Of a stretch of DNA of 64,000 nucleotides, positions 1 to 64,000 are shown piece by piece. The notes beneath the pieces were generated by a model, which had not been told where the DNA came from, did not search any database, and worked only from the letters and a program-made list of their open reading frames with translations. The DNA comes from Streptomyces sp. B1I3. Its GTDB lineage: Bacteria > Actinomycetota > Actinomycetes > Streptomycetales > Streptomycetaceae. The stretch is from positions 6,346,501 through 6,410,500 of the forward strand of contig NZ_JAUSYD010000001.1 of assembly GCF_030816615.1 (NCBI RefSeq), read 5' to 3'. How positions within the stretch are numbered: position 1 is the first letter of the stretch; each line of letters opens with the position of its first letter. A program made the position numbers and the translations under genes.

Positions 1-552
1 GTCTTCGGCATCGGCGGGGTGGGCCTCGCCGTCCTGCAGTCGGCGCGTCTCGCGGGCGCCTCGCGGATCATCGCCGTGGACGTGTCGCCGGAGAAGGAGG
101 AGCTGGCCCGGCGGGCCGGTGCCACCGACTACGTCGTCGCCTCCGACACCACCCCACGCGCCGTCCGCAAACTCACCGGCGGCCAGGGCGCGGACGTCGC
201 CGTGGAGTGCGTGGGGCGTCCCGCCACGATCCGCGCAGCGTGGGAGTCCACCCGCCGCGGTGGCCGCGCGACCGTCGTGGGCATCGGCGGCAAGGACCAG
301 GTGGTGAGCTTCAACGCCCTGGAGATCTTCCACTGGGGCCGTTCGCTGACCGGGTGCGTGTACGGCAACAGCGACCCCGCCCGGGACCTGCCCGTGCTGG
401 CCGAGCACATCCGCGCCGGCCGCTTCGACCTCTCCATGATGGTCACGGAACGCATCACGCTGGACGGCATCCCCGCGGCCTTCGACACCATGATCGCGGG
501 CAAGGGCGGGCGGGCGCTGGTCGTGTTCCCCGGCGCCGACGCCGCGCCCTGA
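1..552 (+). CDS. Zinc-type alcohol dehydrogenase, C-terminal part (MDR family)
   Basis: The gene enters the window already open; its N-terminal catalytic zinc domain lies upstream. The visible 183 residues are the Rossmann half of a medium-chain dehydrogenase/reductase. They show the dinucleotide-binding loop GIGGVG near the window edge, the Asp after the second beta strand (VDVS) that favours NAD(H), the GGQGADVAVECVG block typical of class III and related alcohol dehydrogenases, and the C-terminal lid. It would oxidise an alcohol or a thiol-bound aldehyde in the cytoplasm, but the substrate cannot be read without the N-terminus. It resembles the mycothiol dehydrogenase at 47.3 kb in this half, so a paralogue is possible. 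The family assignment is firm. Confidence 0.85.
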   Translation, partial: VFGIGGVGLAVLQSARLAGASRIIAVDVSPEKEELARRAGATDYVVASDTTPRAVRKLTGGQGADVAVECVGRPATIRAAWESTRRGGRATVVGIGGKDQVVSFNALEIFHWGRSLTGCVYGNSDPARDLPVLAEHIRAGRFDLSMMVTERITLDGIPAAFDTMIAGKGGRALVVFPGADAAP

Positions 553-826
553 CCCCCGGGCCGTCCCCCGGCTCCCAGCCCTCGGCCGGCGCCGGGGGTG
601 CCGGGACGCGGTCGCCGGCGCCGCGCCCCGCGGATCCGCGTGGACCTCCAGGCCGCCGGGCCCACCGTGCACGGCCGGGTCTGGGCGTCGAACACCGGGG
701 GAGAGGCGGCGACGGCGGTCCGCTCCCCCGGGAGCCGGGAGCGGCGTGTGCGGTGTGCTGCGTCACGTGCCGACCTCCTGCCGCCGGGGCCGCGCGGCGG
801 CCCGGGCCGGCCACGCGGGCTGTGAC
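553..826. other. Intergenic, convergent genes, no gene seen
   Basis: This gap separates the dehydrogenase and the EamA gene, which converge. It is very GC-rich. The first 50 bases contain complementary C-rich and G-rich runs (cccccgg and ccggggg) that could form a terminator hairpin. I see no supported coding sequence on either strand. Confidence 0.4.
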
Positions 827-1793
827 TCATCTCCCGGCGTTCGGCTCCGACGCGGCCGACGTCAGGGGAGTCGGCCCCTTGCCGGAAGGCTTCTTGCCCC
901 GTCCCGCCCGGGCCCGGGTGCGCGAGACGGCGACGCCGGCGAGGCAGAGCAGCCCGCCGCCGACCGTGAGCAGTGCGGGCACCTCGTCCAGCAGCAGCCA
1001 CGACATCAGGACCACCAGCGCCGGCACCGCGTACGTCGTCGCGCCCATCCTGCCCGCGGTGGTGCGGGCCAGGGCGTACGCCCAGGTGGTGAAGGCCAGC
1101 GCCGTCGGGAAGACGCCGAGATACAGCATGTTCAGGGTCGCGGAGGCGGGGGCGTCGGCCGCTTCGGAGATGAGCAGGCCGGAGAACGGCAGGCAGGCGA
1201 CCGTACCGATCAGGCAGCCGAAGGTCGTGATCTGCAGCGGTGTCCCGTGCCGCAGCGCGGGCTTCTGGATGACCACCCCGCCCGCGTACGACACGGCGGC
1301 CAGCAGGCAGAGCAGCACGCCGAGCACGGACGAACTGCCGTGCCCGGACATCGAGAGGCCCACCACGACCGCGCCCGCGAACGAGACCGCCATGCCCGTC
1401 AGGAGCCGGCGCGGCAGGCCTTCTCCCAGCAGGCGGGCACCCAGCAGCGCCATCAGGATCGGCCCCACGTTCACGATCATGGCGGCCGTACCCGCGTCGA
1501 CCTGCTGCTCACCCCAGTTGAGGACCACCATGTACAGCCCGAACCAGAGCAGCCCGGAGCCGACGACGCCCGGCCACGCCGCGCGGGCGGGCAGCCCTTC
1601 CCGGCGTATCAGCAGGATCGCCCCGAGCCCGGCCCAGGGCCAGCGCCCCGGGGGAGTAGGCCTCGCCCGCGCTGCGGATGGAGACAAAGGCGGAGGCCCA
1701 CAGCAGCACCGTGGTGCAGGCGGCGGCCGGCGCACGCCAGTCGCGGCCCGGCGAGGCGGTCGCCGGTGAGGTCGGTGTCGTCGTCATGGTCAC
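827..1793 (-). pseudogene. EamA/DMT-family transporter, reading frame broken near 1630
   Basis: Two overlapping minus-strand frames together give one drug/metabolite transporter. The first, from GTG 1793 (or ATG 1787), encodes a normal N-terminus and first membrane segment ending ...SPGALALGR at about 1629. The second carries GAILLIRREGLP... through the remaining membrane segments to the stop at 827. At the join the usual residues of the second helix are missing and the frame shifts, so a short deletion that is not a multiple of three best explains it. EamA proteins have about ten helices and export small metabolites; the second part looks intact and well conserved. It is either a recent pseudogene or a sequencing error. 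It lies 38 bases after the ArsR gene, which may regulate it. Confidence 0.75.
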
Positions 1794-1831
1794 GACCGTA
1801 GAGCCGACACGCGTCGGCCCCCACCGAATTG

Positions 1832-2560
1832 TCAGGGACCGTCAATCGTCGCGGGTTCGATGCCCAGGTGATCCGACAGTGCGCGCAGCCCTTCGGGCGT
1901 CGTGCGTACCGCTCGCCCCGAACCGATCCGCTCGCACCAGCCGGCGTCGAGCGCGTGGGTGCACAGGGCGGCGCCCGCGACGCCCGCCAGGTGCGGGCGC
2001 CGCTCGGTCCAGTCCAGGCAGTCGCGCGCCAGGGGCCGTCGCGCGCCCGTGTCCAGGGGGACGCCGAGCGCACCGAACCACCGCAGTCCGTCGTCGGTGA
2101 GCGCGAAGCCGGTGTCCTGCCGCAGCAGGCCCCGGGTGGTCATGGCGTCCGTGATCGTGATGCCGAGCCGCCCGGCGAGGTGGTCGTAGCAGGTGCGTCC
2201 CCGGGCCAGTGCGCTGCTCAGGCTCGCCGCGCGCAGGGTCCGGGGCCGCGTCTCGTCCGGCCCGGGGACGACCCGGGCGGCGAGTTCCTCGAGGAGCCGG
2301 GCGGTACGGGCGCCGGCGAGCCTCACGTAGCGGTGGCGGCCCTGCCGCTCCTGGGTCAGCAGCCCGCCCGCGACCAGCTTCCCCAGGTGCTCGCTCGCGG
2401 TGGAGGGTGCCACACCGGCGTACCGGGCCAGCTCGCCCGCCGTCCAGGCGCGCCCGTCGAGCAGGGCGAGGCAGAAGGAGGCGCGGGTCTCGTCGGCGAG
2501 CAGTGCCGCCAGCGCGGCCAGGCGGGGCGCTGCCGGGTCCCGCGGTGTCCTGGGTGTCAT
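1832..2560 (-). CDS. ArsR-type winged-helix transcriptional regulator
   Basis: A 242-residue protein. Residues about 10-95 form a winged helix of the ArsR/HTH_20 type: LAALLADETRASFCLALLDGRAWT, the recognition region VAPSTASEHLGKLVAGGLL, and the wing RQGRHRYVRL. No cysteine pair for metal binding is visible in the DNA-binding part, so metal sensing is unlikely. The C-terminal half (about 130-242) has the HTH-plus-sensor layout seen in Streptomyces ArsR-like regulators of efflux genes, and its ligand is unknown. It starts at ATG 2560, 15 bases after the TetR stop, and is followed 38 bases later by the broken EamA transporter. A TetR-ArsR-EamA transcript is likely, and control of the transporter is a reasonable guess. 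Confidence 0.8.
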   Translation of the reverse strand: MTPRTPRDPAAPRLAALAALLADETRASFCLALLDGRAWTAGELARYAGVAPSTASEHLGKLVAGGLLTQERQGRHRYVRLAGARTARLLEELAARVVPGPDETRPRTLRAASLSSALARGRTCYDHLAGRLGITITDAMTTRGLLRQDTGFALTDDGLRWFGALGVPLDTGARRPLARDCLDWTERRPHLAGVAGAALCTHALDAGWCERIGSGRAVRTTPEGLRALSDHLGIEPATIDGP

Positions 2561-2575
2561 ACGGTCCAGGATGCG

Positions 2576-3253
2576 TCAGGCACCGTTCGGCGCGCGCCGA
2601 ACGGTGCCGCCGCCACCGGCGGTCTGCTCGTACTGGAGCACGAGGCCGTCCAGGAGGGCCCGCAGACCGGTCTCGAAGGCGCCCTCGTCGACCTGCTGGC
2701 GGCGGTCGGCCAGCAGATGGGCCTGGCCGAGGTGGGGGTAGTCGGCGGGGTCGTACGCCGTCTCGTCGTCCACGAAGCCCCGGGCGAAGGAGCCGAGTGC
2801 CGACCCGGTGACGAAGTACCGCATCAGCGCACCGATGTACGTCGCCTGGGCGGGCGGCCAGCCGGCGCGGACCATGGCGCCGAAGACCGCGTCGGCGACC
2901 CGCAGGCCGGCCGGGCGGCGGCCGGGGCCCTGCGCCAGCACCGGGACGATGTGCGGGTGCGCGGCGAGCGCGGCACGGTAGGAGACGGCCCAGTCGTGCA
3001 GGGCGGCGGGCCAGTCCCGCGGGTCCGCATCCTCGAACATCGACAGGTCGACCTGGGCGGAGACCGCGTCGGCGACCGCGTCGAGGATCTCGTCCTTGTT
3101 CCGGAAGTGGTTGTAGAGCGAGGGCCCGCTGACTCCGAGTTCCGCCGCGAGCCGACGGGTCGAGACGGAGCCGAGCCCCTCGGCGTCCACGAGCGCGCTC
3201 GCCGCCTCGACGATGCGGTCTCTGCTGAGGAGGGGCTTGCGCGGTCGTGCCAT
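2576..3253 (-). CDS. TetR-family transcriptional regulator
   Basis: A 225-residue regulator. The start is ATG 3253, giving MARPRKPLLSRDR; the longer frame upstream has no family-like sequence. Residues about 10-55 carry the TetR helix-turn-helix (IVEAASALVDAEGLGSVS, then TRRLAAELGVSGPSLYNHF). The rest is a TetR_C-type ligand pocket that cannot be assigned a ligand. It is divergent from the acyl-CoA dehydrogenase at 3319, and an imperfect palindrome lies between them at 3283-3299. By the usual logic of divergent TetR genes it represses itself and the dehydrogenase. The final residues run close to the ArsR gene, suggesting co-transcription. Confidence 0.88.
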   Translation of the reverse strand: MARPRKPLLSRDRIVEAASALVDAEGLGSVSTRRLAAELGVSGPSLYNHFRNKDEILDAVADAVSAQVDLSMFEDADPRDWPAALHDWAVSYRAALAAHPHIVPVLAQGPGRRPAGLRVADAVFGAMVRAGWPPAQATYIGALMRYFVTGSALGSFARGFVDDETAYDPADYPHLGQAHLLADRRQQVDEGAFETGLRALLDGLVLQYEQTAGGGGTVRRAPNGA

Positions 3254-3282
3254 GCGGCACATAGTAGGGCCTGCGAACAGAA

Positions 3283-3299
3283 AACTAGCAGTGCTAATT
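3283..3299. promoter_or_regulatory. Imperfect palindrome, likely TetR operator
   Basis: AACTAGCA-G-TGCTAATT: eight-base arms around one central base with one mismatched pair. It sits in the 65-base divergent gap between the TetR gene (start 3253) and the acyl-CoA dehydrogenase (start 3319), in the AT-rich stretch where promoters would lie. Assignment to this TetR protein is inferred from position. Confidence 0.6.
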
Positions 3300-3318
3300 A
3301 AAAGTGGGGTGTCACAGG

Positions 3319-4470
3319 ATGAACCTGGAGCTGAGCGAGGAGCAGGACGCCGTCCGGCAGCTCGCCGAGGACTTCGTCGCACGGGAGATCACCCCGCATG
3401 TCGTCGAGTGGGACCGTGCCGAGAGTGTCGACAAGTCGATCGTGAAGAAGCTGGGTGCCCTCGGCTTCCTCGGACTGACCGTCCCCGAGGAGTACGGCGG
3501 CTCCGGCGGTGACCACCTCGCCTACTGCCTGGTGACCGAAGAGCTGGGGCGCGGCGACTCCTCGGTGCGCGGCATCGTGTCCGTGTCGCTCGGCCTGGTC
3601 GCCAAGACGATCGCTTCCTGGGGCAGCGAGGAGCAGAAGCGGCAGTGGCTGCCGGAGCTCACCGCGGGCGAGGCCGTCGGCTGCTTCGGCCTCACCGAGC
3701 CGGGCACCGGCTCCGACGCGGGGAACCTGACCACCAGGGCCGTGCGTGACGGCGGCGACTACGTCATCAACGGCTCCAAGATGTTCATCACCAACGGCAC
3801 CTGGGCCGATGTGGTCCTGCTGTTCGCCCGCACCGGCGACGCGCCGGGCCACCGGGGCATCTCCGCCTTCCTGGTGCCGGCCGACGCCCCGGGCCTGACC
3901 CGGCGGACCGTCCACGGCAAGCTCGGCCTGCGCGGGCAGGCCACGGCCGAACTGGTCCTGGAGAACGTCCGCGTCCCCGCCACCACGCTCATGGGCCCCG
4001 AGGGCAAGGGCTTCTCCGTCGCCATGTCCGCCCTGGCCAAGGGGCGCATGTCCGTCGCGGCCGGCTGCGTCGGCATCGCGCAGGCCGCGCTGGACGCCGC
4101 CGTGCGGTACGCGGGGGAGCGCGAGCAGTTCGGCAAGTCCATCGCGAGCTACCAGCTCGTCCAGGAGCTGATCAGCGACATCTCCGTCGACGTGGACGCC
4201 GCCCGCATGCTGACCTGGCGCGTCGCCGACCTCGTCGACCGCGGCCAGGACTTCGCCACCGCCGCCTCCACGGCGAAGCTCTTCGCGTCCGAGGCCGCCG
4301 TGCGCGCCGCGAACAACGCCCTCCAGGTGTTCGGTGGTTACGGCTACATCGACGAGTACCCGGTGGGCAAGCTCGTCAGGGACGCCCGTGTGATGACCCT
4401 GTACGAGGGCACCAGCCAGATACAGAAGCTGATCATCGGCCGTGCGCTGACAGGAGTCTCCGCCTTCTGA
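3319..4470 (+). CDS. Acyl-CoA dehydrogenase
   Basis: FAD-dependent alpha,beta-dehydrogenation of an acyl-CoA in the cytoplasm. The 383 residues match the usual 380-390 of short/branched-chain enzymes: all-alpha N-domain ([18 protein letters not shown]), the FAD/substrate signature [16 protein letters not shown], the middle beta domain, and the C-terminal helical domain with REQFGKSI and [20 protein letters not shown]. The catalytic base is probably Glu363 in LYEGTSQIQ. The ATG at 3319 is chosen over a GTG at 3304 because family proteins begin at this MNLELSEEQ position. It is divergent from a TetR gene that probably controls it. Chain-length or branched-chain specificity cannot be read. Confidence 0.92.
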
Positions 4471-4579
4471 GCGCGGCGGCCCGTCGCCGCCGCCTGCCCG
4501 CCGGCGACCGCACCGGTGAGTACCGGCTGAGTACGCCGACGGATGCCGTGGTACGCCACCGCGCCCCATGCTGTGCGGC

Positions 4580-4870
4580 ATGAGTGAGACAACATCGGTC
4601 AAGCAGCAGAGCACCGCCGCCTTCTACGGACAGGCCGTCCTCTCCTTCGGGGTGGCGATGGGCGCGGTGGCCCTCGGCATCTTCTTCCTCGACGCCGACG
4701 CCTGGGTGCGTGCCTTCCTCGCCGTCGGCGTCCTCTACCTCGTCACTTCGTGCTTCACTCTGGCCAAGGTCATCAGGGACCGGCAGGAGGCGGGGCAGAT
4801 CGTCAGTCGCGTCGACCAGGCCCGGCTGGAGAAGATCCTCGCCGAGCACGACCCCTTCCAGAAGCTCTGA
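4580..4870 (+). CDS. YiaA/YiaB-type inner membrane protein
   Basis: A 96-residue protein with two closely spaced membrane helices (about residues 17-38 and 44-64) joined by the short loop LDADAWVR, followed by a charged cytoplasmic tail (KVIRDRQEAGQIVSRVDQARLEKILAEHDPF). This is the layout of the YiaA/YiaB-like family, common in Streptomyces; the function is unknown. ATG 4580 is used; the in-frame ATG at 4568 adds only MLCG. It lies between the acyl-CoA dehydrogenase and a TetR gene on the same strand, without obvious coupling. Confidence 0.75.
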   Translation: MSETTSVKQQSTAAFYGQAVLSFGVAMGAVALGIFFLDADAWVRAFLAVGVLYLVTSCFTLAKVIRDRQEAGQIVSRVDQARLEKILAEHDPFQKL

Positions 4871-4894
4871 ACGGTCCCGGCCGCGCGAGAGACC

Positions 4895-4910
4895 CTAAGC
4901 GCTTGCTCAG
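4895..4910. promoter_or_regulatory. Operator CTAAGCGCTTGCTCAG, copy 1
   Basis: This 16-base sequence, with a perfect AAGCGCTT core, lies 40 bases upstream of the TetR gene at 4951. An identical 16-base copy lies at 6234-6249, just upstream of the MaoC gene. Two identical copies, each before a gene of one convergent pair, are best explained as binding sites of that TetR regulator. Confidence 0.75.
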
Positions 4911-4950
4911 GTTCGCGGTATGGTGTTCGTCCTGCGAGGGAGAGGGGCAC

Positions 4951-5580
4951 GTGAGCATGAGCACGGCGGAGGAGACCGACGGCGAGAACACGCCGTGGAG
5001 TGAGGTCACGCCCGAGGCGGCCCGGCGACTGCTGGTCGCCGCCGTCGAGGCCTTCGCCGCGCGCGGCTATCACGCGACCACCACGCGGGACATCGCCGGC
5101 CGGGCCGGGATGAGCCCGGCGGCGCTCTACATCCACTACAAGACCAAGGAAGAGCTGCTCCACCGGATCAGCAGGATCGGCCACGACCGCGCCCTGCTCC
5201 TCCTGGAGACGGCCGCGTGCAGTGGCGGTACGGCGGCCGAGCGGCTCGCCGGCGCCGTGCGGTCCTTCGTCCGGTGGCACGCCGAGCGGTACACCACGGC
5301 GCGCGTGGTGCAGTACGAGCTCGAGGCCCTCGGCGAGGAGCACCGCACCGAGATCGTGGAGCTGCGCAGGAAGAGCGACGCGGTGGTGCGCCGGATCATC
5401 AGCGAGGGCGTGGCGGCGGGTGAGTTCGACGTCCCCGACGTCCCCGGCACCACGCTGGCCGTGCTGTCGCTCTGCATCGACGTGGCGCGCTGGTTCAACG
5501 CGCAGGGGAGCCGGACGCCCGACGAGGTCGGGGCGCTCTACGCCGACCTCGTGCTGCGGATGGTCGGCGCCCAGAAGTAG
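4951..5580 (+). CDS. TetR-family regulator of acyl-CoA metabolism type
   Basis: A 209-residue TetR protein. The N-terminal helix-turn-helix is clear (residues about 20-65: RRLLVAAVEAFAARGYHATT, RDIAGRAGMSPAALYIHYKTKEELL). The C-terminal half resembles the ligand domain of TetR regulators found with acyl-CoA dehydrogenase and MaoC genes. The start is GTG 4951 (ATG 4957 two codons later is equally possible), preceded by GAGGGAGAGG. The same 16-base palindromic motif is found 40 bases upstream and again before the convergent MaoC gene at 6184, so it probably represses itself and MaoC. An acyl-CoA thioester ligand is inference from context. Confidence 0.87.
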   Translation: MSMSTAEETDGENTPWSEVTPEAARRLLVAAVEAFAARGYHATTTRDIAGRAGMSPAALYIHYKTKEELLHRISRIGHDRALLLLETAACSGGTAAERLAGAVRSFVRWHAERYTTARVVQYELEALGEEHRTEIVELRRKSDAVVRRIISEGVAAGEFDVPDVPGTTLAVLSLCIDVARWFNAQGSRTPDEVGALYADLVLRMVGAQK

Positions 5581-5722
5581 GCCCGGCCGGACGGCGCCCC
5601 TCGGTAGGCCCGGCCGGAGGGCGCCCCGAAGGGGGCCGGGCGCGTGCCGCGCTCCCGGCTGCGCCGGGGCGCCCCGGGGGCCGTGCCGTCCCGCAGGCGC
5701 CCCGGGGGTGTCCGGCAGCGGT
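5579..5722. repeat. Short GC-rich tandem repeat between convergent genes
   Basis: Two near-identical 25-27-base units (taggcccggccgga[c/g]ggcgcccc) start at about 5579 and 5605, followed by further ggccgggc and gccccggg runs. The segment is between the convergent TetR and MaoC stops, so a transcription-termination role is plausible. No gene is seen. Confidence 0.5.
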
Positions 5723-6184
5723 TCAGAAGTAGTAGCGCGACACCGACTCGGCGACACAGGCGGGCTTGTCGCCGCCCTCGCGCTCGACCGTGACGAGCGC
5801 GGTCACCTGCACGCCGCCGCCGGTCTCCTCGACGTCCTTGAGCACCGCCGTGGCCCGCACCCGGGAACCCACCGGGACGGTCGAGGGGAAGCGCACCTTG
5901 TTGGTCCCGTAGTTGATGCCCATCTTCGCGCCCTCCACCTGAAGGATCTGCGGGACGAGCACGGGAAGCAGCGAGAGTGTCAGATAGCCGTGCGCGATCG
6001 TCGTGCCGAAGGGACCGGCCGCGGCGCGCTCCGGGTCCACGTGGATCCACTGGTGGTCGCCCGTGGCCTCGGCGAACAGGTCGATCCTCTTCTGCTCGAT
6101 CTCCAGCCAATCGCTGTGACCGAGCTCCTGGCCCACCCCGTCCCGGAGCTCCTGCGCGGAGGTGAATATCTTCGGCTCTGCCAT
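5723..6184 (-). CDS. MaoC-family (R)-enoyl-CoA hydratase
   Basis: A 153-residue hot-dog-fold hydratase. The family signature is present as ATGDHQWIHVDPE, with the catalytic Asp43 and His48. The rest follows the single-domain MaoC/NodN-like layout (FGTTIAHGYLTLSLLP; INYGTNKVRFPSTVPVGSRVR). It hydrates trans-2-enoyl-CoA in fatty-acid or related acyl-CoA turnover in the cytoplasm. It starts at ATG 6184. A 16-base operator copy lies 50 bases upstream, identical to that before the TetR gene at 4951. This strongly suggests a one-regulator, one-enzyme module. The chain-length preference cannot be read. Confidence 0.92.
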   Translation of the reverse strand: MAEPKIFTSAQELRDGVGQELGHSDWLEIEQKRIDLFAEATGDHQWIHVDPERAAAGPFGTTIAHGYLTLSLLPVLVPQILQVEGAKMGINYGTNKVRFPSTVPVGSRVRATAVLKDVEETGGGVQVTALVTVEREGGDKPACVAESVSRYYF

Positions 6185-6233
6185 GTTCCTGGTCCCTGCC
6201 TTCCGGCTGTCCGCCGTCGTCGCCGAGTAGTGT

Positions 6234-6249
6234 CTAAGCGCTTGCTCAG
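6234..6249. promoter_or_regulatory. Operator CTAAGCGCTTGCTCAG, copy 2
   Basis: Identical over all 16 bases to the copy at 4895-4910. It is located 50-65 bases upstream of the MaoC start codon at 6184 (minus strand), a position able to block its promoter. Confidence 0.75.
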
Positions 6250-6303
6250 CATGCTGGGGCCGCGCGCTCCTGTCAACGACGGTCCGCCGGGCCGGGAGCC
6301 CGG

Positions 6304-7956
6304 TCAGCGCGCGACGTCCGGGCCCCAGTACGGACCGTCCGCCTCCCGCACCCGGCCGTCCTCCTCCACCACCACGAAGCGGTCGAAGGTGCGGGCGAAC
6401 CAGCGGTCGTGCGTGACCGCGAGGACCGTGCCCTCGAAGCGTTCCAGGGCGGATTCCAGGGCCTCGGCGCTGTGCAGGTCGAGGTTGTCGGTCGGCTCGT
6501 CCAGCAGGAGCAGCGTGGAGCCCTGGAGTTCCAGCAGGAGGATCTGGAACCGCGCCTGCTGGCCGCCCGACAGCTGGTCGAAGCGCTGGTCCCCGTGTGC
6601 CTGGAGCTCGTACCGGCGCAGGACCGAGACGGCTGCCCCCCGGTCCCGCCCCTCCCGGTCGCCGTCACCCCGGCCCAGTACCTCCACCAGCGTGCGGCCC
6701 GCCAGGTCGGGCCGCGCCTGGGTCTGTGCGAACCAGCCCGGCCGCACCCGCGCGCCCAGCCTGGCCACCCCGGTGTGGCCGACCGGTTCGCCGTGGCGTG
6801 CCGGATCGTGCAGATCCTGCTCGCTCCCGCCGGCCGCGAGCAGCCGCAGCAGGTGCGACTTGCCCGTACCGTTCGAACCGAGTACGGCCACCCGCTCGCC
6901 GAAGTAGACCTCCAGGTCGAACGGCTTCGTGAGCCCGGAGAGTTCGAGCGCCTCGCAGCGGACGGCCCGTACGCCGGTGCGGCTCCCGCGCAGCCTCATG
7001 CGGACGTTCTGCTCGACCGGCCGCTCCGGCGGCGGGCCGGCCTCCTCGAACCGGGCGAGCCGCGTCTGCATGGCGCGGTACTTCCCGGCCATCGAGGCGG
7101 AGGCCTTGGCCTGCTGCTGGAGCGTGCGGACCAGGTTCTTGAGCCGCTGGTGCTCCTCGTCCCAGCGCCGGTGCAGCTCGTCCAGACGTTCGAGACGGGA
7201 CTGCCTCGCGGTGTAGTAGTCCCGGAATCCGCCGCCGTGCACCCAGACGCCGTTCGCCTCCAGGGTGAGGACGCGGGTGGCGGTGGCCGCCAGCAGTTCG
7301 CGGTCGTGGCTGATGTAGAGCACGGTCTTGCGGGACGCGGCCATCATCTCCTCGAGGTGGCGCTTGCCCGGTACGTCGAGGTAGTTGTCCGGCTCGTCCA
7401 GCAGCAGCACCTGGGCGTTGCCGCGGAACAGCGCCTCGAGCGCGAGACGCTTCTGCTCGCCGCCGGACAGGGTCCGCAACTCCCTGGACCTGGCCCGTTC
7501 GAAAGGGAGCCGCAGCGCCGCCCCGGTGACCAGGTCCCATTCCACCTCGGCGTCGTAACCACCGGTCTCCGCCCATTGCGAGAGCGCTTCCGCATAGCGC
7601 ATCTGCACGGCTTCGCTCTCGCTCTCCAGCATGGCCAATTCTGCGCTCTCCATGGCCGAAAATGCCTGTTTCAATTCCGGCCTGGACAGTGAGACGAGAA
7701 ATTCGAGCACGGTGGTCGCGTCGCGCACGGAGCCGACGAACTGGGGCATGACCCCGAGCCCGCCCACCGTGCGCACCGTCCCGGAATGAGCCTTCAACTC
7801 GCCTGTGATCAGGCGGAACAGCGTGGTCTTCCCCATTCCGTTGGCTCCGATGAGAGCGACCTTGTCGCCGTCACCGACACGGAAGGAAGTGTCATGAAAA
7901 AGCATCCGGCCATCCGCCAGCCAGTACTCCAGACCGGAAACTTCCAAGAACCCCAC
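6304..7956 (-). CDS. ABC-F ATPase, probable ribosome-protection (self-resistance) protein
   Basis: A 550-residue soluble protein with two ABC ATPase domains and no membrane segment, as in ABC-F proteins that act on the ribosome. Domain 1 has Walker A GANGMGKTT, signature LSGGEQKR and Walker B LLLDEPDNYLD. Domain 2 has GSNGTGKSH, LSGGQQAR and LLLDEPTDNLD. Between them is the charged two-helix linker (about 240-320: RLERLDELHRRWDEEHQRLKN and on) that reaches toward the peptidyl-transferase or exit-tunnel region in resistance ABC-Fs. It starts at GTG 7956 with GAGGGG upstream. It is divergent from a RiPP-like cluster, so it may protect the producer from the cluster's product. A housekeeping role is possible but less suggested by the location. 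Confidence 0.88.
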   Translation of the reverse strand: MGFLEVSGLEYWLADGRMLFHDTSFRVGDGDKVALIGANGMGKTTLFRLITGELKAHSGTVRTVGGLGVMPQFVGSVRDATTVLEFLVSLSRPELKQAFSAMESAELAMLESESEAVQMRYAEALSQWAETGGYDAEVEWDLVTGAALRLPFERARSRELRTLSGGEQKRLALEALFRGNAQVLLLDEPDNYLDVPGKRHLEEMMAASRKTVLYISHDRELLAATATRVLTLEANGVWVHGGGFRDYYTARQSRLERLDELHRRWDEEHQRLKNLVRTLQQQAKASASMAGKYRAMQTRLARFEEAGPPPERPVEQNVRMRLRGSRTGVRAVRCEALELSGLTKPFDLEVYFGERVAVLGSNGTGKSHLLRLLAAGGSEQDLHDPARHGEPVGHTGVARLGARVRPGWFAQTQARPDLAGRTLVEVLGRGDGDREGRDRGAAVSVLRRYELQAHGDQRFDQLSGGQQARFQILLLELQGSTLLLLDEPTDNLDLHSAEALESALERFEGTVLAVTHDRWFARTFDRFVVVEEDGRVREADGPYWGPDVAR

Positions 7957-8158
7957 GGCTTTTCACCCCTCGATCGCGTTTAACGTCCCTCCGGACTCTT
8001 CAATCTCTCATGCCTTCTTGTTTTGTTTCCGGGCCTTGTGCAAGCATCCCGTCATCCGGTCACCGGACATCACGCTCGGTGACCGGGGGTCCAGGGCGCA
8101 CCCAAGGGGTGAGAGCTCCGTCCCGGTGTGCCCGTCCACTCACACGAGGGGAACCACC
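7957..8158. promoter_or_regulatory. Divergent promoter region, ABC-F / RiPP precursor
   Basis: This 202-base divergent gap is clearly less GC-rich than its surroundings (for example tcttcaatctctcatgcc and ttcttgttttgtttcc), as expected for promoters. Both flanking genes have good ribosome-binding sites inside it (GAGGGG before GTG 7956 and before ATG 8159). I could not place -10/-35 boxes with confidence. A perfect inverted repeat lies at 8056-8086. Confidence 0.55.
8056..8086. promoter_or_regulatory. Perfect 10-bp inverted repeat in the precursor leader
   Basis: CCGGTCACCG (8056-8065) and CGGTGACCGG (8077-8086) are exact reverse complements separated by 11 bases, ending 72 bases before the precursor start. 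It may be an operator for an unseen regulator or, if transcribed, a hairpin that stabilises or attenuates the precursor mRNA. It has no U-tract, so a simple terminator is less likely. Confidence 0.6.
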
Positions 8159-8311
8159 ATGGAATCCAACGCCCAGCGTCCGGTGAACGAGGAGACCCCC
8201 GAGCTGCGCCAGCAGGACGGCGACACCTCGGGTCCGGAGCTCGAGACCGACGGTCTGGTCTTCAAGCGCGAGCTGCTCAACGAGTTCCTCGGCGGACGCG
8301 TCCGCAGCTGA
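8159..8311 (+). CDS. Putative RiPP precursor peptide, 50 residues
   Basis: A short gene starting at ATG 8159 with ACGAGGGGAA ideally placed upstream. It encodes 50 residues: an acidic, Gln/Glu/Pro-rich first 32, then an amphipathic helix-like stretch (F35-K-R-E-L-L-N-E-F-L44), then G45-G46 and R-V-R-S. The hydrophobic residues at -12 (Phe35), -7 (Leu40) and -4 (Phe43) before the double Gly match the spacing of double-glycine leader peptides. The implied core is only four residues. There is no Cys, Tyr, Trp or His, which excludes lanthionine, thiazole and biaryl chemistry. It is followed by modification genes, all on the same strand. The precursor role is inferred from size, leader motif and context; no homologue was recognised. 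Confidence 0.72.
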   Translation: MESNAQRPVNEETPELRQQDGDTSGPELETDGLVFKRELLNEFLGGRVRS

Positions 8312-8414
8312 CCGAAGCGCCACCGGGCTCCGGCAGACGCAGGGCCGGGGCCCGGTGGTGTGCGACATCGGGCCGACGAGGCGGAACGAAGGTGCCGACA
8401 CGGAGCGGGGGGCG

Positions 8415-9956
8415 GTGGTCGACGTGCGGACGGACGAGACCGGCGAGGGGAAGCGCGGCCCCCGCCCGTTCACCGTGGACATCGACGCCTGGCCGCTCAG
8501 TCTGGACCCGTACCACGTCGTGGACTTCAACCAGGCGCTCGTCCTCGACGCGCTCGTCGACCCACTCACCCGCGAGGACCCGCTCGACCCGGGGGTCGCG
8601 CTGCCCTCGGCCCTGAGCTCGCTCGACCCCCTGGACGACGGACGGACCTGGCTGCTGCGCCCGGCGCCCGGTCAGATCTGGGACGACGGCACACCCGTCC
8701 GCCCCCAGGAGATCGCGGCCGGGATCCACCGGGCCTGGGGCCCCACCGGGCTCGTGCTGCCCGACGGGTACGCCACCCACGACAGCGGTCCGGGCGGCGG
8801 CGCCCGGTCGCCGGTCACCGCACGCGTCGTCGCCGGCGACGGCGGAGCCGTCACCGGGCGCACGGTGATCGAGGTGCGGTCCTCCCTGGCGCTGCCCTAC
8901 CTCGCCGGGCTCCTGGCGTTCCCGGGCGCGGCCCCCGTGCGGGAGGAGGGACACGGCTGGACGGCCAGCGGGCCCTACCGCCCGGTGAGCGCCGACCGCC
9001 GGCTGGGCAGGATCGAGCTGCGCCGCAAACCGTCCCGCAGGACCGGCCCCGGGACACCCGCAACCGTCGTCTTCCAGGTGCACCGCGAACGCGCGCGGGC
9101 ACTCGCCGCGTTCGACGAAGGACTGCTCGACCTCTCGCTCAACACCGGTCTGCCGCCGGCGGACTTCGGCCGGCTCGCAGCCCTGCCGCACGCGACGGTA
9201 CGCACCCTGTCCATGGCCTGTCAGCTGTGGGTGCGCCCCGGCACCGACTCCGTCCTGGACACCGCTGCCGGACGGCGCGCGTTCGGCGACGGCTTCGACC
9301 GGGAGGCGGTCTCCGCCCGGCTGCAGCGGGCCGTGGTGCCGTTGCACCGGTACAGCGGGCTGTGGGACACGCACCGGCCGGCCCCTGGGATGCCCGACAT
9401 CGCGACGCCGCCGCCCCGCCGGCTTCCGCCGTCCGGCCGCCGCGCGGAACTGACCCTCACCTACGCGGACTTCCCGCCCAACGACCGGGTCGTCGCGGCC
9501 CTCGCCGCCGACATCGAAGCCCGCCTCGGCCATCGTGTCCATCCGCGCCCCCTGACCTACCGCGCGTTCGCGAAGGCCGTCACAGCCCTCGACTACGAAC
9601 TGCTGTACTGCATCAATCCGGCGCCCCTGGCGCACGTGGCCGGCTACCTCACCCAGTTCCACAGCGCCGCGGCCACCGGCAGAGCGCTCGGGCTGCGTGA
9701 CGCGGAAGTGGACGCGGCCCTCGACCGCGCCCTGCGCACGCCGGGGGCCGAGGCCTCCGCCCGGGCCTGGCAGCAGGCCGAGGCGGCCGTCCTGAGCCGG
9801 GCCCCCGTGGTGCCGCTCTTCCAGGTCAACAGCGTCACCCTGCACCGGCCCGGCTCCCCGCCACCCGCGGTGGCCGCCACCGGAGCCATCGACCTGGACC
9901 GTGCCGCCGGCCCCGCCGCGCCCCACACCCACGACCGGAAGGTCCTCTCCGCATGA
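8415..9956 (+). CDS. Family-5 solute-binding-fold protein, no signal peptide, in RiPP cluster
   Basis: About 513 residues with the SBP_bac_5 (peptide/nickel-binding) fold. Supporting segments are the N-terminal SLDPYHVVDFNQALVLDALVDPLTRED, the characteristic WLLRPAPGQIWDDGTPVRPQEIAAGIHRAW, a central ASGPYRPV segment, and a C-terminal lobe. No Sec or Tat signal and no lipobox Cys are seen, so it is probably cytoplasmic, unlike transport partners, and no ABC permease gene is nearby. GTG 8415 is preferred (GGAG nine bases upstream); GTG 8355 is an alternative. It overlaps the next gene by ATGA. It may bind the peptide intermediate or precursor, which is inference. It could instead be a periplasmic binder with a missed export signal, but the N-terminus does not look so. 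Confidence 0.72.
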   Translation: MVDVRTDETGEGKRGPRPFTVDIDAWPLSLDPYHVVDFNQALVLDALVDPLTREDPLDPGVALPSALSSLDPLDDGRTWLLRPAPGQIWDDGTPVRPQEIAAGIHRAWGPTGLVLPDGYATHDSGPGGGARSPVTARVVAGDGGAVTGRTVIEVRSSLALPYLAGLLAFPGAAPVREEGHGWTASGPYRPVSADRRLGRIELRRKPSRRTGPGTPATVVFQVHRERARALAAFDEGLLDLSLNTGLPPADFGRLAALPHATVRTLSMACQLWVRPGTDSVLDTAAGRRAFGDGFDREAVSARLQRAVVPLHRYSGLWDTHRPAPGMPDIATPPPRRLPPSGRRAELTLTYADFPPNDRVVAALAADIEARLGHRVHPRPLTYRAFAKAVTALDYELLYCINPAPLAHVAGYLTQFHSAAATGRALGLRDAEVDAALDRALRTPGAEASARAWQQAEAAVLSRAPVVPLFQVNSVTLHRPGSPPPAVAATGAIDLDRAAGPAAPHTHDRKVLSA

Positions 9957-10708
9957 CGAACACGACCACGGGCAGGGCCCATGCCTACCGGGCGGCGGAC
10001 CGGACCCCGCCGGAACTGGCCGCCCTCGGCGCCCTCCTGCGCCGCGACCCCGCCCGCCCGGTCCACCTCGACGGATTCCTGCCCGCCGAGCGGGCGGACC
10101 GCCTGGGCGATGCGGTCCGCGCGCTCCCCCGATGGGCGTCGTCGGCCGTGGTGTGGACCGAGGACCGGAGCTCCACCGTCAAGGTCACCCCGCAGGAGTG
10201 GCGGGCCGCGGAACCCGGCCGGCGGGCCGCGATCCGTGACGTCGCCCAGGACATCCCCGCCCTGTTCGACGGGGACTTCACCTACCCGGCCGCGTACCGG
10301 GAGGAGCTCTCCGACTTCTTCGTCTTCGCCGGCATGGGGCCCGTCCTGCGCACCCGGCTCGCCCGGTGGGTGGCACCGGACGGCCCGATCACCACCAACG
10401 TCGAATTCGCCCGCTACGGCCGGGACGACCAGCTCGGCGAGCACTCCGACGCGGAGTCCGACACCCTCTTCGTCCTCAACCTCTACCTCGATCCCGGATT
10501 CCGGGAGGCGGACGGCGGCGTACTCGGGTTCCGCAACGAGGCGGGGGAGGAGTTCCGCATGCCGCCCCGCTTCAACAGCGTCTCCGTGGTGCCGATCCGG
10601 CCGGGATGCGTGCACTGGGTCGAACGGTGGCGGACCGGACGCATCGGCCGGCACACCGTCAGCATCGCCGTGACCCCGGCCCCCACGACGAACGCCGAGG
10701 TGAAGTGA
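9953..10708 (+). CDS. 2OG-Fe(II) oxygenase (prolyl-4-hydroxylase-like fold), first of two
   Basis: A 251-residue protein with a double-stranded beta-helix dioxygenase core. The facial triad is visible as His164-x-Asp166 (EHSDAESDTLFVLNLYLD) and His221 (PGCVHWVERW), with Arg233 or a nearby Arg as the 2-oxoglutarate anchor (GRIGRHTVSIAV). Before the distal His is the segment RFNSVSVVPIRPGCVHWV, shared with the second oxygenase at 12749, so the two are paralogues with limited identity. It probably hydroxylates, or otherwise oxidises, a residue of the precursor peptide. It overlaps the upstream gene by four bases (ATGA), and the radical SAM gene starts two bases after its stop. This implies translational coupling. 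The substrate is inferred. Confidence 0.85.
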   Translation: MTNTTTGRAHAYRAADRTPPELAALGALLRRDPARPVHLDGFLPAERADRLGDAVRALPRWASSAVVWTEDRSSTVKVTPQEWRAAEPGRRAAIRDVAQDIPALFDGDFTYPAAYREELSDFFVFAGMGPVLRTRLARWVAPDGPITTNVEFARYGRDDQLGEHSDAESDTLFVLNLYLDPGFREADGGVLGFRNEAGEEFRMPPRFNSVSVVPIRPGCVHWVERWRTGRIGRHTVSIAVTPAPTTNAEVK

Positions 10709-10710
10709 CC

Positions 10711-12702
10711 ATGGCAGTAAGTGCTGGGAACGCTCCCGGGACGAAGAGCGCGGGGACCTCCACGAGCGGCGCGGACGGTGCGCGGTCCGTGGTGCTCGCC
10801 TTCCCGCCGCTCGTCGAGTCCAGCTTCGGCCGCTACTTCCCCTCCGTCGCCGCACTCGCCGGATACCTGGACAGCCGCGGGGTCACCACGCGGCAGTGGG
10901 ACCTCAACGAGGAGTTCGCCCTGCACCTCCTCGAACCGGCCCACCTGCAGGCGGCCGGCGAGGGCAGGCTCACCGGCCTCGAGGACCACTCACCGGAGGC
11001 GATGAGCGCGGTCGCCGGGCGTTGGCTCGCCGGTCACCGCGACACGCTCTTCGACGACGAGGGCCGTCACGCCTTCGCCGCCTCGGCCGGTCCCGCCTAC
11101 CTGCTCTCCGCCCTCGCACAGCCCTACCTCATCGATCCGGAACCGCAGTGGCTCGGCGACGCCGCGCTCCTGCGGTCCGCGCCCACGCTCGTCTACCGCA
11201 CCTACTACGCCCGCCTCGGCCTGGCCTCCCGCATTCCCGCGGACGCCTGCCTCATCGGCATCTCCGTCCCCATGGGACCGCAGCTGGTTCCGGCGCTCCT
11301 GCTGGCCGAGGCCGTCAAGGAGGTCCGCCCCGACGTACGCGTCGTGCTCGGCGGGCCCACGCTGTCGCTCATGCAGGAGGAGGACCTCACCACTCTGCTC
11401 GCCACCCACCGGCAGGTGGACGCGGTCGTCAGGTTCGACGGCGAGACGCCGCTCGCCGCCCTGTGCTCCCACGCACGCGAGGGCGGCTGGCGTCCCGGCG
11501 AGGTGGCGGGAGTGTCCTCCTGGTCGGGGCAGGGCGTCACGCACGTACCGCCCGGTCCCGGCCTGCACCCCAACGTGCTGCCGCCCGCGGCGTACGACCA
11601 CGAGCTCCTCGGCAGGCTCGTCGCCCCCGAGATCGGCATCTCCCAGGCGCGCGGCTGCTACTGGGGCAAGTGCGACTACTGCGACTTCGTCGAGCTCTAC
11701 GACGGCAGCCCGCCCTACCGCGGACGCTCGGTGAAGACCTTCATGGCCGAGCTGGAGCACCAGGTCCGCTCGCACGGCGCCCGCCACTTCGAGCTGATCA
11801 CGGAGTCCATCCCGCCCGCGTTCGCCCGGCGCTTCTCCCAGGCGGTCATCGACCGAGGGCTGGACATCGTCTGGAACTCCTTCGCCATGGTCGACCGGCG
11901 CTTCGACGCCGAACTCCTGCAGCTCATGGCCAGGGCCGGGTGCGAGTACCTCGTCATCGGCATGGAGACCACCAACACCCGCGTGCTGAACCTCGTCCAC
12001 AAGTCGGCCGACCGCGAGGAGAACCTGCGCTTCATCCGCGAGGCGCACAGCGCGGGGATGAAACTGCGGATCAACCTCATTCCCGACCTGCCCTCCACCA
12101 CCCGCGAGGAAGCTCTGGAGTCGCTCCGGGACGTCGCCGAACTCGCCGATCTCGTCGACTCGTTCACCGTGTTCCCCTTCGAGGCGACCCGGTCGTCCGA
12201 AGTCGGCCGCAACCCCGAGCGCTTCGGGCTGGTGATCGCCGACTCCGGCACGGGCACCGCCAACCAGGCGCAGTACGCCCTCAACCACCTGGGCAACATC
12301 GATCCGGCGATGACCGACGAACAGCGCCGCGGTGTCCACGAGGTGTACCAGGACTTCGCCGTCCAGCACGGCTCCGGTTACATGCGGGTGACCGGCTCGG
12401 ACTTCCTCGGGCGCCTCCCTGCCCCGGACGAGCCGTTCCGCCTCGGCACCGAGTACCTGGACGTCCTGCGGCGCGGGGAGGCACTGGTCGTCACCCACGT
12501 GCTGCGCCGCGAACGCACGGTCCTGCCCGCCGCCGTCGCCACCGGACTGACCCGCTGGCTGGACGGATCACCGCTGACCCGTCAGGACCTCGCCCACTCC
12601 TACGGGGACGACGGGGCGCGACGGGTCGTCGAGCAACTGGTCGACGCCCGGATGCTGATGACGGCCGCCGGGGCCGTCGACAACGAACCCGCCGTCGTGT
12701 GA
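10711..12702 (+). CDS. B12-binding radical SAM enzyme, RiPP-maturation type
   Basis: A 663-residue protein. Residues about 25-290 form an N-terminal cobalamin-binding-like domain (VVLAFPPLVESSFGRYFPSV; VRVVLGGPTLS; DAVVRFDGETPL). The radical SAM barrel begins at GISQARGC, with cluster cysteines Cys316, Cys321 and Cys324 in a CX4CX2C spacing instead of the textbook CX3CX2C. Further conserved parts are the GMETTN and RINLIPDLP segments. The last 80 residues (THVLRRERTVLPAAVATGLTRW ...) look like a winged-helix, PqqD/RRE-like domain. B12 radical SAM enzymes of this layout usually C-methylate unactivated carbons of peptide residues, and a few form rings. A Val or Arg of the core would be a natural target; this is inference. 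It is in a coupled operon. Confidence 0.88.
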   Translation: MAVSAGNAPGTKSAGTSTSGADGARSVVLAFPPLVESSFGRYFPSVAALAGYLDSRGVTTRQWDLNEEFALHLLEPAHLQAAGEGRLTGLEDHSPEAMSAVAGRWLAGHRDTLFDDEGRHAFAASAGPAYLLSALAQPYLIDPEPQWLGDAALLRSAPTLVYRTYYARLGLASRIPADACLIGISVPMGPQLVPALLLAEAVKEVRPDVRVVLGGPTLSLMQEEDLTTLLATHRQVDAVVRFDGETPLAALCSHAREGGWRPGEVAGVSSWSGQGVTHVPPGPGLHPNVLPPAAYDHELLGRLVAPEIGISQARGCYWGKCDYCDFVELYDGSPPYRGRSVKTFMAELEHQVRSHGARHFELITESIPPAFARRFSQAVIDRGLDIVWNSFAMVDRRFDAELLQLMARAGCEYLVIGMETTNTRVLNLVHKSADREENLRFIREAHSAGMKLRINLIPDLPSTTREEALESLRDVAELADLVDSFTVFPFEATRSSEVGRNPERFGLVIADSGTGTANQAQYALNHLGNIDPAMTDEQRRGVHEVYQDFAVQHGSGYMRVTGSDFLGRLPAPDEPFRLGTEYLDVLRRGEALVVTHVLRRERTVLPAAVATGLTRWLDGSPLTRQDLAHSYGDDGARRVVEQLVDARMLMTAAGAVDNEPAVV

Positions 12703-12748
12703 CCCGTACGGAGCAGAACGACACCTCCGCCACCCACGAGGAGAATCC

Positions 12749-13498
12749 ATGCGCAGTACCACCGAGCAGCCGACGCACCCGGAGCTCGCCGCGGCAGTGC
12801 CGTTCATCGCCCCCGAGTACCTGACCGGCGACTTCTTCGCCAGGATGGGTGACTGGTACCACGGCGACGAACCCCACCCCCTGCACCTGCACAACTTCCT
12901 GCGGCCCGAGCTCGCGGCCGCGGTGTCCACGGCCGTGCGCGGCATCCCCGACTGGTCACCGCACGCAGCGCTCTACGAAGGCCGCATGGGCAAGACGGAG
13001 TTCTGGGACGAGGAGGCGGACGCCGGCCACGAGGTCACCATCAGCCAGCTCGCCGTACGGGACATTCCCGCACTGCTCGACAGCGGGGCCATGGACCCCG
13101 CCCACCAGCAGGTCATCGAGCAGTTCCTCGCCTTCGCCCTGCTGTCCGACACACTCCGCGACTGGATCAAGGCCGGCACCGGTCTGGAACTGCGCAAGCG
13201 GGCCTTCATGGAGATCGCCGCCTACCGCCGCTCCGACGGGCTCGGCGCACACCAGGACCTGGTCCCCGGCCGGGTGCTGGCGATGAACTTCTACCTCGAC
13301 GAGAACTACCGCGCCGAGCACGGCGGCCGGCTCAGCTTCCGTGACGGCGAAGGCCGTGAGCACCACATCGAGCCCGTCTACAACAGCCTCTCCATCATTC
13401 CGATCCGCGAGGACTGCTGGCACTGGGTCGAGCCCTTCAGCAGCGACACGGTCGGCCGGTACACCATCGCCATCGGGCAGCATCTGGAGGGGAGCTGA
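12749..13498 (+). CDS. 2OG-Fe(II) oxygenase, second of two
   Basis: A 249-residue paralogue of the oxygenase at 9953. The iron triad is His168-x-Asp170 (GAHQDLVPGRVLAMNFYLDENY) and His225 (REDCWHWVEPF), with Arg237 as the likely 2-oxoglutarate ligand (GRYTIAIG). It shares the EPVYNSLSIIPIRE segment with its paralogue, but the N-terminal 90 residues differ, so the two probably act at different positions of the peptide. It starts at ATG 12749 with GAGGAGAA upstream, 46 bases after the radical SAM stop. The presence of two oxygenases points to at least two oxidative steps. The substrate is unproven. Confidence 0.85.
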   Translation: MRSTTEQPTHPELAAAVPFIAPEYLTGDFFARMGDWYHGDEPHPLHLHNFLRPELAAAVSTAVRGIPDWSPHAALYEGRMGKTEFWDEEADAGHEVTISQLAVRDIPALLDSGAMDPAHQQVIEQFLAFALLSDTLRDWIKAGTGLELRKRAFMEIAAYRRSDGLGAHQDLVPGRVLAMNFYLDENYRAEHGGRLSFRDGEGREHHIEPVYNSLSIIPIREDCWHWVEPFSSDTVGRYTIAIGQHLEGS

Positions 13499-13524
13499 AC
13501 CGCACCCTGCGCCTCCTGCCCGCC

Positions 13525-14526
13525 GTGGCGGTCCATGAGACCGAGTGCGAGACGCTCCTGAACCTCGGTGACCGGCTGCTGCGCGTCGGCGGCCCCCAGC
13601 CGCGGGTCCGCGCGGCACTGGACCGGCTGCGCACGGGAACCACGCAGGACCGGCTGGCCGCGGACTGGGCCCCCGGTGCGGTCGCGGCGCTGCTCGCCGA
13701 ACTCCGCGACCAGGGCTGGCTCACCGGGGAGAGCGAAGAGGAACGTGCCGCCTTCGCCGGGGAGACGTACGAGCGCCAGGTCGACCACCTGGCACTCTTC
13801 GGCCCCGACACGGCCGCCGCGCAGCGCCGGCTGCTCGGGTCCCGGGTCGCCGTCATCGGCCTGGGAGGCATCGGCGGCATCGTCACCCAGCACCTGGTGG
13901 GAGCGGGCGTCAGCCGGTTCTGGCTCGTCGACGACGACTGCGTGGCCGGCCACAACCTCAACCGCCAGTTCACGTACGGGTCACAGGACATCGGCAGTCC
14001 CAAGACCCGGGCGCTCGCCCGCAGTCTGTCCGCCCTGCGGCCCGGCATCCGCACCACCGGCGTACGGAAGCGGATCACGGAGGCCGCCCAGCTCTTCGAC
14101 GAGCTCCCCGGCGACCTGGACCTGGTGATCGTGGCCGCGGACACCCCGCCGGGTCTCCCGGACGTCGTGTGGGAGTGGGCCGTGGCCACGGGCACCCCCA
14201 CGGCCGTCGCGGCTGTCGGTGTCGGCATCGGCTTCTGGGGCCCCGTCCTCGTGCCCGCCCGCGACGGCTGCTGGCCGTGCTTCGAGCGCGGCCGGCGAGC
14301 CGTCCTCACGGGACTGGAACGAACCGTCGAGGACCGATCCGCCGAACCTGCCCCCTTCTCCTTCGGTCCGAGCAATACAGTGATCGCCGCGATGCTCGCC
14401 CATGACGTCGTGGAGTTCCTGTGCAGCGGATCGTGCCCCACCCTGGGCCGCCGTGCCGCGCTGGACTTCCGGCGCCAACGGATCACCCACAGCGAAGAAA
14501 TGAAGTGCTCGTGTCCGACGACCTGA
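13525..14526 (+). CDS. RRE plus E1/ThiF-type adenylating enzyme, MccB-like
   Basis: At least 333 residues. The N-terminal 80 look like a winged-helix peptide-recognition (RRE) domain, as in MccB and the ThiF-like partners of azoline synthetases. Residues 107-300 form the ThiF/E1 fold: nucleotide loop GLGGIGG (112-118), acidic DDD at 136-138, N-x-x-R-type NLNRQ at 144-148, Lys160, and cysteines CWPC (249-252) with a C-terminal CSC (328-330), probably the structural zinc site. Such enzymes adenylate a peptide carboxylate or side chain. No YcaO partner exists here, favouring MccB-like chemistry. GTG 13525 is the first standard start, but family-like sequence (TLRLLPAV) continues in frame upstream, so a CTG near 13507 or 13495 may be the true start. 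Confidence 0.82.
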   Translation: MAVHETECETLLNLGDRLLRVGGPQPRVRAALDRLRTGTTQDRLAADWAPGAVAALLAELRDQGWLTGESEEERAAFAGETYERQVDHLALFGPDTAAAQRRLLGSRVAVIGLGGIGGIVTQHLVGAGVSRFWLVDDDCVAGHNLNRQFTYGSQDIGSPKTRALARSLSALRPGIRTTGVRKRITEAAQLFDELPGDLDLVIVAADTPPGLPDVVWEWAVATGTPTAVAAVGVGIGFWGPVLVPARDGCWPCFERGRRAVLTGLERTVEDRSAEPAPFSFGPSNTVIAAMLAHDVVEFLCSGSCPTLGRRAALDFRRQRITHSEEMKCSCPTT

Positions 14527-15902
14527 TAACGCAGCAGAAGCAGAAGGCGGCGGGCCGCAGGAAGGAGTCGTTCAGGGGCACCGGCTTCCTGCGCCTGTGG
14601 TCGGGCGAGACGGTGTCCGTGGCGGGCACCGAAGTCACCTTCATGGCGATCGGGATCGCCGCGGCGACCACCCTCGCCGCGACGCCCTGGCAGATGGGTG
14701 TGCTGGAGGCCGCGGAGTCCGCCGCGGTCCTGCTGCTCGGCCTGTCCGCGGGCGTGTGGGCGGACCGCTACGAGCGGCGCCGCATCATGCTCATCGCCAA
14801 CCTGGCACGCTGCGTACTGATCCTCTCCGTCCCGCTGCTGTACTGGCTGGACGCACTGACCATGCCCGTGCTGTACGCGGTCGTCTTCCTCGTCGGTGCC
14901 CTGACGCTGCTCTTCGACAGCGCGATGTCGGCCTATCTGCCACGGCTGTTGCCCCGCAGCCAACTGGAACGCGCCAACTCCTGGATGGAAGCCAGCACGT
15001 CGGTGGGCTCGGTCGCCGGACCGGGACTCGCCGGAGTGCTCATCCAGGTCATGAGCGCCCCGGTGGCCCTGGTCGTCGACTCCGTCTCCTACCTGGTCAG
15101 TTACCTCACCCTGTCGCGGCTGCCCCAGGCCCCGCCGTCCGCCGACCCGGGGACCCCGGACGCGGAGCCGCAGGAATCGCACCGGCACGCCGTCCTCAAG
15201 GGCCTGCACCTGCTGCGCGTCGACCGCATCCAGCGGCCGATGATCCTCGCCGCCGCGCACTTCAACATCTTCCACACGATGTTCTTCGCCGTGCACACGC
15301 TCTTCGTGTTGCGTGTACTCGACTTCAGCCCCGGCCTCCTCGGCGCCACCAGCATGGCGGGAGGTGTCGCAGGACTCCTCGGCGCGTCCTTCACGCCGGC
15401 GCTCACCCGTCTTTTCGGCCAGGGCCGCACCCTGATCATCGTCTACGCCGCCCCGGGCCTCTCGGCCCTCCTGGTCCCGCTGGCCCACCACACGGGCGAC
15501 CGGGGCCTCGCCATCGCCCTGGTCTCGCTGTCGACCTTCACGTGGACGTTCGCCGTGGTGGTCAATCTCGTCATCAGCGAGACGGTGAAGCAGACCCTGG
15601 TCCCCGACCACCTCCTGGGCCGGGTCACCGCCACCACACGCTTCGTCAGCTGGGGGGTCCAGCCGGTCGGCGCGCTGCTCGGCGGCTGGCTCGGCGGACG
15701 GCTGGGGCTCTCGGAGGTCATGGTCGTCTCGGCGGCCGGCCTGTTCACGTCCGCGCTCTGGCCGCTCCTCAGCCCGGTACGCAATCTGGTCGGACCGCCT
15801 GACGACGACACGGACGGCGGCGTGACGGACGGCGACGGCGGGGACGTCGACGGCGCGAGCGGCGCGACGAGCGAGCCGTCGCCGCCGCCCGAGAAGACCT
15901 GA
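14511..15902 (+). CDS. MFS transporter, probable exporter of the RiPP product
   Basis: About 463 residues with 12 predicted membrane helices. It carries the MFS loop between helices 2 and 3 (GVWADRYERRRIMLIAN) and the enterobactin-exporter-like subgroup features common in Streptomyces biosynthetic clusters (SYLPRLLPRSQLERANSWMEASTSVGSVAGPGLAG). The C-terminus is a soluble Asp/Ser-rich tail of about 40 residues. GTG 14511 is used (GTG 14505 is possible); the gene overlaps the E1 gene by 16 bases, so it is translationally coupled. It probably exports the mature peptide. The substrate is inferred from operon position only. Confidence 0.85.
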   Translation: MSDDLITQQKQKAAGRRKESFRGTGFLRLWSGETVSVAGTEVTFMAIGIAAATTLAATPWQMGVLEAAESAAVLLLGLSAGVWADRYERRRIMLIANLARCVLILSVPLLYWLDALTMPVLYAVVFLVGALTLLFDSAMSAYLPRLLPRSQLERANSWMEASTSVGSVAGPGLAGVLIQVMSAPVALVVDSVSYLVSYLTLSRLPQAPPSADPGTPDAEPQESHRHAVLKGLHLLRVDRIQRPMILAAAHFNIFHTMFFAVHTLFVLRVLDFSPGLLGATSMAGGVAGLLGASFTPALTRLFGQGRTLIIVYAAPGLSALLVPLAHHTGDRGLAIALVSLSTFTWTFAVVVNLVISETVKQTLVPDHLLGRVTATTRFVSWGVQPVGALLGGWLGGRLGLSEVMVVSAAGLFTSALWPLLSPVRNLVGPPDDDTDGGVTDGDGGDVDGASGATSEPSPPPEKT

Positions 15903-15950
15903 CGACAGCCGGCCCGGTCCGTCCGCAGAGCCTGAACACAGGAGCAGAAG

Positions 15951-17261
15951 ATGCCCGCGCTCAATCCGATCGGCCGCACCTTGTCCAACGGCCTGCGGGT
16001 GATCGTCTCCAGGGACACCACGGTCCCCGTCGCCGCGGTGTGCCTGTGGTACCGGGTGGGATCGTGTGACGAGCCCGCCGGCCGGACAGGTCTCTCCCAC
16101 CTGTTCGAACACCTGATGTTCCAGGGATCGACGCACGTCCCGGCCAACGGCCACACCGCCGCCGTGGAGGAGGCGGGCGGTCTGACCAACGCCTCCAGCG
16201 GCTTCGAACGCACCACTTTCTACACGGTCGTCCCCGCCGGCCAGCTGGAACTGGTGCTGTGGCTGGAGGCCGACCGGATGGGAGGCATGCTCGACGCCTT
16301 CACGCCCGAGGGCCTCGGCAACCAGCGGGACGTCGTGCTCAACGAGCGGCGGGAGCGGTACGACAACGTGCCCTACGGCACCGGATGGGAGCAGCTGGTC
16401 GCCATGACGTTCCCTCCCGGTCACCCCTTCCGCGAGTTGCCGGCAGGCAGCCCCCGGGACCTGGCCGCCGTCACGGAGGACGACTGCCGGGCGTTCTTCC
16501 GCCGGCACTACGCCCCCGACCGGGCGATCCTCACGGTCGTCGGCGACGTGGAACCGGACGCGGTGGTGGATCTCGCGGAACGCCACTTCCGTCACATAGC
16601 GCCCTCCGCCTCCGGCCGCTGGGCACCCCCGGCGTGCTCGCGCACCCCCGCGCTCCCGGCCGAGACCCGGCGCCACGCCGAGGCGGCGGTGCCCGGTCCG
16701 GCGTTCATGGCCGCCTACCAGCTGCCCGCCCGTGGTGGACGTGCCTACGCCGCCACGGACCTCGCTCTGACGCTGCTGGGGGGGATGAGCAGCAGCGGAC
16801 TGCACGACCGGCTCGTGCGGCGGGACCAGCTCGCCCACAGCGCCCGCTTCTCCCTGTTGCCCCTGCGGTCGGCACCCTCCCTGGGCCGGCTGGACGTGCG
16901 CGCCGTGCCCGGCACCGGCCTCGACGTCGTGGAGAAGGTGGTCGACGAGGAGATCGAGCGCCTCGTCGACCACGGGGTCGCCGACGCGTCGCTGCGGGGG
17001 GCCAAGGCCCAGATCCGGCGCGAGTGGTACGACCGCCTCGCCCATCCGGGCAGCCGGGCCGACGAACTGTGCGCCCAGGAGGCTCACTTCGGCGACGCGG
17101 CGCTGGCCGACGCCCATCTCGGTGAGGCCTTGGACATCTCCGCGGCCGAGGTGCGGCAGGCCGCGGCCGACTGGCTCGCCCCCGAACGGCGCTCGGTCCT
17201 GACCTATGAACCCGCGGGTGCCACGGACCCGGCCCGAGCCGCGCGAGGAGCCGCCGCATGA
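15951..17261 (+). CDS. M16B zinc peptidase, catalytic subunit
   Basis: A 436-residue protein of the half-size (M16B) insulinase family. The inverted zinc motif HXXEH is at His50-Leu-Phe-Glu53-His54 (GLSHLFEHLMFQG), and the third zinc ligand is a Glu near 133-136 (VVLNERRE). No signal peptide. It begins at ATG 15951 with AGGAGCAGAAG upstream and overlaps the second M16 gene by ATGA. M16B enzymes work as two-subunit chambers, with one subunit supplying zinc and the other an Arg/Tyr pair; the next gene supplies that partner. It is the obvious candidate for leader removal. M16 pairs have this role in other RiPP pathways, but cleavage after Gly46 here is a guess. Confidence 0.9.
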   Translation: MPALNPIGRTLSNGLRVIVSRDTTVPVAAVCLWYRVGSCDEPAGRTGLSHLFEHLMFQGSTHVPANGHTAAVEEAGGLTNASSGFERTTFYTVVPAGQLELVLWLEADRMGGMLDAFTPEGLGNQRDVVLNERRERYDNVPYGTGWEQLVAMTFPPGHPFRELPAGSPRDLAAVTEDDCRAFFRRHYAPDRAILTVVGDVEPDAVVDLAERHFRHIAPSASGRWAPPACSRTPALPAETRRHAEAAVPGPAFMAAYQLPARGGRAYAATDLALTLLGGMSSSGLHDRLVRRDQLAHSARFSLLPLRSAPSLGRLDVRAVPGTGLDVVEKVVDEEIERLVDHGVADASLRGAKAQIRREWYDRLAHPGSRADELCAQEAHFGDAALADAHLGEALDISAAEVRQAAADWLAPERRSVLTYEPAGATDPARAARGAAA

Positions 17262-18646
17262 CCGCCCCCGCCACCACCGGCCCGCGCCCCGCCCGTCCTG
17301 CCACGGCGCCCGTCCGGCCGTGGCACTTCCCCCGGCTGCACAGGAGCGTCCTGGACAACGGCCTCACGCTGCTGACCTGCGACCGGCCGGGTCAGGAAGT
17401 GCTGAGCGCCGAGATCATCGTCGCCGTGCCGCTCGCTCTCGAACCACGCGAGCTGGAGGGCGTCGTGGGCATCACGGCCAGCGCCCTGGCCGAGGGCGTA
17501 CCGGGACTGGACTCGCTCGACTTCATCCACGCGCTGGAACACTGCGGAGCCACCCTCGGCGTCGGCGCCGAGCACACCGGCCTCCGGATCACCCTCGACG
17601 TCCCCGGTACCCATCTGGAGGAAGCGCTGGGCCTGCTCACCTCGGCTCTGCGCACCCCCCTGTTCCCCGCTCGATCCGTCGAACGCCTGGTCGGAGCACG
17701 CGCGAACGCGTACGTCCGCAACCGGGCCGACGCCGAGCGCCGCGCGTCCATGGAACTGCACACCGCCCTGTTCGACGCGGCGGACCGCCGTTCGCGGCCG
17801 GCCCGCGGCACCGACGTGACGGTCCGCGGGATCGACCGGGACGCGGTCGCCGCCTTCCACCACCGCTTCGTCCGCCCGGCCGTCTCCACCGTCGCGCTCG
17901 CGGGCGACCTGGCCAGGTACGACGTCGACGCCGTGCTGCGCCGCGTGCTGGGCACGTGGGAGGGCGAGCCGGGCACCCTTGAGGCACCCCCGTCCCCGCC
18001 GGTGCGCGACGAGGCGCCGGTGATCCTCGTCGACCGGCCAGGGGCCCTCCAGACCCGGCTGGTCCTCGGGCGGGTCGCACCGGGCCGTGCCACGCCCGAC
18101 TGGGACGCGCTGCTGATCGGCAACCACAGCCTCGGCGGCTCGGTCAACGCACGGCTCGACCGTGAACTACGCGAGGCCAAGGGCTACACGTACGGGTTCC
18201 ACAGCCGCCTGCTGGGTGTGGTCCAGGACTCCCTCGCCGTCGTGACGGGGGCGGTGGAGACATCGGTGACGGCGCCCGCGCTGAACGACATCACCCGCAT
18301 CCTGACCGAGGTCGCCGACCGCGGGATCACGGAGGCGGAGCGCGCGGCCGCGGTGGCGCAGATCGTGGACGCGGCGCCGCTGCGCTACCTCACCGCGTCG
18401 GCGGTCGCGGAGGAGATGGCCCTGCTGGTCCTCGACGGCCGGGACCCCGCGAGCCTGCCGGACGCCTTCCGGCGCGCGGCGGCGATCACCACCGAGGAGG
18501 CCTCCGGCGCCCTGCGTTCAGCCTTCCCTCCGGACGGCATGGTGACGGTCGCGATCGGCGACGTCTCGGTGTTCGGTGAGGAACTCCGGGGGAACGCCAC
18601 GGCTCCGGTGCACCTCCTGCGAACGGGGTCCTCACGGCTCCCGTAG
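17258..18646 (+). CDS. M16B peptidase-like subunit without zinc motif
   Basis: A 462-residue M16-fold protein lacking HXXEH: the equivalent region reads LEPRELEGVVGITASALAEG. It keeps the C-terminal substrate-binding Arg/Tyr region (LDRELREAKGYTYGFHSRL), as expected for the non-catalytic partner of a heterodimeric M16B protease. An N-terminal 25-residue Pro/Ala-rich extension precedes the fold. It is coupled to the catalytic subunit by an ATGA overlap, so equal amounts are made. It is the last clear gene of the RiPP-like operon; after 63 bases comes soxR, probably an independent unit. Confidence 0.88.
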   Translation: MTAPATTGPRPARPATAPVRPWHFPRLHRSVLDNGLTLLTCDRPGQEVLSAEIIVAVPLALEPRELEGVVGITASALAEGVPGLDSLDFIHALEHCGATLGVGAEHTGLRITLDVPGTHLEEALGLLTSALRTPLFPARSVERLVGARANAYVRNRADAERRASMELHTALFDAADRRSRPARGTDVTVRGIDRDAVAAFHHRFVRPAVSTVALAGDLARYDVDAVLRRVLGTWEGEPGTLEAPPSPPVRDEAPVILVDRPGALQTRLVLGRVAPGRATPDWDALLIGNHSLGGSVNARLDRELREAKGYTYGFHSRLLGVVQDSLAVVTGAVETSVTAPALNDITRILTEVADRGITEAERAAAVAQIVDAAPLRYLTASAVAEEMALLVLDGRDPASLPDAFRRAAAITTEEASGALRSAFPPDGMVTVAIGDVSVFGEELRGNATAPVHLLRTGSSRLP

Positions 18647-18709
18647 GTCCCCAGGGCGACATGGCGGAGCCCGCTCCATGGGAGGGGCGAGGTCGTTAGG
18701 GTGGGAGGG

Positions 18710-19183
18710 GTGCCCCAGATCCCGCAGACACTCCACGAACTCACCGTCGGCCAGCTCTCCGCGCGCAGCGGCGCGGCGGTGTCGGCCCTGCACTTCTACG
18801 AGTCCAAGGGCCTGATCACGAGCCGCCGCACCAGCGGCAATCAGCGCCGCTACACCAGGGACGCCCTGCGCCGGGTCGCGTTCGTGCGCGCGGCCCAGCG
18901 GGTGGGTATCCCGCTGGCGACGATCCGGGACGCGCTCGCCGAGCTGCCCGAGGAGCGCACACCGAACCGCGACGACTGGGCACGGCTCTCCCGGGCGTGG
19001 CGCGCGGAGCTTGACGAACGGATCAAGCAACTGGGGCGGCTGCGGGACCATCTCACCGACTGCATCGGCTGCGGCTGCCTGTCGCTGGAGACGTGCGTGC
19101 TGTCCAACCCCGACGACATCACCGGTACACGCATGGCGGGGTCGCGTCTGATGCCCGAGCTGATGGCGCCGGACCGTTCCTGA
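18710..19183 (+). CDS. soxR: SoxR, redox-sensing MerR-family regulator
   Basis: A 157-residue MerR-type regulator. Residues 8-75 form the HTH ([44 protein letters not shown]). A dimerisation helix follows, then the diagnostic [2Fe-2S] motif [12 protein letters not shown]. Streptomyces SoxR responds to redox-active small molecules such as the cell's own pigments and activates a small regulon. The start is GTG 18710 ([14 protein letters not shown]), inside gggagggg; the earlier in-frame GTG at 18701 is too close to any ribosome site. It is next to the RiPP cluster but nothing in the sequence links them, and no SoxR box was recognised nearby. Confidence 0.93.
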
Positions 19184-19252
19184 ACCGCTCGGGCCCCACG
19201 CCCCCGGGCACGGGCGACACGGGCGACACGGCCCACGCATGCCCCGCCCGCC

Positions 19253-19864
19253 TCAGGCCGCCGACGCCAGGTCTCTCGTCCGTGTCCTCCTCGCCTTCGC
19301 CAGGGCCCCTGCCGTCAGGACGGGCCTGGGGACCACGATGCCGCACCCGGTGCACACGGGGCCGGACGACGGCTCACGGTCCAGGTCCTGGCGCCAGACG
19401 ATCCCGGTGTCCGAGCAGACCGGGCACGCGGCACCAGGCTCCGTCCCCAGCGCCGCGATCAGCCGGCCCAGGACCTCGGCGAGGGGGGCGGTCGGGTGGG
19501 TACCCGGGTTGTCGCAGAGGGCGATCCCGTTGCCGCCCCACGTCCGCCTGTGCCAGTCGTCGAACGAACCGGGCCGGCGCAGTCCGTCGTGCTTCTCCCG
19601 GCGCCGCCGCTCGGCGAAGCCCGACTCGTACGCGAGCCAGACGGCCCGCGCCTCCTCCAGCTCCTCCAGCGCGCGGATCAGGCGCGCGGGGTCGGGAGCC
19701 CGGTCCTCGGGTCCGATACCGTGCCGGGCGCACAGATGGTCCCAGGTGGCCCGGTGGCCGTACGGGGCGAAGCGCTCCAGGCATTTTCGCAGCGAGTACC
19801 GCCGCAAAGCCAGATCGCCCCGTGGATCACGGACCTGTCTCGCAAGACTCCGGAAACCGGCCAT
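19253..19864 (-). CDS. Conserved hypothetical protein with zinc-ribbon-like C-terminus
   Basis: A 203-residue protein that I do not recognise. The N-terminal half is Arg/Leu-rich and helical (DLALRRYSLRKCLERFAPYGHRATWDHLC). The C-terminal 60 residues hold two CXXC pairs (CPVCSDTG and CTGCG), 35 residues apart, which could bind one zinc ion. No membrane segment or signal peptide. It starts at ATG 19864 and stands alone between soxR (convergent) and the divergent penicillin acylase gene. The codon pattern is typical of the genome, so it is likely a real gene. Confidence 0.7.
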   Translation of the reverse strand: MAGFRSLARQVRDPRGDLALRRYSLRKCLERFAPYGHRATWDHLCARHGIGPEDRAPDPARLIRALEELEEARAVWLAYESGFAERRRREKHDGLRRPGSFDDWHRRTWGGNGIALCDNPGTHPTAPLAEVLGRLIAALGTEPGAACPVCSDTGIVWRQDLDREPSSGPVCTGCGIVVPRPVLTAGALAKARRTRTRDLASAA

Positions 19865-20066
19865 GGCACTGCCACCTCCGTCGCTCGTACTTCGGCGTCA
19901 AGGGATGGACGTACGACTGCCCGATTCGGCTCCATCGAAAGGTGATTGCGTCCGCGGAGTGAGACGGCACCTGTCGGGCGAGGTGCGGAGGCGCCGTGCG
20001 CGGTGTGTCGTGCGCCGCCCTGCGGACCGGAGTGTGGCGGTTCGGAAAAAGTGACCGATGTTCACC

Positions 20067-20092
20067 TTACCGGCGGTACAACCCGCCGGTAA
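20067..20092. promoter_or_regulatory. Perfect 10-bp inverted repeat upstream of the acylase gene
   Basis: TTACCGGCGG (20067-20076) and CCGCCGGTAA (20083-20092) are exact reverse complements around a six-base spacer (tacaac). The element ends 34 bases before the acylase start at 20127, overlapping the likely transcription start. The size and symmetry fit an operator for a dimeric repressor. No regulator gene is adjacent. Confidence 0.65.
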
Positions 20093-20126
20093 CCTCCGGC
20101 GCATCGGTCTCACCGGAGGAGCACGC

Positions 20127-22958
20127 ATGCCCCCACGCACCCGCACGCTCTCGGCCGCCGCAGTCGCGGCCGTCCTCGCTCTCGGTACCTCCCTGCTCGC
20201 CGCCACGGCCCCCCGGGCCGAAGCCGCGCAACCGGATCCCGTCGCCGCCACCGACTTCTGCCAGGGCCGGTGCGCCGACATCCTGCCCCCGGGCGAGAAC
20301 GGCAACGCCACCCTCGCCGAGATCCTCGGCAACAAGGCGTTCGGCACCCACCCCGCCCACAGCGACGACCAACTCGACCGCTACAACGGGCTGGTGGCCG
20401 GCCACACGACCCTCACCGACCAGAAGCTGACCGACTTCTTCGGCGACGCCTCCTTCGGCGTCGCCGCGGACCAGGTCGAGTCCGTCACCTCGCCCCGCGA
20501 GGACGTCACCATCACCCGCGACAAGAAGAGCGGCGTCCCGCACATCAAGGGAACGACCCGCTACGGCACCGAGTTCGGCGCCGGCTTCGCGGCCGGACAG
20601 GACCGGCTCTGGCTGATGGACCTCTTCCGGCACATCGGACGAGGCGAGCTGACCCCGTTCGCCGGAGGAGCCCTCGCCAACCAGGGCCTCGAGCAGCAGT
20701 TCTGGCCCCAGGCCCCGTACACCGAGGCGGATCTCGAGGCCCAGGTCGAGCGGATCAGGACCACCGAGGGGGCGCACGGTGAGCAGGCGATGGCCGACGC
20801 GCAGGCCTACGTCGACGGCATCAACGCCTATCGCGAGAAGTCGAAGAAGGGCCGCTACTTCCCCGGTGAGTACGTCCTCACGGGAAAGATCGACGCCATC
20901 ACCAACGCGGGCGAGATCCAGCCGTTCAAGCTGACCGACCTGATCTCGATCGCCTCGGTCGTCGGCGGACAGTTCGGCGGCGGAGGCGGCGGCGAGGTGC
21001 AGGCCGCACTGTCACTGCTCGCCGCCCAGCAGAAGTACGGAGTCCAGGAAGGCACCCGCGTCTGGGAGTCCTTCCGCCAGCGCAACGATCCCGAGGCCGT
21101 CCTCACCGTCCACGACGGCACCTCCTTCCCGTACGCGGGCAAGCCCGACGAGGCCCGCGGCGCCGCACTCCCCGACCCGGGCACCGTCACCCCGGAGCCC
21201 TTGATCCACGACCGCACCGGCGCGGCGGGCACGGACAGGAAGGACCCGGTCGACGCACCGGCCCGCCTCGAACCGGCCCAGGGAATGTACGACGACGGGG
21301 TCATCCCGGAGGGCTCGCTCCCGGGATCCGGTGAGGGCGCCCAGAAGCGAGGCATGTCCAACGCACTCCTGGTGTCCGGCGAACACACCGCGAGCGGCAA
21401 CCCGATCGCCGTCATGGGCCCCCAGACCGGCTACTTCGCCCCGCAGCTGATGATGCTCCAGGAGATCCAGGGCCCCGGCATCAGCGCGCGAGGCGTCTCC
21501 TTCGCCGGGGTCGGCATGTACATCCAGATGGGCCGAGGCCAGGACTACGCCTGGAGCGCCACCTCGGCGGCCCAGGACATCACCGACACGTACGCCGTCG
21601 AGCTCTGCGAACCCGACGGCTCCGCCCCCACCAAGGACTCCACGCACTACCGCGACCACGGCGCCTGCACGGCCATGGAGAAACTGGAGCGCGTCAACTC
21701 CTGGAAGCCCACCGTCGCCGACTCGACGGCCAAGGGCTCCTACCGGATGCGGGTGTGGCGCACGGACTACGGCATCGTCACCCACCGCGCCACGGTCGAC
21801 GGCAAGCCCGTCGCCTACACCTCGCTGCGCACCACCTACCGGCACGAGGCCGACTCGATCATCGGCTTCCAGCTGCTCAACGACCCGGCGTACGTGACGG
21901 ACGCGGCGTCCTTCCAGCGGGCGGCGAGCCACATCGACTACGCCTTCAACTGGTTCTACGCGGACTCGCGCACCGCGGCCTTCTACAACAGCGGCATGAA
22001 CCCGGTGCGCGCCGCCGGGGTCGACCCCGCGCTGCCGGTCAAGGCCGAGAAGGCGTACGAGTGGCAGGGCTTCGACCCGGCCGCCAACACCAGCGACTAC
22101 ACCCCGTTCGCCGCACACCCCCACTCCAGCGGACAGGACTACTACATCTCCTGGAACAACCGTCAGGCCAAGGACTACGCCACCGCCGCCTTCGGCTTCG
22201 GGTCGGTGCACCGGGGCGACCTGCTCGACGACCGGGTGGCCGCACTCGTCGAGGACGGCGGAGTGACCCGCGCCTCCCTCACCCGTGCCATGGCGGAGGC
22301 CGCCGTCACCGACCTGCGGGGCGAGCAACTGCTGCCGGAGCTCCTGAAGGTGATCCGCTCCCGGCCGGTCACCGACCCGGAGCTCAACGCGGTGGTCCAG
22401 CAGCTGGACTCCTGGCGGGCGGCCGGTGCGCAGCGCAAGGAGACCCGCGAGGGCTCGCACACGTACACGCACGCGGACGCGGTACGGATCATGGACGCGT
22501 GGTGGCCGAAGCTCGTCGAGGCGGAGTTCCGTCCGGGTCTGGGTGACGACCTCTACGCGGCGTTCACCGCGAGCCTGGCCACCGACGAGTCCCCGGCCGC
22601 GAGCCACGGGCCGAGCGGGGCGCACAGCGGGTCGGCCTTCCAGTACGGGTGGTGGGGGTTCGCCGACAAGGACCTGCGCCAGGTCCTCGGGCAGCCCGTC
22701 GCGGGGCCGCTGGCGAGGACGTACTGCGGCAACGGCGATCTGGCCACCTGTCGCGACGCACTGCTGACCACGCTGAAGCAGGCGGCCGCGGTGCCCGCCA
22801 CGACGGTCTACCCGGGCGACGACAGCTGCACGGCGGGGGAGCAGTGGTGCACCGACGCCATCGTGCACCGCCCGCTCGGCGGGATCGGCCACAAGATGAT
22901 CCACTGGCAGAACCGGCCGACCTACCAGCAGGTCGTGGAGTTCCCCTCCCACCGCTGA
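20127..22958 (+). CDS. Secreted penicillin-acylase-family N-terminal nucleophile amidase
   Basis: A 943-residue preproprotein. Signal peptide: basic MPPRTRTLS then an Ala/Leu core to APRAEA. The alpha part includes GFAAGQDRLWLMDLFRHIGRGEL. A spacer rich in Gly/Glu precedes the self-cleavage site, where Ser411 (GM-S-NALLVSG) would be the N-terminal nucleophile of the beta subunit. Downstream GPQTGYFAPQLM matches the family's oxyanion region. The length is larger than penicillin G acylase (about 850) and similar to Streptomyces homologues acting on acyl-homoserine lactones, lipopeptides or penicillin V. The substrate is not readable. ATG 20127 follows CCGGAGGA. A perfect inverted repeat lies 34 bases upstream. 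Confidence 0.88.
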   Translation: MPPRTRTLSAAAVAAVLALGTSLLAATAPRAEAAQPDPVAATDFCQGRCADILPPGENGNATLAEILGNKAFGTHPAHSDDQLDRYNGLVAGHTTLTDQKLTDFFGDASFGVAADQVESVTSPREDVTITRDKKSGVPHIKGTTRYGTEFGAGFAAGQDRLWLMDLFRHIGRGELTPFAGGALANQGLEQQFWPQAPYTEADLEAQVERIRTTEGAHGEQAMADAQAYVDGINAYREKSKKGRYFPGEYVLTGKIDAITNAGEIQPFKLTDLISIASVVGGQFGGGGGGEVQAALSLLAAQQKYGVQEGTRVWESFRQRNDPEAVLTVHDGTSFPYAGKPDEARGAALPDPGTVTPEPLIHDRTGAAGTDRKDPVDAPARLEPAQGMYDDGVIPEGSLPGSGEGAQKRGMSNALLVSGEHTASGNPIAVMGPQTGYFAPQLMMLQEIQGPGISARGVSFAGVGMYIQMGRGQDYAWSATSAAQDITDTYAVELCEPDGSAPTKDSTHYRDHGACTAMEKLERVNSWKPTVADSTAKGSYRMRVWRTDYGIVTHRATVDGKPVAYTSLRTTYRHEADSIIGFQLLNDPAYVTDAASFQRAASHIDYAFNWFYADSRTAAFYNSGMNPVRAAGVDPALPVKAEKAYEWQGFDPAANTSDYTPFAAHPHSSGQDYYISWNNRQAKDYATAAFGFGSVHRGDLLDDRVAALVEDGGVTRASLTRAMAEAAVTDLRGEQLLPELLKVIRSRPVTDPELNAVVQQLDSWRAAGAQRKETREGSHTYTHADAVRIMDAWWPKLVEAEFRPGLGDDLYAAFTASLATDESPAASHGPSGAHSGSAFQYGWWGFADKDLRQVLGQPVAGPLARTYCGNGDLATCRDALLTTLKQAAAVPATTVYPGDDSCTAGEQWCTDAIVHRPLGGIGHKMIHWQNRPTYQQVVEFPSHR

Positions 22959-23024
22959 GCCCCGGTCGGCCGGCGCCAGGCGCGCCGAGCCCTGCCCGGA
23001 AGACCTGACGGTGCAACACATCCC

Positions 23025-23060
23025 GTCCCCCGTACCGCCGTTCACGGCGGGACGGGGGAC
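23025..23060 (+). terminator. Rho-independent-type hairpin after the acylase gene
   Basis: GTCCCCCGT pairs with ACGGGGGAC, and inside it CCGCCG pairs with CGGCGG around the loop ttca, with one unpaired base on each side. It lies 67 bases after the acylase stop. No T-run follows, as is common in Streptomyces. Confidence 0.65.
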
Positions 23061-23174
23061 CCCGTCGTGCGCGGACCGGATGCGCTTCGGCCGCCCCGGC
23101 GTGCCCGGTCCGTGAGGCAGCCAGTAGCATTCCGCCGTTCAACAATGTCATGTGCATCAAGGGGTGGGGACAGC

Positions 23175-25811
23175 TTGAGACTGAATCGAGTGCGCGGTAC
23201 GGCCGTGGCCGCCGCCCTCGGAGTCGTCGCGGTTCTGGGATTCCAGGGCGTCGCGAACGGCACCGGGGCGGGCGAAGCGCCCAACGAGGGCGGGCCGGCC
23301 GGCGGGGCGGGCGTCCACAGTGCCGCGGCCAAGGGGAACGGACCGGTCAAGAGCGAGGTCCACAAGCTCGCCCTGAAGTCCGAGGGGCGTGGCGAGGCCA
23401 CCCTCTCGCGGCGTACGACGGAGCCGTTCGGCATGCTGGGCGTGTCCTGGCCCGACGCCGACGCGAAGATCAAGGGCACGATCGAGGCCCGCACCCGCAG
23501 CGTGGAGACCGGTGCCTGGTCCGACTGGATCACCCTGGAGCCGTACCTGCCCGGCCTCGACGGCGAGCGTCCCTCGGAGCGCGGCTCCACGGAGCCCGTC
23601 TGGGTCGGACGTTCGGACGGCGCCGAGGTACGCGTGAGCGACGGAGCGGCCTCCGGCACCCTGCCGGCCGGTCTCCGGCTCGACATGGTGGACCCGGTCG
23701 CCGGGCAGAGCGCGGCAACCGGCGGTGGACTGAACGCCGAGCCCGCCGCCTACTCGTCCTCGGCGGCCGCCGCGGTCGACCCCGGCCCGCCTTCGACGGT
23801 TCCGCAGCCCCCGGTCGTCACCCGCGCCCAGTGGGGTGCCGACGAGTCCCTGAACAACGAGGGCCCGATCTACCTCGAGGGCGGCGTCATCAAGGCCGTC
23901 TTCGTGCACCACACCACGGACGGCGCCTACAACTGCGCCGATTCCGCGGCCGTGGTCAGGGCGCTGCACGTCTACCACGTGAAGACGAACGGCTGGCGCG
24001 ACCTCGGCTACAACTTCCTGGTCGACAAGTGCGGGACGATCTTCGAGGGCCGTCAGGGCGGCATCGACCAGCCGGTCATGGGCGCGCACACGTACGGCTT
24101 CAACAGCGAGTCGACCAGCGTCGCGATCATCGGCAACTACACGAACGCCGGTGCGTCGAGCGCCGCTCTCGAGGCGACCGCCCGGGTGGCCGCGTACAAG
24201 CTCGGGCAGTACGGCGGTGACCCGGCCGGCAGCACCACGCTGGTGGCCGGCGCCACGCAGAAGAACTACGCGGGCAAGGAGTTCGTCGCCGGGCAGTCGT
24301 ACCCCTTCAGCCAGATCTCGGGCCACCGGGACGGCTTCAACACCGAGTGCCCGGGTATGCAGCTCTACCCGCAGCTTCCGGCCATCCGGACGCTGGCCGC
24401 GGGCCCGGTGCAGGGCCTCAAGGTCACCTCGGTCGGTGGCGGGGCGTTCGCCGTGGACTCCGGCTACGAGACCCCTGGCCCGGTCTCGGTGAACTGGTCG
24501 ACGACCACCCCGAGCTCCCTGATCAGCGGGTTCGAACTCGTCGTCGACGGCCGGACCGTGACCAGTGTCGCGGGCAGGGTCCGCACCGCCTCCACGACGC
24601 TCGTCCCGGGCAGCCACAAGGTCGCCGTGAAGGCCGTCCACCAGTCGGGCAGGACCACGGTCACCGCCGCGGTGAACGTGAACGTCCCGAGCCCGAAGAA
24701 GTTCGTGCCCGTCACCCCGCAGCGGCTGATGGACACCCGTGTCGGCCTCGGTGTGCCGAAGGCCCAGGTCGGTCCCGCGGGTGTCGTCACCCTTCAGGTG
24801 ACCGGTACCAACGGCATCCCCGCCACAGACGTGGGCGCCGTCGTGCTGAACGTGACGGCGACGCACGTGTCGGCGACGAGCTTCGTGTCGGTCTACCCGA
24901 ACGGGACGACCCGTACGAGCGCCTCGAACCTGAACGTGGTGCAGGGGCAGACGGTCCCGAACCTGGTGGTCGTGCCGGTCGTGAACGGCAAGGTCAGCTT
25001 CTACAACAACGCGGGCAGTCTCGACCTGATCGCGGACATCACCGGCTACTTCACCTCCGCCGGCGAGGGCTCCACGCACGTCAACCTGGGGCCGCAGCGC
25101 GTGATGGACACCCGTGAGGGCCTGGGTGTGCCGAAGGCCCAGGTCGGCCCGGCCGGTGTGGTGACCCTGCAGGTCGCGGGCGTCAACGGGGTGCCGGCCG
25201 AGGGTGTCACGGCGGTCGTGCTGAACGTGACGGCGACGCACGTGTCGGGTACGAGCTTCGTGTCCGTCTACCCGGACGGCACCACCCGGACGGACGCCTC
25301 GAACCTGAACGTGGTGAAGGGGCAGACGGTCCCGAACCTGGTGATCGTGCCGGTCGTCAACGGCAAGGTCAGCTTCTACAACAACGCGGGCACCGTCGAC
25401 CTGATCGCGGACATCACCGGCTACTTCACCTCAGCCGGTGAAGGCGCGTCGCACATCAACCTCGGCCCGAAGCGCGTGATGGACACCCGTGAGGGCCTGG
25501 GCGTGCCGAAGGCCCAGGTCGGCCCGGCCGGTGTGGTGACCCTGCAGGTCGCAGGCGTCAACGGGGTGCCGGCCGAGGGTGTCACGGCGGTCGTGCTGAA
25601 CGTGACGGCGACGCACGTGTCGGCGACGAGCTTCGTGTCGGTCTACCCGAACGGGACGACCCGTACCAGCGCCTCGAACCTGAACGTGGTGCAGGGGCAG
25701 ACGGTCCCGAACCTGGTGGTCGTGCCGGTCGTGAACGGCAAGGTCAGCTTCTACAACAACGCGGGCAGTCTCGACCTGATCGCGGACATCACCGGTTACT
25801 TCCGCAAGTGA
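23175..25811 (+). CDS. Secreted PGRP/amidase_2 peptidoglycan amidase with three C-terminal repeats
   Basis: About 878 residues: signal peptide (LRLNRVRGTAVAAALGVVAVLGF), a beta-rich N-domain (about 60-190), then a type-2 amidase/PGRP domain (about 215-410). Zinc ligands fit His245 or His246 (VFVHHTTDG), His384 (SGHRDGF) and Cys392 (NTECPGM), with the GYNFLVDKCGTIFEGRQGG block between. It would cut the N-acetylmuramoyl-L-Ala bond in the wall. An Ig-like linker is followed by three copies of a 125-residue beta domain beginning at MDTR...GLGVPKAQVGPAG, which probably bind the cell surface. TTG 23175 is chosen because GGGGTGGGGA precedes it and the signal peptide starts there; ATG 23145 lacks a ribosome site. 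Confidence 0.86.
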   Translation: MRLNRVRGTAVAAALGVVAVLGFQGVANGTGAGEAPNEGGPAGGAGVHSAAAKGNGPVKSEVHKLALKSEGRGEATLSRRTTEPFGMLGVSWPDADAKIKGTIEARTRSVETGAWSDWITLEPYLPGLDGERPSERGSTEPVWVGRSDGAEVRVSDGAASGTLPAGLRLDMVDPVAGQSAATGGGLNAEPAAYSSSAAAAVDPGPPSTVPQPPVVTRAQWGADESLNNEGPIYLEGGVIKAVFVHHTTDGAYNCADSAAVVRALHVYHVKTNGWRDLGYNFLVDKCGTIFEGRQGGIDQPVMGAHTYGFNSESTSVAIIGNYTNAGASSAALEATARVAAYKLGQYGGDPAGSTTLVAGATQKNYAGKEFVAGQSYPFSQISGHRDGFNTECPGMQLYPQLPAIRTLAAGPVQGLKVTSVGGGAFAVDSGYETPGPVSVNWSTTTPSSLISGFELVVDGRTVTSVAGRVRTASTTLVPGSHKVAVKAVHQSGRTTVTAAVNVNVPSPKKFVPVTPQRLMDTRVGLGVPKAQVGPAGVVTLQVTGTNGIPATDVGAVVLNVTATHVSATSFVSVYPNGTTRTSASNLNVVQGQTVPNLVVVPVVNGKVSFYNNAGSLDLIADITGYFTSAGEGSTHVNLGPQRVMDTREGLGVPKAQVGPAGVVTLQVAGVNGVPAEGVTAVVLNVTATHVSGTSFVSVYPDGTTRTDASNLNVVKGQTVPNLVIVPVVNGKVSFYNNAGTVDLIADITGYFTSAGEGASHINLGPKRVMDTREGLGVPKAQVGPAGVVTLQVAGVNGVPAEGVTAVVLNVTATHVSATSFVSVYPNGTTRTSASNLNVVQGQTVPNLVVVPVVNGKVSFYNNAGSLDLIADITGYFRK
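24729..25801 (+). repeat. Three in-frame 375-bp tandem repeats, mosaic
   Basis: The repeated unit starts at ATGGACACCCGT at 24729, 25104 and 25479, giving exact 375-base periods. Copy 3 agrees almost perfectly with copy 2 in its first half and with copy 1 in its second half. The switch falls in a stretch common to all three (gtgacggcgacgcacgtgtc, about 25600-25620). This is the signature of gene conversion or unequal crossing-over inside the gene. Confidence 0.85.
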
Positions 25812-25819
25812 CCTGACGG

Positions 25820-25858
25820 AGGCGGGGTGGTCCGGGCCCGGCCCGGACCACCCCGCCT
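25820..25858. terminator. Bidirectional terminator between convergent genes
   Basis: A perfect 17-bp stem (25820-25836 with 25842-25858) and a five-base loop. It begins eight bases after the PGRP amidase stop and lies 75 bases from the NamZ stop, serving both convergent genes. Confidence 0.8.
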
Positions 25859-25932
25859 TCGCGTGCGGCCACCGGGATCCGGCCACCCGCCGCCTCCGGC
25901 CGCCGACCGGTACGGGCGCTGCCCCCGACCCT

Positions 25933-27192
25933 TCACCGGTACAGGAGGTACTCCCGCCGCACCGCCCGGAACGCCGCCAGATCCGCCGCCCAGGCGCCCA
26001 CCACCTCGTCCGTGCCGGCGCCCGCGTCGATCATCGTGCGCACGCGGGTGTTGCCGGTGAGCTTGTCGATCCAGTTGTCCGCGCGCCACGCGAACCCACT
26101 CCACGTCCGCTTCGCCGTCACCAGCAGCGCGATCCCGGTGCGGACCGGGTCGAAGGACTCCCGGTCGTGGACGTGCAGCTGCACGCCACCCACCGTCCTT
26201 CCCTGGAACTTGGAGAACGTGGGCGCGAAGTACGCCTCGCGGAAGGCCACTCCCGGCAGGTCCAGCGCGTTCGCCGCGGCCGCCCACCGGTGGTCGATCC
26301 CCTCCGCGCCCAGCAGCTCGAAGGGGCGGGTGGTGCCGCGGCCCTCGGAGAGGTTCGTACCCTCGAACAGGCAGGTCCCCGGGTAGACCAGTGCCGTCTC
26401 CGGAGTCGGCATGTTCGGGCTGGGCGGCACCCATGGCAGGCCCGTCGCGTCGAAGAAGTCGGACCGCCGCCAGCCCGCCATCTTCACGACCTCCAGTTCC
26501 ACCGGCCGGTCCGCGAGGAACTCCGCGTTGAACAGCAGTGCCAGCTCGGCGACCGTCATCCCGTGCGCCTGTGCGATCTCCCGGCGCCCCACGAACGTGG
26601 CGAACGCCGGGTCGAGCACCGGACCGAGCGCAGCCCGCCCGGTCACCGGGTTCGGCCGGTCCAGGACGACGAACCGCTTGCCCGCGAGCGCCGCCGCCTC
26701 CATGCAGTCGTACAGCGTCCAGATGTACGTGTAGAAGCGGGCTCCGGCGTCCTGGATGTCGAAGACGACCGTGTCCACGCCGGACGCCGTGAAGACGTCG
26801 GCGAGCGCCTGCCCGCTCCTGAGGTAGGTGTCGTAGACCGGCAGACCCGTCGCGGGGTCGTCGTAGCGGCCCTGCGAGCCACCCGCCTGCGCGGTCCCCC
26901 GGAAGCCGTGCTCGGGACCGAAGACGGCGGTGAGGCCGACCCGGTCGTCGGGGTGCATCACGTCCACGATGTGCCGCACGTCCGCGGCGATCCCGGTGGG
27001 ATTGGTGACCACACCGACCTTGTGCCCCGCCAGCAGGCGGTATCCGTCCGCGGCCAGCCGGGCGAACCCGGTCCGTACGCCCGGGCGCCCGCCACCGTGG
27101 CCGGGAGCGGCGGTGGCCGGGCCGGTCCCGGTGACCGCGAGGGCACCCACCGCGCCGCCGGCCGTCAGCACACCACGTCTGGACAGGGTCAT
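25933..27192 (-). CDS. NamZ-type exo-beta-N-acetylmuramidase (DUF1343, GH171)
   Basis: A 419-residue exported protein. The start at ATG 27192 gives a twin-arginine signal (LSRRGVLTAGGAVGALAVTG) ending near ATA-AP. The body carries DUF1343 hallmarks: KVGVVTNPTGIAADVRHIVDVMH, FGPEHGFRG, VFDIQDAGARFYTYIWTLYDCMEA, VVLDRPNPVTG, and PSPNMPTPETALVYPGTCLFEGTNLSEGRGTTRPFE. Family members release N-acetylmuramic acid from the non-reducing end of peptidoglycan fragments. It is convergent with the PGRP amidase; the two could act in sequence on wall fragments (amidase first, then the glycosidase), though separate promoters are implied by the orientation. Confidence 0.92.
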   Translation of the reverse strand: MTLSRRGVLTAGGAVGALAVTGTGPATAAPGHGGGRPGVRTGFARLAADGYRLLAGHKVGVVTNPTGIAADVRHIVDVMHPDDRVGLTAVFGPEHGFRGTAQAGGSQGRYDDPATGLPVYDTYLRSGQALADVFTASGVDTVVFDIQDAGARFYTYIWTLYDCMEAAALAGKRFVVLDRPNPVTGRAALGPVLDPAFATFVGRREIAQAHGMTVAELALLFNAEFLADRPVELEVVKMAGWRRSDFFDATGLPWVPPSPNMPTPETALVYPGTCLFEGTNLSEGRGTTRPFELLGAEGIDHRWAAAANALDLPGVAFREAYFAPTFSKFQGRTVGGVQLHVHDRESFDPVRTGIALLVTAKRTWSGFAWRADNWIDKLTGNTRVRTMIDAGAGTDEVVGAWAADLAAFRAVRREYLLYR

Positions 27193-27312
27193 TCCACTAC
27201 CTCCATGATCGCGCCGACCGTCATGGCCACGCACGCTAGCGCGGGCGCGCGCCACACGGAACGCCCATGACCGGGCAGATTCCCAGTCCTGCCCCGGACC
27301 CCTTCCCGGATC

Positions 27313-27326
27313 ACATACCGACTGGT
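27313..27326. promoter_or_regulatory. Operator ACATACCGACTGGT, copy 1
   Basis: These 14 bases lie 40 bases upstream of the SDR gene at 27366. The reverse complement occurs exactly at 34699-34712, upstream of the APH-like/acyl-CoA dehydrogenase operon. The surrounding bases keep partial dyad symmetry (ACCGAC...GTTAGT). Probable site of the TetR protein encoded at 29831. Confidence 0.72.
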
Positions 27327-27365
27327 TAGTCTGCCGGAGGAAGACGGCCGAGAAGGGTGGAACGG

Positions 27366-28130
27366 ATGAGTACGGTGCAGGGCGCTGGTGTAGTGGTGAC
27401 CGGAGCCGGAGGCGGCATCGGTGCCGCTCTGGCCCGCAGATTCGCCGCGGAGGGCGCCCGGGTCGTCGTCAACGACCTCGACGGCGACCGGATCAAGGCG
27501 CTCGCCGAGGAGATCGGCGGCACCGTCGTGGCCGGCGACGCCTCCGGTGTCGTGGCGGCCGCACGCGACGCACTCGGCGGCACGGTGGACGTCTACTGCG
27601 CGAACGCCGGCCTCGGATCGGGCGGCGACGCCTTCGCCGGCGAGGACGTCTGGGCCGCGGCCTGGGACGTCAACGTGATGGCGCACGTCCGCGCGGCCAG
27701 GGAGCTCCTGCCCGACTGGCTGGAGCGGGGCAGTGGACGCTTCGTCTCCACCGCGTCGGCGGCCGGCCTGCTGACGATGATCGGAGCAGCCCCGTACAGC
27801 GTCACCAAGCACGGCGCCGTCGCCTTTGCCGAATGGCTCTCCCTGACCTACCGGCACCGAGGCGTCAAGGTGCACGCGATCTGCCCGCAGGGCGTGCGTA
27901 CGGACATGCTCACGGCGGCCGGCTCCGCCGGCGACCTCGTGCTCGCCCCCACCGCGATCGAGCCGGAGGCCGTCGCCGACGCCCTGTTCGACGCCATGGA
28001 GCAGGACCGCTTCCTCGTGCTGCCGCACCCCGAGGTGGCCGGGTACTACCGGGCGCGCGCCAAGGACCCCGACCAGTGGCTCGGCAACATGAACCACCTG
28101 CAGCAGAAATGGGAGGCGACCGGCGCATGA
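27366..28130 (+). CDS. SDR-family oxidoreductase
   Basis: A 254-residue short-chain dehydrogenase/reductase: cofactor motif TGAGGGIG, Asp after strand 2 (VVNDLDGDR, suggesting NAD(H)), NAG motif at CANAG, catalytic Ser in VSTASAAG, and YXXXK as YSVTK. It oxidises or reduces a hydroxyl/keto group; the substrate is not readable, though genes of this set (SDR, acyl-CoA ligase, TetR) point to fatty-acid or aromatic acyl-CoA catabolism. ATG 27366 is used; GTG 27357 is an alternative. It ends in an ATGA overlap with the ligase. An operator motif lies 40 bases upstream. Confidence 0.9.
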   Translation: MSTVQGAGVVVTGAGGGIGAALARRFAAEGARVVVNDLDGDRIKALAEEIGGTVVAGDASGVVAAARDALGGTVDVYCANAGLGSGGDAFAGEDVWAAAWDVNVMAHVRAARELLPDWLERGSGRFVSTASAAGLLTMIGAAPYSVTKHGAVAFAEWLSLTYRHRGVKVHAICPQGVRTDMLTAAGSAGDLVLAPTAIEPEAVADALFDAMEQDRFLVLPHPEVAGYYRARAKDPDQWLGNMNHLQQKWEATGA

Positions 28131-29794
28131 CCGAGTCCATCTACGCGGCCAAGCCCTGGACCGCCCTGCTCAGCGAGGCGCAGCTCGCGCCCGCCCGGCC
28201 GGCCGAGACCGTGGTCCACGCCTTCCGCGAGGCCGTCGACCGGGCGCCGGAGCGCACCGCGCTCGCCTACTTCGACGGACGCCTCAGCTACCGCGAGGCC
28301 GACGCGCTGTCGGACTCCGTGGCCGGGCACCTCGCCGCCGAGGGACTGCGGCGCGGCGACCGGGTGGCGATCATGCTGCAGAACACCCCGCACTTCGTCC
28401 TCGCGCTGTTCGGCGCCTGGAAGGCGGGTGCGACCGTCGTCCCGCTCAACCCGATGTACAAGTCCGGCGAGGTCGGCCACGTACTGAACGACGCGGGTGT
28501 GAGCGCGCTGATCTGCTCCGACCGGGCCTGGGCGTCCTACCTGCGGGAAACCGCCGAGGCCGCCCCCGGCGTGCGGATCGCCCTCACGGCCTGCGAGCTC
28601 GACCTCCAGACGACCGACGACCCGCGGGTGCTCGGCTTCGAGCGGCTCCCCGCCCCGGGTCCCGACGACTGGGCAGCCGATCTGGTGGCCGTGGCCCGCC
28701 GGGGTCTCGGCGCCCCCGAGGGCCGGGAGCTCACCGCGTCGGACACCGCTCTGATCAGCTACACCTCCGGGACGAGCGGCACCCCCAAGGGGGCCATGAA
28801 CTCCCAGGGCAACATCATGATCAACGCCGAGCGCCAGCGGGCCGGCCACCCCATCGAGGAGGGCTCCTCCTACTTCGCGCTCGCCCCGCTCTTCCACATC
28901 ACCGGCATGGTGTGCCAGCTCGCCACCTGCGTCGCCAACGCCGGCACCCTCGTGCTGGCCTACCGCTTCGAGGCGAGCGTCGTCCTGGAGGCCTTCGCCG
29001 AGCACCGCCCGGCCTACACGGTGGGCCCTTCCACGGCCTTCATGGCCCTCGCGGCACACCCGGGGGCGACACCGGAGCACTTCGCCTCCTTCAAGGTGAT
29101 CTCCTCGGGCGGCGCACCGCTGCCGCCCGCCCTGGTCGAGAAGTTCCGCGCCGGCTTCGGTCCGTACATCCGCAACGGATACGGCCTCACCGAGTGCACC
29201 GCACCCTGCGCCGCGGTGCCGCCCGAACGCGAGGCCCCCCTCGACCCGGTCTCCGGGACCCTGTCCGTCGGCGTGCCCGGCCCCGACACCGTGGTGCGGA
29301 TCATCGACGAGAAGGGCCACGACGTGCCCTTCGGTGAGCAGGGCGAGATCGCGATACGCGGACCGCAGGTCGTCTCCGGCTACTGGAACCTCCCCGAGGC
29401 CACCGAAGCCACCTTCCCCGACGGGGAGCTGCGCACCGGAGACATCGGCTTCATGGACACGGCGGGCTGGCTCTACGTCGTGGACCGCAAGAAGGACATG
29501 ATCAACGCCTCCGGCTTCAAGGTCTGGCCCAGGGAGGTCGAGGACGTCCTCTACACCCACCCCGCGGTCCGTGAGGCGGCCGTCGTGGGCGTCCCCGACG
29601 CCTACCGGGGCGAGACCGTACGGGCCTACGTCAGCCTGCGCCCCGGAGCGGTGGCGGAGCCCGCCGAGCTGAGCGCGTACTGCAAGGAACGCCTCGCCGC
29701 GTACAAGTACCCGCGCGAGGTGGAGGTCCTGACGGAGCTCCCCAAGACGGCAAGTGGGAAGATCCTCAGGCGGGAACTGCGTTCCCCCCGTTAG
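28127..29794 (+). CDS. Acyl-CoA synthetase (AMP-forming, FadD-like)
   Basis: A 555-residue ANL-superfamily ligase that activates a carboxylic acid as acyl-AMP and transfers it to CoA. Motifs in order: P-loop SYTSGTSGTPKG, FHITGM, NGYGLTECT, LRTGDIGFMDTAGWLYVVDRKKDMINASGFKVWP, and the C-terminal catalytic Lys in TASGKILRREL. Length and order fit long-chain or medium-chain acyl-CoA ligases. It is translationally coupled to the SDR gene and followed 36 bases later by a TetR gene, forming one operon. The acid chain is unknown. Confidence 0.92.
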   Translation: MTESIYAAKPWTALLSEAQLAPARPAETVVHAFREAVDRAPERTALAYFDGRLSYREADALSDSVAGHLAAEGLRRGDRVAIMLQNTPHFVLALFGAWKAGATVVPLNPMYKSGEVGHVLNDAGVSALICSDRAWASYLRETAEAAPGVRIALTACELDLQTTDDPRVLGFERLPAPGPDDWAADLVAVARRGLGAPEGRELTASDTALISYTSGTSGTPKGAMNSQGNIMINAERQRAGHPIEEGSSYFALAPLFHITGMVCQLATCVANAGTLVLAYRFEASVVLEAFAEHRPAYTVGPSTAFMALAAHPGATPEHFASFKVISSGGAPLPPALVEKFRAGFGPYIRNGYGLTECTAPCAAVPPEREAPLDPVSGTLSVGVPGPDTVVRIIDEKGHDVPFGEQGEIAIRGPQVVSGYWNLPEATEATFPDGELRTGDIGFMDTAGWLYVVDRKKDMINASGFKVWPREVEDVLYTHPAVREAAVVGVPDAYRGETVRAYVSLRPGAVAEPAELSAYCKERLAAYKYPREVEVLTELPKTASGKILRRELRSPR

Positions 29795-29830
29795 ACGGTT
29801 CACGCATGGACGAGAGGGCAGGTGGCGGCA

Positions 29831-30424
29831 ATGGCCAAGGCGACGGACGGGAACGGTACGCCCGTCCCCCAGAGGCTGCTGGCCGCCGCCACCCGGCTCT
29901 TCGCCGAGCGCGGTTACGACCGCACCTCGGTCCAGGAGATCGTCGAGGCGGCGGGCGTCACCAAGGGCGCCCTCTACCACTACTTCGGCTCCAAGGAGGA
30001 CCTCCTCCAGGAGGTCTACGCCCGGGTGCTGCGCCTCCAGCAGGAGCGGCTCGACGCCTACGCGAACGCCGAGGCGCCGATCGAGCAGCGTCTGCGGGAC
30101 GCGGCGGCGGACGTGGTGGTCACCACCATCGACAACCTCGACGACGCCTCGATCTTCTTCCGCTCGATGCACCACCTGAGCCCGGAGAAGAACAAGCAGG
30201 TCCGCATGGAACGCCGCCGCTACCACGAACGCTTCCGCGCCCTGATCGAGGAGGGCCAGCGAGCCGGGGTCTTCTCCGGTGCGACCCCGGCCGACCTGGT
30301 CGTCGACTACCACTTCGGCTCGGTCCACCACCTGTCGACCTGGTACCGCCCGGACGGCCCCCTCAGCCAGCAGGAGGTCGCCGACCACCTGGCGGACCTG
30401 CTGCTGAGGGCCCTGCGTCCCTGA
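29831..30424 (+). CDS. TetR-family regulator (acyl-CoA catabolism type)
   Basis: A 197-residue regulator: HTH at about 10-60 (RLLAAATRLFAERGYDRTSVQEIVEAAGVTKGALYHYFGSKEDLL) and a TetR_C domain with SIFFRSMHHLSPEKNKQVRMERRRYHERF, a pattern seen in regulators of fatty-acid degradation. ATG 29831 follows AGGTGG; GTG 29822 is an alternative start. It closes the SDR-ligase operon. Its likely sites are the shared 14-base motifs at 27313 and 34699, which would make it control both its own operon and the kinase/dehydrogenase operon 4 kb away. The ligand is unknown. Confidence 0.9.
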   Translation: MAKATDGNGTPVPQRLLAAATRLFAERGYDRTSVQEIVEAAGVTKGALYHYFGSKEDLLQEVYARVLRLQQERLDAYANAEAPIEQRLRDAAADVVVTTIDNLDDASIFFRSMHHLSPEKNKQVRMERRRYHERFRALIEEGQRAGVFSGATPADLVVDYHFGSVHHLSTWYRPDGPLSQQEVADHLADLLLRALRP

Positions 30425-32361
<1,937 letters not shown>

Positions 32362-32406
32362 CCCGCCGGGGAGGCGGCCACCCGGGCGCCTCCCCGTACA
32401 GAGTGG

Positions 32407-33621
32407 TCAGAGGTACTTCTTGATCTCCCGCCGCGCCAGCGACCGCTGGTGCACCTCGTCCGGCCCGTCCGCCAGGCGCAACGTCCGGGCCGACGCCCAG
32501 AGTTCGGCCAGCGGGAAGTCCTGACCGACCCCGCCGGCGCCGTACAGCTGCACCGCCTGGTCGAGGATGCCGCACACCGCGCGCGGTGTGGCGATCTTGA
32601 TCGCCTGGATCTCGGTGTGGGCACCGCGGTTGCCCACGGTGTCCATCAGCCAGGCCGTCTTCAGCACCAGCAGCCGCAGCTGCTCCACCGTCACCCGGGC
32701 GTCCGCGATCCAGTTCTGTACGACGCCCTGCTGCGCGAGCGGCTTGCCGAAGGCCGTACGGGCCACGGCCCGCCGGCACATCAGCTCGATCGCCCGCTCG
32801 GCCATCCCGATCAGCCGCATGCAGTGGTGGATCCGGCCCGGCCCCAGCCGCGCCTGGGCGATGGCGAAGCCGCCGCCCTCCTCACCGATCAGGTTCGCCG
32901 CAGGCACGCGTACGCCGGTGAAGACGACCTCGGCGTGGCCGCCGTGGGAGTGGTCCTCGTAGCCGTACACCTGCATCGCGCGGCGTACGTCGACGCCCGG
33001 GGTGTCACGCGGGACGAGGATCATGGACTGCTGGCGGCGGATGTCCTCGCCGTCCGGGTCCGTCTTGCCCATCACGATGAAGACGGCGCAGTCGGGGTTC
33101 ATCGCCCCGGAGATGTACCACTTACGCCCGTTGATGACGTAGTCGTCGCCGTCCCGGGTGATGTGGGTCTCGATGTTCGTCGCGTCCGAGGAGGCCACGT
33201 CCGGCTCCGTCATCGCGAAGGCCGAGCGGATCTCCCCGGCCAGCAGCGGCTCCAGCCACTGCTTCTTCTGTGCGTCCGAGGCGAACTGGAAGAGCACCTC
33301 CATGTTCCCGGTGTCCGGCGCCGCGCAGTTCAGCGCGGTCGGCGCCAGGTGCGGGCTGCGGCCGGTGATCTCGGCGAGCGGGGCGTACTGGAGGTTCGTC
33401 AGCCCCGCGCCGTACTCCGCGTCGGGCAGGAAGAGGTTCCACAGGCCCTGGCGGCGGGCCTCCGCCTTGAGGTCCTCCACGATCCTCGGGGTGTCCCACG
33501 GGGACGCCAGCCGCGCGCGCTGTTCCTCGGCGACCTGCTCGGCGGGGTACACGTGCTCGTCCATGAAGGTGAGCAGCCTGGTGCGCAGCTCTTCGGTACG
33601 GGCGTCGAATGCGAAGTCCAT
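32407..33621 (-). CDS. Acyl-CoA dehydrogenase (long, FadE-like)
   Basis: A 404-residue flavoenzyme starting at ATG 33621 (MDFAFDARTEELRTRLLTFM). Characteristic parts: SAFAMTEPDVASSDATNIETHI, the GRKWYISGAMNPDCAVFIVMGKTD region with an extended insertion, RLGPGRIHHCMRLIGMAERAIELM, RTAFGKPLAQQGVVQNWIADARV, and the C-terminal YGAGGVGQDFPLAELWASARTLRLADGPDEVHQRSLARRE. This is the subfamily usually paired with an aminoglycoside-phosphotransferase-like kinase, as here: its start is eight bases after the kinase stop. It is probably part of a catabolic pathway for an unusual acyl-CoA, perhaps via a phosphorylated hydroxyacyl intermediate as in the mammalian ACAD10/11 fusion; this is inference. Confidence 0.92.
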   Translation of the reverse strand: MDFAFDARTEELRTRLLTFMDEHVYPAEQVAEEQRARLASPWDTPRIVEDLKAEARRQGLWNLFLPDAEYGAGLTNLQYAPLAEITGRSPHLAPTALNCAAPDTGNMEVLFQFASDAQKKQWLEPLLAGEIRSAFAMTEPDVASSDATNIETHITRDGDDYVINGRKWYISGAMNPDCAVFIVMGKTDPDGEDIRRQQSMILVPRDTPGVDVRRAMQVYGYEDHSHGGHAEVVFTGVRVPAANLIGEEGGGFAIAQARLGPGRIHHCMRLIGMAERAIELMCRRAVARTAFGKPLAQQGVVQNWIADARVTVEQLRLLVLKTAWLMDTVGNRGAHTEIQAIKIATPRAVCGILDQAVQLYGAGGVGQDFPLAELWASARTLRLADGPDEVHQRSLARREIKKYL

Positions 33622-33629
33622 GGGGTGGG

Positions 33630-34652
33630 TCAGCCTTCCTGGAGGGTGGTGAGGCCGTGCGAGATGAAGACGGGGACCAGGTCGCCGATGCGGTCGAAGC
33701 CGGCGCCGACCGTCTGGCCCAGGGTGTAGCGGTAGTGGATGCCCTCGAGGATCGCGGCGAGCTTGAACCACGCGAAGGCCGTGTACCAGGAGATGGCCGA
33801 GGTGTCCCGGCCGGAGCGGGCGGCATAGCGCTCGATCAGCTCGGCGGGGCTCGGGTGGCCCGCGGCCCCGCTGGTGGTGGAGACCGGGGACTCCGGCAGG
33901 TCCAGGTCGGAGCTGTACATCACCAGCAGGCCGAGGTCGGTCAGCGGGTCGCCGAGCGTGGACATCTCCCAGTCCAGCACCGCCTTGATCCGGTCGTCGG
34001 AACCGATCAGCACGTTGTCCAGGCGGTAGTCACCGTGGACGACGGCGGGGGCGGGGGAGACGGGGAGCTCCCTGCCGAGCGCGGCGTGCAACTCGTCGAT
34101 CCCGGCCAGCTCACGGTTGCGCGAGGCGTCGAGCTGCTTGCCCCAGCGCCGCAGCTGCCGGTCCAGGAAGCCCTCGGGCCGCCCGAAGTCGCCGAGGCCG
34201 ACCGCCGAGGGGTCCACGGCGTGCAGGTCCACCAGGGTGTCCACGAGCCCCAGCACGGCCGCCCGGGTGCGCTCGGCGCCCAGGGGCGCGAGCTGCTCGG
34301 CGGTCCGGTACGGGGTCCCCTCGACGTACTCCATGACGTAGAAGGACGAGCCGATGACCGAGTCGTCCTCGCAGAGCAGGACCGGCCCGGGCACGGGCAC
34401 GGCCGTGGGGTGCAGCGCGCTGATCACCCGGTGCTCGCGCTTCATGTCGTGCGCGGTGGCCAGCACATGGCCGAGCGGCGGCCGGCGGACGACCCACTGC
34501 CCGGTACCGTCGGTGACGACGTAGGTGAGGTTGGAGCGGCCGCCCTCGATGAGCCGGGCCTCGAGCGGTCCGTTCACCAGGCCCGGCCGCTCGCGGTCGA
34601 GATGGCCGCGCAGCAGGTCGAGGTCGAGACCTGGCGGGTGGACTGGGCTCAT
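33630..34652 (-). CDS. APH-family kinase paired with acyl-CoA dehydrogenase
   Basis: A 340-residue phosphotransferase of the APH/choline-kinase fold: N-lobe GGRSNLTYVVTDGTGQWVVRRPP, catalytic loop VVHGDYRLDNVLIG (Asp base), and metal-binding LDWEMSTLGDPLTDLG. In mammals the same two domains are fused in ACAD10/ACAD11, where the kinase phosphorylates a hydroxyacyl-CoA for removal to enoyl-CoA. Here they are two adjacent genes. That makes an acyl substrate more likely than an antibiotic. ATG 34652 follows GGAGG seven bases upstream. A 14-base operator motif lies 47-60 bases upstream, shared with the SDR operon. Confidence 0.9.
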   Translation of the reverse strand: MSPVHPPGLDLDLLRGHLDRERPGLVNGPLEARLIEGGRSNLTYVVTDGTGQWVVRRPPLGHVLATAHDMKREHRVISALHPTAVPVPGPVLLCEDDSVIGSSFYVMEYVEGTPYRTAEQLAPLGAERTRAAVLGLVDTLVDLHAVDPSAVGLGDFGRPEGFLDRQLRRWGKQLDASRNRELAGIDELHAALGRELPVSPAPAVVHGDYRLDNVLIGSDDRIKAVLDWEMSTLGDPLTDLGLLVMYSSDLDLPESPVSTTSGAAGHPSPAELIERYAARSGRDTSAISWYTAFAWFKLAAILEGIHYRYTLGQTVGAGFDRIGDLVPVFISHGLTTLQEG

Positions 34653-34698
34653 GGTGCGTACCTCCGGGGCGGTGGGGACGATCGGGACCATGATGCCG

Positions 34699-34712
34699 AC
34701 CAGTCGGTATGT
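34699..34712. promoter_or_regulatory. Operator ACATACCGACTGGT (minus strand), copy 2
   Basis: Written on the plus strand as ACCAGTCGGTATGT, this is the exact reverse complement of the 14 bases at 27313-27326. It lies within a perfect palindrome CCGAC-CA-GTCGG (34696-34707), upstream of the APH kinase start at 34652. Confidence 0.74.
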
Positions 34713-34863
34713 CGTCCAGTCTCCGCCCTGAATCGGCCGGACGAACAGGGCCGGTGCCCCGGTGGCCGGCCCTCCCCCCGGACGGGTTCCGCGGGCGGTT
34801 TTCCGGGCGGGGACGGCCCTGCCCTGAGTTGCGGGGGCCCTGGCCCACGCCGATCGTCGGAGG

Positions 34864-35799
34864 ATGAAGGCGATCAGCTACAGCAGGTACGGCGCGGCCG
34901 ACGTCCTGGAGTACGGCGAGCGTCCCGACCCGAAGGTCGGGCCGGACTCGGTCCTCGTCAAGGTACGGGCCGCGGCCGTGAACCCGGTCGACTGGAAGGC
35001 CCGCGAGGGCTACCTCCAGGCGGGACTGGAAGCCGTCTTCCCGGTCATCCCCGGCTGGGACGTCTCCGGCATCGTCGTGCAGCCCGGGGCGGCCGTGGAC
35101 GAGTTCGAGGTGGGCGACGAGGTCATCGGCTACGTCCGCGAGGACTTCCTCTCGCGCGGGACCTTCGCGGAGTACGTCGCCGCCCCCGTGCGCACCCTCG
35201 CCCGCAAACCCCTCAGCCTGAGCTTCGAGGAGGCAGCGGGCCTGCCCCTGTGCGGCCTCACCGCGCACCAGGTGCTGCACCGCGTCCTGAAGGTCCAGGA
35301 GGGCGAGACCGTCCTCGTCCACGCCGCCGCCGGCGGTGTCGGCTCGCTCGCGGTCCAGCTCGCCCGGCACGCGGGCTGCCGGGTCATCGGCACGGCGGGG
35401 CCCCACAACCACGACTACGTACGGCGGCTGGGCGGTGAACCCGTGGAGTACGGCGACGGGCTGGCCGGCCGGCTGCGGGACCTGGCGCCCGACGGCATCG
35501 ACGCCGCGTTCGACACGGTCGGCGGGGAAGCGCTCCGGGTGTCCGCCGAGACCCTCGCGAGCGACGGGCGGCTGGCCTCCGTCGCCGACGCGGAGGTCTT
35601 CTCCTACGGCGGCCGCTACGCCTTCGTACGGCCCGACGCGCAGGACCTCGCGCACCTCGCGGAACTGGCCGAACAGGGCATCGTCTCCGTCCACGTGGAC
35701 CGGGTGTTCCCGCTGGAACAGGCCGTCGACGCCTACCGGCTCAACGAGGAGGGGCGTACCCGCGGGAAGATCGTCGTCACCGTCGGCCGGGAGAGCTGA
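34864..35799 (+). CDS. NADP-dependent quinone-oxidoreductase-like MDR protein
   Basis: A 311-residue zinc-free medium-chain dehydrogenase/reductase. It lacks the zinc ligands of alcohol dehydrogenases and has the quinone-oxidoreductase pattern: MKAISYSRYGAADVLEYGERP, VRAAAVNPVDWKAREG, AAGLPLCGLTAHQ, and the cofactor loop HAAAGGVGSLAVQLARHAG. It reduces quinones or other alpha,beta-unsaturated carbonyls with NADPH. Start ATG 34864 with CGGAGG upstream. It is divergent from the APH kinase gene; whether it shares that operator is unclear because the motif is 150 bases away. Confidence 0.9.
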   Translation: MKAISYSRYGAADVLEYGERPDPKVGPDSVLVKVRAAAVNPVDWKAREGYLQAGLEAVFPVIPGWDVSGIVVQPGAAVDEFEVGDEVIGYVREDFLSRGTFAEYVAAPVRTLARKPLSLSFEEAAGLPLCGLTAHQVLHRVLKVQEGETVLVHAAAGGVGSLAVQLARHAGCRVIGTAGPHNHDYVRRLGGEPVEYGDGLAGRLRDLAPDGIDAAFDTVGGEALRVSAETLASDGRLASVADAEVFSYGGRYAFVRPDAQDLAHLAELAEQGIVSVHVDRVFPLEQAVDAYRLNEEGRTRGKIVVTVGRES

Positions 35800-35812
35800 C
35801 TCCGGCCGGAGG

Positions 35813-36127
35813 TCAGAACAGCGTCGCGGCGGCGAACACCGCGAGGGCGGCCGTGCACGCGGCGGCCGTCAGCGCGAGCCGCGGCGACAGCGGCGCCGGC
35901 ACGGCGGCCGCCGTGCCCGCCATGCGGCGGTGCGCCACCGCGAGGAAGAGCAGCCAGGCCAGCAGGGTCAGCGCCACCGCGATCACCCCGGGCCCGCTCG
36001 CCCCGCCGTGCAGTGCCTGACGGCCGGCGAGCAGCGCCACCACCGTGCAGGACAGCGTCGTACGCCGCCACGCCAGCCGGGTCCGCTCCGGCTGCAGACC
36101 CGGGTCGCGGCCCGCTGCCGTGGTCAC
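35813..36127 (-). CDS. DUF202-family small membrane protein
   Basis: A 104-residue protein starting at GTG 36127, overlapping the preceding DUF202 gene by GTGA. It shows the DUF202 start LQPERTRLAWRRTTLSCTVVALL and three membrane helices (about 25-41, 49-67, 84-104). The function of the family is unknown. Two different DUF202 proteins in tandem are common in actinobacteria, suggesting a two-component membrane complex. It is the last gene of the four-gene minus-strand operon with DMT transporter, NUDIX and YidH-like genes. Confidence 0.85.
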   Translation of the reverse strand: MTTAAGRDPGLQPERTRLAWRRTTLSCTVVALLAGRQALHGGASGPGVIAVALTLLAWLLFLAVAHRRMAGTAAAVPAPLSPRLALTAAACTAALAVFAAATLF

Positions 36128-36519
36128 CGGCCCTCCCACCCGAAGAGGACGACCACCACCATCGCCACGGCGACCACGGCGACGGCCAGACCGAGCAGCG
36201 CCGGGAAGCGCGACACGGGCAGATCCTCGCCCCGCCGCATCGCCCGCTCGCACCGCACCCAGTGGCTGACCGACCGCAGCGCGCAGAGCACCCCGGCGGC
36301 CAGCAGCGCGAGGGCCAGCCCGGTCCGTACCCCGTGGACGAGACCGGGCAGGAACTGGTCCACGGCGAAACCGCCGCCGATCAGCGCGAGCGCGGTCCGG
36401 ATCCAGGCGAGGAAGGTGCGCTCGTTGGCGAGCGAGAAGCGGTAGTCCGGAGTGTCGCCCTCCTCGCGGATCTGCCGCGGTGCGAGCCCTGTCCGCAGAC
36501 CGCGCAGGAACTCGCTCAC
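36124..36519 (-). CDS. YidH-like DUF202-family membrane protein
   Basis: A 131-residue protein. The DUF202 signature follows a 30-residue cytoplasmic N-terminus: PDYRFSLANERTFLAWIRTALALIGGGFAVDQF. Three helices are visible (about 40-57, 67-84, 105-127) with a basic loop between helices 2 and 3 (HWVRCERAMRRGEDLPVSRFP). GTG 36519 overlaps the NUDIX stop by four bases and its own stop overlaps the next start. The gene order implies co-translation with the smaller DUF202 partner. Confidence 0.87.
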   Translation of the reverse strand: MSEFLRGLRTGLAPRQIREEGDTPDYRFSLANERTFLAWIRTALALIGGGFAVDQFLPGLVHGVRTGLALALLAAGVLCALRSVSHWVRCERAMRRGEDLPVSRFPALLGLAVAVVAVAMVVVVLFGWEGR

Positions 36520-37043
36520 GAGCCGTCCGCCTGCGCGGCGGAACGGAACCGCCGCAGCCGGTGGTACGTCTCCAGCCCGTCCGGCACCCACAGCCGGTCG
36601 CCGAGCTGCCGCTCCAGCTCCGCGTCGGTGAGGAAGGTGTGCCAGGCCACCTCCTCCGCCTGCGGGCGCACCGGCAGCTCGCACCGCACCTGGTACACCG
36701 CGGACCACCAGCTGTGCCCGGCGTTCTCGTACAGGAACGTGAACAGCGGCTCGGGGCGGGGGAGGCCCTGGACGCCCAGCTCCTCCTCGGCCTCCCGCAG
36801 CGCGGCGTCGTCGTAGGACTCGCCCGCGCCCACCACCCCGCCGACGAACATGTCGTAGTGCGAGGGGAAGACCAGCTTGGTCGCCGTCCTGCGGTGCACG
36901 AAGAGTCGGCCCGCGGCGTCCCTGGCCTCGACGAACACGCAGCGGTGGCGCAGGCCCCGCGCGGTCGCCTCGCCGCGCGGCGCCTGCCCCACCACCTCGT
37001 CGTTCTCGTCCACGATGTCCAGGATCTCGTCAGCCGGAGTCAT
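36516..37043 (-). CDS. NUDIX hydrolase
   Basis: A 175-residue protein with the complete Nudix box GGVVGAGESYDDAALREAEEELGV (form GX5EX7REUXEEXGU) and the fold's N-terminal strands (DEILDIVDENDEVVGQAPRGEATARGLRHRCVFV). This resembles the isopentenyl-diphosphate-isomerase-like/YfcD branch, whose bacterial members hydrolyse unidentified nucleoside or pyrophosphate compounds. The start is ATG 37043, with ATG 37052 as an alternative; either overlaps the end of the upstream DMT gene at 37030. The stop overlaps the YidH-like start. The substrate is unknown. Confidence 0.88.
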   Translation of the reverse strand: MTPADEILDIVDENDEVVGQAPRGEATARGLRHRCVFVEARDAAGRLFVHRRTATKLVFPSHYDMFVGGVVGAGESYDDAALREAEEELGVQGLPRPEPLFTFLYENAGHSWWSAVYQVRCELPVRPQAEEVAWHTFLTDAELERQLGDRLWVPDGLETYHRLRRFRSAAQADGS

Positions 37044-37947
37044 GGCGTCCATCCAACCCCACGCCGTGGACCTCCGTTGAACCGTGCTGCTCCTTGCCCG
37101 CCGGCATCGCCGGGTGCAGCCCGAGCAGCACGATCCCGGCCACGATCGCCGCGAGGCCCGCCGCCTGCCATGCCAGGGCGCCGACGTCGGTGCGGACCTG
37201 GTCGCCGAGGAACCCGATCCCGCAGACGATCCCGGCCAGCGGCTGGGCGGCGGTCAGCGCGGGCAGGGACATCCGAAGTGGCCCCGCCTCGAAGGCGCTC
37301 TGGACGATGATCAGGCTGGTCACACCCATGACGACCAGCGCGTACGGCTGCCAGCTCGTGAACAGGGCTCCCCAGCCGCCGTCGGCCAGCCGCAGACCAC
37401 AGACCCGGGTCAGGGCGTCCTGGAGCCCGTACAGCAGTCCCCCGGCCAGCCCCAGCAGCGTGGGGGCCCACGGGGTGCGCGGGTGCCTGGCGAAGGCCGT
37501 GAGCACGAGCGCGAGCCCCGCCACCACGCCGATCACCAGCCAGTGCCGCAACGGCTCGGTCACCGCCTCGCCGCCGCGTGGCCGGCCGCCCAGCAGGAAG
37601 GCGATGACGCCGCCGGCCAGCAGCCAGAGGCCGCCCCAGCCCTGCCGGCCGAGTCGCTGCCCGGTGAAGTAGCGCGACAGGGCCAGAGCGAAGAGCAGGT
37701 TGGTGGCCAGCAGCGGTTCGACGACCGACACCTCGCCCTGCCCGAGCGCGAGCGCCCCGAGGACCATGCCGCAGATCATCAGACCGATGCCGGCCAGCCA
37801 GCTCGGCACCCTCATCAGGTCCAGCAGGAGTCGGGGCGACAGGAAGTCGCTCGGCGGCGCGCGGCGGGCCGCGTCCTGCTGCAGGACGAAGCCGAAGCCC
37901 GTACAGCACGCGGCGCCCACGGAGAGCAGGAGTACCAGCAAGGACAC
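37030..37947 (-). CDS. DMT-superfamily (EamA/NIPA-like) transporter
   Basis: A 305-residue membrane protein with nine or ten helices. GTG 37947 starts the protein at VSLLVLLLSVGAACCTGFGFVLQQDAARRAP, which matches the N-terminus of actinobacterial DMT/NIPA-like proteins. The loop GEVSVVEPLLATNLLFALALSRYFTGQRLG and the second-half GPLRMSLPALTAAQPLAGIVCGIGFLGDQVRT are typical of this group. The transported compound is not known. It is the first gene of the operon leading to NUDIX and DUF202 genes, with its end overlapping the NUDIX start. Confidence 0.85.
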   Translation of the reverse strand: MSLLVLLLSVGAACCTGFGFVLQQDAARRAPPSDFLSPRLLLDLMRVPSWLAGIGLMICGMVLGALALGQGEVSVVEPLLATNLLFALALSRYFTGQRLGRQGWGGLWLLAGGVIAFLLGGRPRGGEAVTEPLRHWLVIGVVAGLALVLTAFARHPRTPWAPTLLGLAGGLLYGLQDALTRVCGLRLADGGWGALFTSWQPYALVVMGVTSLIIVQSAFEAGPLRMSLPALTAAQPLAGIVCGIGFLGDQVRTDVGALAWQAAGLAAIVAGIVLLGLHPAMPAGKEQHGSTEVHGVGLDGRHDSG

Positions 37948-38108
37948 GGTCCGACGATAGCCCCGCAGCCGTACCGGACGCGTGAGGCCGCCGTCGACCG
38001 GACGGTTGACGTGGGAGCGGCCGGTACCCAAGATCTGACGCACGAGTAACTTCGCACCGGGCGGCGACCCGCGCCGGGTCGCCCCGCATGCCCCGAAGGA
38101 CGGAACCC

Positions 38109-39764
38109 ATGGCGTACGACGCTGATGTCATCGTGATCGGGGCGGGGCTCGCGGGTCTGGTGGCCACCGCCGAGCTCGTCGACGCGGGCCGGACGGTGAT
38201 CCTGCTCGACCAGGAACCCGAGCAGTCCCTCGGCGGTCAGGCGCACTGGTCCTTCGGCGGCCTCTTCCTCGTCGACTCACCCGAACAGCGCCGGATGCGG
38301 ATCAAGGACAGCCACGACCTGGCCCTCCAGGACTGGTACGGCACGGCCGGCTTCGACCGCAAGGAGGACCACTGGCCGCGGCAGTGGGCCCAGGCGTACG
38401 TCGACTTCGCGGCCGGTGAGAAGCGGTCCTGGCTCCACGCCCAGGGGCTGCGGCTCTTCCCCGTCGTCGGCTGGGCCGAGCGGGGCGGCTACGACGCGAA
38501 CGGCCACGGCAACTCCGTCCCCCGCTTCCACATCACCTGGGGCACCGGCCCCGGTGTCGTCGCCCCCTTCGAACGCAGGGTGCGCGAAGGTGTGGCGAAA
38601 GGGCTCGTCCGGCTGCGGTTCCGCCACCGGGTGACGGGCCTCGGCCGCTCGGCCGGGACGGTCGACACGGTCACCGGCGAGATCCTCCGGGAGAGCGGTG
38701 CCGAGCGGGGCACCGCGAGCACCCGCGAGGTCACCGGTGCCTTCGAGCTCCGGGCCCAGGCTGTGGTCGTCACCTCCGGAGGCATCGGCGGCAACCACGA
38801 CCTCGTGCGTGCCCAGTGGCCCGAGAGGCTGGGCACCCCGCCCGGGAAGATGCTGTCCGGGGTTCCCGCGCACGTCGACGGGCTGATGCTCGGCATCACG
38901 GAGGAGGCGGGCGCGCACCACATCAACCGCGACCGGATGTGGCACTACACCGAGGGCATCGAGAACTGGAACCCGATCTGGGCCAGGCACGGCATCCGCA
39001 TCCTCCCCGGCCCCTCCTCCCTCTGGCTGGACGCCCGCGGCAAGCGGCTCCCCGTCCCGTTGTTCCCCGGCTTCGACACGCTGGGCACCCTCGAACACAT
39101 CATGAGGTCCGGCCACGGCTACACCTGGTTCGTCCTGGACCGGAAGATCATCGGCAAGGAGTTCGCGCTCTCCGGGTCCGAGCAGAACCCCGACCTGACC
39201 GGCAAGTCGGTCCGCGGGGTGATCGGCAGGGCGCGCGCCGACGTCCCGGCGCCGGTCAGGGCGTTCATGGACAAGGGCGTGGACTTCGTCGTCGAGAAGG
39301 ACCTGGGCGCGCTGGTGCGCGGCATGAACGCGCTGACGGGCGACACGCTGATCGACGAGGACGACCTGCGCCGTGAGATCACGGCGCGCGACCGGGAGAT
39401 CGCCAACCCCTTCACCAAGGACCTGCAGGTCACCGCGATCCGCGGAGCCCGCACCTACCTGGGCGACAAGCTGATCCGCACGGCCCGCCCGCACCGCATC
39501 CTCGACCCCGCGGCGGGCCCGCTGATCGCCGTACGGCTCAACATCCTGACCCGCAAGTCCCTCGGAGGCCTGGAGACGGACCTGTCCTCCCGCGTACTGA
39601 CGGCGGACGGTTCCCCGTTGCCCGGCGTGTACGCGGCAGGCGAGGCGGCGGGCTTCGGGGGCGGCGGGGTCCACGGCTACCGCTCCCTGGAGGGCACGTT
39701 CCTCGGCGGCTGCATCTTCTCGGGCAGGGTCGCGGGCAGGGCGGCGGCGGAGGCGACCGGCTGA
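38109..39764 (+). CDS. FAD-binding dehydrogenase (KsdD/fumarate-reductase-like)
   Basis: A 551-residue flavoprotein of the FAD_binding_2 family. The N-terminal Rossmann loop is VIGAGLAGLVATAEL with an acidic residue ending strand 2 (LLDQE). The SLGGQAHWSFGGLF region contacts FAD, and the C-terminus has the second FAD segment GVYAAGEAAGFGGGGVHGYRSLEGTFLGGCIFSG. Relatives include 3-ketosteroid delta-1-dehydrogenase, but the active-site tyrosines of that enzyme cannot be confirmed here, so only the family is claimed. Start ATG 38109 follows GAAGGACGGA. It is alone in its orientation, with no steroid genes nearby. Confidence 0.88.
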   Translation: MAYDADVIVIGAGLAGLVATAELVDAGRTVILLDQEPEQSLGGQAHWSFGGLFLVDSPEQRRMRIKDSHDLALQDWYGTAGFDRKEDHWPRQWAQAYVDFAAGEKRSWLHAQGLRLFPVVGWAERGGYDANGHGNSVPRFHITWGTGPGVVAPFERRVREGVAKGLVRLRFRHRVTGLGRSAGTVDTVTGEILRESGAERGTASTREVTGAFELRAQAVVVTSGGIGGNHDLVRAQWPERLGTPPGKMLSGVPAHVDGLMLGITEEAGAHHINRDRMWHYTEGIENWNPIWARHGIRILPGPSSLWLDARGKRLPVPLFPGFDTLGTLEHIMRSGHGYTWFVLDRKIIGKEFALSGSEQNPDLTGKSVRGVIGRARADVPAPVRAFMDKGVDFVVEKDLGALVRGMNALTGDTLIDEDDLRREITARDREIANPFTKDLQVTAIRGARTYLGDKLIRTARPHRILDPAAGPLIAVRLNILTRKSLGGLETDLSSRVLTADGSPLPGVYAAGEAAGFGGGGVHGYRSLEGTFLGGCIFSGRVAGRAAAEATG

Positions 39765-39784
39765 GCCGCCCGGGGCCGGTCCGG

Positions 39785-40210
39785 TCACTCCAGCCGCTCC
39801 ACCACCCGGAACCTCTCCGCCACCACCATCGTCCCGTCGTCCACGGTGAACGCCGGATCGTCCAGCGCCTCCCGCATCTCCTCGCTGTGCCAGAACGCCT
39901 CGTGCGCCGCGCGCCACGCGGCCACCGAGGTGTACCCCTCGCCCTCGTCGAGGACGTGCTGCAGGTCGACCGATCCCAGGGGGAGCACGCGGACCTCCGT
40001 CACCTCGACGACGGCGACCTCACGCCCGCCGGAGTCGATGAGCGCGGACCGTTCGCCCACCGGTGGAAGCTCCTCCTTCTCCGCCTCGTACTCCACGAGC
40101 AGCCCGGAGGTGGAGACCTTCTCGCCGGCGAGTACGGCCGCGACCAGCCGGTCGCGCAGCGGCCCGGGAAGGGCGAGAGGGAGGGGTTTGAGCGCTTCAC
40201 GGTTCTCCAT
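39785..40210 (-). CDS. ASCH-domain protein
   Basis: A 141-residue protein with the PUA-like ASCH fold: LPGPLRDRLVAAVLAGEKVSTSGLLVEYEAEKEELPPVGERSALIDSGGREVAVVEVTEVRVLPLGSVDLQHVLDEGEGYTSVAAWRAAHEAFW. ASCH domains bind RNA or modified nucleosides; one member hydrolyses N4-acetylcytidine. The conserved Lys/Thr positions of that hydrolase may correspond to Lys31 and Thr34 region here, but I cannot confirm activity. It stands alone, convergent with the flavoprotein and divergent from the TPR-like gene. Confidence 0.85.
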   Translation of the reverse strand: MENREALKPLPLALPGPLRDRLVAAVLAGEKVSTSGLLVEYEAEKEELPPVGERSALIDSGGREVAVVEVTEVRVLPLGSVDLQHVLDEGEGYTSVAAWRAAHEAFWHSEEMREALDDPAFTVDDGTMVVAERFRVVERLE

Positions 40211-40445
40211 CCCAGCAGTGTGGCACGCGTCACTTCACCCCCTCGCGACACCTCCGCACCGCGGTCCGAGCTGCGCGGATGGTGTGGACCAATGACCGCG
40301 CAAGGTCAACTGGGCTAGCGACGCGGGGAGTTGCGGACGGCGTGCGCTTGACTCGGAGCACCCCCTGCCGGTTTGCTGTGCGCGATCGTCTGCTCGCACA
40401 CAGCATCGAACCGCTCGCCCGTCGCGTCGAGAAGGAAACCTGCGG

Positions 40446-41408
40446 ATGTCCCCGCCTCCGCCGCCCCTGGGCCGCTCCCGCCGCAGGGCCGGACGCTCGG
40501 ACCACGCGTTCGACCCGGCCCTTGGCGACCAGGAACTCATCGACGCACGCGACCGGTTCACGCAGGGGCGGTGGGCAGGAGCCCGGTCCCTGCTCGTGAC
40601 GACCGGCACGGACTGGGACCGGCGCGGCCACCGTGTCCTCACCCTCGCCGCTGTCCCGTCCGCCACCGGATGGGCCCGTGACTGGCTGCTCGCCGAGCCG
40701 GACAGCCCCGACGCCGCCACCCTCCTCGCCTGCGCCGCCGTCACCCGCAGCCTGCGCCCGAAGGCCGATGACGCCGAACGCGACGCCGCCCGCGACGCCT
40801 GCCTGGCCGCCGCCGCACTCGCCCCCGCCGACCCGACCCCCTGGCTGGGCCTGATGCTGCTGCACCGCACGTACGGCACCTGGGAGGAGACCGGCCGGCA
40901 CTTCGAGAAGATCCGCGCACGCCACCCCGAACACCACCAGGCGCACCACCTCATGACGGCCCGGCTCGCCGAGTCCCGGCCCACTGGCGACCCGCTCCAC
41001 GAGGTGTACGACTTCGCCGCATGGGCCGCCGAACAGGCCCCGGCCGACTCGCCGCTCGCCATGCTCCCCGTCGTCGCACACGCCGAGCGCTACCGCGTCC
41101 TGGTCGCGGCGGGCCATGCGTCCGAGGACCCTGCGGCGTCCGGCCACTGGGCCGGACGCCGGGCCCGCCAGGTGATGAAGGCAGCTTTCGACTGGTGGCT
41201 GGAATGGGAGCGCGAGGACCACCCCCGCCACCACGCCGACCTCAACTTTCTCGCCCACGCCAAGACCTGCGAGGGCCGCCCCGCCGAGGCCGCCGCCCTC
41301 TTCCACCGCATCGGCCCGCACGCGACCGCCGCCCCCTGGTCGTACTCCGGCCGTGATCCGTACCCCGCATTCCTCGCCGCGCGCGGCTACGCGCTCGGTA
41401 CCCCGTGA
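40446..41408 (+). CDS. Hypothetical protein with TPR-like helical repeats
   Basis: A 320-residue soluble protein with no recognised enzymatic motif. It is composed of Ala-rich helical pairs of the tetratricopeptide style (ELIDARDRFTQGRWAGARSLL; AARDACLAAAALAPADPTPWLGLMLLHRTYGTWEETGRHFEKIRARHPEHHQAHHLMTARL). Proteins of this sort occur in many Streptomyces as stand-alone genes of unknown role. Start ATG 40446 with GAAGGAAA upstream. The permease gene follows after 33 bases on the same strand, so the two may be co-transcribed. Confidence 0.75.
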   Translation: MSPPPPPLGRSRRRAGRSDHAFDPALGDQELIDARDRFTQGRWAGARSLLVTTGTDWDRRGHRVLTLAAVPSATGWARDWLLAEPDSPDAATLLACAAVTRSLRPKADDAERDAARDACLAAAALAPADPTPWLGLMLLHRTYGTWEETGRHFEKIRARHPEHHQAHHLMTARLAESRPTGDPLHEVYDFAAWAAEQAPADSPLAMLPVVAHAERYRVLVAAGHASEDPAASGHWAGRRARQVMKAAFDWWLEWEREDHPRHHADLNFLAHAKTCEGRPAEAAALFHRIGPHATAAPWSYSGRDPYPAFLAARGYALGTP

Positions 41409-41441
41409 TGCAGCCGCTCTCAACGAAGGGACACCGCCGCC

Positions 41442-43028
41442 ATGCCGACGGGCAGAACAGACGCGAGTGAGGCCGGAGCGAGCGTGACCGGCACGAGGAA
41501 CTCGACGGGCGACACCGGTGGGATCAACACCTACAAGGGACAGGAGCGGGCCCTGCGGGCCGACCGCCTCGGCACCCCCGGTCTCCTGCTCTCCGTCCTC
41601 GCCGCGAGCGCCCCGCTGATGGTCGTCGCCGGGGTGATGCCCACCGTCTTCGGAGTGATGGGCATCGTCGGGCAGCCACTGCTCTACGTCATTCTCGGCA
41701 TCGTCCTGATGCTGTTCGGCGTCGGTTACGCGGAGATGAGCCGTCACGTCCACAACGCCGGCGCCTTCTACGCCTACATCGCCCGCGGGCTCGGCGCGAC
41801 GGCGGGCGCGGGCGCCTCGTTCGTCGCCCTGGTCGCGTACAGCGCCATGCAGGTGGGCATCTACGGCATCCTGGGCTTCGAGGTCTCAGGCCTGTTCGCC
41901 ACCTACCTCGACGTCGAGCTCAGGTGGTGGATCCCCGCTCTCGTCTGCGTGGCCGTCGTCGGCGTACTCGGCTGGCTGAAGATCGACCTCAACGCCAAGG
42001 TCCTCGGCGTCCTGCTCGTCGTCGAGTGTGCCCTCGTCGTCGTCTTCGACATCGCCGCCGTCGGCAAGCCCGGCCCCGAGGGCCTGTCCCTGCACGCGTT
42101 CGACCCGGAGACCCTCACCGGGGCGGGCCTGGGCACCGCACTGTGCTTCTGCATCGCCGCCTTCGTCGGATTCGAGCAGGCTCCCGTGTACGCCGAGGAG
42201 ACCAGCCGCCCGCAGGTCGTCGTCTCCCGCGTGATGTTCCTCGCCGTCGGCTACGCCGCACTGTTCCTCGCCGTCAGCTCCTGGGCGCTGACCGTCGCCG
42301 CGGGACCCGGCTCCATCGCCGCCACCTCCCTCGAGGAGGGACCGGGCATGCTCTTCGGCCTGACCGAGGACCGGCTCGGCGCCACCTTCACCGACGTCCT
42401 GCACGTCCTCTTCGTCACCGGGATGTTCGCCGCGCTGCTCAGCTTCCACAACGTGGTCGCCCGCTACGCCTTCGCCATGGGCCGCGAAGGGCTGCTGCCC
42501 GCCCGATTCGGCAGGACCAGCAGGACCAGCGGAGCGCCCGCCACCGGATCGATGCTCCAGTCCGGGCTCTCCGCGGTGATCGTCGCCGCCTTCGCCGTCA
42601 CCGACGACAACCCGGCCGGCGACCCCACCGCGCCCGTCCTGCACCTGTTCACCTGGATGGGCAACGTCGGTGCGCTCGGAGTCATCCTGCTGATGGCGAC
42701 GGCCTCCTTCGCGGTCATCGCCTTCTTCGTACGCCGCGGCGCCGGCCGGGCCCAGGCCCCCCGGCTCGTCGCCTCCGGACTCGCGGGCCTGGCCCTGCTG
42801 GCCATCGCCGTCCTCACCGTCCGGGACTTCGACGTCCTGGTCGGTTCCGGCCCCGGCTCGGTCCTGAACCTGCTGCTGCCCGGTGTCATCGTCCTGGCCC
42901 TCGCGGGGGGCCTGGTCCACGGTGCCGTACTGCGCCGCACCAGGCCCGCCGTGCACGCCGGGATCGGCCTCGGCAACGAGGCGTTCCAGCTGGAGAAGGC
43001 CGCTGAGAGCCGCCCCGCGCCGCGCTGA
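41442..43028 (+). CDS. APC-family amino acid/polyamine permease
   Basis: A 528-residue membrane protein with 12 helices and a soluble N-terminus of about 40 residues. APC motifs: GTPGLLLSVLAASAPLMVVAGVMPTVFGVMG in helix 1, FGVGYAEMSRHVHNAGAFYAYIARGLG after helix 2, FVGFEQAPVYAEETSRPQVVVSRVMF in the helix 6 region, and FHNVVARYAFAMGREGLLPARFG. It imports an amino acid or amine by proton symport or exchange; the substrate cannot be read. Start ATG 41442 with GAAGGGA upstream, 33 bases after the TPR-like gene. Confidence 0.9.
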   Translation: MPTGRTDASEAGASVTGTRNSTGDTGGINTYKGQERALRADRLGTPGLLLSVLAASAPLMVVAGVMPTVFGVMGIVGQPLLYVILGIVLMLFGVGYAEMSRHVHNAGAFYAYIARGLGATAGAGASFVALVAYSAMQVGIYGILGFEVSGLFATYLDVELRWWIPALVCVAVVGVLGWLKIDLNAKVLGVLLVVECALVVVFDIAAVGKPGPEGLSLHAFDPETLTGAGLGTALCFCIAAFVGFEQAPVYAEETSRPQVVVSRVMFLAVGYAALFLAVSSWALTVAAGPGSIAATSLEEGPGMLFGLTEDRLGATFTDVLHVLFVTGMFAALLSFHNVVARYAFAMGREGLLPARFGRTSRTSGAPATGSMLQSGLSAVIVAAFAVTDDNPAGDPTAPVLHLFTWMGNVGALGVILLMATASFAVIAFFVRRGAGRAQAPRLVASGLAGLALLAIAVLTVRDFDVLVGSGPGSVLNLLLPGVIVLALAGGLVHGAVLRRTRPAVHAGIGLGNEAFQLEKAAESRPAPR

Positions 43029-43145
43029 CGCACGGTTCGGCCACTGACGGCCTGGCGGACGGCAGCGGGCGGATCGTCCTTACCGAAGAGTGACGGCCAC
43101 CCGTGGCCCCTGGTGACGGGCGGCCGCGGGTGTTCGAATGGGCGG

Positions 43146-43871
43146 GTGAACAGTCCCCCTCCCGACACGGGCGGCACACCCGTCGGCCGCCGTCTGGTCC
43201 TGACCATGCTCGGCCTCGGCGCCACCGGGGTGGTGGCCGCCCCCGTCCTGCAGCGCGCGCTGGAGAACGGCCTCGGCGCCGTCGCCGACAAGGACCCCAC
43301 CGGACTCACCGGCCTGCTGCCCAACGGCGGCGGCTTCCGCTACTACTCGGTCACCACCTCCGTGCCCGAGAAGACCGCCGCCGACTACCGGCTCACCGTG
43401 GACGGCATGGTCGACCGCCCGGCGACGTACACGCTCGGCTCCCTGAAGTCGCTGCCGCAGACCCGCACGGTGCGCGACGTCCAGTGCGTCACCGGCTGGC
43501 GCGTGCCCGAGACCCCGTTCGAAGGCGTCAGGCTCTCGGCGCTGCTGGACGCGGCGGGGGTGCGGCCCGGCGCGAAGGCGGTCCGCTTCACCTGCTTCGA
43601 CGGCGCCTACAGCGAGAGCCTCACGCTCGAACAGGCCCGCCGTCCGGACGTCCTGGTCGCCCTGCGCATGCAGGACAAGCCGCTGGCCCACTCGCACGGC
43701 GGCCCGGCCCGGCTGTACGTGGCCCCCATGTACTTCTACAAGTCGGCGAAATGGCTCTCGGGGATCACCGTCACCGACTCCGTGCGCCCCGGATACTGGG
43801 AGGAGCTCGGCTATGACGTCGACGCCTGGGTCGGCCGGTCCAACGGCCGCGACGACGCCCCGACCGTCTGA
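43146..43871 (+). CDS. Molybdopterin-dependent oxidoreductase (SuoX/MsrP fold)
   Basis: A 241-residue protein with the sulfite-oxidase-type molybdopterin domain. Cys114 in VQCVTGWRV is the expected molybdenum ligand. After it come the ALRMQDKPLAHSHGGPARLYVAPMYFYKSAKWLSGI residues that hold the cofactor. A hydrophobic segment (LVLTMLGLGATGVVAAPVL) near the N-terminus follows Arg15-Arg16, so Tat export with a membrane anchor is likely. GTG 43146 is chosen because the longer frame lacks family features. It overlaps the cytochrome b gene by 59 bases; together they form a membrane oxidoreductase pair, analogous to MsrP/MsrQ. Confidence 0.88.
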   Translation: MNSPPPDTGGTPVGRRLVLTMLGLGATGVVAAPVLQRALENGLGAVADKDPTGLTGLLPNGGGFRYYSVTTSVPEKTAADYRLTVDGMVDRPATYTLGSLKSLPQTRTVRDVQCVTGWRVPETPFEGVRLSALLDAAGVRPGAKAVRFTCFDGAYSESLTLEQARRPDVLVALRMQDKPLAHSHGGPARLYVAPMYFYKSAKWLSGITVTDSVRPGYWEELGYDVDAWVGRSNGRDDAPTV

Positions 43872-44475
43872 ACCGTCCCCGAGGATCCGCTTCACCACCG
43901 CGGAACGCTGGGTGCACCGCACCACGGCCTGGCTCGTGCTCCTCTGCGTGGCCACGGCCGCCTGTCTGTACGTTCCCCAGCTCGCGGAGCTCGTCGGCCG
44001 CCGCCGCCTCGTCGTCACCCTGCACGAATGGTCCGGGCTGCTCGTCCCCGTACCCCTGCTGGCCGGGCTCGTCTCCCGGGCGCTGCGCACCGACCTGTCG
44101 CGGCTCAACCGGTTCGGGCCGCACGACCGGCAGTGGCTGCGGGCCGCCCTGCGCCGCGAGCGCACGCCCGGCGCACGGCCGGCCGGGAAGTTCAACGCGG
44201 GCCAGAAGCTCTACGCCGGCTGGATCGCGGGCGCCGTGCTCGTGATGCTGGGCACCGGGCTGCTGATGTGGTTCACCGGCCTCGCCCCGCTGGTGTGGCG
44301 TACGGGCGCGACCTTCGTCCACGACTGGCTGGCACTCGCGGTCGGCGTCGTCCTCGCCGGGCACATGGCGAAGGCGCTCGCCGACCCGGAGGCACGCCGT
44401 GGCATGCGTACCGGGTCGGTCGAGCGCCTGTGGGCCCGTACCGAGCATCCGCTGTGGCGGGACCCGGAGGAGTAG
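43813..44475 (+). CDS. Cytochrome b561-type membrane subunit
   Basis: A 220-residue protein with four membrane helices and His residues placed for b-type haem: WVHRTTAWL (helix 1), TLHEWSGLL (helix 2), YAGWIAGAVLVMLGTGLLMWFTG (helix 3) and FVHDWLALAVGVVLAGHMAKAL (helix 4). It is the expected quinone-linked electron partner of the molybdopterin protein whose gene end it overlaps by 59 bases. This overlap is longer than usual for coupling; a later start such as the GTG further downstream cannot be excluded, but the first histidine helix begins at residue 34. Confidence 0.87.
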   Translation: MTSTPGSAGPTAATTPRPSEPSPRIRFTTAERWVHRTTAWLVLLCVATAACLYVPQLAELVGRRRLVVTLHEWSGLLVPVPLLAGLVSRALRTDLSRLNRFGPHDRQWLRAALRRERTPGARPAGKFNAGQKLYAGWIAGAVLVMLGTGLLMWFTGLAPLVWRTGATFVHDWLALAVGVVLAGHMAKALADPEARRGMRTGSVERLWARTEHPLWRDPEE

Positions 44476-44481
44476 CGGGGG

Positions 44482-45879
44482 CTACAACACCAGGGACAGC
44501 AGCATGATGAAGCCCAGCGAGACGACGGAGATGATCGTCTCCATCACCGACCAGGTCTTGATCGTCTGCGGGACGTCCATGCCGAAGTACTCCTTCACCA
44601 GCCAGAATCCCGCGTCGTTGACGTGGCTGAAGAAGAGCGAACCCGCACCGACCGCGAGGACGAGCAGCGCGACGTGCGACGTCGACAGGTCGGCGGCCAG
44701 GGGGGCGACCAGACCGGCCGCCGAGATGGTGGCCACGGTCGCGGAGCCCGTCGCCAGGCGGATCGCGACGGCGATCAGCCAGCCGAGCAGCAGGGCGGGG
44801 ATCGACCAGTTCTCGGAGAACTCCAGGATCATCTGGCCCACGCCGGCGTCGATGAGGGTCTGCTTGAACCCGCCGCCGGCGCCCACGATCAGGAGGATGC
44901 CCGCGATCGGGGCGAGCGACTTCTCGACGGTGACGGAGAGGCGGGCCCTGGTGAAGCCGGCCGCACGGCCCAGGGTGAACATGCCGACGACGACGGCTGC
45001 CAGCAGCGCGATCAGCGGCGAGCCGATGACGTCGGTGACCCGCTGGACGTGGTTCTCCGGGTCGTCCACCACGATCTCGACGAGTGCCTTGACCAGCATC
45101 AGCACGACGGGCAGCAGGATCGTCGCCAGGGTCGCGCCGAAGCTGGGACGGCGGTCCAGGTCCTCGGACGGACGCTGCGGGACCATCTTCTCCGGCGCCT
45201 CGATGTCCACCCAGCGGGCGGCGTAGCGGGAGAAGACCGGACCCGCGATGATCACGGTGGGGACGGCCACCAGCACGCCGAGGGCGAGCGTGACACCCAA
45301 GTTGGCACCGAGGGCGTCGATCGCCACCAGCGGGCCGGGGTGCGGGGGGATCAGCCCGTGCATCACGGAGAGACCGGCGAGCGCCGGGATCCCGATCCGC
45401 ATCAGTGAGTAGTTGCCGCGCTTGGCGACCAGCAGCACCACCGGGATCATCAGCACGATCCCGACCTCGAAGAACAGCGGAAGCCCGATGATCGAGGCGA
45501 TCAGGACCATCGCCCACGGCATCGCCCGCCCGCTCGCCTTGGCGAGGATCGTGTCGACGATCTGGTCGGCGCCGCCGGAATCGGCGAGCAGCTTGCCCAG
45601 GATGGCACCGAGAGCGATGAGCACGCCGACGCCCGCGACGGTCGAACCGAGGCCCGCGGTGAAACTGGCGATCGTCTTCGCCGGGTTGGCCCCGGCGAAG
45701 GAGCCGAGGGCGAGCGAGCCGATGGTCAACGCGAGGAACGCGTGCATCTTGAGCTTGGTGATGAGCAGGACGATGACGGCGATGCCCGCCAGGACGGCGA
45801 TGCCCAACTGGGCGTTGCCGGCCGATGTGATCGGTTCGACTGCATCGGCTGCCAGCATCTCGACGCTGAGACTGGTCAC
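44482..45879 (-). CDS. gntP: Gluconate:H+ symporter, GntP family
   Basis: A 465-residue membrane protein with 12-14 helices. GntP hallmarks: LLITKLKMHAFLALTIGSLALG, the PPHPGPLVAIDALGANLG segment, GAGGGFKQTLIDAGVG, and RLATGSATVATISAAGLVAPL. GTG 45879 starts the protein at VTSLSVEMLAADAVEPITSAGN. It imports gluconate together with a proton. It lies 11 bases after the gluconokinase gene in the same operon, and the divergent GntR at 46545 is the probable repressor. Confidence 0.94.
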   Translation of the reverse strand: MTSLSVEMLAADAVEPITSAGNAQLGIAVLAGIAVIVLLITKLKMHAFLALTIGSLALGSFAGANPAKTIASFTAGLGSTVAGVGVLIALGAILGKLLADSGGADQIVDTILAKASGRAMPWAMVLIASIIGLPLFFEVGIVLMIPVVLLVAKRGNYSLMRIGIPALAGLSVMHGLIPPHPGPLVAIDALGANLGVTLALGVLVAVPTVIIAGPVFSRYAARWVDIEAPEKMVPQRPSEDLDRRPSFGATLATILLPVVLMLVKALVEIVVDDPENHVQRVTDVIGSPLIALLAAVVVGMFTLGRAAGFTRARLSVTVEKSLAPIAGILLIVGAGGGFKQTLIDAGVGQMILEFSENWSIPALLLGWLIAVAIRLATGSATVATISAAGLVAPLAADLSTSHVALLVLAVGAGSLFFSHVNDAGFWLVKEYFGMDVPQTIKTWSVMETIISVVSLGFIMLLSLVL

Positions 45880-45890
45880 GGTGATGATCC

Positions 45891-46400
45891 TTAAGAGTCG
45901 AGCCGGCGCAGCGCGGCGACGGCCCGTTCGGTGATTTCCTCGGGGGTGCCGGACACGTCGACGGCCACGCCGGCCTCGTCCTCCTGCAGCGGCTGGAGGG
46001 TCGCGAACTGGGAGTCGAGGAGGGCGGTCGGCATGAAGTGGCCCTTGCGGTCCGCCATCCGGCGCTCGATGAGCGGCCGGTCGCCGGTCAGATGCAGGAA
46101 GACGGCATCCGGGGCCTCGTTCCGCAGCCGGTCGCGGTAGGCCCGCTTGAGCGCCGAACTGCTGACGACCCCGCCGAGCCCCGCCCGGCTGTGCGCCCAC
46201 TGCCCGATCGCGTCCAGCCAGGGCCAGCGGTCGTCGTCGTCCAGCGGGGTTCCGGCCGACATCTTGGCGATGTTGGCCGGCGGGTGGAAGTCGTCGCCCT
46301 CGGCATAGGGGACGCCGAGTGCGGCGGCGAGCAGGGGGCCGATCGTGGTCTTGCCGGTCCCTGCTACGCCCATCACCACGACGACGTGGGGGGTGCTCAT
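45891..46400 (-). CDS. gntK: Gluconokinase
   Basis: A 169-residue P-loop kinase that phosphorylates gluconate to 6-phosphogluconate, feeding the pentose phosphate route. Walker A is GVAGTGKTT; further GntK motifs are EGDDFHPPANIAKMSAGTPLDDDDRWPWLDAIG, the Ser-rich SSSALKRAYRDRLR, and DRKGHFMPTALLDSQFATLQPL. The start is ATG 46400 (MSTPHVVVVMGVAG). It is the first gene of the gntK-gntP operon. Confidence 0.95.
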   Translation of the reverse strand: MSTPHVVVVMGVAGTGKTTIGPLLAAALGVPYAEGDDFHPPANIAKMSAGTPLDDDDRWPWLDAIGQWAHSRAGLGGVVSSSALKRAYRDRLRNEAPDAVFLHLTGDRPLIERRMADRKGHFMPTALLDSQFATLQPLQEDEAGVAVDVSGTPEEITERAVAALRRLDS

Positions 46401-46469
46401 TGGTGCCTCGCTGTCTTCATCGACATCGGTCCGCGACATCGGTCCGTCGCGCTACTGAAACGCATTACA

Positions 46470-46506
46470 TACGACTTATTCAAGGGGCTGTGACATAAAC
46501 GTCGTA
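46470..46506. promoter_or_regulatory. Divergent gnt promoter region with TACGAC/GTCGTA half-sites
   Basis: The 144-base gap between gntK and the GntR gene is AT-rich in its right half. It carries TACGAC (46470-46475) and its reverse complement GTCGTA (46501-46506), each next to TTATT/AAAC-type AT-rich bases. These could be GntR half-sites controlling both directions. Confidence 0.55.
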
Positions 46507-46544
46507 CTTTTTGTTCCCGGAGGCCGCCCCGTAGGGTTGTGCGC

Positions 46545-47246
46545 ATGACCACACCTGCTCAGGGGCTCCATACGCATGTGCTGGACGCCCTGGGGCTGGA
46601 GATCGCCGCGGGTGACTGCCCACCCGGCATGGTCCTGCGCACCGACGAGCTCGCCCAGCGTTTCGACGTGTCACGCACCGTCGTACGCGAAGTGGTCCGC
46701 GTCCTGGAATCCATGCACCTGGTCGAGTCCCGGCGCCGCGTCGGGGTCACCGTGCGGCCCACCGAGGAGTGGAACGTCTACGACCCACAGGTCATCCGCT
46801 GGCGGCTCGCCGGCTCCGACCGGTCCCGGCAACTACGCTCCCTCACCGTGCTGCGGTCCGCCGTCGAACCCGTCGCCGCGGGCCTCGCGGCCCGTCACGC
46901 CACGGCGGAGCAGTGCGCCGCGCTCACGGAGTGCGCCCTCGGCATGGTCGCGACCTCACGCGGCCAGCAACTGGAGGGTTACCTCCGGCACGACATCGCC
47001 TTCCACCGCATCGTGCTCAACGCCTCCGGCAACGAGATGTTCGCGCGGCTCGGCGACGTCGTCGCCGAGGTCCTCGCCGGGCGTACCCACCACCAGGTGA
47101 TGTTCGAGGACCCCGACCCCGCCGCCGTCACCCTCCACGTCCGGCTGGCCGAAGCCGTCCGCGAGGGGGACTCCGGGGCGGCCGAACGGCTGACCAAGGA
47201 GATCGCGGTCGGCGCGCTGCACGAACTGGACGTACTGGCCCCGTGA
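46545..47246 (+). CDS. gntR: GntR/FadR-family regulator of gluconate use
   Basis: A 233-residue protein. The winged helix (residues about 8-75) reads HVLDALGLEIAAGDCPPGMVLRTDELAQRFDVSRTVVREVVRVLESMHLVESRRRVGVTV. The C-terminal all-helical FCD domain has metal- or ligand-binding His/Asp residues (YLRHDIAFHRIVLNASGNEMF; ALHELD). Start ATG 46545; GTG 46539 is two codons earlier. It is divergent from gntK-gntP, so it most likely represses that operon with gluconate or a derivative as inducer, as described for the Streptomyces GntR of the same arrangement. Confidence 0.92.
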   Translation: MTTPAQGLHTHVLDALGLEIAAGDCPPGMVLRTDELAQRFDVSRTVVREVVRVLESMHLVESRRRVGVTVRPTEEWNVYDPQVIRWRLAGSDRSRQLRSLTVLRSAVEPVAAGLAARHATAEQCAALTECALGMVATSRGQQLEGYLRHDIAFHRIVLNASGNEMFARLGDVVAEVLAGRTHHQVMFEDPDPAAVTLHVRLAEAVREGDSGAAERLTKEIAVGALHELDVLAP

Positions 47247-47321
47247 GCGGCGCCCCGCCCGGGTACGGTGGGCGTGTTCGATCTTCGGGACGACGGGGCA
47301 GTCGGGATGGGAGACCACGGC

Positions 47322-48407
47322 ATGGCACAGCAGGTACGAGGGGTCATCGCACCGGGGAAGAACGAGCCCGTGCGCGTCGAGACGATCGTGGTGCCGGACC
47401 CAGGTCCCGGTGAGGCCGTCGTCAGCATCCAGGCGTGCGGCGTCTGCCACACCGACCTGCACTACAAGCAGGGCGGCATCAACGACGACTTCCCCTTCCT
47501 GCTCGGCCACGAGGCCGCGGGTGTCGTGGAGTCGGTCGGCGACGGCGTCACCGACGTGCGGCCGGGCGACTTCGTCGTCCTCAACTGGCGTGCGGTGTGC
47601 GGTCAGTGCCGTGCCTGTCTGCGCGGCCGCCCCTGGTACTGCTTCGACACCCACAACGCGAAGCAGAAGATGACCCTCCTGGACGGCACCGAGCTCTCCC
47701 CGGCGCTCGGCATCGGGGCCTTCGCCGAGAAGACCCTCGTCGCCGCCGGTCAGTGCACCAAGGTCGACCCGGAGGTCTCCCCGGCCGTCGCCGGACTGCT
47801 CGGCTGCGGTGTCATGGCGGGCATCGGCGCCGCCATCAACACCGGCCAGGTCGGCCGCGGCGACTCCGTCGCCGTCATCGGCTGCGGCGGCGTCGGCGAC
47901 GCGGCGATCGCCGGTGCCCGGCTCGCGGGAGCGGCGAAGATCATCGCGGTCGACATCGACGACCGCAAGCTGGAGACGGCGAGGAGGATGGGCGCCACCC
48001 ACACCGTCAACTCCCGCTCCGACGACCCGGTCGAGGCCATCCGCGCGCTGACCGGCGGCAACGGCGCCGACGTCGTGATCGAGGCGGTCGGCCGGCCGGA
48101 GACGTACAAGCAGGCCTTCTACGCCCGCGACCTCGCCGGCACCGTCGTCCTCGTCGGCGTCCCCACGCCCGAGATGCGGCTCGAACTCCCGCTCCTCGAC
48201 GTGTTCGGCCGCGGCGGTTCGCTCAAGTCCTCCTGGTACGGCGACTGCCTGCCCTCGCGCGACTTCCCCATGCTCATCGACCTGCACCAGCAGGGCCGCC
48301 TCGACCTCGGCGCCTTCGTCACCGAGACCATCCAGCTCGGCGAGATCGAGCAGGCCTTCGCCCGGATGCACGACGGCGACGTCCTGCGCTCGGTGGTGGT
48401 CTTCTGA
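47322..48407 (+). CDS. mscR: S-(hydroxymethyl)mycothiol dehydrogenase
   Basis: A 361-residue class III-like zinc alcohol dehydrogenase. Catalytic zinc: Cys in [13 protein letters not shown] and His in LLGHEAAG. Structural zinc: the cysteine cluster [18 protein letters not shown] site: [27 protein letters not shown]. The [29 protein letters not shown] start and WRAVCGQC are those of mycothiol-dependent formaldehyde dehydrogenases, which convert S-hydroxymethyl-mycothiol to S-formyl-mycothiol. ATG 47322 is chosen by that N-terminus. The metallo-hydrolase gene follows in a one-base overlap and probably completes formaldehyde removal. Confidence 0.92.
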
Positions 48408-49036
48408 TGGCAGCCCGCATCGACCACCTGGTCACCTCCGGAACCTTCGCCCTCGACGGCGGTGAGTGGGACGTCGACAACAACGTCTGGATCGTCGGCG
48501 ACGACACGGAGGCCGTCGTCATCGACGCCGCCCACGACGCCGCCGCCATCGAGGCCGCACTCGGTGGCCGTACGCTGCGTGCCATCATCTGCACCCACGC
48601 GCACAACGACCACATCGACGCGGCCCCGGCCCTCGCCGACGCGACCGGGGCACCGATCCTGCTGCACCCCGACGACCTCGTGCTGTGGCGGCAGACCCAC
48701 CCGGACCGCACCCCGGACGCGGAACTGGCCGACGGCCAGGAGCTGGAGATCGCCGGCACGCGCCTGACGGTCATGCACACTCCGGGCCATGCCCCGGGAG
48801 CCGTCTGCCTGCACGCACCGGAGCTGGCCACCGTCTTCACCGGTGACACCCTCTTCCGGGGCGGGCCGGGCGCCACCGGCCGCTCCTTCTCCCACTTCCC
48901 GACGATCGTCGACTCGATCAGGGACCGGCTGCTCTCCCTCCCGCCGGGGACCACCGTCCGCACCGGGCACGGGGACTCCACGACCATCGGCGCCGAGGCC
49001 CCGCACCTGGACGAGTGGATCGCCCGCGGGCACTGA
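48407..49036 (+). CDS. MBL-fold metallo-hydrolase, putative S-formylmycothiol hydrolase
   Basis: A 209-residue metallo-beta-lactamase-fold enzyme. Zinc motif HXHXDH is complete: THAHNDHIDAA; further ligands are His in HTPGHAPG, Asp in FTGDTLF, and His in TGHGD. The fold is that of glyoxalase II-type thioesterases. It is translated from TGATG directly after the mycothiol dehydrogenase, a conserved pairing in actinobacteria, which suggests that it hydrolyses the S-formylmycothiol product to formate and mycothiol. The specificity is inferred from neighbourhood. Confidence 0.9.
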   Translation: MAARIDHLVTSGTFALDGGEWDVDNNVWIVGDDTEAVVIDAAHDAAAIEAALGGRTLRAIICTHAHNDHIDAAPALADATGAPILLHPDDLVLWRQTHPDRTPDAELADGQELEIAGTRLTVMHTPGHAPGAVCLHAPELATVFTGDTLFRGGPGATGRSFSHFPTIVDSIRDRLLSLPPGTTVRTGHGDSTTIGAEAPHLDEWIARGH

Positions 49037-49039
49037 CGG

Positions 49040-49999
49040 TCAGAGGGCGTCCGGGGCGTCCGGGGCGTCCGGCCACGCGGTGAGCCGCTGTCCGCTCTCG
49101 AAGCGGCGCGGCTCACCCGTGACCGGATCGGTGAACTCGAGCACCCTCGCGACCAGTTGGAGCGGGCGGAGGTAGTCCCCGGGGCCGGGCTCGGGCTCCA
49201 CCACCGGATAGACCGGATCGTTCACCAGCGGCAGCCCCAGTGCGTTCATGTGGACCCGCAGCTGATGGGTGCGCCCGGTGGTGGGCAGCAGCCGGTAGCG
49301 GCCGAGCCCACCCCTGTGCTCCAGCAGCTCGATCCTGCTCTCGCTGTTGGCCTCGCCCGGCTCCTCGCGCGCCGCGATGACCCCGCGTTCCTTGACGATC
49401 CGGCTGCGCACGGTGCGGGGGAGCGCGAGCTCCGGGTCGTACGGTGCCACCGCTTCGTACTCCTTGCGTACCAGCCGGTCCCGGAACAGCGTCTGGTACG
49501 CGCCCCGGTCCTCGGCCCGTACGACGCAGAGCACCAGGCCGGCGGTCAGCCGGTCCAGCCGGTGCGCGGGCTGCAGCTCCGGCAGCTCCAGCCCGTCGCG
49601 CAGCCGCGCGACCAGGGTCTGGGTGACGTGCCGGCCACGCGGGGTGGTGGCCAGGAAATGCGGCTTGTCCGCGATCACCAGGCGGTCGTCGCGGTGGACG
49701 ACGCCCACGGGGAAGGGCACCGGCTCCTCGGGCGCGAAGTCACGGTGGAACCAGAGGTGGCGCCCGGCCGTGTACGGCTCGTCCGCCCGCACCGCACCGC
49801 CGTCCGCACCGACGAACCTGCCCTCGGCCAGCATCGCGTCCACCCTCCCGGCGCCGATCGCCCCCGCGAACCGGTGCAGCAGGTGGTCCCGGACGGTGGG
49901 CCAGGCCCCGGCCGGATCCGCCGGGAACCGCACCCGCACCGGGTCGACACCCGCGCGCTGGGGGAGCGGGGCGGCGGGCGGTTTCGCCCGTCCTCTCAT
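49040..49999 (-). CDS. RluA-family 23S/tRNA pseudouridine synthase
   Basis: A 319-residue protein with the RluA motif I, HRLDR, in PAHRLDRLTAGLVLCV; its Asp is the catalytic residue. Motifs II and III follow as RKEYEAVA and TGRTHQLRVHMNALGLPLVNDPVYP. The N-terminal 80 residues contain a short S4-like segment (RVDAMLAEGRFVGADG). It isomerises uridines in rRNA or tRNA. The C-terminus ends in DAPDAPDAL, encoded by a 9-base tandem repeat (gtccggggc), a small slippage-prone extension. Start ATG 49999. Confidence 0.92.
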   Translation of the reverse strand: MRGRAKPPAAPLPQRAGVDPVRVRFPADPAGAWPTVRDHLLHRFAGAIGAGRVDAMLAEGRFVGADGGAVRADEPYTAGRHLWFHRDFAPEEPVPFPVGVVHRDDRLVIADKPHFLATTPRGRHVTQTLVARLRDGLELPELQPAHRLDRLTAGLVLCVVRAEDRGAYQTLFRDRLVRKEYEAVAPYDPELALPRTVRSRIVKERGVIAAREEPGEANSESRIELLEHRGGLGRYRLLPTTGRTHQLRVHMNALGLPLVNDPVYPVVEPEPGPGDYLRPLQLVARVLEFTDPVTGEPRRFESGQRLTAWPDAPDAPDAL

Positions 50000-50054
50000 C
50001 GCATGGGTCCTTGTCACCGGAGGGGGCCCGGTACGGACGGGCGCAGCCCCTTCA

Positions 50055-51413
50055 TCATCCCATCGGCGTGTGCGCCCGCAGCAACCGCTCGTACTCCTGC
50101 CGCGTGACCGGCAGTACCGTGCCGTGGCGGGCGCCCGCCGGGAGGGAGTAGTCGGTGGCCATCGTCCACCGCCCCGAATCGAGATCGGTGCTCTCGAAGG
50201 GGACATAGCCCCGCCCGCCGAACTCGTCGATGAGCAGGTACCACTTCGCCTCGGTGCCGGACGCGAAGACCGCGGGTCCCTCACCACGCTCGACCGCGCC
50301 CTTCCCGACGCAGTCGGCGACGAAGTCGTAGGCCCCTGAGGTCAGCTCCCGCGACTTCTCCACGGTGATGAACTTGGAACAGGGCGTGTCCGACGAGGGG
50401 TTCCGCTCGTCCTTCGTGAACCGGTAGTAGCTGCCGTCGTGGCGGATCACGGTCGAGTCGATCACCGAATAGCCGGGGTCGTGCCACACGGCCGGCTCGC
50501 TGAAGGTGCGGAAGTCGCGTGTGGTCGCGTACATCATCTTGTTGTAGGTGCTGCCGGTGTGCCCCGGGTCGTCGGCCGCGTAGAGCTTCGAGGCCCAGAA
50601 GACGACGTACGAGCCGAGCTCCTCGTCGTAGTACGCCTCCGGCGCCCAGGCGTTTCCGGCGGTCCGCGGTGCCACCTCGACCAGGCGCTGATCCGTCCAG
50701 TGCACCAGGTCCGTCGACTCCCAGACCATGACGGACCGGCTGCCGGTGCGCTGCACCTGGTCCCAGCTACCGCCGCTTCCCCCGTACATCCGCAGGTCGG
50801 TGGCGATCTGGAAGAACCTGTCGCCCTCGGGGGAGCGGATGACGAACGGGTCGCGCAGCCCACCGGTGCCGAGCTCCGAGGTGAGCACCGGTTGGCCGCC
50901 GTTCAGCTCCTGCCAGTGCAGCGCGTCGTCGCCCCGGCTGAGCGCCATCCGGATCTGCTCCCCGTCCGCGGTCCCCTCGCCGGTGAAGTAGCTCATGGCG
51001 TAGGCGGCGAACGGCTGCTTCCGCGGCAGCTCGCGCACCGACGCGGTGAAGGCCCGGGTCGCGACGGCCCGGCCGCGGGTGTCGGTCGCGGTCAGCCGCA
51101 CCCTCTCCGGGCCCTTCCCCCGCGCCGGGCGGTGCACGACGCCGGCCGGACCGATGACGGCGGGCCTGGAGGAAGCCCAGGTCACGGCCGTGCCGAGGGC
51201 CCCGGCGGCCGGCAGTGTCAGATTGCCCCGTACGTCGTCGAGCCCGTGCACCGTGAGCTCGGCGGCGGCCCGGGTGGTGGCGCGGACATCACCGGCTCCC
51301 ACGGACCCGGTGCCCGGCGCTCCGGCGTGCGCGGAGCCGCCCGGCAGGGCGAGCAGGCCGAGGACCAGTGACAGGACGGGGACCAGGGCCTTCCGCATGA
51401 GGAGTGGACGCAT
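50055..51413 (-). CDS. Secreted GH43-like glycosidase with bacterial Ig domain
   Basis: A 452-residue secreted protein. Signal peptide to about 30 (MRKALVPVLSLVLGLLALPGGSAHA). Residues about 52-125 form an atrophied bacterial Ig domain (VTWASSRPAVIGPAGVVHRPARGKGPERVRLTATD). Then comes a five-blade GH43 propeller with probable catalytic Asp in LRDPFVIR, second Asp in YSVIDSTVIR, and acid Glu in ERGEGPAVF. These enzymes act on arabinan or arabinoxylan side chains. Start ATG 51413 with GGGAGAG upstream. A palindrome (51431-51446) sits 18-33 bases before it and is shared with the GH51 gene at 53974. Confidence 0.85.
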   Translation of the reverse strand: MRPLLMRKALVPVLSLVLGLLALPGGSAHAGAPGTGSVGAGDVRATTRAAAELTVHGLDDVRGNLTLPAAGALGTAVTWASSRPAVIGPAGVVHRPARGKGPERVRLTATDTRGRAVATRAFTASVRELPRKQPFAAYAMSYFTGEGTADGEQIRMALSRGDDALHWQELNGGQPVLTSELGTGGLRDPFVIRSPEGDRFFQIATDLRMYGGSGGSWDQVQRTGSRSVMVWESTDLVHWTDQRLVEVAPRTAGNAWAPEAYYDEELGSYVVFWASKLYAADDPGHTGSTYNKMMYATTRDFRTFSEPAVWHDPGYSVIDSTVIRHDGSYYRFTKDERNPSSDTPCSKFITVEKSRELTSGAYDFVADCVGKGAVERGEGPAVFASGTEAKWYLLIDEFGGRGYVPFESTDLDSGRWTMATDYSLPAGARHGTVLPVTRQEYERLLRAHTPMG

Positions 51414-51430
51414 GACTCTCCCGACATCGC

Positions 51431-51446
51431 GTTCGGTATACCGGAC
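51431..51446. promoter_or_regulatory. Operator GTCCGRTATAYCGAAC, copy 1
   Basis: On the plus strand GTTCGGTATACCGGAC, a near-perfect palindrome with core CGGTATACCG. The reverse complement differs from the GH51 copy at 53939-53954 in only two of 16 bases. It lies 18-33 bases upstream of the minus-strand GH43 start. Confidence 0.72.
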
Positions 51447-51560
51447 GTTGTTCGTGAAATCGGCCCGACGCTAAGGGGGCCGGCGCAGGGCGTCAAGCGT
51501 CTCGACGAAAGTGCCCGTTCCGTAGAAAGCGCTTGCCGGAGGCGCTAGGGTCTCTGCCCG

Positions 51561-51574
51561 TTGAATCCATTCAA
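51561..51574. promoter_or_regulatory. Perfect palindrome TTGAAT-CC-ATTCAA before the acetylesterase
   Basis: Six-base perfect arms with a two-base spacer, ending 16 bases before ATG 51591 and just before the ribosome-binding site ACGGAGGAG. A possible operator or translation-blocking RNA hairpin. A separate AAGCGCTT palindrome of LacI-operator style lies upstream at 51527-51534. Confidence 0.5.
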
Positions 51575-51590
51575 TACGGAGGAGTCCGCC

Positions 51591-52667
51591 ATGCGCCGAA
51601 CCGGTACCGCGTTACTGGCAGCCCGTGCCACCGTCGCAGCCCTGACCGCCGTGGCCGCCCTGACCGCCGTCGCCGCAGTGCCGGCCCGGGCGCAGGGCCG
51701 CGTCCCCGGCGGGAACGGCCTCGGCCACTGCACCGGCACCGCCCCCGTCGTCTGCCACCTCGACGTCGCCCCCGGGACCTATCGCGTCCGGGTCCTGCTC
51801 GGAGGGGGTGCTGGAGCGGGCGCCACCGCCGTCACCGCCGAGACCCGCAGGGCGATGCTCGCCGAGACGCCGAACGCCGCGGGCGAGACGGTCCGGCGCG
51901 GCTTCACCGTGGACGTCCGCGATCCCGAGGGCGAGCCCACCGGGGCCACCGGCAACCCCGGCCTCGACCTCGCCTTCGGAGGAACGGCCCCACAGCTCGC
52001 CGCCCTCCAGGTCGAACGCGTCCGTACGCCGCAGATCCTGCTCGCGGGCGACTCCACCGTCTGCGACCAGGCCGGCGAACCGTACACGGGCTGGGGGCAG
52101 CGGCTCCCGCAGTACCTCACCGAGCGGGTGTCCGTCGCCAACTACGCGGACTCCGGCGAGGGTTCACAGTCGTTCCGGGACAACCCGGCGCTCTTCCCCG
52201 CCCTGCGCTCCCGCATCCACCGCGGAGACCTCGTCCTCGTCCAGCTCGCCCACAACGACAAGCAGACCGACCGCGACACCTACCGGGCCAACCTCACGGC
52301 GATGATCGAGGGCGTACGCGCCGAGGGTGGCAGGCCCGTCCTCGTCACCCCGATCGTCCGCCGCTGGTTCAACCCCGACGGCACGCTGGACAACGGCACC
52401 GCGCTGCTCGTCAACGGCCTGGGCGTGGACCTGCCCGCCGAGGTGCGCGGCCTCGCCGCCGAGCAGGGCACCCCCCTCGTCGACCTCACGGCCCTGACCA
52501 GGGCCAGGGTCGAGGAGCTCGGCCCCGAAGGGTCCAAGGCCCTCTACCTCTACGACGAGAAGCGCGACAACACCCACACCTCGGTGCGCGGAGCCACCGA
52601 GTACGCCGCGCTCGTCCTCGGCGAACTGCGGGCTCAGAAGCTGCTCCCGTCGCGCTCGTTCCGCTGA
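51591..52667 (+). CDS. Secreted rhamnogalacturonan acetylesterase (SGNH/CE12-like)
   Basis: A 358-residue secreted hydrolase. Signal peptide to about residue 35 (ends VPARAQ). A beta-rich N-terminal domain (about 45-140: CHLDVAPGTYRVRVLLGG; GFTVDVRDPEGEPTGAT) precedes the SGNH esterase domain. Block I is LAGDSTVCDQ (Ser155), block III LVQLAHNDKQTD (Asn), and block V DNTHTSVRGA (Asp/His). CE12 esterases remove acetyl groups from rhamnogalacturonan I, giving access for arabinan-degrading enzymes encoded next to it. Start ATG 51591 with GGAGGAG. Confidence 0.88.
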   Translation: MRRTGTALLAARATVAALTAVAALTAVAAVPARAQGRVPGGNGLGHCTGTAPVVCHLDVAPGTYRVRVLLGGGAGAGATAVTAETRRAMLAETPNAAGETVRRGFTVDVRDPEGEPTGATGNPGLDLAFGGTAPQLAALQVERVRTPQILLAGDSTVCDQAGEPYTGWGQRLPQYLTERVSVANYADSGEGSQSFRDNPALFPALRSRIHRGDLVLVQLAHNDKQTDRDTYRANLTAMIEGVRAEGGRPVLVTPIVRRWFNPDGTLDNGTALLVNGLGVDLPAEVRGLAAEQGTPLVDLTALTRARVEELGPEGSKALYLYDEKRDNTHTSVRGATEYAALVLGELRAQKLLPSRSFR

Positions 52668-52783
52668 ATCCGTCTTCGGTCGAACCGCGACCGCTGAATC
52701 CGTTCCCGGTCGAACCGCGACCGCAGAATCCGTTCCCCGGTCGAGCCGCGACCGCTGAATCCGTTCCCGGCCGGAATGCGACC
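52663..52783 (+). repeat. Four ~30-bp tandem repeats, each with a short hairpin
   Basis: Units start at 52663, 52693, 52723 and 52754 (30, 30, 31, 30 bases), of the form gctgaatccgttcccggtcg followed by aaccgcgacc. The first unit contains the acetylesterase stop codon. Units 1 and 2 can fold CGGTCG-aaccg-CGACCG (six-bp stem, five-base loop); units 3 and 4 are more diverged. They lie between the acetylesterase and GH43 genes, on the presumed common transcript. Confidence 0.8.
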
Positions 52784-52816
52784 GGGAACCCCGTTGCCAC
52801 GCGAGAGGTGATAACC

Positions 52817-53857
52817 GTGAGTCGAGCCGAAGTGCCCAACCGCAGAACCGTGCTCAGGGGTGCCCTGGCCGCAGGGGCCCTCACCGCCGTACCCGCCACC
52901 GCCGCCCAGGCCGCGGCGCCGCGAGCCCCGTACCGCAACCCGCTGGTCGAGCAGCGCGCCGACCCGCACATCACGCGGCACACCGACGGCCGCTACCACT
53001 TCACCGCCACCGTCCCCGAGTACGACCGGATCATCCTGCGTTCCTCCCGTACCCTCCGCGGTCTGGGCACCGCCGAGGAGTCGGTGATCTGGACCAGGCA
53101 CACCACCGGCGACATGGCCGCCCACATCTGGGCGCCGGAACTCCACCACATCCGCGGCAGGTGGTACGTCTACTTCGCCGCGGCCCCTGCCGACGACATC
53201 TGGAAGATACGTATCTGGGTGCTGGAGAACGCGAGCCCCGACCCTCACCGCGGCAGCTGGACCGAGAAGGGGCAAATCGCCACGGCCTGGGACACCTTCT
53301 CCCTCGACGCCCACACCTTCACCCACGGCGGCGACCGCTACCTCGCCTGGGCCCAGCACGAGCCCGGACTGGACAACAACACCGGGATCTTCCTCTCCCG
53401 GATGGCGGACCCCTGGACCCTCACGGGGCCCCAGGTCCGCCTCAGCACGCCCGAGTACGACTGGGAATGCGTGGGCTTCAAGGTCAACGAGGGTGCCGCG
53501 GTCATCAAGCGGAACGGCCGCGTCTTCATGACGTACTCCGCGAGCGCGACGGACGCCAACTACTGCATGGGCCTGCTCAGCGCGGACGCCCGCAGCGACC
53601 TGATGGACCCGGCTTCCTGGGTCAAGTCTCCGGAGCCCGTCTTCGCCGGCAGCGAGGAGACGGGCCAGTACGGCACCGGCCACAACTGTTTCACCGTCGC
53701 GGAGGACGGCCGCACGGATGTGCTCGTCTACCACGCCAGGCCGTACAAGGAGATCACCGGCGACCCTCTGCACGATCCCAACCGGCACACCCGCATCCAG
53801 CGGTTCGGCTGGCGGCCGGACGGCACACCGGACTTCGGCGTCCCGGTGCGCTCCTGA
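52817..53857 (+). CDS. Secreted GH43 glycosidase (alpha-L-arabinofuranosidase type)
   Basis: A 346-residue protein with a twin-arginine-like signal (NRRTVLRGALAAGALTAVPATAAQAA). Catalytic GH43 elements: Asp49 in QRADPHITRH (general base), the Asp in TFSLDAHTF (pKa modulator), WAPELHHI, and the Glu of VGFKVNEGAAVI (general acid). It ends with the typical RIQRFGWRPDGTPDFGVPV, shared by many GH43 arabinofuranosidases. GTG 52817 follows GAGAGGTG; the in-frame GTG at 52808 is an alternative. It is probably co-transcribed with the acetylesterase across the 30-bp repeats. Confidence 0.88.
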   Translation: MSRAEVPNRRTVLRGALAAGALTAVPATAAQAAAPRAPYRNPLVEQRADPHITRHTDGRYHFTATVPEYDRIILRSSRTLRGLGTAEESVIWTRHTTGDMAAHIWAPELHHIRGRWYVYFAAAPADDIWKIRIWVLENASPDPHRGSWTEKGQIATAWDTFSLDAHTFTHGGDRYLAWAQHEPGLDNNTGIFLSRMADPWTLTGPQVRLSTPEYDWECVGFKVNEGAAVIKRNGRVFMTYSASATDANYCMGLLSADARSDLMDPASWVKSPEPVFAGSEETGQYGTGHNCFTVAEDGRTDVLVYHARPYKEITGDPLHDPNRHTRIQRFGWRPDGTPDFGVPVRS

Positions 53858-53938
53858 GGGGCCGTCCCGGCCGGTTCCGGCGAGGGCGTTGACGCACGGC
53901 CCCGCCCTGCCTATCTTTCGTTCGAAGTTCTGGGCAGC

Positions 53939-53954
53939 GTCCGATATATCGAAC
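53939..53954. promoter_or_regulatory. Operator GTCCGRTATAYCGAAC, copy 2
   Basis: GTCCGATATATCGAAC, a palindrome with core CGATATATCG, lies 20-35 bases upstream of the GH51 start. It matches the GH43-linked copy (51431-51446, reversed) at 14 of 16 bases. An extra half-site GTTCGAA lies at 53920-53926. Confidence 0.75.
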
Positions 53955-53973
53955 ATTTAACCCTGGAGCGTCC

Positions 53974-56526
53974 ATGCCGCACCCGCACCTGTGGCCGAGA
54001 CTCACCGTCCCGGTCGTCGCCCTCCTGCTCGGCACGCTGGTGGCAGCACCCACCCGCGCAGCCGACGGCCCACCCGTGGCGGAGGCGACCGACTACTCCC
54101 TCACCGTCCACCCCGAGCGCACGGGCCCCGCCATCAGCGCGTCGATGTACGGCGTCTTCTACGAGGACATCAACCACGCGGCGGACGGCGGTCTCTACGC
54201 CGAGCTCGTCCAGAACCGCTCCTTCGAGTACGACCGCGCCGACAACGCCGCGTACTCACCCATGACCGCCTGGAGCGAAGCCGCCGTGGCGGGCGGCACG
54301 GGACACGCCGTGACCGTCGACGACGAGCAGCGCCTCGGCGAACGCAACCGGCGCTACCTGCGCCTCGACCTCGCCGGGACGGGAGAACGCGGGGCCGGCT
54401 TCGGCGTCAGCAACTCCGGCTACAACCAGGGCCTGACCCTGCGCAAGGGCGAGCGCTACGACTTCTCCGTCTGGGCCCGCACGGACCGTCCCGCGGGGAC
54501 CGCCCTGACCGTCGGCGCCACCACGGCGGACGGCACCGCGCTCGCGACGCCGCTGCGCGTCACGGCCCGAGGCGACCGCTGGAAGAAGTACACCGGCACG
54601 TTCACCGCCCGCACCTCGGCTGCGGACGGCCGGCTGACCGTCACGGCGGGCGGCAGCGGCACCGTACGGCTCGACATGATCTCGCTCTTCCCCCACGACA
54701 CGTACAAGGGCCGGGCCAACGGCCTGCGCAAGGACCTCGCGGAGAAGACCGCCGCGCTCGACCCGGGCTTCCTGCGCTTCCCCGGCGGCTGTCTCGTCAA
54801 CACCGGCAGCCACGAGGCCTACGAGGCACCCGGCTGGGAGCGGAAGCGCTCCTACCAGTGGAAGGAGACCATCGGACCGGTCGAGCAGCGCCCCGTCAAC
54901 GCCAACTTCTGGGGCTACAACCAGACCTACGGCCTCGGCTACTACGAGTACTTCCAGTTCGCCGAGGACATCGGGGCGATGGCCCTGCCGGTCGTGCCCG
55001 CCCTCGTCACCGGATGCGGCCAGAACAAGGCGACCGACGACCCCGCCCTGCTGCGCCGGCACATCCAGGACACCCTCGACCTGATCGAGTTCGCCAACGG
55101 CCCGGCCGGCTCCACCTGGGGCGCGAAACGGGCCGCGATGGGCCACCGCGCGCCGTTCGGACTCACCCACATCGAGGTCGGCAACGAGGAGAACCTCCCC
55201 GAGGAGTTCCTCGCCCGCTTCACGGAGTTCCGCACGGCCATCGAGGCCCGGTACCCGGACATCACCGTCATCAGCAACTCCGGCCCGGACGACAGCGGCA
55301 GCACCTTCGACCGCGCCTGGCAGCTCAACCGCGACGCGGGCGTCGCCATGGTGGACGAGCACTACTACAACAGCCCGCAGTGGTTCCTGGAGAACAACGG
55401 GCGTTACGACACCTACGACCGCAAGGGCCCGAAGGTGTTCCTCGGCGAATACGCCTCGCTCGGCAACCGCTTCTCCAACGCCCTCGCAGAAGCCGCCTAC
55501 ATGACGGGCCTGGAACGCAACGCCGACGTCGTGGAGCTCGCCTCCTACGCCCCGCTGTACGCGGACACGAACGACGCCCAGTGGCGGCCGGACATGATCT
55601 GGTTCGACAACGAGCGGTCGTGGGGATCGGCGAACTACGAGGTCCAGAAGCTCTTCATGAACAACGTCGGCGACCGTGTCGTCCCGAGCACCGCTTCCCC
55701 GACGCCCGCCACCACCGCGCCGATCACCGGCGCCGTCGGCCTGTCGACATGGGCCACCAGCGCCGCGTACGACGACGTCGAGGTCACGGGCCAGGACGGC
55801 GCACAACTGCTGAGCGACGACTTCTCCGGCGGGGACGCGCAGTGGACGAAGGCGGCGGGCCGTGGCACCTGGGCCGTCCAGGACGGGGCCTACGTCCAGT
55901 CCGACGAGAGCGCGGAGGACACCCTGGTCACGGCAGGGGACGCCGGCTGGCAGAACTACGACCTCAAGGTCAAGGCCACGAAGAAGGCCGGTAAGGAGGG
56001 CTTCCTCGTCGCCTTCGGGGTCAGGGACACCGGCAACAAGTACTGGTGGAACCTCGGCGGCTGGAACAACACCCGCTCCGCGGTGGAGAAGACCGTGGAC
56101 GGCGCCAACCAGACGATGACCGAGGACGCCACCCGGATCGAGACGGGGCGTACGTACGACCTCGAGATCCGGGTACGCGGCCGGCAGGTCGCGCTGCTCC
56201 TCGACGGGAAGCAGTGGGGCGCCTTCACCGACGACAAGCCGGCCGAGCCCTTCCGCCAGGTGGTCACCGAGGACAAGGCCACCGGCGAGCTCGTGGTCAA
56301 AGTGGTCAATGCCCAGGCGTCGGACACCAGGACCCGGATCGACCTGGGGGCGAAGCCCGGCTCACCGGTCGCCCGCCTGACCACGCTCCAGGCGGCTCCG
56401 GACGCCGTGAACACCGCGGAGGACCGGCCGGTGGCTCCTCGGAGATCGACCCTGCGCGTCGACGGACGTGTGCTCACCCATACGTTCCCGGCGCACTCCG
56501 TGACCTTCCTGCGCATCAAGGAGTAG
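53974..56526 (+). CDS. Secreted GH51 alpha-L-arabinofuranosidase with CBM-like modules
   Basis: An 850-residue secreted enzyme that frees arabinose from arabinan/arabinoxylan. Signal peptide to about 29. The GH51 N-strand (ISASMYGVFYEDINHAADGGLYAELVQNRSFEYD) is followed by an inserted carbohydrate-binding-like beta domain (about 95-250). The catalytic barrel has acid/base Glu405 in VGNEEN and nucleophile Glu492 in FLGEYAS. Between barrel and C-terminal beta domain is a laminin-G-like insert (about 610-790: DDFSGGDAQWTKAAGRGTW). Most GH51 enzymes are about 500 residues, so this is the large multi-domain type. A strong terminator follows. The palindrome upstream is shared with GH43. Confidence 0.92.
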   Translation: MPHPHLWPRLTVPVVALLLGTLVAAPTRAADGPPVAEATDYSLTVHPERTGPAISASMYGVFYEDINHAADGGLYAELVQNRSFEYDRADNAAYSPMTAWSEAAVAGGTGHAVTVDDEQRLGERNRRYLRLDLAGTGERGAGFGVSNSGYNQGLTLRKGERYDFSVWARTDRPAGTALTVGATTADGTALATPLRVTARGDRWKKYTGTFTARTSAADGRLTVTAGGSGTVRLDMISLFPHDTYKGRANGLRKDLAEKTAALDPGFLRFPGGCLVNTGSHEAYEAPGWERKRSYQWKETIGPVEQRPVNANFWGYNQTYGLGYYEYFQFAEDIGAMALPVVPALVTGCGQNKATDDPALLRRHIQDTLDLIEFANGPAGSTWGAKRAAMGHRAPFGLTHIEVGNEENLPEEFLARFTEFRTAIEARYPDITVISNSGPDDSGSTFDRAWQLNRDAGVAMVDEHYYNSPQWFLENNGRYDTYDRKGPKVFLGEYASLGNRFSNALAEAAYMTGLERNADVVELASYAPLYADTNDAQWRPDMIWFDNERSWGSANYEVQKLFMNNVGDRVVPSTASPTPATTAPITGAVGLSTWATSAAYDDVEVTGQDGAQLLSDDFSGGDAQWTKAAGRGTWAVQDGAYVQSDESAEDTLVTAGDAGWQNYDLKVKATKKAGKEGFLVAFGVRDTGNKYWWNLGGWNNTRSAVEKTVDGANQTMTEDATRIETGRTYDLEIRVRGRQVALLLDGKQWGAFTDDKPAEPFRQVVTEDKATGELVVKVVNAQASDTRTRIDLGAKPGSPVARLTTLQAAPDAVNTAEDRPVAPRRSTLRVDGRVLTHTFPAHSVTFLRIKE

Positions 56527-56538
56527 GGCGGGAAAAGC

Positions 56539-56568
56539 AAAAACCCCCAGGGCGACCTGGGGGTTTTT
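56539..56568 (+). terminator. Strong rho-independent terminator after the GH51 gene
   Basis: A perfect 13-bp stem (AAAAACCCCCAGG with CCTGGGGGTTTTT) and four-base loop, ending in five T. It begins 12 bases after the GH51 stop and also lies just past the tRNA-Leu gene on the opposite strand, so it can end transcription from both sides. Confidence 0.92.
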
Positions 56569-56571
56569 CGC

Positions 56572-56659
56572 TGGTGTCCGAGGGGGGACTTGAACCCCCA
56601 CGCCCGATAAAGGGCACTAGCACCTCAAGCTAGCGCGTCTGCCATTCCGCCACCCGGAC
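56572..56659 (-). tRNA. tRNA-Leu, anticodon GAG
   Basis: Minus-strand cloverleaf from 56659. The acceptor stem is GTCCGGG paired with CTCGGAC (one G-T pair), with discriminator A and encoded CCA at the 3' end (56572-56574). The D-arm carries GGCGGAATGGCAGAC. The anticodon stem is CTAGC/GCTAG with loop TTGAGGT, giving anticodon GAG (reads CUC/CUU). There is a long class II variable arm (tgccctttatcgggcg), and the T-arm is GGGGGTTCAAGTCCCCC. The long variable arm confirms leucine. Confidence 0.97.
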
Positions 56660-56854
56660 AAGGTGTCTGTCTCGCGGGCCCCTGGCCCGTTCCGACGTGG
56701 AAAACCATAGCAAACATTCAGGGGTGCTCGATCACGCCCCAGATGACGCCCAGGCTCGTGAACGGCGCATGACGGGGCGCGGCCGGTCTTGGGTGCGCGG
56801 GGCGGGCGCGCGAGGATGAGGGGGAGCACCACCGCGACAGTGGGAGGAAACAGC

Positions 56855-58189
56855 ATGAGCGAGGCCGACGCGGCCCGGACCGGCATCGGTGAGTCCGCCG
56901 AGAAAGAGGTCGTCGACCTCTGCCGTGACCTGATCCGGATCGACACCAGCAATTACGGCGACCACTCCGGACCCGGGGAGAGGATCGCCGCCGAGTACAT
57001 CGCCGAGAAGCTCGCCGAGGTCGGGCTGGAGCCGAAGATCATCGAGTCCCACAAGGGCCGGGCCTCCACCGTGGCCCGGATCGAGGGCGAGGACCCCTCC
57101 AAGCCCGCGCTGCTGATCCACGGGCACACCGACGTGGTGCCGGCCAACGCGGCGGACTGGACCCACGACCCGTTCTCCGGGGAGATCGCGGACGGCTGCG
57201 TGTGGGGTCGCGGCGCGGTCGACATGAAGGACATGGACGCCATGACCCTGGCGGTCGTCCGTGACCGGATGCGCAGCGGCCGCAAGCCCCCGCGCGACAT
57301 CGTGCTGGCCTTCCTCGCCGACGAGGAGGCGGGCGGCACGTACGGCGCACGCCATCTCGTGGACCACCACCGGGACCTCTTCGACGGGGTGACCGAGGCG
57401 ATCGGCGAGGTCGGCGGCTTCTCGTTCACCGTCAACGAGAACCTGCGCCTCTACCTGGTGGAGACCGCGCAGAAGGGCATGCACTGGATGCGGCTCACCG
57501 TGGACGGCACCGCCGGGCACGGCTCGATGACCAACGACGACAACGCGATCACCGAGCTCTGCGAGGCCGTCGGCCGGCTGGGCCGCCACACCTGGCCGGT
57601 GCGGATGACCAAGACCGTACGGTCCTTCCTCGACGAGCTGTCCGACGCCCTGGGCACCCCGCTCGACCCGGAGGACATGGAGGCGACGCTCGCCAAGCTC
57701 GGCGGGATCGCCAAGATGATCGGCGCCACCCTGCGCAACTCCGCGGCGCCCACCATGCTCGGCGCCGGTTACAAGGTGAACGTGATCCCAGGACAGGCCA
57801 CCGCGCACGTGGACGGGCGCTTCCTGCCCGGCCACGAGGACGAGTTCCTGGCCGACCTCGACCGCATTCTCGGTCCGCGCGTGAAGCGGGAGGACGTGCA
57901 CGGTGACAAGGCCCTGGAGACCACCTTCGACGGCTCCCTCGTGGACGCCATGCAACTGGCGCTGAAGGCCGAGGACCCGATCGCCCGCGCAGTGCCCTAC
58001 ATGCTCTCCGGCGGTACCGACGCGAAGTCGTTCGACGACCTCGGCATCCGCTGCTTCGGTTTCGCCCCGCTCAAGCTGCCGCCGGAGCTGGACTTCGCCG
58101 GGATGTTCCACGGGGTGGACGAGCGGGTGCCGGTGGACGGCCTGACCTTCGGTGCACGGGTGCTCGACCGGTTCATCGACCACGCGTGA
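56855..58189 (+). CDS. M20-family metallopeptidase
   Basis: A 444-residue cytoplasmic zinc peptidase of the ArgE/DapE/CPG2 fold. Metal ligands are visible in order: HGHTDVVP (His), GRGAVDMKDMDA (Asp), ADEEAGGTYG (catalytic Glu and ligand Glu), and MLSGGTDAKSF with FHGVDERV near the C-terminus. The dimerisation domain begins at KGMHWMRLTVDGTAGHGSM. Substrate options include N-acyl amino acids or dipeptides; not decided by the sequence. Start ATG 56855 with GGAGGAAA. It is upstream of the chaplin genes but with its own promoter gap. Confidence 0.92.
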   Translation: MSEADAARTGIGESAEKEVVDLCRDLIRIDTSNYGDHSGPGERIAAEYIAEKLAEVGLEPKIIESHKGRASTVARIEGEDPSKPALLIHGHTDVVPANAADWTHDPFSGEIADGCVWGRGAVDMKDMDAMTLAVVRDRMRSGRKPPRDIVLAFLADEEAGGTYGARHLVDHHRDLFDGVTEAIGEVGGFSFTVNENLRLYLVETAQKGMHWMRLTVDGTAGHGSMTNDDNAITELCEAVGRLGRHTWPVRMTKTVRSFLDELSDALGTPLDPEDMEATLAKLGGIAKMIGATLRNSAAPTMLGAGYKVNVIPGQATAHVDGRFLPGHEDEFLADLDRILGPRVKREDVHGDKALETTFDGSLVDAMQLALKAEDPIARAVPYMLSGGTDAKSFDDLGIRCFGFAPLKLPPELDFAGMFHGVDERVPVDGLTFGARVLDRFIDHA

Positions 58190-58308
58190 ACGGGCGGCCA
58201 CGTCCGCCACTTTCCGTACCGGAATTCGCCAGCGCGTGCGACGTGACTGGAAAGGGTGAAAGGCGTCGCGCACTCGTAGCCCCGCCATCCCCTCCTCGTT
58301 ACAGGTGA

Positions 58309-58331
58309 TGCGGTCCGCGGCTGGGACCGCA
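58309..58331 (+). promoter_or_regulatory. Hairpin in the chaplin 5' leader
   Basis: TGCGGTCC (58309-58316) and GGACCGCA (58324-58331) pair perfectly around a seven-base loop. The hairpin ends ten bases before the AGGAGGA ribosome site of the short chaplin gene, so it would be part of the mRNA leader. Confidence 0.55.
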
Positions 58332-58351
58332 CTTGTCAACCAGGAGGAATT

Positions 58352-58585
58352 ATGATCAAGAAGGTCGTCGCAATCGCGGCAGCTACCGGTGGTCTCGTGC
58401 TCGCGGGTGCGGGTATGGCGTCCGCCGACGCCGGTGCCCAGGGTGCCGCCATCGGCAGCCCCGGCGTGCTCTCGGGCAACGTCATTCAGGTGCCGGTCCA
58501 CATTCCGGTGAACGTGTGCGGCAACACGATCAACGTGATCGGGCTGCTGAACCCCGCCTTCGGCAACGTCTGCATCAACGACTGA
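58352..58585 (+). CDS. chpH: Short chaplin (ChpH-like hydrophobic aerial-hypha surfactant)
   Basis: A 77-residue secreted protein. Signal peptide of 25 residues (MIKKVVAIAAATGGLVLAGAGMASA), mature chain of 52 residues with one chaplin domain: GSPGVLSGNVIQVPVHIPVNVCGNTINVIGLLNPAFGNVCIND. The two cysteines 20 residues apart form the conserved disulfide. Chaplins assemble into amyloid-like fibrils at the surface of aerial hyphae and spores. Start ATG 58352 with AGGAGGA. It lies upstream of a long chaplin in the same direction, an arrangement like chpH-chpC of S. coelicolor, from memory. Confidence 0.93.
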   Translation: MIKKVVAIAAATGGLVLAGAGMASADAGAQGAAIGSPGVLSGNVIQVPVHIPVNVCGNTINVIGLLNPAFGNVCIND

Positions 58586-58723
58586 CGTTGCGAAGTCAAC
58601 CCGTAAGGGTGTGAGTCCGGTCGGCCCCGGAGTGCGCGCCATGCACTCCGGGGCCGCTGGGCATTCGGCCCCCGCACGGTGGTGTCGGGGCATTTCGGCA
58701 GGCAGAAGGCAGGAAAGCAACCT

Positions 58724-59506
58724 ATGCGACAGGTCACACGTAAAGGCCTGATCACCATGGCAGCCGCGGGCGGAGTGCTCGCGCTCGGTGGCGGCTACGC
58801 ACACGCCGACGCGGGAGCGGCCGGCGGCGCGTCGAACTCACCGGGAGTGCTCTCGGGGAATTCGATCCAGATTCCGGTCGATGTACCCGTCAATGTGTGC
58901 GGGAACTCCGTGGACGTCGGTGGTCTGCTCAACCCCACGGGCGGTAACGACTGCGGAAACGGCGCTGCGAGCGCCGCGCACGAGCAGACGTCGGACAGTT
59001 CCCCGTCCGGTCACGGCTCCGGCAGCTCGGCCCCTGGCGGCCACGGCTCAGCCAGCTCGGCCTCCGGCGGCCACGGTTCCGGACACGAGGCCCGGGACAG
59101 CGGAGCGGGAACCGGCAGGCACCGCGCCTCCGGCACCTCGGCACAGGCGGAGACGACCGGTTCGCCCGGCATCCTCTCCGGCAACCAGGTGCAGGTGCCG
59201 GTGGAGATCCCCGTGAACGTCTGCGGCAACAGCATCACCATCGGCGGTCTGCTCAACCCGGTCTTCGGCAACAGCTGCGAGAACGACACGGAGGCGCCCC
59301 CGCCCGTCGTGCCGCAGACGCCGCACACCCCCGGAAAGCCGATTGCTCCGCACACGCCGCAGGCTCCCGAGCCCCAACTGCTGCCGGGCGAGCAGCTCGC
59401 CCAGACGGGCGCCGGAGGGCTCGGCCTGCTGGTTCCGGCGAGCGCCGGACTGCTGCTCGCGGGTGCGGGCACGGTCCTGTACCGGCGCTCGCGCAGCGCC
59501 GCGTAA
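58724..59506 (+). CDS. Long, sortase-anchored chaplin with two chaplin domains
   Basis: A 260-residue secreted protein: signal peptide (about 1-29), first chaplin domain (SNSPGVLSGNSIQIPVDVPVNVCGNSVDVGGLLNPTGGNDCG), a low-complexity Ser/Gly/His linker, second chaplin domain (GSPGILSGNQVQVPVEIPVNVCGNSITIGGLLNPVFGNSCE), a Pro-rich stalk, and the wall-sorting signal LAQTG (225-229) followed by a hydrophobic helix and RRSRSAA tail. LAXTG is the class E sortase motif of Streptomyces. It anchors the chaplin layer to the wall. It corresponds to ChpA/B/C types; which one is not decided. Start ATG 58724 with CAGGAAAG. Confidence 0.93.
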   Translation: MRQVTRKGLITMAAAGGVLALGGGYAHADAGAAGGASNSPGVLSGNSIQIPVDVPVNVCGNSVDVGGLLNPTGGNDCGNGAASAAHEQTSDSSPSGHGSGSSAPGGHGSASSASGGHGSGHEARDSGAGTGRHRASGTSAQAETTGSPGILSGNQVQVPVEIPVNVCGNSITIGGLLNPVFGNSCENDTEAPPPVVPQTPHTPGKPIAPHTPQAPEPQLLPGEQLAQTGAGGLGLLVPASAGLLLAGAGTVLYRRSRSAA

Positions 59507-59593
59507 CGACGGCACCCGGAACGGCACCGCCGCCCGGGTGTGCCGGGCGCGGAGGAGGAGAGCGGGTTCCGCGGGTGCGGGGCCCGCTCCGTC

Positions 59594-59782
59594 CTACCAG
59601 GTGGCCCGGAGCTGGCGGATGATCCGGCGGCGCAACCGCACACGGCGACTGCCGTCGAAGCGCAGCGTCAATCGGTCCAACTCCCAGTGCCCGTACTCGG
59701 CATGGTCGGTCAGCAGGCGGGTCGCCTCCTTACGGGACACCCCGCGCGGCACGTACACGTCGACAAATTCGTATTCCGGCAT
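59594..59782 (-). CDS. DUF5703-family small protein
   Basis: A 62-residue protein beginning MPEYEFVDVYVPRGVSRKEATRLLTDHAEYGHWELDRLTL and ending in a very basic tail (FDGSRRVRLRRRIIRQLRATW). It is conserved among Streptomyces as a small protein of unknown function (DUF5703 type). The acidic-then-basic arrangement could bind nucleic acid, but nothing more can be said. Start ATG 59782, divergent from the hypothetical gene at 59830 with a 47-base gap. Confidence 0.8.
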   Translation of the reverse strand: MPEYEFVDVYVPRGVSRKEATRLLTDHAEYGHWELDRLTLRFDGSRRVRLRRRIIRQLRATW

Positions 59783-59829
59783 CGCATCTATTGTGCAAGC
59801 AGAGCCCTGGTACGGATAGCGTCTGCACT

Positions 59830-60492
59830 ATGTCTGATGCTGCGCAGCCCACCGCTGCCGAGGTACGCGCCGCCGCCGATGCAGTCAAAACCGCGCTCGA
59901 CCGCCACCTCGAGGCCGTCGAACGCCGTACCGGGGACGACGACCCCGCCGTCTACGACGCGTTCAACGCACTGGCCGCCGCGGCCGAGGTCTACGACGAA
60001 CTCCTCTACGACCGCTACGACGAGGTCACCCCCTTCGAGATCCCCGGCGCCGAGGATTCCCTGCCGCCGTACGCCGGTCCGGAGGAGCCGCACGCCCTCA
60101 GCGTGCTGATCAGGCGCGACTACGCGGTCGCGGAACCCTCGCGGTTGCTCGCCCAGGCACAGCGGCTCGCCGACCTGGATCCGGACAGCCAGGACGGCGG
60201 CGTGGCATCGGTGCCCGGCATTGGGGTGCATGCCGCGCTGGGCGTGCTCTTCGGGGAGTACGAGGCGGACGAGATCGCCTCACGGCACAAGGAGTTCGGA
60301 CTGGAGGAGGGGGACTCCACCCTCTGGGTGACCGCGGCCGAAGAACTGCCGGAGCCCGGAGAGTGGCTCGCGGAGCCGTTCGAGGACGCGGACCCCTCGC
60401 TGGTGGTCTGCCGCTTCGACGTCAGCTCGGTCTTCGACGAGGACGACGGGCCGGACGGGGATCCGGAAGGCTCCGCCACGGACCGTTCCTGA
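59830..60492 (+). CDS. Conserved hypothetical protein (actinobacterial)
   Basis: A 220-residue acidic soluble protein, not recognised beyond being conserved in Streptomyces next to the chaplin region. The N-terminal 70 residues are helical (EVRAAADAVKTALDRHLEAVERRTGDDDPAVYDAFNALAAAAEVYDELLYDRYDEVTPFE); the rest is mixed alpha/beta with the segment LSVLIRRDYAVAEPSRLLAQAQRLADLD. The C-terminal 25 residues are mostly Asp/Glu/Gly/Pro. No signal peptide or membrane segment. ATG 59830 chosen; earlier in-frame starts add a Cys-containing extension without support. Confidence 0.75.
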   Translation: MSDAAQPTAAEVRAAADAVKTALDRHLEAVERRTGDDDPAVYDAFNALAAAAEVYDELLYDRYDEVTPFEIPGAEDSLPPYAGPEEPHALSVLIRRDYAVAEPSRLLAQAQRLADLDPDSQDGGVASVPGIGVHAALGVLFGEYEADEIASRHKEFGLEEGDSTLWVTAAEELPEPGEWLAEPFEDADPSLVVCRFDVSSVFDEDDGPDGDPEGSATDRS

Positions 60493-60674
60493 CGCCCCGG
60501 CGCCGCGGCCCAACCGACTGACACCGTCCGCCGGAGGGACCTGCCGGCACCGCCCTGGGGCGGTACCGGCCTGGCACGGCTGCCGGCCCCGGAGCGCTGC
60601 GCTCCGGGGCCGGCAGCCGTGCCAGACGGCTCCGGCAGACGCCGGGCGGGGGGGGGGGGGGGGGGGGGGGGGGC
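60493..60674. other. Convergent gap with terminator and a 26-G run
   Basis: Between the hypothetical protein and the RecD-like gene, which converge. The first 80 bases have no clear feature; then come a 25-bp perfect hairpin (60572-60624) and a run of 26 consecutive G (60648-60673) that touches the RecD-like stop codon. Confidence 0.8.
60572..60624. terminator. Bidirectional terminator hairpin, 25-bp perfect stem
   Basis: The left arm 60572-60596 and right arm 60600-60624 are exact reverse complements with only a three-base loop. It is rich in GC, with no T-run, as often in Streptomyces. Located between convergent genes. Confidence 0.85.
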
Positions 60675-62954
60675 TCAGAGGGCGTCGGGGGCCTGCTGGG
60701 CCTCCAGGAGGGGGCGCAGCCGGGTCGTCCGCTCCTGGGCCGGGATCGCGGCCACGGCGTGCGGCAGTGCCTGATCCACCCCGTGCACCACGGACAGGTG
60801 CCGCTCGCCACGGCTGAACGCGGTGTACACCCAGGGCCGGCTCAGCGCCTGGGCGGCGTCACCGGGCAGCACGACCACCACGGCGGGCCAGCGCATCCCG
60901 GCCGCCTGATGGGCGCTGAGCGCCCAGCCGTGCCGCACCGAGGACTCCACGCGGTCCGGGGGCACGAGGACACCGGCGCCCGCGCACTCCAGGTGCAGCC
61001 CCTCGGCGTCGGCCGAGACCACCGAGCCGGGAACCGCCCTTCCAGGTGCCGGGACATGGACCACCCGGTCACCGGGGTCGAATCCGCCGAACCGGCCCGG
61101 GCCCGGATTGAGCCGCTGCTTGAGCGCCGCGTTGAGTGCCGTGGTGCCCGCCGGGCCGCCGTGTCCGACCGTGATCACCTGGGTGTCCGACGCGGGCACG
61201 CCGATGACCCGCGGCACCGAATCGGCGACCAGTTGCACCGTGCGGTGGACGGCCTCGCCCGCGTCACGGACGGGCACGATCACGACCTCCTTGCCGGGTG
61301 CGTCGACCTGGCCGAGCTCACCGATGCCGACACCCGACACCAGCTCGCCGATCGGTCCGGGGTCGGGGGTGCGCGACACGACCTGCGGGCAGGACCGGGC
61401 CGCCAGGACGTCCCCGAACACGCGCCCCGCGCCGGCGGACCCCAGCACGCCCGGATCACCGCTGAGCACCAGCCGCGTCCCGTCGGCGAGGGATTCCACC
61501 AGCATCGCCGCCGCCTCCACGTCGAGCTGAGGAGCGTCCAGGACGACCAGCAGGTCGATCGCGAGCGCCCCGTCCGCGTCCCTGCCCGGCTCCGCGGCAC
61601 CGGAGAGCAGGTCCCACAGAGTGACGGCCACCTGCGGGTCACCGGCCGCGGCGGCCAGCCTGCGCCGGCCGTCCTCGCTGTGGGTGGTGCCGAGGGCCCG
61701 CAGTCCCAGGCCCCCGGCCGCGGCGAGCAGGGCGGCGGGCTCGCCGCGGGCGCTCTCACCGCCGCTGTGGACGACCAGTCCGGCGCCCGCGACCGTCCGG
61801 ATCAGCTCGCCCGCCGAGGGAGACGGGGCGGCAGCGGCTGCCTCCGCCCAGTCGGCTTCCTTCTCGCAGCTGTTGACCAGCCGCGCCAGGCCGTCCGCGA
61901 GGCTCTCCTCGGCCAGGGCGTACCGGTCGAGGCCGAGCAGGACCCGTACGGGCTCCTCCCCGTCCCGTGAGCCGTCCGGTGAGCCGTCCCCCGAGCCGTC
62001 CTGAGTGCCGTCGCCGGCGCTCCCGGAGGCCGGCCCCTCGGGTCCGGAGGCGTCCGAGGTCTCCCCGGCGTCGACGCCGTCCTGGAAGACGAGCACGACA
62101 CCTTCGGACACGGCGTGCCCAACGGCCGCCCCGGGATCGGTCACCGCGTGCTCGGCGAGTGCGGCGCGCACCTGGGAGGCGTCCAGCGCGGTGTGGCCCC
62201 TCAGCGCGGCCCGCTCCAGCAGCCAGCCCACGAGCGCGGCCGTGCGCCGCCCGTCGTCCGGACCGCACTCGGCGCCCAGCAGGGCCCTCGCGAAGCCGTC
62301 GGCCTGCTCCGGACGGACGCCGGGCACGGACAACAGCTGCCAGGGATCCGCACGCAGGATCCCGGCGGCCTGTTCACCGAGTGCCGCGGCCGCCGGGCGG
62401 GCCAGGGACTCGGGGGCCCCGCCTTCGGCGAGCACCGCAGCGACGGAGGCCGCCGCTTCCGGGGAGGCGCTCCGCGCGCCGGCCTGCCCGGTGGACGGGG
62501 GAGGGGGCGATGACGGCCGTGCGGGCGGGGGCGCCGGGGTGGCGCGGCGGGGCGTGGGCGCCGACGCGGGCGAGTCGAAGAAGGCGGTGCCCGCCTTCTC
62601 GCCGCTCTCCACGGCCCGCACGGCCGCGAGCAGATCGGCGGCCGGACCGCTCAGCTTCGCACCGGCCGCGACGGGCCCCGCCTTCTCGGCCTTGCGCTTC
62701 TCGATCCGCTCATGGAGCTCGCGCTGGGCGGCAAGCTCCAACTCCGCCTCCGAGGGCGCGGGATTCGCGGCGTCGGCGACCTGCTCGGCCGCCGGGGCCT
62801 CCGCGCCCTCGGACGGCTGCTCAGCAGCGCCTTCGCCGGGTGTGCCGGCGGCGGCGGCCTCCGGACCCGCGTCCTCGCGGACTTCGCGGTCCCCGCGGTC
62901 CTCGTCGTTCTCGGCCGCGGGGTCCGGGGACTCGCCCCGGGGAAGCGCAGTCAC
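60675..62954 (-). CDS. RecD-like helicase-fold protein with degraded ATPase motifs
   Basis: A 759-residue protein. An acidic/Ala-rich N-terminus (about 1-170) precedes a helix-hairpin-helix region (DPWQLLSVPGVRPEQADGFARALL) and then a RecD2-like helicase body. Motif Ia-like and later motifs are recognisable (RLVLSGDPGVLGSAGAGRVFGDVLAA; WALSAHQAAGMRWPAVVVVLP; RPWVYTAFSRGERHLSVVHG). The Walker A loop is GGESARGEP (398-406), without the Lys and Ser/Thr needed to hold ATP, and Walker B reads LLVVLDAPQLD with Ala replacing the Glu. It may have become a structural or regulatory protein. GTG 62954 overlaps the aldo/keto reductase stop by GTGA. Confidence 0.82.
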   Translation of the reverse strand: MTALPRGESPDPAAENDEDRGDREVREDAGPEAAAAGTPGEGAAEQPSEGAEAPAAEQVADAANPAPSEAELELAAQRELHERIEKRKAEKAGPVAAGAKLSGPAADLLAAVRAVESGEKAGTAFFDSPASAPTPRRATPAPPPARPSSPPPPSTGQAGARSASPEAAASVAAVLAEGGAPESLARPAAAALGEQAAGILRADPWQLLSVPGVRPEQADGFARALLGAECGPDDGRRTAALVGWLLERAALRGHTALDASQVRAALAEHAVTDPGAAVGHAVSEGVVLVFQDGVDAGETSDASGPEGPASGSAGDGTQDGSGDGSPDGSRDGEEPVRVLLGLDRYALAEESLADGLARLVNSCEKEADWAEAAAAAPSPSAGELIRTVAGAGLVVHSGGESARGEPAALLAAAGGLGLRALGTTHSEDGRRRLAAAAGDPQVAVTLWDLLSGAAEPGRDADGALAIDLLVVLDAPQLDVEAAAMLVESLADGTRLVLSGDPGVLGSAGAGRVFGDVLAARSCPQVVSRTPDPGPIGELVSGVGIGELGQVDAPGKEVVIVPVRDAGEAVHRTVQLVADSVPRVIGVPASDTQVITVGHGGPAGTTALNAALKQRLNPGPGRFGGFDPGDRVVHVPAPGRAVPGSVVSADAEGLHLECAGAGVLVPPDRVESSVRHGWALSAHQAAGMRWPAVVVVLPGDAAQALSRPWVYTAFSRGERHLSVVHGVDQALPHAVAAIPAQERTTRLRPLLEAQQAPDAL

Positions 62955-63934
62955 AGCGTGCTCCAGTCCTGGTCGGGATAGCGGTGCACGGGCGCCGACA
63001 CGTCGTCGAGCGCCTGGCAGATCTCGTCAGGAAGACTAAGCGCCTCCACTGACAACGCCTCGCTCAGCTGCCGCGCGTTCCGCGCGCCGACGACCGGGGC
63101 CACCACTCCCGGGCGGTCCCGCACCCAGGCGAGCGCGACGAGGAGTGCCGTCGTGGCGAGGCCGTCCGCGGCCGTGGCCACCGCGTCCACGATCCTGCTC
63201 GCCGCGTCGTCGAGGTACGGCTCGACGAACGGAGCCAGCACCTCGGAGGCGCCGCGCGAGTCGGACGGGGTACCCGTGCGGTACTTTCCGGTCAGCACCC
63301 CGCGGCCCAGGGGGGACGACGGCAGCAGCCCCACCCCCAGGTCCAGTGCGGCCGGCAGCACCTCGCGCTCGACGCCCCGCTGCAGGAGTGAGTACTCCAT
63401 CTGCGTACTCGCGAGCCGGGTCCGGAGCCCGGGGGAGGCGAGCTGCCAGGTGGCCGCCTTCGCCAGCTGCCAGCCGCTGAAGTTCGACACGCCCGCGTAC
63501 CGGACACGGCCCGACGAGACGGCCAGGTCCAGTGCCTGCAGGGTCTCGTCCAGCGGTGTCACCGGGTCGAAGGCGTGGATCTGCCAGAGGTCGACGTAAT
63601 CCGTCCCCAGGCGCTCCAGGGAGGCGTCGAGGGCGGCGAGCAGATGGCCGCGCGACCCGTCGAAGCGGCGGTACGGGTCGGGCACGCTGCCCGCCTTGGT
63701 GGCGATGACCAGATCCTGTCGCGGAACGAGGTTGCCCAGGAGCCGCCCCAGCAGGTATTCGGCCTCTCCGCCGCCGTAGACGTCGGCCGTGTCGACGAGG
63801 GTGCCACCGGCGTCCCAGAAGGCTTTCAGCTGTTCGGCAGCGTCGTGCTCGTCGGTGTCCCGGCCCCACGTGAGGGTGCCGAGCCCGATCCGGGACACGC
63901 GAAGGCCGGTACGGCCCAGATACCTCTGCTCCAT
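62951..63934 (-). CDS. Aldo/keto reductase
   Basis: A 327-residue NADPH-dependent oxidoreductase with an (alpha/beta)8 barrel. Catalytic residues fit Asp and Tyr in LVDTADVYGGGEAE, Lys in VIATKAG, and His in DLWQIHAFD. The NADP-binding end reads VVGARNARQLSEAL. It reduces an aldehyde or ketone; the substrate is not readable. Start ATG 63934 (MEQRYLGRTGLRVSRIGLGTLTWG). It is the first gene of a pair with the RecD-like gene, four-base overlap. Confidence 0.93.
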   Translation of the reverse strand: MEQRYLGRTGLRVSRIGLGTLTWGRDTDEHDAAEQLKAFWDAGGTLVDTADVYGGGEAEYLLGRLLGNLVPRQDLVIATKAGSVPDPYRRFDGSRGHLLAALDASLERLGTDYVDLWQIHAFDPVTPLDETLQALDLAVSSGRVRYAGVSNFSGWQLAKAATWQLASPGLRTRLASTQMEYSLLQRGVEREVLPAALDLGVGLLPSSPLGRGVLTGKYRTGTPSDSRGASEVLAPFVEPYLDDAASRIVDAVATAADGLATTALLVALAWVRDRPGVVAPVVGARNARQLSEALSVEALSLPDEICQALDDVSAPVHRYPDQDWSTL

Positions 63935-64000
63935 GGGCGCTGAGATTACTGGCCAAGGGCGCACGGGGTGGCAGCCTGTGGACAGGGCGGCGGCCGGCGA

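Follow-up and report, generated by a model that had tools for sequence, protein, structure and literature searches.

A cluster-borne ABC-F protein of Streptomyces sp. B1I3 is a probable self-resistance factor for a putative ribosome-targeting RiPP

We found that an ABC-F gene in the genome of Streptomyces sp. B1I3 (a single contig of 7.5 Mb) belongs to a RiPP cluster, an assignment that is well supported by conserved linkage. The encoded protein is probably the cluster's own self-resistance factor, acting by ribosome protection in the manner of other ABC-Fs, and would match a peptide product bound at the peptidyl transferase center (PTC). Judged from its sequence, the protein is most likely a short-linker ribosome-protection factor; the product and its target are inferred. 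Self-resistance genes of the ABC-F type are a sign of antibiotics that act on the ribosome, and the one studied here flags a RiPP family for which we found no description: no paper joining these cluster genes turned up in the open-license PMC literature. ABC-F self-resistance in producers is known; what appears to be new is the use of this subfamily by a ThiF/B12-radical SAM RiPP cluster. If the assignment is true, it would link an ABC-F that nearly all Streptomyces genomes encode to protection from PTC inhibitors. The features of the window, by which we mean the whole 64,000-nucleotide stretch that was analyzed, are collected in Table 1.

Table 1. Positions of the ABC-F gene and of the adjoining RiPP cluster in the window
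Feature	Position	Strand	Remarks
ABC-F ATPase, proposed ribosome-protection/self-resistance factor	6304..7956	-	550 aa, GTG start, intact
Interdomain linker hairpin, residues 247-306	7039..7218	-	AlphaFold2 helices 247-285 and 287-306
Linker tip, residues 284-288 (K-A-S-A-S)	7093-7107	-	tip signature particular to RiPP-linked copies
Divergent spacer, ABC-F gene/precursor gene	7957..8158		202 bases
RiPP precursor, 50 aa, C-terminus ...LVFKRELLNEFLGGRVRS	8159..8311	+	ATG at 8159; conservation
OppA/DppA-fold peptide-binding-protein-like factor (SBP_bac_5-like)	8424..9956	+	start codon uncertain, 8355-8424
2OG-Fe(II) oxygenase 1	9953..10708	+	HxD motif; Pfam score slightly below cut-off
B12-binding radical SAM enzyme, RiPP C-methyltransferase-like	10711..12702	+	rSAM_ocin_1 match under cut-off
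2OG-Fe(II) oxygenase 2	12749..13498	+	Pfam
ThiF/E1-like adenylating enzyme	13525..14526	+	invariant ATP-site motifs
MFS exporter	14421..15902	+	profile matches
M16 peptidase a	15951..17261	+	HLFEH
M16-family peptidase b	17258..18646	+	matches inactive-domain Pfam model only; HALEH string present

The ABC-F protein is a two-cassette single chain, with Walker A, the ABC signature, and Walker B with its catalytic Glu present in both ATPase sites, and Pfam ABC_tran matches it twice. No 19-residue span reached a Kyte-Doolittle mean of 1.6; the MFS pump encoded in the cluster has 47 such spans. Motifs, Pfam matches and hydropathy scan thus agree with the preliminary description, which had predicted two ATPase domains and no membrane part. 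The 202-base divergent region that it had placed between this gene and the precursor gene is also there. The interval that it gave, 6304-8158, covers the reading frame (6304-7956, minus strand) together with the spacer. In the AlphaFold2 model (mean pLDDT, 89), a helical hairpin connects the two ATPase domains. The top PDB match in a fold search was ribosome-bound PoxtA (7p7q), followed by EttA, YbiT, and Uup; the predicted hairpin and these matches to ribosome-bound ABC-F folds are those of a helical interdomain linker (ARD/PtIM). Plasmid relatives of the protein were found in 7 records, at 53-61% identity.

On the other side of the spacer lie a short conserved precursor, tailoring enzymes, a peptidase, and an exporter, the composition of a RiPP cluster. 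The precursor is real, since tblastn detected it at 60-80% identity and at the equivalent position in three other clusters. Its description as "Arg-rich" was loose: the feature that all members keep is an Arg-[Ser/Thr/Cys] C-terminus, found in 12/12 precursors, 3 of which were retrieved with this ending as a filter but nevertheless have the leader motif in common. As a control, 18 of the 462 small open reading frames of the window have the same ending. An antipain-like reading of the Arg-Val-Arg string in the core was dropped because the other precursors end in KHRS, VNRC, HNRS, VHRS, or VHRC. The peptide with this Arg-Ser/Thr/Cys ending is most likely a ribosome inhibitor.

The ATP-site motifs of the ThiF/E1-like enzyme (GxGGxG, NxNRQ, and GxxK) are invariant across a 13-row alignment, as in MccB-like adenylating enzymes. 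The cysteine motif of the radical SAM enzyme (residues 316-324, C-YWGK-C-DY-C) reads CX4CX2C; the usual spacing is CX3CX2C. The SBP-like protein, present in 12/13 clusters (the exception being the truncated SPB074), was modeled with the OppA/DppA peptide-binding fold (pLDDT, 80), and neither a signal peptide nor a membrane segment was detected in it. It therefore probably resides in the cytosol and holds the peptide there. A search for plasmid relatives of this protein gave none. In the 202-base spacer we found no conserved upstream open reading frame (uORF), attenuator, or terminator, and attenuator or uORF control was dropped for that reason. The spacer does hold an imperfect inverted repeat (ccggtcaccg...cggtgaccgg, window 8055-8085), a possible operator, which is not conserved in three related spacers. 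A SoxR gene follows the cluster on the right, and TetR-like and dehydratase-like genes (named by eye) lie to the left; none of these flanking genes had a homologue in any of the seven related loci with which they were compared.

The assignment of the ABC-F gene to the cluster comes from comparison across genomes. When 295 Streptomyces genomes were searched with the 13-row ThiF alignment, 31 gave matches at an E value of ≤1e-40; ten of these reached 2e-105 or better and stood clearly apart from the next, at 3e-57. In 8 of these 10 genomes, which have the cluster ThiF, a family ABC-F lay no more than 7 kb away from it, so that its membership in the cluster, conditional in the preliminary description, is well supported. 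A naive estimate puts this linkage at 7e-20 by chance, under an assumption of independence that is violated because the clusters are related. The radical SAM protein occurs in 8/295 genomes. With three further named loci that contain ThiF and the SBP (sp. 8L, a Corynebacteriales MAG, and NRRL S-118), a family ABC-F adjoins 9/13 clusters; SPB074 is counted as a miss, and L026 and L027, which have a related radical SAM gene and no ThiF, are excluded. As for the clusters where ABC-F is missing, SPB074 is truncated on the 5' side (we did not find the precursor, the SBP, or a portion of the first oxygenase), transposase-like genes named by eye flank G159 on both sides, and the sp. 8L contig stops inside the MFS gene. 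No such excuse was identified for NRRL S-118.

The position of the ABC-F gene varies, with at least three gene orders across the linked clusters. In the window type it diverges from the precursor gene, whereas in the MAG (L024) it lies downstream of MFS; in G246 and G037, opposite ThiF, it adjoins an oxygenase-MFS pair. No radical SAM homologue was found in the 18-kb stretches of the latter two genomes. These loci (L124:3700-12500 and L127:4300-12100, respectively) are radical SAM-less variants of the RiPP cluster with precursors ending in VMVHRC, and L127 additionally contains a SAM methyltransferase-like gene. Among 396 genomes sampled across the phylum, the only match to the cluster ThiF was the B1I3 genome itself. 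A separate ThiF-like family, with 324-aa frames matching at an E value of about 1e-55, is present in four Streptomyces genomes (L142-L145).

The preliminary description had asked whether the protein would group with resistance or with housekeeping ABC-Fs. A member of its family is encoded in 286/295 Streptomyces genomes. Of five core-type genomes examined gene by gene, four have the core copy flanked by rpoA-rplQ-truA and rplM-rpsI-glmM (the G002 copy is elsewhere); because such copies adjoin the rplQ-truA and rplM-rpsI genes, we regard this as a core, ribosome-linked locus. In an 82-row tree, 47 rows form a core clade with starred support of 100. The label "core" refers to rplM, rpsI, or truA in the locus, which holds for 27 of the 47; the other 20 have no such marker in the stretch, and some are second copies elsewhere in a genome. 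The window copy and the cluster copies of Root1304, cahuitamycinicus, and ISL-43 form one clade (starred, 100), and those of G002, G232, G246, and G037 form another group with the same support. When the linker tip was masked, the clade of the window copy was again apart from the core clade. The B1I3 genome carries both kinds, 3 Mb apart and 64% identical (core copy, G000:C1:3296167-3297759). Mean identity between the cluster copy and core copies is 64%, compared with 86% among core copies. Thus, the window ABC-F is an additional, separate lineage of an actinobacterial family that is near-universal in Streptomyces. The concern that it might be a housekeeping protein is therefore half borne out, since the family is near-universal and the cluster lineage is separate.

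Core and window copies are alike in linker and arm length and share 60-66% identity. The window copy has a GRGxGxRxG insert within its second ATPase domain and is without the PAGSD-type insert of the core copy, and the two also differ at the linker tip. A Lys or Arg at position 284 (numbering of the window protein) together with no Asp or Glu at positions 287-288 occurs in 9/9 RiPP-linked copies and in 0/53 other family members, 51 of which have the acid and no basic residue and 2 of which have both. This pattern is post hoc, spotted after the sequences were inspected. With the tip masked, a single clade of all RiPP-linked ABC-Fs was rejected (p-AU, 0.02, for a group named only after the first tree had been viewed), which implies either two separate changes at the tip or a loss in other copies. 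The pattern amounts to two independent contrasts in the same direction (sign test, p = 0.5), and with only two it cannot reach significance. The signature covers only two independent lineages. The difference between core and cluster copies at this tip is small and testable.

Actinobacterial ABC-Fs have been divided into AAF subfamilies, AAF1-6 (PMC6723617, in part). The producer ABC-Fs of the ARE4 group (TlrC, CarA, OleB, and SrmB) resemble the window protein in coming from antibiotic-producing Streptomyces and in having two ATPase domains and no membrane part. However, identity is only about 29-35%, a very long branch separates the two, and the window linker is about 21 residues shorter (a segment of 89 aa in the window ABC-F and core copies, versus 110-115 in four ARE4-type rows). 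The TlrC/CarA/OleB/SrmB-kind producer proteins (15 rows of the tree) lie far from the window copy. Membership in ARE4 was rejected: the protein falls outside that clade and scores 207.6 bits against NCBIfam NF000171, for which the cut-off is 800. The idea of a classical producer-type ABC-F was thus not upheld. The ribosomal-protection model NF000355 gave 268.7 bits, under its cut-off of 380, yet the best of 186 matches. By description, the closest functional analogue is Ard1 (AAF1), a narrow-spectrum self-resistance ABC-F of the producer of the nucleoside antibiotic A201A, reported to be a relative of ARE4/ARE5 (PMC10201436). Short-linker factors such as PoxtA are reported in the same paper to perturb the CCA end of the P-tRNA, and not the PTC itself. 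PoxtA, the best fold match, is like the window protein in its short linker; PoxtA and OptrA differ in conferring phenicol-oxazolidinone resistance in Firmicutes and in sharing about 22% identity.

Members of the ABC-F family also accompany nucleoside antibiotic clusters. A search for BlsE in the 295 genomes gave 11 positives, and a family ABC-F stood beside the cluster in 5 of them. In G018 (L123), G257 (L125, where the ABC-F frame is broken), and G060 (L126), it adjoins arginine 2,3-aminomutase, the cytosylglucuronate decarboxylase BlsE, and CGA synthase; one protein of each kind was scanned, scoring 642 bits (cut-off, 600), 640 (400), and 501 (300), respectively. The BlsE-linked ABC-Fs of G192 (L179) and G063 (L180) belong to the core clade, and no arginine aminomutase was found in those stretches. 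In the stretches read from the other 6 of the 11 genomes, one of which is a 6-kb contig, there was no family ABC-F. The blasticidin-type copies share a starred branch (100/98) with the RiPP copies of G002, G232, G246, and G037. The PTC is the binding site of blasticidin S, which distorts the CCA end of the P-tRNA (PMC8287960). No other observation speaks as strongly for an ability of the family to protect against PTC inhibitors as this association with nucleoside clusters, and the presence of the family in 5/11 cytosylglucuronate (blasticidin-type) clusters makes a ribosome-targeting product the best reading here.

In the mechanism that we propose, the ATP-bound ABC-F would move into the E site of the ribosome, where the hairpin of its short linker would press on the acceptor/CCA end of the P-site tRNA, as reported for PoxtA and OptrA, with no deep reach into the tunnel. 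This action would release a product bound at the PTC. The product is probably the extreme C-terminus of the precursor, a few residues long (...Arg-[Ser/Thr/Cys]) and modified by C-methylation and hydroxylation; the E1 enzyme would activate it at the carboxylate, the M16 pair would release it, and the MFS pump would export it. Several observations stand against self-resistance: the linker is as short as that of core copies, and housekeeping ABC-Fs also have short ones; the protein scores under every curated NCBIfam resistance cut-off; an ABC-F was missing from 4/13 RiPP clusters and from the stretches read of 6/11 BlsE-positive genomes; four non-core family copies have no recognized antibiotic cluster nearby; two RiPP genomes showed no core copy; and the tip pattern is post hoc, with two independent contrasts. 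A wider proposal, which we put forward tentatively and consider doubtful as a whole, is that an undescribed RiPP class with an Arg-[Ser/Thr/Cys] end and an E1-activated carboxylate inhibits the P-site side of the PTC as blasticidin S does, and that actinomycetes repeatedly recruited core ABC-F copies as matching self-resistance, the linker tip having been retuned for this peptide on two occasions (to basic, with loss of the acid).

Other explanations of the ABC-F gene were weighed against self-resistance. It could be a housekeeping translation factor that sits beside the cluster by chance, as its occurrence in 286/295 genomes, with a core copy by rplM-rpsI, might suggest. In the whole genomes of G232 and G037 we found no core-type copy, only cluster or non-core copies, so the cluster copy could do the core job there. 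But B1I3 has its separate core copy, at 64% rather than 86% identity, and linkage in 9/13 clusters with differing gene orders is hard to square with accident; linkage and tree together largely refute a chance neighbor, and we regard it as quite improbable. It is unlikely, too, that the protein is chiefly a regulator that detects ribosome-bound antibiotic and tunes expression of the cluster, with protection secondary. Such roles are reported for LmrC and for S. coelicolor ARE5 proteins such as Are5sc (PMC8546547 and PMC12421871), and a gene divergent from the precursor operon would suit coupled control. Yet the spacer holds no conserved uORF, attenuator, or terminator, the ABC-F of L024 is downstream of MFS and not divergent from the precursor, and the family occurs in nucleoside clusters as well.

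A product of the microcin C kind, in which a peptidyl adenylate hits an aminoacyl-tRNA synthetase and the ABC-F does no more than relieve downstream ribosome stalling, seems very unlikely to us. The E1-like enzyme does have the intact ATP site of microcin C-type systems, but the precursors end in Arg-[Ser/Thr/Cys] and not in Asn, and no aminoacyl-tRNA synthetase copy was seen among the scanned cluster proteins. We know of no ABC-F that protects synthetase targets. Little credence goes to an immunity made up of sequestration by the SBP-like protein plus the MFS pump, with the ABC-F resisting a different, environmental antibiotic. The peptide-binding fold, the lack of a detected signal or membrane segment, and the presence in 12/13 clusters fit it. 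However, a maturation role is equally likely for that protein, and the specific ABC-F linkage and the tip signature would be left unexplained. Among the ThiF-like RiPPs (microcin C, pantocin A, enterofaecin, and IndA), an E1-like enzyme likewise acts on a small precursor, and IndP, like the window-cluster peptidases, is an M16 protease; the combination of B12-radical SAM enzyme, two oxygenases, SBP-like factor, and ABC-F is not described in the excerpts of PMC12250964 and PMC12150305 that cover them.

Elsewhere in the ABC-F family, L119-L122 (G094, G186, G115, and G037) hold a separate non-core lineage, with a TetR-like gene adjoining in L120 and L122. There is no recognized antibiotic cluster near these four loci, and the lineage is a candidate for intrinsic resistance.

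Follow-up and report, generated by a model that had tools for sequence, protein, structure and literature searches.

What would a Streptomyces cell make from a short peptide gene that heads an operon for two oxygenases, a B12-dependent radical SAM enzyme, an E1-like adenylating enzyme and a pair of M16 proteins? Such an operon lies in the window, the 64,000-nucleotide stretch of DNA analysed here (G000:C1:6346501-6410500), which belongs to a complete genome of 7.52 Mb. The original prediction placed a RiPP-type cluster of nine same-strand genes at 8159-18646, and gene coordinates, followed ORF by ORF, put all nine on the + strand with the junctions it had described: the stop of the SBP gene and the start of the oxygenase A gene share an ATGA at 9953-9956, oxygenase A ends at 10708 and the radical SAM gene begins at 10711, the end of the E1 gene (14526) overlaps the start of the MFS gene (14511) by 16 bases, and the two M16 genes are joined by an ATGA at 17258-17261. 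Pfam likewise recovers each of the protein families that had been named (SBP, two 2OG oxygenases, B12 radical SAM, ThiF, MFS and two M16 proteins). The predicted extent, by contrast, was too short: a divergent ABC-F gene at 6304-7956 had been missed and belongs to the cluster, giving a ten-gene unit at 6304-18646. The best reading of this unit, known here from its genes alone, is that it belongs to a RiPP subclass not yet described.

A search with the E1 enzyme, combined with the fetched gene neighbourhoods, found a version of the cluster in 10 of 394 Streptomyces genomes, the window genome counted. Five of these are close copies with like gene order (the window, L033, L034, L035 and L036), in which the E1 enzymes are 63-68% identical to that of the window and the proteins about 58-75% identical to the window's; the one close relative with a species name is Streptomyces cahuitamycinicus. 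Because four other Streptomyces genomes keep the order at this level of protein identity, the gene set is no chance assembly. Family and architecture are well supported. Three diverged clusters (L037, L038 and L039) include the radical SAM gene and two (L040 and L041) are without it, and an MFS homologue is present in the nine other loci. No 2OG gene was detected at L038 and no M16 gene at L037-L039, so the 2OG and M16 parts are not universal among the clusters. The 5' end of L034 looks decayed, because precursor and SBP genes are missing and the first oxygenase gene lacks its start; the sequence of L035 stops at a contig end within the first M16 gene.

The cluster family is rare, since sampling at the level of order, class and phylum yielded no further member. 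With the radical SAM alignment as query, the order-wide search gave nothing beyond known members and the class-wide search the window genome only. Across 397 phylum-wide genomes, an E1 search (E <= 1e-30) matched the window genome and three others, by E1 alone, one of which (G172) is a different E1 cluster already known from the genus search. Used as a single-sequence query over genome contigs, the E1 enzyme found no confirmed relative. A contig scan with the radical SAM alignment met mostly unrelated B12 radical SAM genes; only two hits were clear members, namely L053, a second handle for the L035 cluster, and L054, a Pseudonocardiales contig that groups a radical SAM gene with E1, 2OG and SBP-like genes. 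At a further locus, L055, the radical SAM match is at 39% and partner genes were not detectable.

The first gene of the operon (8159-8311, + strand) encodes a 50-aa peptide, MESNAQRPVNEETPELRQQDGDTSGPELETDGLVFKRELLNEFLGGRVRS, which has no family match in Pfam or NCBIfam and is 60-80% identical to its close homologues. The expectation that homologous clusters would keep such a precursor-like ORF held throughout: each of the eight further loci whose 5' end could be read encodes a short precursor, which with the window makes nine, at lengths of 39-53 aa. Over their C-terminal 24 codons the close precursors have pN/pS values of 0.05-0.37 and are thus under purifying selection. These close precursors read ..ETDGLVFKRELLNEFLGGRVRS and near variants, and the diverged ones end LNDLLAMKHRS, LNEQLAFVNRC, LGDVLEVVHRS, AAQVMVHRC and AATVMVHRC. 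Conservation in the alignment is concentrated in the C-terminal third, and a leader segment, xLxFxRExLNxxL, is conserved. The penultimate Arg is invariant in all nine precursors and the last residue is Ser, Thr or Cys, a pattern that is partly a selection effect in the diverged ORFs, which were chosen by position, ribosome-binding site and C-terminal pattern; the four close precursors were found independently, via sequence similarity. Because every precursor ends [V/H/N]-Arg-[Ser/Thr/Cys], the core is probably short, comprising the last 4-6 residues (..RVRS in the window), with a leader that extends to about LNEFL. A short core had been foreseen, and the conserved, coding precursor agrees with it; the R-[S/T/C] C-terminus had not been remarked on. 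A gene-encoded precursor that is conserved as protein thus adjoins modifying enzymes, which is what a RiPP assignment asks for.

Between the precursor and oxygenase genes lies the gene for an OppA-fold protein (8355-9956, + strand; true start perhaps 8424 or nearby), which matches Pfam SBP_bac_5 at 2.8e-8 and profiles of the OppA family down to 5e-29, and whose structure model matches OppA 2z23 (E 1.1e-25, TM 0.71). Every intact cluster has this gene, including those without a radical SAM gene. Inspection of the window protein and its homologues found no visible signal peptide or hydrophobic N-terminal stretch, and their ORFs start where the mature domain does or only slightly ahead of it. Because it combines an OppA fold with no visible signal peptide, the protein is probably a cytosolic peptide carrier, for either the precursor or the product; its SBP-like family had been predicted correctly, and the probable cytosolic location is an addition. 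OppA2 of clavulanic acid (2wok) is also an OppA-fold protein encoded within a Streptomyces biosynthetic cluster, but clavulanic acid is not a RiPP, and the cluster proteins here are without a visible signal peptide. Crocagin (cgnA-E, L) likewise has a small gene-encoded precursor, whose C-terminal core is very short, and a dioxygenase, and its dedicated non-RRE peptide-binding proteins, which guide modification (PMC10070186), are a precedent for the proposed carrier. The crocagin proteins CgnB and CgnE, however, derive from M29 aminopeptidases and not from OppA, and crocagin has a different core and neither an E1 nor a B12 radical SAM enzyme.

On the other side of the precursor gene, the ABC-F gene (6304-7956, - strand) encodes a 550-aa ATPase and is transcribed divergently, with 202 bp between the two start codons; by gene geometry this shared intergenic region (7957-8158) presumably holds divergent promoters. 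ABC-F homologues of 60-85% identity adjoin seven other clusters, so that eight of the ten have one. The divergent layout, with about 200-440 bp between starts, recurs in the window, L033, L035, L036, L038, L040 and L041, and at L037 the starts are about 2.2 kb apart with a regulator gene in between. The ABC-F gene is absent beside the cluster in the decayed G010 and in G159 (L039), where transposase-like genes stand at the ABC-F flank. A crude scan upstream of the ABC-F gene for a conserved ORF found none. An ABC-F match at E <= 1e-100, in most cases close to 64%, occurs in 240 of 247 Streptomyces genomes; nearly all Streptomyces therefore carry a close paralogue, and the gene was rejected as a stand-alone marker of the cluster. 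Only a tree told the cluster copies apart: among 24 sequences, unrooted, with the sixteen core copies chosen for their closeness to the window ABC-F, a single 100/100 branch splits the eight cluster-linked copies from the core copies, and the window genome carries both types.

Clusters for antibiotics that act on the ribosome, such as lincomycin, carry a dedicated extra ABC-F (PMC12421871), and the window gene resembles LmrC and other cluster-linked ABC-Fs in this placement, with a subfamily match that is putative. Because the gene stands beside eight of ten clusters and is distinct from the ABC-F of nearly all Streptomyces, the analogy suggests that it confers self-resistance, by ribosome protection, and that the product targets the ribosome. 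We regard a ribosomal target as likely and not firmer than that, since the window ABC-F scores 268.7 bits against NCBIfam ribo_prot_ABC_F, below the curated cut-off of 380, and the solved structures nearest to it form a mixed group that includes non-resistance ABC-Fs such as YbiT and EttA. That neither score nor solved relatives assign the protein to a subfamily would also suit another explanation, in which the ABC-F is a bystander of the ordinary regulatory or translation kind, the SBP-like protein serves in sensing or importing peptides, and both stand outside the biosynthesis of a RiPP with no action on the ribosome. The near-ubiquity of related ABC-Fs in the genus is in keeping with this, as is the role of other ABC-Fs in antibiotic-responsive regulation (PMC12421871). 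It is nevertheless unlikely, because it is a distinct ABC-F clade that accompanies the clusters, mostly divergent from the precursor gene, because the SBP gene, flanked by the precursor and oxygenase genes, is in translational overlap, and because a protein without a signal peptide is at odds with import.

The E1 gene (13525-14526, + strand; ThiF 3.3e-35) bears on what happens to the core. Profile matches favour MccB (5e-45) over PaaA (3.5e-23), and the best match of the structure model is again MccB (E 8.9e-21), with PaaA also matched. The residues GxGGxG, D136, R147-Q148, K160 and D206 are invariant among homologues, and these nucleotide-binding and catalytic positions align with MccB; judged by them, the enzyme is MccB-like with a complete adenylation site. 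Residues about 2-62 are modelled, at moderate confidence (pLDDT 60-71), as three strands and three helices in the RRE pattern, and the N-terminus is probably an RRE. Because the last precursor residue is restricted to Ser, Thr or Cys, the pattern suggests that the E1 reaction involves the OH or SH group of that residue's side chain.

An enzyme closest to MccB by profile and fold brings microcin C (mccA-F) to mind, and the cluster shares with it an MccB-type E1 with a complete adenylation site and, probably, an N-terminal peptide-binding domain, an MFS exporter and a short core, here very short and cationic. On that model the E1 would nucleotidylate the C-terminus, the peptide-nucleotide would enter target cells as a Trojan horse through a peptide transporter, and the target would be an aminoacyl-tRNA synthetase and not the ribosome. 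Several differences render this quite improbable: no precursor has a C-terminal Asn, the precursors have long leaders and 39-53 residues where microcin C starts from a heptapeptide, and the linked candidate resistance gene is an ABC-F, in place of MccE/MccF, and not a synthetase copy or hydrolase. No MccF/MccE-like immunity gene was found among the nine operon proteins (Pfam, NCBIfam), and the cluster differs further in its B12 radical SAM enzyme, two 2OG oxygenases, M16 pair and OppA-fold protein. Pantocin-like chemistry, in which the E1 and a 2OG oxygenase would fuse internal Glu residues of the precursor into a ring system, is very unlikely, for although PaaA matches the E1 by profile and fold, pantocin A (paaP, paaA, paaB, paaC) also sets an E1-like enzyme and a 2OG-Fe(II) oxygenase on a short precursor (PMC12250964) and residues 11-12 of the window precursor are Glu-Glu, this pair is not conserved among precursors, none of which has an EEN, the conserved block lies in the C-terminal third and PaaA scores far below MccB.

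Neither system was retained as a home class: microcin C was rejected on the C-terminal residue, which is Ser, Thr or Cys in all nine precursors and Asn in none, and pantocin A on the precursor alignment, which has no conserved internal EEN. The core here is instead at the C-terminus; radical SAM, M16 and ABC-F genes are extra relative to pantocin A, and the exporter is an MFS protein as opposed to pantocin's EamA. The claim that the gene set matches no named RiPP family also stood, with no match in NCBIfam or the open-licence literature. No LanB/C/M, YcaO or lasso cyclase, which had been called absent, occurs among the Pfam and NCBIfam matches of the nine operon proteins, and we found no description of the gene set (E1, SBP, M16, radical SAM, ABC-F) in the open-licence literature. 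The RiPP-type assignment itself gains from the conserved, coding precursor, the RRE-like modelled N-terminus of the E1 enzyme and the predicted active/inactive M16 pair.

The remaining enzymes would supply the tailoring and maturation. Oxygenase A (9953-10708, + strand) reaches 25.4 bits against PF13640 (2.8e-5), just under the curated cut-off of 27, and its paralogue, oxygenase B (12749-13498, + strand), matches PF13640 at 2.7e-8 and PF13661 at 6.7e-8. The motif HxD...H...R is invariant over 13 oxygenase sequences, both of these included, and among solved structures the oxygenases come closest to OGFOD1/Tpa1/P4H-type peptidyl prolyl hydroxylases. The two oxygenases co-occur only with RVRS/T cores, a suggestive correlation that covers very few independent cases. 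The radical SAM gene (10711-12702, + strand; PF02310 and PF04055) encodes the motif CYWGKCDYC, with CX4CX2C spacing, invariant in the alignment. Its best NCBIfam match is TIGR03975 (RiPP radical SAM C-methyltransferase), at 90 bits and below the cut-off of 281.85, and we consider the enzyme a probable C-methyltransferase.

The first M16 protein (15951-17261, + strand; PF00675 and PF05193) conserves the catalytic motif HLFEH, and its closest solved structure is the active subunit of 3amj. The second (17258-18646, + strand; PF05193 only) matches Pfam in the C-terminal M16 domain only, and the alignment has no HxxEH at the catalytic position. An HALEH in this protein was rejected as an active site, being unconserved and outside the catalytic position. 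By their sequences the two appear to be a catalytic subunit and a non-catalytic partner, a pair like the solved 3amj heterodimer, and such a pair fits leader removal: PttP1/PttP2, which like other M16 leader proteases form a two-subunit M16 protease, remove the leaders of class III lanthipeptides (PMC10885120). The MFS transporter (14511-15902, + strand; MFS_1 7.8e-32) is the proposed exporter.

From the observed gene set, synteny, precursor conservation, catalytic motifs, folds and ABC-F association, we infer substrates, reactions, their order and a target. We give a probability of roughly 60% to the full scheme, in which the ten genes at 6304-18646 specify a new RiPP subclass with a leader-guided, modified C-terminal core and an ABC-F-protected ribosomal target. 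The leader, through xLxFxRExLNxxL, would be held by the RRE of the MccB-like E1, and in the cytosol the OppA-fold protein, which has no visible signal peptide, would bind either the precursor or the short core at its C-terminus. C-methylation of residues in the ..RVRS core would fall to the B12 radical SAM enzyme, and their hydroxylation or desaturation to the two 2OG oxygenases. With ATP, the E1 would activate the C-terminal carboxylate of the terminal Ser, Thr or Cys, yielding either a nucleotide adduct or a ring with the side-chain OH or SH. The M16 pair would then cut off the leader, the MFS protein would export the product and the ABC-F would shield the producer's ribosome. The predicted product is a tiny, heavily modified peptide antibiotic, C-terminally activated, methylated, hydroxylated and aimed at the ribosome. 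A more specific version, which we offer as a tentative and somewhat doubtful extension, would define the class by an OppA-fold protein as obligate cytosolic carrier, an E1-modified Arg-Ser/Thr/Cys and a tri- to hexapeptide ribosome inhibitor that the ABC-F dislodges.

If the full scheme is right, the cluster would represent a new subclass of ribosomally made peptides whose predicted ribosomal target makes product discovery directed and not blind. It would also present an E1 acting on a C-terminal Ser, Thr or Cys, a substrate outside the ThiF-like RiPP enzymes reviewed in PMC12250964, and an example, open to testing, of how the fold of a transporter's binding protein was recruited to the cytosol to carry peptides in biosynthesis. 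The ten genomes offer natural variants of both core and enzymes with which gene and modification may be correlated.

Directly 3' of the cluster, the window carries a SoxR regulator gene (18701-19183) that matches the NCBIfam SoxR model with a score above the cut-off; comparison of the window with L033, a close Streptomyces copy, revealed no conservation of this gene in the L033 flank. Another close copy, L034 (G010:C2), is decayed at ~5400-5900: it has neither precursor nor SBP gene, its first oxygenase gene is truncated at the start, and a divergent MFS-like gene stands in place of the missing part.

Among the diverged clusters with a radical SAM gene, L039 (G159:C1:1168000-1187500) lacks the ABC-F in the flank beyond the precursor, and transposase-like genes occupy the position that the ABC-F holds in other clusters. 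Two of these clusters encode, 3' of the MFS gene, a protein of ~460-480 aa with no Pfam match (L037, 15861-17303; L039, 6404-7783), and L038 carries a 712-aa ORF between E1 and MFS (12029-14167) whose only match, to GDSL lipases, is weak and falls below the threshold. In the variant clusters without a radical SAM, L040 and L041, a class I methyltransferase adjoins the SBP gene, and the E1 lacks the Cys residues that are present in the other E1s.

Separately from the cluster ABC-F, 240 of 247 Streptomyces genomes encode an ABC-F (for example, G000:C1:3296167-3297759 in the window genome), which may be the counterpart of ARE5, a widespread ABC-F group (PMC12421871).

A different neighbourhood recurs in Streptomyces at L043, L044, L046, L048 and L049, combining two B12 radical SAM-like genes with one that is E1-like (33% against the E1 of the window); it possibly represents another RiPP type.

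Follow-up and report, generated by a model that had tools for sequence, protein, structure and literature searches.

ThiF-like enzymes of known RiPP pathways adenylate a carboxylate, which is then attacked by a nucleophile of the core peptide; passages of PMC12150305 and PMC12250964 give a thiolactone (GRC), an indolylamide (Ind) and a phosphoramidate (microcin C) as products, and describe enterofaecin as an imide whose structure is unsettled. For MccB, sections of PMC12250964 describe chemistry at a C-terminal Asn via a succinimide. An M16 peptidase adjoins the ThiF-like enzyme in ind (sections of PMC12150305), and the heteromeric M16 pair PttP1/PttP2 acts as a leader peptidase (sections of PMC10885120).

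Here, we analyzed a window of 64,000 nucleotides from Streptomyces sp. B1I3, in which a small ORF (8159-8311) lies in a gene cluster with a ThiF-like (E1) enzyme. Taken as a whole, the observations are probably best explained if the product of this ORF is a ThiF-type RiPP precursor. A divergent ABC-F gene is followed by the precursor, a family-5 solute-binding protein (SBP), a 2OG-Fe oxygenase, a B12-binding radical SAM enzyme (rSAM), a second 2OG-Fe oxygenase, E1, an MFS exporter and an M16 pair:

6304..7956, minus strand: ABC-F ATPase (Pfam ABC_tran), divergent from the precursor; candidate for ribosome self-protection
8159..8311, plus strand: 50-aa precursor peptide with L-x-F-(4)-L-N-E-x-L in its leader and the tail ...GGRVRS
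8255..8290, plus strand: conserved leader block L33-L44 (LVFKRELLNEFL), probable RRE-binding segment
8291..8308, plus strand: candidate core, the variable tail GGRVRS; Arg invariant at the penultimate position, S/T/C/A at the last
8355..9956, plus strand: solute-binding protein family 5 (OppA fold; PF00496), start codon uncertain
9953..10708, plus strand: 2OG-Fe(II) oxygenase 1 (PF13640, 25.4 bits, just below the cutoff of 27; HxD...H)
10678..12702, plus strand: B12-binding radical SAM enzyme (PF02310, PF04055), start codon uncertain
12749..13498, plus strand: 2OG-Fe(II) oxygenase 2 (PF13640/PF13661; HxD...H)
13525..14526, plus strand: E1/ThiF-like enzyme (PF00899) with N-terminal RRE-like domain (~residues 1-62)
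14508..15902, plus strand: MFS exporter (PF07690/PF05977)
15951..17261, plus strand: M16 zinc peptidase (PF00675/PF05193; HxxEH = HLFEH at residue 50), candidate leader peptidase
17258..18646, plus strand: M16 partner subunit (PF05193 only)

The precursor gene heads what is probably one compact operon, because several of the genes overlap by a few bases (e.g. 9953/9956 and 17258/17261). This neighborhood supports an earlier proposal that a RiPP-type precursor adjoins E1 and a B12-radical SAM enzyme here. The Pfam scan took in ten neighbors, from the ABC-F gene at 6304 through a MerR gene (18701-19183); the latter gave no tblastn match in L031-L039 or L059-L061 and was excluded from the cluster parts.

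The translation of 8159-8311(+) is MESNAQRPVNEETPELRQQDGDTSGPELETDGLVFKRELLNEFLGGRVRS*. It confirms the residue positions given in the preliminary description (F35, L40, F43, G45-G46 and the tail R47-V48-R49-S50), and Cys, Tyr, Trp and His are indeed all absent from the 50 residues. A ribosome-binding site (AGGGGAA) lies directly 5' of the ATG. The closest precursor relatives occur in three other Streptomyces genomes; they have a near-equal length, the same start and the block DGLVFKRELLNEFL, with the start codon identical in the window, L031, L033 and L034. Across the six pairs of these four genomes, dN in the last 21 codons is 0.022-0.118 and dS 0.164-0.606; synonymous changes prevail in five pairs, and the sixth shows 4 vs 4 codons. 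Because the start is kept and dS exceeds dN, coding is supported beyond chance: with its ribosome-binding site, kept start and mostly synonymous change in four genomes, the ORF is a real gene. Very probably, its 50 residues are the starting material from which a tiny modified peptide is made.

To place the cluster among relatives, we combined several searches. A scan with the rSAM over one genome per species (84,980 species) returned 11 loci, and E1 and rSAM searches added further Streptomyces loci. Among the 392 genomes searched in the genus, 8 had an rSAM match at E ≤1e-60, and the E1 profile matched 10 at E <1e-100 and 52 at E ≤1e-35; in a phylum sample, the E1 profile matched 2 of 396 genomes, both Streptomyces like the window. 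The 50-residue peptide as query matched 96 of the 392 genus genomes at E ≤1, nearly all by chance, and only four of these matches are convincing (G000, G099, G143, G208). Neither precursor nor rSAM had a match in the plasmid collection. Altogether, we counted 21 clusters: five RVRS-type (the window and L031-L034), six other LxF-type (L035-L039 and L059, with L038 a Corynebacteriales MAG), four methyltransferase-type (L060, L061, L093 and L094, in which a class-I methyltransferase is present and the B12-rSAM found no match), five in which the rSAM was matched twice (L092 and L095-L098) and L117. In L092, Pfam recognized P450 and radical SAM domains, with one B12 domain scoring over the cutoff and one under it. 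Two loci, L040 and L041, were not counted in the family: in the stretch examined, each has a homolog of the rSAM, and neither E1 nor SBP was matched.

Some of these clusters have parts of their own. In L032 (SPB074), the match begins inside the first oxygenase and none of it lies upstream of ~9463; the downstream enzymes remain, and no precursor, SBP or ABC-F match was found in the stretch examined. The cluster at L117:1411-10833, at a contig end, contains E1, SBP, a JmjC/cupin-type oxygenase and an asparagine synthase. At L036:12995-16889, L037:794-4576 and L038:12989-16733 (tails VNRC and HNRS), we observed a carbamoyltransferase and a GDSL-like protein (scoring below the Pfam cutoff) and no M16 match; tblastn detected no 2OG oxygenase in L036 and L037, where the carbamoyltransferase occurs instead. 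This suggests that the VNRC/HNRS-type product may bear a carbamoylated hydroxyl. Proteins of ~440-480 aa follow the MFS gene at L035:14289-15731, L039:14672-16102 and L059:6295-7602; they have no Pfam match, the L035 protein also has no NCBIfam match, and the L035 and L059 proteins are 30% identical.

Including the window, 20 precursors were found in 19 of the 21 clusters (L037 holds two); none was found in L032 or in L117, where it may lie past the contig end. The preliminary description had looked to the last residues for conservation, and here it was borne out: the penultimate residue is Arg in 20 of 20 and the final one C (11), S (7), T (1) or A (1), counts to be read with the kinship of the precursors in mind (4 RVR[S/T], 7 other LxF, 4 near-identical MVHRC and 5 sharing one VARRC tail) and with the LxF-type members having been picked by position and likeness to the known block, which could favor the pattern. 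As a background, 17% of 2,110 small ORFs from 19 family loci have a penultimate Arg and 5% end in R[STC]. The precursors have three kinds of leader, with little in common beyond Arg and a small last residue. LxF-type tails are GGRVRS, GGRVRT, GNRVRS, ANRVRS, AMKHRS, AVKHRS, EVVHRS, AFVNRC, VAVNRC, AMHNRS and VHNYRA; the other two types end in VMVHRC (4) and IVARRC (5). The MVHRC-type precursor, first spotted by eye, was the sole ORF conserved in four of four genomes between E1 and ABC-F in a confirmation scan blind to the ORF ending. For the VARRC type, an ending-blind ORF scan returned nothing under its rules; among 129 stop-to-stop frames compared, its precursor is the only operon-sense frame upstream of the rSAM conserved in five of five genomes, all remaining conserved frames lying on the opposite strand. 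Selection is less clear for this type, since its last 45 codons show 2-14 synonymous vs 0-10 non-synonymous codon differences per pair.

Counted from the C-terminus, R-2, L-7, L-11, F-16 and L-18 occur in all ten ungapped LxF-type precursors (the second one of L037, two residues longer, was excluded), as does E/D at -9, and N-10 occurs in nine. The tail varies, with V/H/N at -3, R/V/K/H at -4, G/N/M/V/F/A at -5 and A/G/E/V at -6. In an alignment of 13 of the 20 precursors, F35 and R49 are the only invariant residues. For leaders of the window's type, L-x-F-(4)-L-N-[E/D]-x-L is thus a probable leader-recognition motif, possibly read by the RRE. Because the variable stretch comprises the last 4-6 residues, a very short core is plausible for family precursors, in line with the earlier suggestion that the modified part is very short. 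L037 holds a VNRC-type cluster and, at 9705-9842, the second, divergent precursor, which ends VHNYRA and lies beside a second B12-rSAM (9893-11950); no E1 of its own was seen. If this precursor is functional, its single YRA ending may indicate that an OH or SH on the last residue is dispensable.

Among PDB entries, MccB is the best sequence match of E1, and GxGGxG, NLNRQ and SFGP-x-N are invariant in 12 of 12 aligned E1 sequences. Residues 2-62 of the AlphaFold model (pLDDT 85.4) form three strands and three helices (b-b-b-a-a-a), which we interpret as a predicted RRE-like domain fused to the ThiF domain. In structural comparison with the PDB, the best seven matches are all MccB (Z 28.1-28.6; rmsd 6.0-6.2 over 310-319 residues), the top one spanning the full length (Z 28.6, residues 1-332), followed by MoeB, ThiF and PaaA. 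Given the high full-length rmsd, the domains in the model seem to be placed differently from those of MccB. Microcin C (MccB; PDB 3h5r, 3h9j, 6om4) offers a close parallel in its RRE-fused ThiF-like enzyme, very short peptide and exporter; it differs in ending with Asn instead of Arg-Ser/Thr/Cys, and the long acidic leader, the oxygenases, the B12-rSAM, the OppA-fold protein and the ABC-F protein set the present cluster apart. PaaA of the pantocin A pathway, which appears among both the sequence and the fold matches of E1, likewise acts on a short core. That core is Glu-Glu-Asn, which is absent from the 20 family tails. The macrocyclases of Ind, GRC and enterofaecin also pair a ThiF-like enzyme with an adjacent precursor (ind additionally with an M16 peptidase and a transporter), but their cores end in Trp...Ile, Glu...Cys or WIVI, and the portions of the literature that describe them mention no cytosolic SBP.

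The second constant element is the OppA-fold protein. Its model (pLDDT 81.2; residues 1-33 below 50) matches Aapf, MppA and OppA with Z ~30 over ~440-460 aligned residues, at 10-19% identity among the 50 matches listed. Unlike OppA and MppA, it has no recognizable signal peptide, and Pfam found no importer genes among the 10 neighbors scanned. A lipobox is present in none of 15 aligned homologs, whose N-termini enter the conserved first strand directly (with starts set by hand, and the L092 and L098 rows beginning at no start codon); in a few, the hydropathy averaged over 12 residues there is close to 1.8. From inspection of these N-termini, the protein appears to be cytosolic. A family-5 SBP occurs in 20 of the 21 family loci (the window's by Pfam) vs 1 of the next 22 E1 loci (L099-L120), and on this basis E1 and SBP, not the rSAM, appear to be the shared core of the family, although the co-occurrence is partly circular, as the profile was built from family members and the single hit, L117, was then admitted for its SBP.

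For the B12-rSAM, the domains suggest a probable C-methyltransferase. Its nearest relatives by score are the B12-rSAM RiPP C-methyltransferases TIGR03975 and ApyD, with the same B12-binding and radical SAM domains; it lies well below both cutoffs (TIGR03975, the closest NCBIfam model, describes a RiPP maturation C-methyltransferase: 89.9 bits, cutoff 281.85). The cluster-binding motif is CX4CX2C (CYWGKCDYC), and ARGCYWGKCDYC is identical in 10 of 10 related loci checked. The L031 enzyme (9959-12046) carries an extra low-complexity stretch of ~30 residues ahead of the radical SAM domain; the frames of the L031 rSAM and the L061 E1 are open, with stops falling outside the gene. The ABC-F protein contains two ABC domains with two Walker A and two signature motifs. 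Its best NCBIfam match is the ribosomal-protection-like NF000355 (268.7 bits, below the cutoff of 380), and homologs of 59-85% identity occur in 10 related clusters, so that ABC-F is present at 11 of 20 loci examined, window included, and in two of the three leader types (no match in VARRC-type loci). This distribution fits self-protection against a ribosome inhibitor, with the caveat of the sub-cutoff score. M16 homologs were matched only in RVRS-type clusters within the stretches examined. In our reading, the sole HxxEH of the M16 partner (residue 91) is off the expected active-site position, and by analogy with PttP1/PttP2 and IndP the pair is a plausible leader peptidase.

From the gene order, the family, the conserved residues and the predicted folds, we infer the following chemical steps, cleavage site and target. 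The N-terminal RRE of E1 would bind the leader motif L-x-F-(4)-L-N-E-x-L, and E1 would adenylate the C-terminal carboxylate of the Arg-[Ser/Thr/Cys] end. The acyl-adenylate would then be captured within the peptide. Our leading guess is a cyclic acyl-guanidine formed via the penultimate Arg, proposed because no other side-chain nucleophile is shared by all members; the idea is a tentative one, drawn from conservation, and backbone-amide or oxazolone-type capture would be an alternative. If functional, the YRA ending without OH or SH makes it more likely that the nucleophile is the Arg guanidine or the backbone. Another possible role of the penultimate Arg is in binding to E1, in activity or in uptake. 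The short tail would be C-methylated by the B12-rSAM and hydroxylated by the two 2OG oxygenases, and the signal-peptide-less OppA-fold protein may bind the short peptide in the cell as a scaffold or self-protection sink. Cleavage by the M16 pair near residues 44-47 would remove the leader, the MFS pump would export the product and the ABC-F protein would protect the ribosome. As M16 is confined to the RVRS type and ABC-F to 11 of 20 loci, the arguments on cleavage and target are not family-wide.

The preliminary description had read the peptide differently, as a double-glycine leader followed by the core RVRS; a C39/PCAT-type peptidase would then cut behind G46. According to sections of PMC10885120, double-glycine-like motifs are GG, GA or GS, and LahT150 is unable to remove leaders without hydrophobic residues at -4, -7 and -12. 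The window peptide does have GG with this spacing, and its genome does hold one C39 domain. Across the family, GG is found in only 2 of 20 precursors, and neither GA nor GS in the other 18; at this position relatives carry GN, AN, AM, AV, EV, AF, VA, VH, VM or IV, with GN and AN already in close relatives, and G45-G46 are among the least constrained positions. The spacing therefore stands for the window peptide and falls as a family pattern: counted from GG, -7 and -12 are conserved in the ten ungapped LxF-type precursors, and -4 is F4, L2, E2, V1, Q1 (hydrophobic in 7 of 10). F35 and L40 are more likely conserved as leader-recognition residues than as a double-glycine signal. Moreover, Pfam found no C39 peptidase among the 10 cluster proteins; the sole match in the genome lies ~646 kb away (action in trans is possible), and the operon has its M16 pair. 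We consider double-glycine processing very unlikely. In the comparison of homologs, which the preliminary description had itself proposed as a test, the last residues are kept and GG is lost. Its further argument, that the lack of Cys, His, Tyr and Trp narrows the chemistry, does not carry over to the family, as relatives end in VNRC, MVHRC, VARRC, KHRS or HNRS.

In another reading, E1 could attach a nucleotide to the C-terminal residue, giving a microcin-C-like Trojan horse against an aminoacyl-tRNA synthetase, and MccB is its closest match in both sequence and fold. An MFS exporter adjoins E1, and MccC is an MFS pump; YejA, like the cluster's OppA-fold protein, is a family-5 SBP. Microcin C enters cells by YejABEF (sections of PMC7136475). 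Against this, none of the 20 precursors ends in Asn, which makes true microcin-C chemistry unlikely; among the 10 proteins scanned, none was recognized as an MccF/MccE-type immunity protein, and ABC-F points to the ribosome. We regard this reading as improbable, and similarly doubt a carrier-peptide pathway, in which the last one or two residues (Arg-Ser/Cys) would be released in a small molecule and the rest reused as a scaffold. Pearlins are made by a pathway of this kind, and it would account for why only R and a small last residue are universal and C-terminal -3 to -6 vary; yet -3 and -4 are nearly fixed per type (RVR, KHR, VHR, VNR, ARR), which suggests that they matter, and Pfam scans recognized no PEARL-type ligase. 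That the peptide is no product precursor at all, being a small regulatory or partner peptide of E1 or a relic, would fit L032, which keeps homologs from mid-oxygenase on, with no precursor, SBP or ABC-F match in the stretch examined. The adjacency of the precursor in 19 of 21 loci and the synonymous excess in the RVRS type (less clear in the VARRC type) make this the hardest reading to credit. An antipain-like Arg-Val-argininal was set aside because relatives carry other residues, antipain being non-ribosomal, and so was thiocarboxylation by E1, no sulfur-transfer partner having been recognized among the proteins scanned.

Returning to the ThiF-type RiPP reading, the family might even constitute a separate RiPP class, a speculative extension, defined by an RRE-E1, a cytosolic OppA-fold binder and X-Arg-[Ser/Thr/Cys] precursors. 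E1 would form a ring (an acyl-guanidine or similar) between the C-terminal carboxylate and the penultimate Arg with the OppA-fold protein holding the tail, yielding tri- to pentapeptide antibiotics acting on the ribosome and diversified by interchangeable 2OG oxygenases, B12-rSAM, carbamoyltransferase, SAM methyltransferase and P450. Our searches of the open-access PMC literature turned up no description of the arrangement, nor any occurrence of four tail strings. The word Streptomyces is absent from the main text of the ThiF-like RiPP review PMC12250964, and a supplementary figure of PMC12150305 is indicated to contain several uncharacterized ThiF network clusters, among which the present group may stand unnamed. 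The family is apparently undescribed; the ThiF-type RiPP kind is already known. If the pathway is correct, it adds a Streptomyces branch to a small set of ThiF-like RiPP pathways, marks the invariant Arg as a likely reactive or recognition residue and provides a case of a peptide-binding fold taken over for use in the cytosol; the linked ABC-F gene would hint at translation as the target. With the conserved ending, genomes can be mined by a simple rule, and the enzyme reaction can be tested directly. Outside the cluster, 20058-22958 encodes a penicillin-amidase-family protein (Pfam PF01804).

What the first reader, a model, noticed from the sequence alone, without database searches (positions are those of the whole stretch)
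8415..9956. Peptide-binding-protein fold inside a RiPP operon, without signal peptide or transporter
The SBP_bac_5 fold is normally extracytoplasmic and works with ABC permeases. Here it has no export signal, no lipobox Cys, no permease genes nearby, and is coupled by overlap to a peptide-modifying oxygenase. A cytoplasmic chaperone or scaffold for the core peptide would be a new use of the fold.
Basis: partly seen in the sequence, partly recalled or inferred. Interest (0 to 1): 0.7.

Follow-up and report, generated by a model that had tools for sequence, protein, structure and literature searches.

The report
Cytoplasmic peptide-binding protein in RiPP operon
A protein with the shape of a nutrient-import peptide catcher stays inside the cell and belongs to a small, apparently undescribed family of peptide-antibiotic-like gene clusters, where it probably holds the tail of the peptide while enzymes modify it.

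Summary
Window 8415-9956 encodes a 513-aa OppA/MppA-fold protein (SBP_bac_5) without signal peptide, lipobox or nearby permease. Its stop overlaps an oxygenase start (ATGA). It is not a stray gene: I found 14 related clusters (Streptomyces, an uncultured Corynebacteriales bacterium, Microbacterium, Sphingomonas, another actinobacterium). All 14 carry this protein with a ThiF-like enzyme of the MccB/PaaA kind; 13 have a B12 radical SAM enzyme. All 14 have a short ORF just upstream ending in Arg-Ser/Thr/Cys (background 141 of 2926 short ORFs). The one cluster without the binding protein is truncated and has also lost the precursor. Family-wide invariant residues (D24, D37, Y350, D352, P355, N356) align with the OppA cleft, while the aspartate that anchors a free amino terminus in OppA is not kept. 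Best reading: a cytoplasmic binder of the Arg-Ser/Thr/Cys core tail that presents it to the adenylating and tailoring enzymes. Ligand binding is inferred, not shown. "New use of the fold" needs qualifying: SgrR-type regulators carry this domain, OppA2 is an essential biosynthetic one, and OppA has chaperone-like activity. A constant partner in an MccB-type RiPP family appears new.

The parts
8159..8311 (+). precursor peptide, 50 aa, C-terminus ...LVFKRELLNEFLGGRVRS; conserved tail Arg-Ser/Thr/Cys
   Evidence: tblastn homologues at the same place in L008-L010; in 14 of 14 clusters a short ORF ending R-[STC] within 400 nt upstream of the operon, background 141 of 2926
8415..9956 (+). cytoplasmic SBP_bac_5-fold protein, 513 aa (subject of the finding)
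   Evidence: Pfam; model; fold matches; no signal peptide; homologues
9953..10708 (+). 2OG-Fe(II) oxygenase A, start overlaps the SBP stop (ATGA)
   Evidence: 2OG-FeII_Oxy_3 25.4 bits, just below cut-off 27; overlap
10711..12702 (+). B12-binding radical SAM enzyme
   Evidence: Pfam Radical_SAM and B12-binding; nearest NCBIfam rSAM_ocin_1, RiPP C-methyltransferase subfamily, below cut-off
12749..13498 (+). 2OG-Fe(II) oxygenase B
   Evidence: Pfam 35.1 bits, over cut-off
13525..14526 (+). ThiF/E1-like peptide adenylyltransferase of the MccB/PaaA kind; N-terminal beta3-alpha3 domain of RRE topology
   Evidence: Pfam ThiF 121.8 bits; profile best hits MccB 158 bits; model pLDDT 82.7, 24 best Foldseek matches all MccB, then PaaA
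14511..15902 (+). MFS exporter (start chosen by comparison with L008/L010; searched from 14448)
   Evidence: Pfam MFS_1 110.9 bits
15951..17261 (+). M16 peptidase with HxxEH (HLFEH)
   Evidence: Pfam Peptidase_M16 and M16_C
17258..18646 (+). second M16-like subunit, probably inactive partner
   Evidence: Pfam Peptidase_M16_C only
6304..7956 (-). ABC-F protein, divergently transcribed; found at 8 of 14 clusters, possibly self-protection
   Evidence: NCBIfam ribo_prot_ABC_F 268.7 bits, below its cut-off of 380; tblastn

Best explanation
The gene encodes a dedicated cytoplasmic member of the OppA/MppA fold that is a core component of an MccB-type RiPP pathway. The ThiF-like enzyme grips the leader with its RRE-like N-terminal domain and adenylates the C-terminal end. 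The SBP-like protein closes its two lobes on the C-terminal tail X-Arg-Ser/Thr/Cys (or on an intermediate that still carries it) and keeps, protects or presents it for the adenylating, methylating and hydroxylating enzymes. Shown here: fold (by prediction), absence of export signal and permeases, operon, conservation with precursor and ThiF, invariant residues that align with the OppA cleft, loss of the free-amine anchor. Inferred: that the ligand is the core tail, that acidic residues D24/D37/D352 read the invariant arginine, what ThiF activates, and the order of steps.
For: Present with precursor and ThiF in 14 of 14 intact clusters found. The ThiF genes with an SBP neighbour form one group (support 100/100) apart from 7 ThiF genes without one. 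The only rSAM-bearing cluster without it (G010, 1 of 8 rSAM hits in 295 genomes) has also lost the precursor and part of oxygenase A. SBP lies inside the same-strand operon in all 14, in several with start-stop overlap. Minimal cluster L016: precursor, ThiF, SBP, JmjC oxygenase, MFS. Cleft: D24, Y350, D352, P355, N356 in 14 of 14 and D37 in 13 of 14 family rows, not conserved in 12 canonical rows; D37 aligns with OppA position 33, between Glu32 and Val34, which PMC7442780 lists as binding residues. The OppA Asp419 column reads PPPPDDAAFSELLF in the family (acid in 3 of 14) but D in 7 of 12 canonical rows; Asp419 holds the peptide amine (PMC5736914, passage). A protein that binds a tail still joined to its leader would not need it. 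Every precursor keeps an arginine at the last-but-one position.
Against: No binding or genetic data. The family-to-OppA alignment is at 13-18% identity, so single columns are uncertain, and I had no coordinates to measure the cleft. Loss of the amine anchor also fits a non-peptide ligand: metal, sugar and opine members of the fold are close structural matches. D24/D37/D352 could be structural. Several precursors were first picked partly by their ending.
Confidence: 0.52

Rival explanations
1. Product sequestration or hand-off: the protein binds the finished, leader-free short peptide in the cytoplasm, protecting the producer or delivering it to the MFS exporter.
For: OppA-fold proteins bind free short peptides; an MFS gene is found with the window query in 10 of 14 clusters.
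Against: The free-amine anchor is not kept. The gene sits among modifying genes; 8 of 14 clusters carry an ABC-F that could serve immunity. L079-L081 have no MFS match but keep the protein.
Confidence: 0.18
2. Co-substrate carrier: the cleft holds a small molecule (amine, amino acid, nucleotide) that attacks the adenylated C-terminus.
For: Constant pairing with the ThiF-like enzyme rather than with oxygenases or rSAM; the fold binds many small ligands.
Against: No candidate ligand; the conserved tail residue Ser/Thr/Cys offers its own nucleophile.
Confidence: 0.15
3. Catalytic or allosteric subunit of the ThiF-like enzyme: the fold has become part of an enzyme complex and no longer works as a receptor.
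For: Constant pairing; invariant Asp, Tyr and Asn at the cleft could be catalytic.
Against: No precedent known to me in this fold; MccB and PaaA work without such a subunit (recalled; the sections read of PMC12250964, name none).
Confidence: 0.1
4. Ordinary ABC-importer binding protein whose signal was missed.
For: Pfam and fold are those of importer SBPs.
Against: No lipobox in 11 of 11 family rows against 12 lipoboxes in 13 other SBPs of the genome; nearest permease 66 kb away.
Confidence: 0.03
5. Cytoplasmic ligand sensor controlling the operon, like SgrR.
For: SgrR-type regulators put SBP_bac_5 in a transcription factor (PMC13060122, passages).
Against: No DNA-binding domain: the model starts its first SBP strand at residue 19 and in distant relatives that strand lies within about 3-10 residues of Met.
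Confidence: 0.02

Closest known systems
OppA / MppA / DppE, periplasmic oligopeptide-binding proteins
   Same: Two-lobe cluster-C fold along the whole protein
   Different: No signal peptide, no permease partner, amine-anchoring Asp419 not kept, own invariant Y-x-D-x-x-P-N motif
OppA2 of the clavulanic acid cluster (PDB 2wok)
   Same: SBP_bac_5-type protein in a Streptomyces biosynthetic cluster, essential for product, proposed to hold an intermediate in a multi-enzyme complex (PMC7830376, passages); hit by the family profile at 92.9 bits
   Different: Not a RiPP; five other distinct solved sequences score higher, so it is not specially close; whether it carries a signal was not tested
SgrR / DsvR regulators
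   Same: SBP_bac_5 domain in a transcription factor (PMC13060122, passages); cytoplasmic location recalled
   Different: They have an N-terminal HTH domain; this protein has none
Microcin C (MccA/MccB) and pantocin A (PaaP/PaaA)
   Same: ThiF-like enzyme with RRE-like N-terminal domain, short precursor; nearest solved structures
   Different: Precursor ends R-[STC] instead of Asn; B12-rSAM, oxygenases and SBP added; the review sections read mention no SBP and its term search found none

Membership tests
SBP_bac_5 / cluster-C substrate-binding fold | Pfam model over cut-off and two-lobe fold | tested here: met
   33.9 against 32.4 bits; model and fold matches. Relative L016 is below cut-off (26.7)
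ABC importer binding protein | Export signal or lipobox | tested here: not met
   with 13 control genes
ABC importer binding protein | Cognate permease genes in the locus | tested here: not met
   0 of 100 permease places in the window
OppA-type peptide receptor | Acidic anchor for the peptide alpha-amine (Asp419) | tested here: not met
   P404 in the window, acid in 3 of 14 family rows; alignment at low identity
OppA-type peptide receptor | Binds peptide | not testable with these tools
   needs a binding assay
MccB/PaaA-type RiPP | ThiF-like adenylyltransferase with N-terminal RRE | tested here: met
Microcin C | Precursor ending in Asn | tested here: not met
   all 14 end R-[STC]
SgrR-type regulator | N-terminal HTH | tested here: not met
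   no room before the first strand
OppA2-type biosynthetic SBP | Required for product | not testable with these tools
   needs a deletion

The most novel reading that the evidence does not exclude
A two-ended clamp: in this MccB-type RiPP family the leader is read by the usual RRE while the C-terminal core is read by a captured import receptor, a second and general substrate-recognition device, with all maturation of a very short Arg-Ser/Thr/Cys core done while it sits in or passes through the receptor cleft.
Probability: 0.33. Interest if true: 0.85.

Novelty: new variant of a known kind. Interest (0 to 1): 0.68.

Why it matters
Recognition of precursors in RiPP pathways is understood mostly through the leader and the RRE. 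A conserved protein whose fold evolved to enclose short peptides, kept beside the adenylating enzyme in every cluster found, would be a core-directed recognition element and a handle for engineering. It also defines a recognisable signature (ThiF, SBP without signal, tail R-[STC]) for finding an apparently undescribed RiPP family, with ABC-F genes hinting at a translation-directed product.

Tried and rejected
Sequence search of the solved structures with the window protein alone gave nothing at 0.001 and weak OppA/MppA-type hits at E 0.002-1.3; the family profile then gave E 3e-34.

A profile scan of 396 genomes of the phylum brought 24 other loci; none of L018-L041 has ThiF or the Y[AS]DFxPN motif in the stretch fetched, so I treat them as ordinary importer proteins.

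Plasmid searches: window SBP none, window ThiF none, Sphingomonas SBP three weak hits; of the two regions I opened, one lies in an importer operon and one had no annotation; the third I did not open.

Seven ThiF loci (L082-L088) without SBP were tested as possible counter-examples; they form a separate group with no match to the window's rSAM, so I take them not to be this pathway. The place of L016 in that tree is unsure (long branch).

I considered a (thio)lactone between the last Ser/Thr/Cys and an upstream acid, as in GRC peptides, but L079-L081 lack an acid at that place; the product remains open.

Literature searches for a RiPP with such a protein listed no paper that I could see describing one, judged by titles and starts of abstracts; only open PubMed Central papers are held.

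Rows dropped: one search left out two of the genome's 13 other SBPs (L056, L066); alignment A2 holds 10 of 14 clusters, A3 9 of 14; one search covers 11 of 14.

Full report
OBSERVATION. The window (G000:C1:6346501-6410500 of a 7.52 Mb genome) has an operon of precursor, SBP-like protein, 2OG oxygenase, B12 radical SAM enzyme, second 2OG oxygenase, ThiF-like enzyme, MFS exporter and two M16-type genes, with a divergent ABC-F gene upstream. The SBP-like protein scores 33.9 bits on SBP_bac_5, just over the cut-off of 32.4. The fold is well supported by prediction: the model built from 10 family rows has pTM 0.82, and its best structural matches are oligopeptide-binding proteins aligned from about residue 12-18 to 500.

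LOCATION. Of 13 other SBP_bac_5 genes in the genome, 12 show a lipobox and the other a hydrophobic segment. None of 11 family rows has a lipobox, and in the distant relatives Met is followed within about 3-10 residues by the first conserved strand (MTQAVIALDAFPL in L011, MNLRIALDAPPL in L007, MRPVRIEMD in L016). The rows of L079-L081 start likewise. Hydrophobicity alone does not separate all rows: L012 and L011 reach 1.95 and 1.73 against 1.78 in control L059. None of 100 permease places lies in the window.

CONSERVATION. In 295 Streptomyces-type genomes of the genus, 7 have the SBP and 8 the rSAM; the seven with SBP are among the eight. The eighth, G010, has a cluster cut in oxygenase A with SBP, precursor and ABC-F gone. 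A scan of 84,980 species genomes for one motif gave 9 loci, five of which are the same clusters as hits. A ThiF profile in 394 genomes of the class gave 11 hits: the window, three new clusters with SBP beside ThiF (L079-L081), and seven without. In all, 14 different clusters: window, L008-L016, L052 (the same place as L007), L079-L081; L079 and L080 are near-copies. All have SBP and ThiF. rSAM is in 13 of 14, absent from L016. Oxygenases vary: two in the window and L008-L010, one in L011, L012, L014 and L052, a JmjC type in L016; L013 has a carbamoyltransferase and L015 a gene of like start; none was seen by my queries in L079-L081. ABC-F is in 8 of 14. The ThiF genes beside an SBP form one group in a tree, support 100/100.

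PRECURSORS. In 14 of 14 clusters an ORF of the operon strand within 400 nt upstream ends in R-[STC]: VRS (window, L008, L009), VRT (L010), HRS (L011, L012), NRS (L013), VRS (L014), NRC (L015), HRT (L016), HRS (L052), RRC (L079-L081). There were 54 short ORFs in those stretches, 17 with such an end; the background is 141 of 2926. I first picked several of them partly by that ending; the leader pattern (for example LEFDRETLNDLLA, LNFDVVSLNEELA, LDFEQVTLNEQLA) supports most independently, least so L014 and L016. Three clusters had a second such ORF, judged chance.

PARTNER. The ThiF-like enzyme is of the MccB/PaaA kind: the profile finds MccB first (158 bits), and the model has a beta3-alpha3 N-terminal domain of RRE topology with MccB and PaaA as best matches. 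MccB activates the C-terminal residue of its peptide through an acyl-adenylate (PMC12250964, section 4 part 1). Activation of the C-terminal Ser/Thr/Cys here is inferred.

CLEFT. In an alignment of 14 family and 12 canonical rows, D24, Y350, D352, P355 and N356 are invariant in the family and D37 is kept in 13 of 14; in canonical rows these columns vary. D37 falls at OppA position 33, between binding residues Glu32 and Val34 (list in PMC7442780); N356 falls at His371, which I recall as a ligand-contact position. The Asp419 amine anchor (PMC5736914) is not kept. So the cleft seems used, but not for a free N-terminus. Three conserved acids opposite an invariant arginine in the tail is a testable match, not a proof.

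READING. A dedicated cytoplasmic binder of the core tail, working with the ThiF-like enzyme, is the best account (0.52). Sequestering the product, carrying a co-substrate, or being an enzyme subunit remain open.

NOVELTY. The fold has been used before outside import: SgrR-type regulators, chaperone-like OppA, and OppA2 of clavulanic acid, whose mutant secretes an intermediate. The combination here, an SBP without signal as constant member of an MccB-type RiPP family with tails R-[STC], was not found in the searches named or in the parts read of the 2025 review of ThiF-type RiPPs.

Noticed in passing
window 6304-7956 (-): Divergent ABC-F gene kept at about 60-85% identity beside 8 of 14 clusters; may be self-protection and point to a ribosome-directed product.
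   Followed up: partly
L013:14296-16050, L015:14439-16196: Carbamoyltransferase (L013 by Pfam; L015 by similar start) in clusters without 2OG oxygenase, both with cores N-R-S/C, suggesting carbamoylation as alternative tailoring; followed in each by a large gene, GDSL-like in L013 but below the Pfam cut-off.
   Followed up: partly
L014:13963-15045: PLP-dependent decarboxylase-like gene in the Sphingomonas cluster, next to the oxygenase.
   Followed up: no
L051 (G010): Cluster cut within oxygenase A; precursor, SBP and ABC-F lost, unrelated MFS and TetR-like genes in front. A natural broken cluster.
   Followed up: yes
window 15951-18646: Two M16-type genes (one with HxxEH, one lacking the catalytic Pfam domain), found with the window queries only in the window's close relatives; candidate leader protease. 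Other clusters must use something else.
   Followed up: no
L016:8900-8971: Possible 23-aa precursor (METTSFEIEEKAIDIDTLIVHRT), very short for a RiPP with leader.
   Followed up: partly
G000:C1:6790894-6793179 (L056): Another SBP_bac_5 gene whose lipobox lies in a different frame from its Pfam match: frameshift or sequencing error.
   Followed up: no
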